A model generated the notes under the pieces. That model was not told where the DNA came from and ran no database searches. It saw nothing but the letters and a program-made list of their open reading frames with translations. The translations under genes were made by a program, and so were the position numbers. This document shows, one piece after another, positions 1 through 9,382 of a stretch of 9,382 bases of DNA. This DNA is from JBFMHD01 sp040752395 [NCBI: Candidatus Hydrogenedentota bacterium] (GTDB taxonomy: Bacteria; JBFMHD01). The stretch covers positions 1 to 9,382 of the forward strand of contig JBFMHD010000108.1 of the NCBI GenBank assembly GCA_040752395.1, written 5' to 3'. The stretch's first letter is position 1. The number at the start of each line of letters is the position of its first letter.

Positions 1-186
1 AAGTAGAAGCAAGAAGCAAGATAACGGAAGAAGTGAGAGGTATCAGGACGGGCTACAGGCTACAGGCTACGGACTACAGCCGGCTGGAGCCAAAAGCCAA
101 AAGTCTGCTGAAAAGTCTTGAGTCTTGAGTCTTGAGTCTCGAGTCCTGTTTTGACTCACGACTTGCGACTTGTGACTCTTTTCATA
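1..186 (+). repeat. Dispersed composite repeat, copy R1
   Basis: Non-coding repeat whose second copy (R2) lies at 4979-5157 in the same orientation. It is a chain of 7-bp tandem arrays: AGAAGCA twice (5-18), CTACAGG-type four times (53-80), AGCCAAA twice (88-101), AGTCTTG-type five times (114-148) and GACTCAC-type four times (153-180). R1 has one more CTACAGG unit than R2, otherwise there are only scattered substitutions. The left edge is the window edge, so the element may extend further. No open frame with protein-like composition covers it and there are no transposase genes or obvious terminal repeats. Function unknown; it resembles heptamer STRR-type repeats of cyanobacteria in style. Confidence 0.9.
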
Positions 187-309
187 CTTTGTGCCTCTGT
201 GCCTCTGTGCCTTTCCCTTCTGTCTCCTGTCTCCTGTCTTCTTTCTGCCTTTGCCTGCCTGCCGCGGCGGAGTGCGGCGCAGGCAGGTGCCTCTGTGCCT
301 GTGCCTTCG
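187..309. repeat. Pyrimidine-rich 8-bp and 7-bp tandem arrays
   Basis: Continuation of the gene-free block after R1. GTGCCTCT-type 8-mers occur three times at 191-214, then CTGTCTC-type 7-mers three times at 220-240, then degenerate CTTTCTG/CCTTTGC-like units to about 260. More GTGCCT words follow at 288-308. The strand shown is strongly C/T-rich. Open frames that cross it give Cys/Leu/Ser-rich low-complexity peptides and are not credible genes. Confidence 0.75.
254..287. other. GC-rich stem-loop (REP-like)
   Basis: Perfect 9-bp inverted repeat CCTGCCTGC (254-262) / GCAGGCAGG (279-287). A further 3 bp (CGC 263-265 with GCG 274-276) can pair inside it, leaving the 8-base loop GGCGGAGT. It is far richer in G+C than the surrounding DNA, suggesting a small palindromic repeat. 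No T-run follows on either side, so it does not look like an intrinsic terminator. Confidence 0.55.
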
Positions 310-331
310 TGCTTAATAAATGCCTTAAGCA
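310..331. other. 7-bp stem-loop downstream of the LOG gene
   Basis: Perfect inverted repeat TGCTTAA (310-316) / TTAAGCA (325-331) with an 8-base loop. It lies about 80 bases past the stop of the minus-strand LOG gene, so it could end or stabilise that transcript, but no U-run follows it on the minus strand. The DNA between it and the stop codon (332-413) is AT-rich with nothing else recognisable. Confidence 0.35.
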
Positions 332-413
332 TTCACTTGAACCCTAAAAATGATGCTTTTAAAAAAGAGCTGGAAAAATTATTTAATTATGTTAATATAT
401 TATTATAATTCTT

Positions 414-929
414 TCAAGTTAAATTTGATATTATATCCTGTAATTTATTAAAAAATATAACGTATTTTAAAATGGCTGATTCTTTTGTTTTTTGGTCTAT
501 GGAATATATTTTAAGCAGGTCATAAACAGGTCTCCAAAAATTATGAATAAAGATCTTTCGTGGCTTTTTAAACCCCTTATTAATGAATTCGCAGATAATT
601 GATAATTCTGCAAGTGTTCCTGTACCACCGGGAAAGATTATATATACGCTACCCATATTAATAAGAGTATCTATTCGATCAAGTAGATTATCTTTTTCAA
701 TAATTTCATCTATATAGTTATTAATACCTGATCTAAATTTCGAGAGAGTGATACCAATGGTTTTACCCTTGATCTCTTTTGCACCTTTACTCGATGCCTC
801 CATAATACCACCATAACCACCATTAACAATTGTATAACCACGTTTTGCAAGTTCAAATCCTGTTTCATAGGCTAAATTATCATAAATAGAATAAGATGAG
901 TTACCAAAGATTGTAGCATATTTTTGCAT
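414..929 (-). CDS. LOG-family / lysine-decarboxylase-like nucleotide hydrolase
   Basis: A 171-aa protein of the LOG (Lonely Guy) / 'lysine decarboxylase-like' Rossmann family. Members characterised in plants, fungi and some bacteria release adenine-type bases from nucleoside 5'-monophosphates, classically cytokinin ribotides; many bacterial members act as general nucleotide phosphoribohydrolases. Signature motifs are visible: GGYGGIMEA at residues 37-45 and the catalytic/phosphate motif PGGTGTLAEL at 100-109, with an upstream Arg-bearing helix (DRIDTLI, 84-90). The length suits the short TIGR00725-type subfamily. The ATG at 929 has no clear Shine-Dalgarno, but a good promoter lies 24-52 bases upstream, leaving a short leader. 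It is transcribed away from the kinase gene and appears monocistronic. The true substrate is not readable from sequence; despite the family's old name, decarboxylase activity is unlikely. Confidence 0.85.
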   Translation of the reverse strand: MQKYATIFGNSSYSIYDNLAYETGFELAKRGYTIVNGGYGGIMEASSKGAKEIKGKTIGITLSKFRSGINNYIDEIIEKDNLLDRIDTLINMGSVYIIFPGGTGTLAELSIICEFINKGFKKPRKIFIHNFWRPVYDLLKIYSIDQKTKESAILKYVIFFNKLQDIISNLT

Positions 930-940
930 AAATGTTTATC

Positions 941-981
941 AGTGACCACTCAATTAAAATATATTTTATGAATGTAGTCAA
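941..981 (-). promoter_or_regulatory. Sigma-70-type promoter for the LOG gene, with palindrome at the start site
   Basis: Read on the minus strand, -35 TTGACT (981-976) and -10 TTTAAT (958-953) are each 5/6 matches to consensus, separated by an ideal 17-bp spacer. The expected transcription start is near 946, about 17 bases before the ATG. A small palindrome AGTG-AC-CACT (941-950) overlaps that start and could be an operator, though its arms are only 4 bp. I found no equally good promoter for the divergent kinase gene in this 95-bp gap. Confidence 0.65.
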
Positions 982-1024
982 TATTTCTATTTACAAAAAA
1001 GATTAAAGATACTAATGTATATTT

Positions 1025-2689
1025 ATGAATAACAAGATATCGCTAAAGATTCTAAGAAGAAAACCTATAAAATTAGAACCCAATAAGACAGTTAAAGAGA
1101 TATTTGCTTACACCAGGTTCAAGACCGACTTACCTATATTTGCAGCAAAGGTCAATAATCGTCTTGTCTCTCTTGATTATGTTGTCAAATTTGATTCATA
1201 CATAGAGCCGCTTACATATAATTCAAAAGAGGGCGCATCTATTTATAGAAGGAGTCTAACACATATTTTGGTCCAGGCAATAATCGAATTATATCCTGAT
1301 GTAAGACCTGTTGTTGGACAATCAATATTAAATGGTTATTATTACGATCTAAAAAATGGGCCTAAAATGACAAATAAAATCTTAAAAAACATCACTTCCA
1401 AAATGAAAAGTATTATAAAAGAAGACAGGGTTTTCAAATTTTCAAGGTTCCCTGTTGAATATGCCTGTAAATTTTTTGAAGAGAAAAATTACATAGATAA
1501 ATCACGGCTTTTGAAATATTATCCAAGAGAGAGGGTTGATGTATGTATATGTGGCGAATTTGTTGATATAGCAAATGGTCCCTATGTTCCATCAACAAAA
1601 TATATAACCGCTTTTGAGCTTTATAAATATCCCCCTGGTTTTGTTTTACGTTTCCCAAAATCAAAAGACCCGTTTAACTTAGCTAAAATAAAAGGAAAAG
1701 AGAGAAAATTATTTAATATCTACAAAGAGACGAGAGAGTGGAATGAGATACTTGGTTTAGAAAATATCTCTGATCTGAATAAAATAATTAATGAGGGCGA
1801 TATCTTAGAAGAAATAATGATAGCTGAGGGTCTGCATGAAAAAAAGATTGTAAAGATAGCAGATGAGATAACAAAAAGAAAAAATATAAGGCTTATCGTT
1901 ATTGCCGGTCCATCAGCTTCAGGAAAAACAACGTTTGCTAAAAGATTAATAATCCAGCTTAAAGTGAACGGGCTGCGACCTGTACAAATATCTGTTGACG
2001 ATTATTTTGTTGATAGAGAAAAGACGCCGCGAGATGAAAAAGGTGACTATGATTTCGAGTCGCTCGGTGCTGTTGATGTAAAATTACTTAATGAACATCT
2101 TCTGAAACTCTTTGAAGGGAGTAGCGTTTCTCTGCCTGAATTTAATTTTAAAAAGGGTAAACAAATGCTGGATGTAAAACCGCCTCTAAAAATTGACTCT
2201 GACCAGATAATCATTCTTGAAGGGATCCATGGTCTTAATGAAGCCCTGACACCACATATCCCTAAAAATATAAAATATAAAATCTATGTTAGCTCACTTA
2301 CACAGCTCTGCCTTGATTATAATAACCGCATCTTTACCTCAGATACACGGCTTTTACGAAGAATTGTTCGTGACGCACAGTTCCGCGGTTATACGGCAAC
2401 AAGTACATTATCACGCTGGCAGTCTGTTCGACGCGGTGAGGCAAAAAATATTTTCCCGTTCCAGGAAGAATCTAATGTGATGTTTAATTCGGCTCTGATA
2501 TATGAACAATGCGTTTTAAAATTATATGCCCAGCCACAGCTAAACAGGGTGAGACCTGCTGATCCAAATTATGCTGAGGCTCGAAGATTGTATGATTTTC
2601 TTGATTATTTTCTCCCTGTTTTCCCGGATGACGTACCCCAGACCTCTATATTACGTGAATTCATTGGCGGTTCAAAATTTGAATATTAA
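1025..2689 (+). CDS. TGS / tRNA-SAD-like / uridine kinase fusion (nucleoside kinase)
   Basis: A 554-aa three-domain protein. Residues 1 to about 66 are a TGS-like ubiquitin-fold domain and about 70-220 resemble the second additional (SAD) domain of threonyl-tRNA synthetase. Residues 285-530 are a uridine kinase/phosphoribulokinase-type P-loop kinase: Walker A GPSASGKTT at 295-303, substrate-site DDYF at 325-328 and ILEGIHGLN at 397-405. This architecture is a known family annotated as nucleoside (uridine) kinase in Bacteroidota, spirochaetes, Thermotogota and Clostridia; it would phosphorylate uridine/cytidine with ATP or GTP in pyrimidine salvage. The SAD-like part lacks a full HxxxH metal set: LTHILVQAI (78-86) keeps one His where the canonical motif has two, so editing activity is doubtful. 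The ATG at 1025 is the only sensible start but has no strong Shine-Dalgarno. Its TAA (2687-2689) overlaps the dapA stop on the other strand. Confidence 0.88.
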   Translation: MNNKISLKILRRKPIKLEPNKTVKEIFAYTRFKTDLPIFAAKVNNRLVSLDYVVKFDSYIEPLTYNSKEGASIYRRSLTHILVQAIIELYPDVRPVVGQSILNGYYYDLKNGPKMTNKILKNITSKMKSIIKEDRVFKFSRFPVEYACKFFEEKNYIDKSRLLKYYPRERVDVCICGEFVDIANGPYVPSTKYITAFELYKYPPGFVLRFPKSKDPFNLAKIKGKERKLFNIYKETREWNEILGLENISDLNKIINEGDILEEIMIAEGLHEKKIVKIADEITKRKNIRLIVIAGPSASGKTTFAKRLIIQLKVNGLRPVQISVDDYFVDREKTPRDEKGDYDFESLGAVDVKLLNEHLLKLFEGSSVSLPEFNFKKGKQMLDVKPPLKIDSDQIIILEGIHGLNEALTPHIPKNIKYKIYVSSLTQLCLDYNNRIFTSDTRLLRRIVRDAQFRGYTATSTLSRWQSVRRGEAKNIFPFQEESNVMFNSALIYEQCVLKLYAQPQLNRVRPADPNYAEARRLYDFLDYFLPVFPDDVPQTSILREFIGGSKFEY

Positions 2690-3561
2690 ATAACCCCTTT
2701 CTCTTTTAATATTTTTTCTAATCTCTCTTTGTTTGACTGTGACATCTTTACAAGTGGTAACCTTAAATTATCCTCAATAAGCTCCATCATTGACATAGCT
2801 GTCTTCACAGGTATCGGGTTTGTTTCAAGAAACATAGCTTTTGAGATGTCAAACAGATATTCGTGTATCAAAAGAGCCTGTTCCCATTTGTCATCAAAAA
2901 AAGAATCTACAAGTTGAGCCACTTTAGAAGGCAAAATATTTGCTGTCACAGATACCACTCCCTTACCACCCACAGCAAGTATCGGTAAAGTAAGAGCATC
3001 ATCACCAGAAAGAACTACAAAATCATCACGTGTTCTTAATATTATCTCTTCAATCTGCTGCATATTACCACTCGCTTCTTTAACACCCACGATGTTTCCT
3101 ATCTTATTTAATTTTTCTATCGTGGCTGGCTCTAAATTTACACCTGTTCTACCAGGAACATTATACAAAATAATAGGTAAATGAGTAGAATCAGAAATAG
3201 CTTTGAAATGTTGGTAGAGTCCCTCCTGCGTAGGTTTATTATAATATGGTGTAATAACAAGACAGGCTTCTGCACCGGCTTGCGTAGCAAAGCAAATAAG
3301 CTCGATTGATTCTTTGGTATTATTAGACCCGCAGCCAGCAATAACAGGTATCCTGCCAGCGGAAGCATCAACAACAGTTTTAATAATATTTTTGTGTTCT
3401 TCATGAGAGAGTGTTGCGCTCTCGCCTGTGGTTCCGCAGGGTAATATCCAATCGCTGCCTTTCTCTATATGAAACTCTACAAGTTCTTTTATTTTTTTGT
3501 AGTCAACGCTACCATCATTTTTAAAAGGCGTCACTAAAGCAACAACGCTACCGTATATCAT
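2686..3561 (-). CDS. dapA: 4-hydroxy-tetrahydrodipicolinate synthase
   Basis: A class I (Schiff-base) aldolase that condenses pyruvate with aspartate semialdehyde, the first committed step to diaminopimelate and lysine; cytosolic TIM barrel. With the start at 3561 the protein is 291 aa and every catalytic residue falls at the E. coli position: T44/T45 in GTTGES, Y107, Y133 and R138 in YNVPGRTG, and Schiff-base lysine K161 in GVKEASG. That numbering fixes the start, rather than an upstream in-frame codon at 3600. AGGA lies 7 bases before this ATG. The ATG overlaps the ruvC stop in an ATGA quartet, so translation is probably coupled to ruvC. The stop overlaps the stop of the convergent kinase gene, leaving no room for a terminator between them. 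I see no regulatory riboswitch and no other lysine-pathway gene nearby. Confidence 0.97.
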   Translation of the reverse strand: MIYGSVVALVTPFKNDGSVDYKKIKELVEFHIEKGSDWILPCGTTGESATLSHEEHKNIIKTVVDASAGRIPVIAGCGSNNTKESIELICFATQAGAEACLVITPYYNKPTQEGLYQHFKAISDSTHLPIILYNVPGRTGVNLEPATIEKLNKIGNIVGVKEASGNMQQIEEIILRTRDDFVVLSGDDALTLPILAVGGKGVVSVTANILPSKVAQLVDSFFDDKWEQALLIHEYLFDISKAMFLETNPIPVKTAMSMMELIEDNLRLPLVKMSQSNKERLEKILKEKGVI

Positions 3562-4052
3562 AGTAGATTCCTGTTGGTTCTTAAATTCAGTCCGCAGCAA
3601 ATGGCTATAACCAGAGCATCAGCTGCATCATCATATCCGGGTATTTTATCAATGTTCGTAATCTTTGTCAATGCCCGTTGTATCTGAATTTTATCGGCTC
3701 GACCATACCCAAGTACTGATTTTTTCACTTCAAGCGGTGTATATTCTTTAACAGTTAGACCTTTTCTCGCACACGCTAATTTTATTACACCAAGCGATTG
3801 TGCAACCTCTATAGCGGTTTTAGTGTTTTTAGAAAATAATATTTTTTCTACACCCGCATAATCAGGTTTAAAATGTGTTATCAAGCTATCAACCTCATCA
3901 TAAATCCGTGATAATCTTAATGAAAAATTATCATTTTTTTCAGTTTTTATCACACCATAAGAAATAACAGCTATTTTATTAATTTTTGAATTAAGAGATA
4001 TTACCCCATAACCAGACGTCGCAATTCCAGGATCAAACCCCACAACAATCAT
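3558..4052 (-). CDS. ruvC: Crossover junction endodeoxyribonuclease RuvC
   Basis: RuvC is the dimeric nuclease that nicks Holliday junctions symmetrically, normally with the RuvAB branch-migration motor. The 164-aa length is typical. The RNase H-fold acidic residues are all present: D7 in GFDPGIATSGYG, E69 in GVEKILF, and the C-terminal DDAADAL pair (D142, D145); K121 in the ADK motif matches the conserved basic residue. AAGGA lies 10 bases before the ATG. The gene follows yebC, the usual bacterial pairing, but it is followed by dapA where ruvA and ruvB are often found; those genes must lie elsewhere. The 130-bp gap from yebC holds a fragment of the dispersed repeat. Confidence 0.96.
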   Translation of the reverse strand: MIVVGFDPGIATSGYGVISLNSKINKIAVISYGVIKTEKNDNFSLRLSRIYDEVDSLITHFKPDYAGVEKILFSKNTKTAIEVAQSLGVIKLACARKGLTVKEYTPLEVKKSVLGYGRADKIQIQRALTKITNIDKIPGYDDAADALVIAICCGLNLRTNRNLL

Positions 4053-4080
4053 TATAAATTGGTCCTTGTTCTTTTTTCTT

Positions 4081-4165
4081 ACATCTTGCTTCTTGCTTCT
4101 TGATATCCCCTCAGTCTACTACGGGTCTTGTGACCCTCACTACTCTGTGTCTCTTTCGTTATCTT
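4081..4165 (-). repeat. Truncated, inverted relative of R1/R2 in the ruvC leader
   Basis: Between yebC and ruvC, the strand shown carries CTTGCTT twice followed by CTTGATA (4085-4105). This is the reverse complement of the AGAAGCA start of R1/R2. A second stretch at about 4150-4165 (TTTCGTTATCTT) is the complement of the AAGATAACG part, with one difference. The middle is unrelated and holds a 5-bp hairpin GGGTC-TTGT-GACCC (4123-4136). This is best read as a degraded inverted copy. It would be transcribed as leader RNA just ahead of the ruvC ribosome site. No terminator-like U-run is present. Confidence 0.6.
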
Positions 4166-4182
4166 ATAATTAAGCAGTTACA

Positions 4183-4932
4183 TCATAAATTGGCTTTTTG
4201 TAATATCTGCTCCGGGATATCCATATTGGTAGTAACCTTATTAATGTCATCGAGTTCTTCAAGCGCTTCTATTAATCTCATATTTTTTTCTGCTGTCCCT
4301 ATATCAATCTCAGTATAATTATCCGGAACGAGGTTAACATCAGCTTCTTTAATTTCAAATTTAAAATCTTGTAAACCTTTTTTTACTTTTTCAAAATCTT
4401 CAAATTCAGTTTTTATAATAATTTCATCCTCATCGACCTCAAAATCAGAGGCTCCACTATTAATAGCAACATCAAGTATCTCTTCTTCTTTGTCAGATTT
4501 TTTAATAATAATAACACCCCTGCGTTTAAAATTCCATGCCACAGCACCGCGTTCAGCCAGACGCCCATTATGTTTGCTGAATATATTTCTTACCTCAGAG
4601 GTTATCCTGTTTTTATTATCAGTAACAGCTTCAACTACGATAGCTATGCCTCCAGGGCCATATCCTTCATAAATAATATCTTCATAGTTCACACCTGGTA
4701 ACTCACCTGTACCCCGGGCAATAGCCTTTTTAATGTTATCCATCGGCATATTAGCTTCTCTGGCTTTAGTAACCACGAGTCTGAGTCTCGCATTTGAATT
4801 TATATCACCGCTCCCACCTGTTTTAGCAGCTATTGTTATTTCTTTGGCAAGTTTAGAAAATAATTTTCCCTTTTTAGCATCCTGGTTCTCTTTTTGTCTT
4901 TTAATCTTACTCCATTTGGAATGTCCTGACAC
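4183..4932 (-). CDS. yebC: YebC/PmpR family translation/regulatory factor
   Basis: A 249-aa cytosolic protein of the YebC/PmpR/TACO1 family. Members were long annotated as transcriptional regulators; more recent work links YebC and TACO1 proteins to relief of ribosome stalling at proline-rich stretches. The family's N-terminal signature MSGHSKWSKIK is intact, followed by a basic KLFSKLAKEI helix (24-33), NMPMDNIKKAI (61-71), the YEGYGPGGIAI loop (88-98) and the NGRLAERGAVAW segment (122-133). The acidic C-terminal domains are complete. The start is a GTG (4932-4930) placed by the signature, with AGAGGAG about 13 bases upstream. Pairing with ruvC downstream is the usual bacterial arrangement. 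A TATAAT at 4970-4965 may be its -10 box. Confidence 0.96.
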   Translation of the reverse strand: MSGHSKWSKIKRQKENQDAKKGKLFSKLAKEITIAAKTGGSGDINSNARLRLVVTKAREANMPMDNIKKAIARGTGELPGVNYEDIIYEGYGPGGIAIVVEAVTDNKNRITSEVRNIFSKHNGRLAERGAVAWNFKRRGVIIIKKSDKEEEILDVAINSGASDFEVDEDEIIIKTEFEDFEKVKKGLQDFKFEIKEADVNLVPDNYTEIDIGTAEKNMRLIEALEELDDINKVTTNMDIPEQILQKANL

Positions 4933-4943
4933 AGTGTAAATCT

Positions 4944-4970
4944 ACTCCTCTGAAAAACATTGTAATTATA
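4944..4970 (-). promoter_or_regulatory. Possible yebC -10 box and ribosome site at the repeat edge
   Basis: Minus strand: a perfect TATAAT at 4970-4965, about 25 bases of leader, then AGAGGAG at 4952-4946 ahead of the GTG start. The position suits a promoter, but no good -35 is at 16-18 bp; TTGCTT words occur at spacers of 14 and 21 inside repeat R2. If used, the upstream half of the promoter would be supplied by the repeat. In such AT-rich DNA a chance TATAAT is quite possible. Confidence 0.35.
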
Positions 4971-4978
4971 ATAATATC

Positions 4979-5157
4979 AAGTAGAAGCAAGAAGCAAGAT
5001 AACGGAAGAAGTGAGAGGTATCAGGACAGGCTACAGGCTACGGACTACAGCCGACTGGAGCCCAAAGCCCAAAGCCTGCTGAAAAGTCTTGAGTCTTGAG
5101 TCTTGAGTCTCGAGTCCTGTTTTGACTCACGACTTGCGACTCATGACTCTTTTCATA
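4979..5157 (+). repeat. Dispersed composite repeat, copy R2
   Basis: Second copy of the element at 1-186, same orientation, 4978 bp away start to start. It has the same order of heptamer arrays: CTACAGG-type (5031-5051, three units instead of four), AGTCTTG-type (5085-5119) and GACTCAC-type (5124-5151). Differences from R1 are one deleted 7-bp unit plus a handful of substitutions. After TTTCAT the copies diverge, although a short TTTCAT/CTTTGTG likeness reappears about 20 bases on (5170-5183). It sits directly upstream of yebC. Confidence 0.9.
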
Positions 5158-5180
5158 TCATCTTTAGTTTTTCATGCTTT

Positions 5181-5241
5181 GTGTAGAGCGCAAAAACGCA
5201 ATAACCCAATAACCCAATAGTGTAGAGCGCAACCCGCGCTC
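5181..5241. repeat. Duplicated GTGTAGAGCGCAA with 8-bp units between and a GC-rich hairpin
   Basis: GTGTAGAGCGCAA occurs at 5181-5193 and again at 5220-5232. Between them lies an AATAACCC-type 8-bp repeat (about 5200-5217). The second copy forms a perfect hairpin GAGCGC (5225-5230), loop AACCC, GCGCTC (5236-5241); the first copy has CAAAAACGC in place of the 3' arm. This looks like a small palindromic repeat. No gene is present. Confidence 0.65.
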
Positions 5242-5261
5242 ATGGGTACTCCTTCGAAAAA

Positions 5262-5303
5262 GTTCGGAGCTCGGAGTTCGGAGCTCGGAGTTCGGAGCTC
5301 GGA
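5262..5303. repeat. Six perfect alternating heptamers (three 14-bp units)
   Basis: GTTCGGA and GCTCGGA alternate strictly, three times each, with no errors across 42 bases. The real unit is therefore 14 bp built from two diverged 7-mers. The lack of decay suggests recent expansion or active homogenisation. It contains GAGCTC palindromes at each 14-bp step. Confidence 0.92.
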
Positions 5304-5315
5304 TCTATTATTACA

Positions 5316-5376
5316 AACTCCTAACTTCTAACTCCTATGACAAGTTAAAAGTAAAAAGTCAAAAGTTAAAAGTAAA
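5316..5376. repeat. Two further heptamer arrays
   Basis: AACTCCT/AACTTCT-type 7-mers occur three times at 5316-5336. AAGTTAA/AAGTAAA-type 7-mers follow, five times, at 5342-5376. The two families are near reverse complements in flavour (AACTT versus AAGTT cores) and can pair with each other over short stretches. From 5377 to 5436 I see only ordinary AT-rich sequence. Confidence 0.85.
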
Positions 5377-5420
5377 GAAAGCGAAAATATACACTTCCTT
5401 GCCGTATCTTTCAATCTTTG

Positions 5421-5450
5421 AATCCCTGGACTGACTTCAGTCAGCGGATT
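5421..5450 (-). other. Hairpin spanning the stop codon of the small membrane-protein gene
   Basis: CTGAC (5431-5435) / GTCAG (5440-5444) form a 5-bp stem with a 4-base loop that contains part of the stop codon. Flanking AATCC (5421-5425) / GGATT (5446-5450) can extend it across a bulge. It lies at the end of the right-hand operon, where a terminator would be expected. No U-run follows on the minus strand, so it is at most a Rho-independent-like relic or a 3'-end stabiliser. Confidence 0.3.
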
Positions 5451-5814
5451 GAAGAATTTCAATTTCTTGAAGACTCATCTGTAATTTGGTAGCTACCTCT
5501 TCATCGGAAACACCCTTTTCTTTGAGATTTCTTATTACAGTTTTTAATTTATCTCTGTCAAGAAGAACCCTTGTTTTTTTCTCTGTCTCTCTGGAACTAT
5601 TTATTATCGCTTTAAGTTCTTCTTTTGCTTGCTCAAGATCACTTATATACAATTCTGCGACTCTGTTAAATTCGCTTATAAGTAGATTAATGTTTTCTCT
5701 CTCTCTCTTAAAACTATCCTCATATTTGATAATTTTTTTTATAATGAGTATATAAAAGATAAGAACTACAATACTATTCAATACTACAAATAATCCGATT
5801 ACACCATAAATCAT
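5437..5814 (-). CDS. Small membrane/coiled-coil protein with HTH-like tail (DUF6115/DUF2802-like)
   Basis: A 125-aa protein: one hydrophobic N-terminal segment (about 4-25) followed by basic residues KKIIK, which predicts anchoring with the bulk in the cytoplasm. A long charged coiled-coil helix covers about 31-85. The C-terminus has a short helix-turn-helix-like motif, GVSDEEVATKLQMSLQEIEIL (split here as 101-110 and 111-121). This layout matches small proteins annotated DUF6115 or DUF2802 that sit beside motility genes in Bacillota and Pseudomonadota; SwrB, next to sigD in Bacillus, has a similar shape. Family assignment is from memory of pattern, not a search. Its ATG overlaps the fapA stop in an ATGA quartet, so it is probably translationally coupled and made with FapA and the sigma factor. 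Exact role unknown. Confidence 0.75.
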   Translation of the reverse strand: MIYGVIGLFVVLNSIVVLIFYILIIKKIIKYEDSFKRERENINLLISEFNRVAELYISDLEQAKEELKAIINSSRETEKKTRVLLDRDKLKTVIRNLKEKGVSDEEVATKLQMSLQEIEILQSAD

Positions 5815-7469
5815 TGCAAATCTTTTTTATCAATCCTTGGTTCATCATAGGTTCGGGTCTTGATTTCTCCTGCTTCTTCAAAGAACGTCGAATAAGTAAA
5901 TTTCTTTGTTGTAAACATAGTTATATTTCGTATTGTTATCTTAACTCCTGGATACGCATCACCCGAGATACAGATTTTAGAAGGGATCCTTGTTTTTAAC
6001 GTTTCGTGGAGCTCATCAAATCTCGCGATTAAATCAGATACTTTCTTCTTCAAGCCCTCCCTTATACCCGCAAGCTGAATAAGAAGCTTTTCTTTATCTG
6101 GCGGTAATTGCTGTTTTGCTTTTTTCAATTTAAGAAGAGTGGTCAGTCCCTGTTCAACCTGTTCGAGGTTCTTTTTATCTTTAGCTAAATCCTCTTCAAC
6201 CTTATTTAATTCTTCCCGCATAGCCGGTCTGACACCAACCTCTACATTTGTTTTGGTTGACATCTCTGAACCTATTGTCCTCGCATTGATCTCTTTGTAT
6301 GCAATAACATTCCCCCCAACTATAAGAGCCTTTTTTCCATAAAGTATGACCCTCTCACCCGCCTCAACGTTTGAATGCATAATAGCTTCACTCACTAATA
6401 TATCGCCAGTTGCTTTGACATTTGCTTCCTGAATATACTTTGCCCGTACATTACCACCTGCTTTAATAATTGCTTCATTGTGGCCCACTATCCCCTGATT
6501 AACTATAATATCACCCTCAGCTTCAAGAATAGCCTTCCCAACAGTCTGTTTTACCTCTATGTTGCCTTCTGCTCTTACTTTGTAACCATCTTGTACCGCG
6601 CCATGCACAATTACGTTCCCTACAAAATTTATGTTCCCCGTTGCTGTACTCACATCACCCTTAACATTGTAATCGTTATCTACATTAATTTTCCCAGCAA
6701 CTATAGAAACCATGCCGTTAATAGTAGAATAAAGTTCCAACCCATTATCTGAAACCTTTGTATTTTTTCCTGCGGGGATTGGTAAATCTCTGCCTGGTCT
6801 TGGTGGTATATGTTTATTTTCCACTGTGATTCCTGGTTCACCTTGTTTGGCTGGTATCTTAACAGCTAAAAGCTGTTGCTCCACAACATTCTCAATCAGG
6901 TTCATTTCTTTAAGATCAACAGCTCCTGTATCTTCATTTACTTTAAATTTTGGTTTTTCTTTATTTATATCTACTTTATATTCTATTCTTGAATCCTCAC
7001 CATTTTTTACTGGTATACCCTCAGCTACAAGAATAACCTCTTCATAACGTCTTTGTTCAGCTATCTCATCGAGCACATTTTCTTTAACACCAAATATTAC
7101 ATTAGCGTCAGTCAGAGCCTTTTTTAACATCTCTTTTGTTATATGAGCACCTCCGGGTGCTGGCGGTAAAACTTTAACTATTGCGTTCAGTCCCTCTCTG
7201 GTAATATCAACCTGTATTTCAGCATCTTTGGGGAAATGTTTCCCTATGATAATTTCCTGGCCTGAATGCTCAGAAACCGCCCTTTTTAATAAATCTTTAT
7301 CATAATTTTTAATCTCCCTGTTTCTTAAGTCTTCAACAACAGTCTGATATCTCACACGCTCGCCTCGTCCCTGAGGCGCAAAAATACTTATAAATACGTT
7401 ATTTTCTCTTACCTCTATCTTATAATATCCATTTACATCCGGTGATTTTTCTTTATCCTGTTCTGGCAT
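5811..7469 (-). CDS. fapA: FapA family protein (DUF342)
   Basis: A 552-aa DUF342/FapA protein. Order of parts: an N-terminal beta-rich/alpha domain (about 15-250), then a right-handed beta-helix-like stretch of repeated short Gly/Asn-Val/Ile strands (about 262-400, with turns such as GNI, EGD, AGGN and GGNV). A long coiled coil follows (about 415-495) and a beta-rich C-terminal cap (500-552, with SGDAYPGVKITI). FapA of Vibrio is linked to glucose/PTS signalling and polar localisation, and other DUF342 members resemble polymer-forming scaffold proteins; function here is unproven. I choose ATG 7469 because AAAGGGG sits 5 bases before it. An in-frame TTG at 7502 would add 11 residues and overlap the sigma gene by 8 bases but lacks a ribosome site. 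The gene lies 25 bases after the sigma gene and overlaps the next gene by 4. Confidence 0.88.
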   Translation of the reverse strand: MPEQDKEKSPDVNGYYKIEVRENNVFISIFAPQGRGERVRYQTVVEDLRNREIKNYDKDLLKRAVSEHSGQEIIIGKHFPKDAEIQVDITREGLNAIVKVLPPAPGGAHITKEMLKKALTDANVIFGVKENVLDEIAEQRRYEEVILVAEGIPVKNGEDSRIEYKVDINKEKPKFKVNEDTGAVDLKEMNLIENVVEQQLLAVKIPAKQGEPGITVENKHIPPRPGRDLPIPAGKNTKVSDNGLELYSTINGMVSIVAGKINVDNDYNVKGDVSTATGNINFVGNVIVHGAVQDGYKVRAEGNIEVKQTVGKAILEAEGDIIVNQGIVGHNEAIIKAGGNVRAKYIQEANVKATGDILVSEAIMHSNVEAGERVILYGKKALIVGGNVIAYKEINARTIGSEMSTKTNVEVGVRPAMREELNKVEEDLAKDKKNLEQVEQGLTTLLKLKKAKQQLPPDKEKLLIQLAGIREGLKKKVSDLIARFDELHETLKTRIPSKICISGDAYPGVKITIRNITMFTTKKFTYSTFFEEAGEIKTRTYDEPRIDKKDLQ

Positions 7470-7494
7470 AAAAACCCCTTTATTGCCCAATCTC

Positions 7495-8277
7495 TCAAAC
7501 AAACATCTTTATATTTCTTTTTAGTTTACCCCGGAGTCGCAGCACTGCTTTAGTATGTAACTGCGATACTCTGCTTTCTGTAACATTTAAAACAGCACCT
7601 ATCTCCTTTAGTGTTAATTCTTCGTAATAATATAGAGTAATAACCATTCTTTCTCTCTCTGGTAACTCTTTAATGGCATCAATAAGTATACGTTTGATTT
7701 CTTCTTTTTCAATGTGATATTCGGGTCTTGTTTTATCCGGTCCTTCAATAGTGTCAGCCAGGGTTATGTCATCACTATCGTTACCAGAATACCACACATC
7801 CTCAAAAGACATCAAAGTAGTACCACTGACTTCCTGGATAATCTTTACAACATCTTCCTCATTAACTCCGAGTTCATAAGCGAGTTCTTTATCAGTTGCC
7901 GGTCTCCCGTGTCTGAGTTCAAAATCAGCTAACGCCTGCTCAACCTGGCGTGCTTTAGTTCGAGTGGAGCGTGGTACCCAATCGAGTGCACGTAGTTCGT
8001 CGATGATTGCCCCTCTAATTCTGCTCGCAGCATAGGTTTTAAATTTTATATCGCGGTCCGGGTCAAATTTATCTATTGCATCAATCAAACCGAATATACC
8101 ATAACTCACAAGATCATCGAACTCGACGTTAGGTGGCATACATATAGCGAGCCTACCAGCTACATATTTTACAAGCGGTGCGTATTTTAAAACAAGTTTT
8201 TCCCTTATCTGTAAATCACTTGTTCTTCTAAATTTTTCCCAGAGTTCATCTATTTCTTTTTCTTCTTCAATCTCCAT
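7495..8277 (-). CDS. fliA: FliA/WhiG family RNA polymerase sigma factor
   Basis: A 260-aa sigma-28-type factor. Region 2 carries LVKYVAGRLA (35-44), VEFDDLVSYGIFGLIDAI (51-68) and FKTYAASRIRGAIIDELR (79-96), then the family hallmark ALDWVPRSTR (97-106). Region 3 covers about 107-185. Region 4 holds LPERERMVITLYYYEELTLK (205-224) and the helix-turn-helix IGAVLNVTESRVSQLH (226-241). It would direct polymerase to sigma-28 promoters, in most bacteria late flagellar and chemotaxis genes; WhiG in streptomycetes serves sporulation instead, and non-flagellate lineages also keep members. GGTGG lies about 9 bases before the ATG. It sits 33 bases after the tail-anchored protein gene and 25 before fapA, in one operon. 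No anti-sigma FlgM is visible in the window. Confidence 0.93.
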   Translation of the reverse strand: MEIEEEKEIDELWEKFRRTSDLQIREKLVLKYAPLVKYVAGRLAICMPPNVEFDDLVSYGIFGLIDAIDKFDPDRDIKFKTYAASRIRGAIIDELRALDWVPRSTRTKARQVEQALADFELRHGRPATDKELAYELGVNEEDVVKIIQEVSGTTLMSFEDVWYSGNDSDDITLADTIEGPDKTRPEYHIEKEEIKRILIDAIKELPERERMVITLYYYEELTLKEIGAVLNVTESRVSQLHTKAVLRLRGKLKRNIKMFV

Positions 8278-8310
8278 ACTGCAAAACCACCCTCGCTCTT
8301 TATCAACTGA

Positions 8311-9306
8311 TCAAATTCTAAAAATAATTAAAATAATAATCAATAAAATAAAAACCACAGCAGCAATAATAACCACCACTCTAACATTTAATTCCTTTTT
8401 TTTCTTAACCGTTTCTTGTGGTGATATTTCTTTTTTGGGGAGCTCATCAGCTATAACCTTTACCATTATACGCTGGTTAGCTTTTCCAATACCGTAAACC
8501 CCGGGTCCGAATTTAACAATAACTTTTGCAAAATCAGGGTCAATTAGATCAACACTATAAACAGTGCCGTAAATTTTATCGTTTACTACCTCCTCATCTT
8601 TCTTTATCAAATTAACTAAATATTTAGCAAACTCTCTTTCATCATTTAAGACAACCGCCACTTTGGTTCCAACTTTAAGGTCTTTTAATGCTATACCCTT
8701 AACTGGCGATAGAATAAATTTTATATTAAAATATACTTCTTCAGAAACCTTTTCTTGTGTCTCCCCGTAAATCTCTTTAATAACTTCTGCATCGGTCTTA
8801 GTTTCAGTTTCAGGAGTGGTTCGGGTTTTGAGGAATTCTTCCTCAGTGAAACTGTCCATTCGGCTCTGTATCACAACATCGCTCTGTCCAATCTCTTTGG
8901 TTAAAACCCCTTCTAAATATTTACATATAGAGTTTTCATCCCGATTATCTAAAAATATAATAATTTCAGACTCGCTATTCTTGAAATCATCTTGTAAAAT
9001 ATTTGTAATATTCTGTGAGATTGTTAAAGCCAAACGACCAGCCATCTTTTCAGTAATAATAAAATCTTCAAAAATATGCCAATCCTTGTTAATATTTATA
9101 TCCCTTAGCCTCTTATCGCCACCTATACCCAATGTAAATCGCTTCACTTTTTTTGCTTCTTTATTATATATAATAACTCCGCCACCATATAATGCTGCTC
9201 CATCTGATACTGCTTTAAATTTAAGTACATAATATTTTTCTTTATATTCAGTAGTTTCAGGGGTACCAGTCTCAATACTACTGGTTATTCTCTCCTCTTG
9301 TTCCAT
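8311..9306 (-). CDS. Uncharacterised tail-anchored protein upstream of the sigma gene
   Basis: A 331-aa protein I cannot assign to a family with confidence. Residues 1-20 are acidic and Thr/Ser-rich. About 22-155 form a mixed alpha/beta domain with GGGVIIYNKEAKKVKRFTLG (41-60). A Thr/Glu-rich linker spans 156-188. About 190-286 form a beta-rich domain with the conserved-looking FGPGVYGIGKANQRI (266-280). Residues 287-306 are a basic linker, and 309-329 a single strongly hydrophobic helix ending the chain, so it should be tail-anchored with both domains in the cytoplasm. No signal peptide. The ATG at 9306 is fixed by AGGGAGG 4-5 bases upstream. Genes of similar size occur between flhG-like and sigma-28 genes in some flagellar clusters, by recollection only. 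The position suggests a membrane-linked partner of the sigma factor or motility machinery; this is inference. Confidence 0.85.
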   Translation of the reverse strand: MEQEERITSSIETGTPETTEYKEKYYVLKFKAVSDGAALYGGGVIIYNKEAKKVKRFTLGIGGDKRLRDININKDWHIFEDFIITEKMAGRLALTISQNITNILQDDFKNSESEIIIFLDNRDENSICKYLEGVLTKEIGQSDVVIQSRMDSFTEEEFLKTRTTPETETKTDAEVIKEIYGETQEKVSEEVYFNIKFILSPVKGIALKDLKVGTKVAVVLNDEREFAKYLVNLIKKDEEVVNDKIYGTVYSVDLIDPDFAKVIVKFGPGVYGIGKANQRIMVKVIADELPKKEISPQETVKKKKELNVRVVVIIAAVVFILLIIILIIFRI

Positions 9307-9382
9307 ACATCCTCCCTTAACTTACTTCTTACAAAATCAACCATTTTTGAAATATCGTGCTTCATATTTATACTATTTTCTC
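9285..9382 (-). CDS. Possible 3' end of an upstream gene (partial)
   Basis: On the minus strand one frame is open from the window edge (first full codon at 9380) to a TAA at 9287-9285: 31 codons ending in a charged tail, VDFVRSKLREDVWNKRRE. It overlaps the start of the tail-anchored protein gene by 22 bases, and that gene's AGGGAGG ribosome site lies within it. Such tight packing fits the operon style of its neighbours. The peptide reads like an amphipathic helical C-terminus; an FlhG/MinD-type ATPase would be the expected neighbour in a flagellar-type cluster, but nothing here proves it. The stretch is short enough to be open by chance. Confidence 0.45.
   Translation of the reverse strand, partial: ENSINMKHDISKMVDFVRSKLREDVWNKRRE

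What the first reader, a model, noticed from the sequence alone, without database searches (positions are those of the whole stretch)
1..5376. Many unrelated tandem arrays share one 7-bp period
At least nine arrays in three gene-free places have a 7-bp period but different motifs: AGAAGCA, CTACAGG, AGCCAAA, AGTCTTG, GACTCAC, CTGTCTC, GTTCGGA/GCTCGGA, AACTCCT, AAGTTAA/AAGTAAA. CTTGCTT in the ruvC leader is the first of these inverted. A shared period without a shared sequence points to a mechanism that measures length (slippage, templated copying, or a protein or RNA contacting DNA every 7 bases) rather than to descent from one satellite. Cyanobacterial STRR heptamers are the closest known parallel, but those are usually one motif at a time. 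Two short 8-bp arrays (191-214 and about 5200-5217) are exceptions.
Basis: partly seen in the sequence, partly recalled or inferred. Interest (0 to 1): 0.72.

Follow-up and report, generated by a model that had tools for sequence, protein, structure and literature searches.

The report
Seven-base repeats build paired hairpin arms
Some of the different seven-base repeats in this stretch of bacterial DNA turn out to be the two facing arms of imperfect hairpins, and similar seven-step hairpins turn up in some other bacterial genomes, which suggests that the way hairpins grow matters as well as how DNA copying slips.

Summary
In detail: 10 lag-7 runs of 9 or more matches in 1,142 spacer bases, against 0.01 expected. 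But the arrays are not all independent: 1-186 and 4979-5157 are copies of one element, CTTGCTT is the first array inverted, and within the element CTACAGG faces AGCCAAA, and AGTCTTG faces GACTNNN, as hairpin arms. For AACTCCT/AAGTTAA and the GTTCGGA array, pairing is not beyond chance. No genome is held for the window, so I tested others. In stretches of five heptad-rich genomes there are 188 period-7 arrays, against 43 of period 8 and 16 of period 6. Of 279 heptad arrays, 107 have a reverse-complement partner within 120 bp, against 24 and 6 for control transforms and 17 of 558 random segments. Mismatches recur every 7 bases, and unpaired letters repeat within each arm, so arms are homogenised separately. 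Heptamer excess, the slippage idea, heptad stems in the Nostoc trnL intron and inverted GGGAATC pairs in Xanthomonas are in print; extending this to many motifs and several phyla is what is added. Why the step is 7 stays unexplained.

The parts
1..186 (+). Composite dispersed element, copy 1: arrays AGAAGCA, CTACAGG, AGCCAAA, AGTCTTG and GACTCAC/GACTTGC in order
   Evidence: 95% identical to copy 2 over a 132-nt block; copies differ by one 7-nt unit and a few substitutions
4979..5157 (+). Composite dispersed element, copy 2
56..107 (.). Hairpin A, copy 1: arms 56-80 (GGCTACA units) and 83-107 (AGCCAAA units)
   Evidence: inverted pairing score 7; reached by 103 of 2000 column-permuted nulls, so weak on its own
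5027..5078 (.). Hairpin A, copy 2: arms 5027-5050 and 5055-5078; one unit shorter and better paired
   Evidence: score 10; reached by 3 of 2000 nulls; folds
111..180 (.). Hairpin B, copy 1: arms 111-142 (AGTCTTG units) and 149-180 (GACTNNN units), mismatches mostly 7 apart
   Evidence: score 12; 55 of 2000 nulls
5082..5151 (.). Hairpin B, copy 2: arms 5082-5113 and 5120-5151
   Evidence: score 16, 17 of 2000 nulls; 5142-5143 (CA) versus 171-172 (TG) turn G.T-type oppositions into Watson-Crick pairs
4083..4102 (-). CTTGCTT array in the ruvC leader, with an exact 18-nt inverse (4083-4100) of the element's start (5-22); no partner arm nearby
   Evidence: flank score 6, not above controls
190..212 (+). 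8-bp array TGTGCCTC (exception)
220..239 (+). 7-bp array CTGTCTC, no partner found
5199..5219 (+). 8-bp array CAATAACC (exception)
5261..5303 (.). 14-bp unit AGTTCGGAGCTCGG (two heptads), contains GAGCTC
   Evidence: self-pairing score 20 is reached by 455 of 2000 nulls, so not significant
5317..5373 (.). Possible hairpin C: 5317-5333 (AACTCCT units) and 5357-5373 (AAGTTAA/AAGTAAA units)
   Evidence: 13 of 17 positions complementary, but 306 of 2000 nulls do as well

Best explanation
Many heptad arrays, in this window most clearly those of the composite element, are arms of imperfect hairpins that grow and shrink in whole 7-nt units. A spacer acquires a short inverted repeat; each arm then lengthens by unit duplication (slippage) and is homogenised on its own, so the two arms end up with different-looking heptamers that still share a complementary core in each unit. 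Pairing of the core is kept either because the stem-loop is useful or because one arm is copied from the other during replication (template switching at a quasi-palindrome). Some such hairpins, like the 180-bp element here, also sit in more than one spacer. Shown: dominance of period 7 in some genomes, complementary partner arms, 7-phased mismatches, separate homogenisation, a one-unit length difference and pairing-changing differences between the two copies. Inferred: slippage and template switching as the process. Not explained: why the step is 7, and the arrays that have no partner.
For: Partner test: 107 of 279 arrays have a reverse-complement segment scoring at least 12 within 120 bp, against 24 (complement) and 6 (reverse); reverse complement beats complement 179 to 58, p 1.5e-15; random segments 17 of 558; without RAGTC-like arrays 85 of 209 against 21 and 4. 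Phasing: mismatch spacings in the 107 pairs are commonest at 7 (217; 86 at 6, 83 at 8, 105 each at 1 and 2), with further peaks at 14 and 21. Homogenisation: in 90 non-redundant pairs, unpaired letters of the partner arm repeat at distance 7 in 107 of 178, at 6 or 8 in 27 of 138. Converse test: inverted repeats found without asking for periodicity have lag-7 identity 0.38-0.45 in five rich genomes, the highest of lags 3-12 in each, against 0.32 and 0.28 in two poor ones. Window: hairpins A and B, copy 2 reached by 3 and 17 of 2000 nulls; copy 1 RNA fold z -3.3.
Against: 172 of 279 arrays have no strong partner within 120 bp; in the window 1 of 7 distinct arrays reaches 12. Hairpin C and the 14-mer are within chance (306 and 455 of 2000), hairpin A copy 1 is borderline (103 of 2000). 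Arrays of period 8, 10 and 14 have partners too (16 of 53, 16 of 29, 34 of 66), so pairing is not special to 7. A null that permutes columns within all arrays reaches the copy-1 RNA energy in 15 of 500 and the DNA energy in 209 of 500. 5240-5400 folds no better than shuffles (z -0.84). In 67 loci of other bacteria not chosen for repeats the inverted repeats show no lag-7 peak (0.33). No strain comparison was possible; slippage and template switching were not observed.
Confidence: 0.55

Rival explanations
1. Plain slippage: DNA polymerase favours 7-nt slips (footprint idea attributed to Mrazek 2007), arrays arise anywhere neutral, and hairpins play no part.
For: Heptanucleotides are reported as the most abundant long repeats in most genomes, with this hypothesis (as quoted). 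Period 7 dominates here too. 172 of 279 arrays have no strong partner, nor do the CTGTCTC and CTTGCTT arrays here.
Against: Does not predict complementary partner arms (107 of 279 against 24 and 6) or a lag-7 peak in inverted repeats chosen without periodicity. The patchiness (0 in 115 of 148 genomes, 67 matches in one) asks for a genome-specific factor; a mutS1 model is over its cut-off in 29 of 33 pattern-positive and 102 of 115 other genomes.
Confidence: 0.27
2. Selected RNA stem-loops at gene ends (terminators or 3'-end stabilisers) that happen to be built of heptads.
For: Both element copies lie about 228 and 280 nt beyond the stop of a minus-strand gene (coordinates). Minus-strand terminator-like sites at 5286-5267 and 5400-5375 follow the gene that ends at 5437. 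Copy 2 minus strand folds at -70.9 kcal/mol. In Xanthomonas 16% of GGGAATC repeats lie between convergent and 7-8% between divergent genes.
Against: The terminator-like sites inside the element (124-143, 5095-5114) are on the plus strand, opposite to the genes. Heptad-hairpin spacers: convergent 12 of 107, divergent 5 of 112, tandem 37 of 548; convergent versus divergent p 0.078, gene-end versus divergent p 0.32 (crude ORF calls). This needs no 7-nt step.
Confidence: 0.22
3. Mobile hairpin elements (REP/MITE/SDR-like) whose copies are pasted by a transposase.
For: Two 95% identical copies in 9.4 kb. 51 of 174 arrays in five genomes have a second copy of at least 60 bp at 75% or more in the sampled stretches. 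Y1_Tnp in 27 of 33 pattern-positive and 74 of 115 other genomes, p 0.088.
Against: 123 of the 174 arrays have no such copy in the sample. Pattern-rich G208, G236 and G329 have no Y1_Tnp match.
Confidence: 0.15
4. Direct-repeat binding sites for a protein or RNA that reads DNA every 7 bases.
For: Fixed spacing with partly conserved core; MacGregor proposes binding for TAACTGA repeats.
Against: 16 to 35 heptamer classes in each of G098, G126, G036 and G282 (5 in G337), and complementary arms, which direct binding does not need.
Confidence: 0.06

Closest known systems
Inverted GGGAATC heptamer repeats of Xanthomonas
   Same: Intergenic heptamer arrays; in 70 cases (Xcc, 186 repeats) and 75 cases (Xac, 183 repeats) two repeat sites lie close together on opposite strands, and the authors note they could form stem-loops or cruciforms (PMC4692102, section 10)
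   Different: One G-rich motif, studied for quadruplexes; similar repeats in Nostoc PCC 7120 gave only a few such pairs (section 11). Here the two arms carry different heptamers, many motifs share a genome, and several phyla are involved.
P6b stem of the Nostoc trnL (tRNA-Leu UAA) intron
   Same: Degenerate heptanucleotide repeats on both sides of a stem pair with each other; two very different motif classes (TDNGATT, NNTGAGT) give similar stems; length changes by repeat units (passages). AGTCTTG, rotated to CTTGAGT, fits NNTGAGT.
   Different: One intron locus in cyanobacteria; here intergenic hairpins.
Long simple sequence repeats of 7 nt (Mrazek 2007) and cyanobacterial STRR
   Same: 7-nt unit in tandem, sporadic among genomes
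   Different: Described as direct repeats in what I saw. Mrazek 2007 is not held and known here only as quoted; STRR details are recalled.
TAACTGA repeats of marine Beggiatoaceae
   Same: Intergenic heptamer arrays, patchy across phyla
   Different: One motif; 169 direct sets and one indirect; no particular RNA structure predicted for the repeat itself.
REP/BIME and REPIN elements
   Same: Dispersed extragenic palindromes (abstracts in listings)
   Different: Recalled: short tagged palindromes tied to a RAYT transposase; no 7-nt building unit.

Membership tests
Heptanucleotide simple sequence repeats (STRR/LSSR) | Tandem 7-nt units, in excess over chance | tested here: met
   10 runs against 0.01 expected in window spacers
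Heptanucleotide simple sequence repeats (STRR/LSSR) | Genome-wide in the host genome | not testable with these tools
   no genome held for the window
Heptanucleotide simple sequence repeats (STRR/LSSR) | Cyanobacterial host (STRR proper) | tested here: inconclusive
   67 YebC relatives found, at most 59% identical in the best segment, none titled as a cyanobacterium; no tree was built
Heptad hairpins (Nostoc trnL P6b; inverted GGGAATC pairs of Xanthomonas) | Heptads on two arms pair with each other | tested here: met
   hairpins A and B of copy 2: 3 and 17 of 2000 nulls; not met for C and the 14-mer; 107 of 279 arrays overall
Heptad hairpins (Nostoc trnL P6b; inverted GGGAATC pairs of Xanthomonas) | Located in a group I intron of tRNA-Leu (P6b only) | tested here: not met
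   arrays lie in spacers between protein genes; ARAGORN and Rfam were not run
Heptad hairpins (Nostoc trnL P6b; inverted GGGAATC pairs of Xanthomonas) | GGGAATC or GGGGA(C/T)T motif (Xanthomonas/Nostoc type only) | tested here: not met
   none of the window's array units listed is that motif
REP/REPIN | Host Y1 (RAYT) transposase | tested here: inconclusive
   no genome held for the window; in other genomes not required
Intrinsic terminators | G+C-rich stem followed by a T run, at gene ends | tested here: inconclusive
   scan of 1-5500 finds 8 against 3.4 in shuffles; those inside the element are on the strand opposite to the genes; orientation bias not significant

The most novel reading that the evidence does not exclude
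Heptad-phased hairpins are one general class of bacterial intergenic DNA, spread patchily over distant phyla, produced by a process that adds matching 7-nt steps to both arms of a hairpin (slippage coupled to template switching, or an unknown enzyme), so that the long-noted excess of heptamer repeats is to a large part a by-product of hairpin growth.
Probability: 0.28. Interest if true: 0.78.

Novelty: new variant of a known kind. Interest (0 to 1): 0.5.

Why it matters
The heptamer excess in bacterial spacers has been in print since 2007 with little more than a footprint guess to explain it. Showing that over a third of the arrays examined have a facing, complementary arm, and that the arms are homogenised separately, explains how different motifs in one locus can share a period and makes the question testable: what extends hairpins in 7-nt steps, and why only in some genomes?

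Tried and rejected
Exact element search in GTDB genome contigs and in viral contigs: no hit. WhiG relatives in viral contigs: none. The YebC search gave only distant relatives (at most 59% in the best segment) and WhiG at most 52% in the genomes searched, so the window's phylum stays unassigned. A single 190-nt RNA hairpin was considered; copy 2 does not fold that way, so two adjacent hairpins are preferred. Pairing of AACTCCT with AAGTTAA and self-pairing of the 14-mer looked convincing by eye but fail the column-permutation null. A test on consensus heptamers of adjacent arrays was weak (14 inverted, 11 direct, 5 ties at 60 bp or less; 22, 13, 6 at 200 bp or less), partly because split arrays count as direct; it was replaced by the flank test. 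ORF masking hid arrays; counts are unmasked. Association tests gave no answer: mutS1 29 of 33 vs 102 of 115, Y1_Tnp 27 of 33 vs 74 of 115, SbcD over cut-off 4 of 33 vs 24 of 115 (sorted by hand, tested). RAGTC itself is not special: the backwards control motif occurs at period 7 in 49 of 148 and 39 of 118 genomes (my counts).

Limits: the five rich genomes were chosen for carrying the RAGTC pattern, and seven of the twenty G126 contigs were picked because they had matches; counts without that motif are. The pattern loci L085-L144 are ascertained too, and some may overlap the sampled stretches in the other orientation; identical array sequences were counted once, and both arms of one hairpin can count as two arrays (107 arrays, 90 hairpins). 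Random segments were not kept clear of arrays. Only part of the pattern matches is printed. Phylum labels are inferred from the titles of the loci.
Full report
What is there. The window holds nine likely protein genes, eight of them on the minus strand (a TIGR00730-like protein, a TGS/uridine-kinase-like protein on the plus strand, dapA, ruvC, yebC, a FliA/WhiG sigma factor and three without a firm name). The arrays lie in spacers 1-413, 4053-4182 and 4933-5436. In 1,142 spacer bases there are 10 lag-7 runs of at least 9 matches against 0.01 expected, two at lag 8, three at lag 14 and none at lags 4-6, 9-13 and 15; in 8,164 genic bases there is one lag-7 run.

Two of the three places share one element. 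Positions 1-186 and 4979-5157 are 95% identical over a 132-nt block. They differ by one 7-nt unit in the CTACAGG array and by a repeated change in the next array (AGCCAAA to AGCCCAA in two successive units), as unit slippage and homogenisation would give. The CTTGCTT array before ruvC is an exact 18-nt inverse of positions 5-22.

Some motifs are complementary in pairs. GGCT(ACA) faces AGCC(AAA) (hairpin A) and AGTC(TTG) faces GACT(NNN) (hairpin B). When the columns of the partner array are permuted consistently, the pairing score is reached in 103 and 3 of 2000 nulls for A (copies 1 and 2) and 55 and 17 of 2000 for B. AACT(CCT) against AAGTT(AA) and the self-pairing of the 14-mer are within chance (306 and 455 of 2000). 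CTGTCTC and CTTGCTT have no partner above controls, and AGAAGCA was not scored separately. In hairpin B the only changes between the copies (171-172 TG, 5142-5143 CA) turn two G.T-type oppositions into Watson-Crick pairs; which copy is older is unknown. Copy 1 folds as RNA at -65.6 kcal/mol (z -3.3) and the minus strand of copy 2 at -70.9. Against this, nulls that permute columns in all arrays reach the RNA value in 15 of 500 and the DNA value in 209 of 500. The window alone would be suggestive, not proof.

Is 7 special elsewhere? No genome is held for the window and no close relative was found, so other genomes were used. One core at three spacings in the same 148 genomes (phylum of G004, whose locus L008 is titled Deltaproteobacteria): period 7 in 33, period 8 in 10, period 6 in 3 genomes. 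The tool's backwards control motif gives 49, 14 and 21 (my counts from the same tables). In 118 genomes of the phylum of G002 (L002, Melioribacteraceae): period 7 in 22, period 8 in 11 (p 0.059), control 39 and 17 (my counts). In 149 genomes of the phylum of G013 (L043, Endomicrobiellum): period 7 in 12; other periods were not tested there. Most genomes have none and a few have dozens. In sampled stretches of five rich genomes (G098, G126, G036, G337, G282) there are 188 period-7 arrays, 43 of period 8 and 16 of period 6, or 168, 43 and 16 without RAGTC-like arrays, with 105 consensus heptamer classes summed over the genomes. G337 is the weak case: 6 of period 7, equal to periods 9 and 12. Pattern-negative G041 and G052 have 6 and 1 period-7 arrays in 200 kb each. 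The survey PMC12699852 (passages) reports a subset of 6-9 bp repeats highly enriched in prokaryotic phyla, while trinucleotides are commonest overall.

Are heptad arrays hairpin arms elsewhere? For 279 arrays (window 7, viral contigs 6, pattern loci 85, five genomes 174, poor genomes 7), the best ungapped match of the array's reverse complement in 120 bp on either side was compared with its complement and its reverse. Scores of 12 or more: 107, 24 and 6; reverse complement beats complement in 179 and loses in 58 (p 1.5e-15). Random segments reach 12 in 17 of 558. The five genomes alone give 74, 19 and 4 of 174, G098 alone 33, 0 and 0 of 63; the signal is weak in G282 (5, 2, 0 of 26) and G126 (7, 4, 3 of 25). 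In the 107 pairs, distances between mismatches are commonest at 7 (217; 86 at 6, 83 at 8; 105 each at 1 and 2), with local peaks at 14 (114) and 21 (33). In 90 non-redundant pairs the unpaired letters of the partner arm repeat at distance 7 in 107 of 178, against 27 of 138 at 6 or 8: each arm is homogenised on its own. Starting instead from imperfect inverted repeats, with no periodicity asked, arm identity is highest at lag 7 (among lags 3-12) in all five rich genomes (0.38-0.45), but not in G041, G052 or the 67 YebC loci (0.32, 0.28, 0.33). Arrays of period 8, 10 and 14 also have partners, so 7 is the favoured step of a wider behaviour. By coordinates alone, genome G468 shows plus-then-minus pairs of RAGTC heptads within 100 bp at four of the 14 places that I count in the part printed, and viral contig L081 has AGTCTTG units facing CTCAGG/CTCACG units.

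How it may work. I infer short inverted repeats in spacers whose arms gain and lose whole 7-nt units by slippage, each arm evening out separately, with cores kept complementary by selection for the stem-loop or by template switching between the arms. What sets 7 is not known; the footprint hypothesis credited to Mrazek 2007 (quoted; the paper itself is not held) could supply it. A mismatch-repair gene and two other candidate factors showed no clear association. A role at gene ends is possible but unproven: hairpin spacers are 12 of 107 convergent, 5 of 112 divergent and 37 of 548 tandem (crude ORF calls; p 0.078 for convergent against divergent).

What is known. Heptamer excess and patchiness are in print (PMC4692102, passages and sections 10 and 11; PMC4679880, abstract and sections 3, 9 and 24). 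PMC4692102 already reports inverted pairs of one heptamer, GGGAATC: 70 cases in one Xanthomonas and 75 in another, with only a few in Nostoc PCC 7120. Heptanucleotide repeats pairing as the two sides of one stem are known from the Nostoc trnL intron (PMC3488679 and PMC4476775, passages). Elhai's small dispersed repeats of cyanobacteria are recalled only. PMC4060949 (passages) reports inverted repeats over-represented in bacteria, not tied to heptads in what I saw. I found no paper stating that heptamer arrays of many motifs are generally paired, separately homogenised hairpin arms in searches, which cover only open-licence papers and of which I saw mostly listings. On checking, the confidence, the novel-case odds and the interest were lowered a little because.

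Noticed in passing
window 253-288: A GC-rich inverted repeat (GCCTGCCTGCCGC ... GCGGCGCAGGCAGG) sits inside the array region, between two TGTGCCT stretches.
   Followed up: no
genome G327: The backwards control motif CTGAR at period 7 has 183 matches (89 forward, 94 reverse) in a 3.9 Mb genome: an extreme heptad-rich case with another motif.
   Followed up: no
genome G385: All 31 RAGTC heptad matches are on the forward strand and none on the reverse of the contigs; this may be chance of contig orientation or a strand preference.
   Followed up: no
L080:1-94: An IMG/VR contig piece begins with a perfect 94-nt CTTGAGT array right at its end, perhaps an assembly break in a longer array.
   Followed up: no
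genome G468: The same genome carries both many period-7 (77) and many period-8 (40) RAGTC pattern matches.
   Followed up: no
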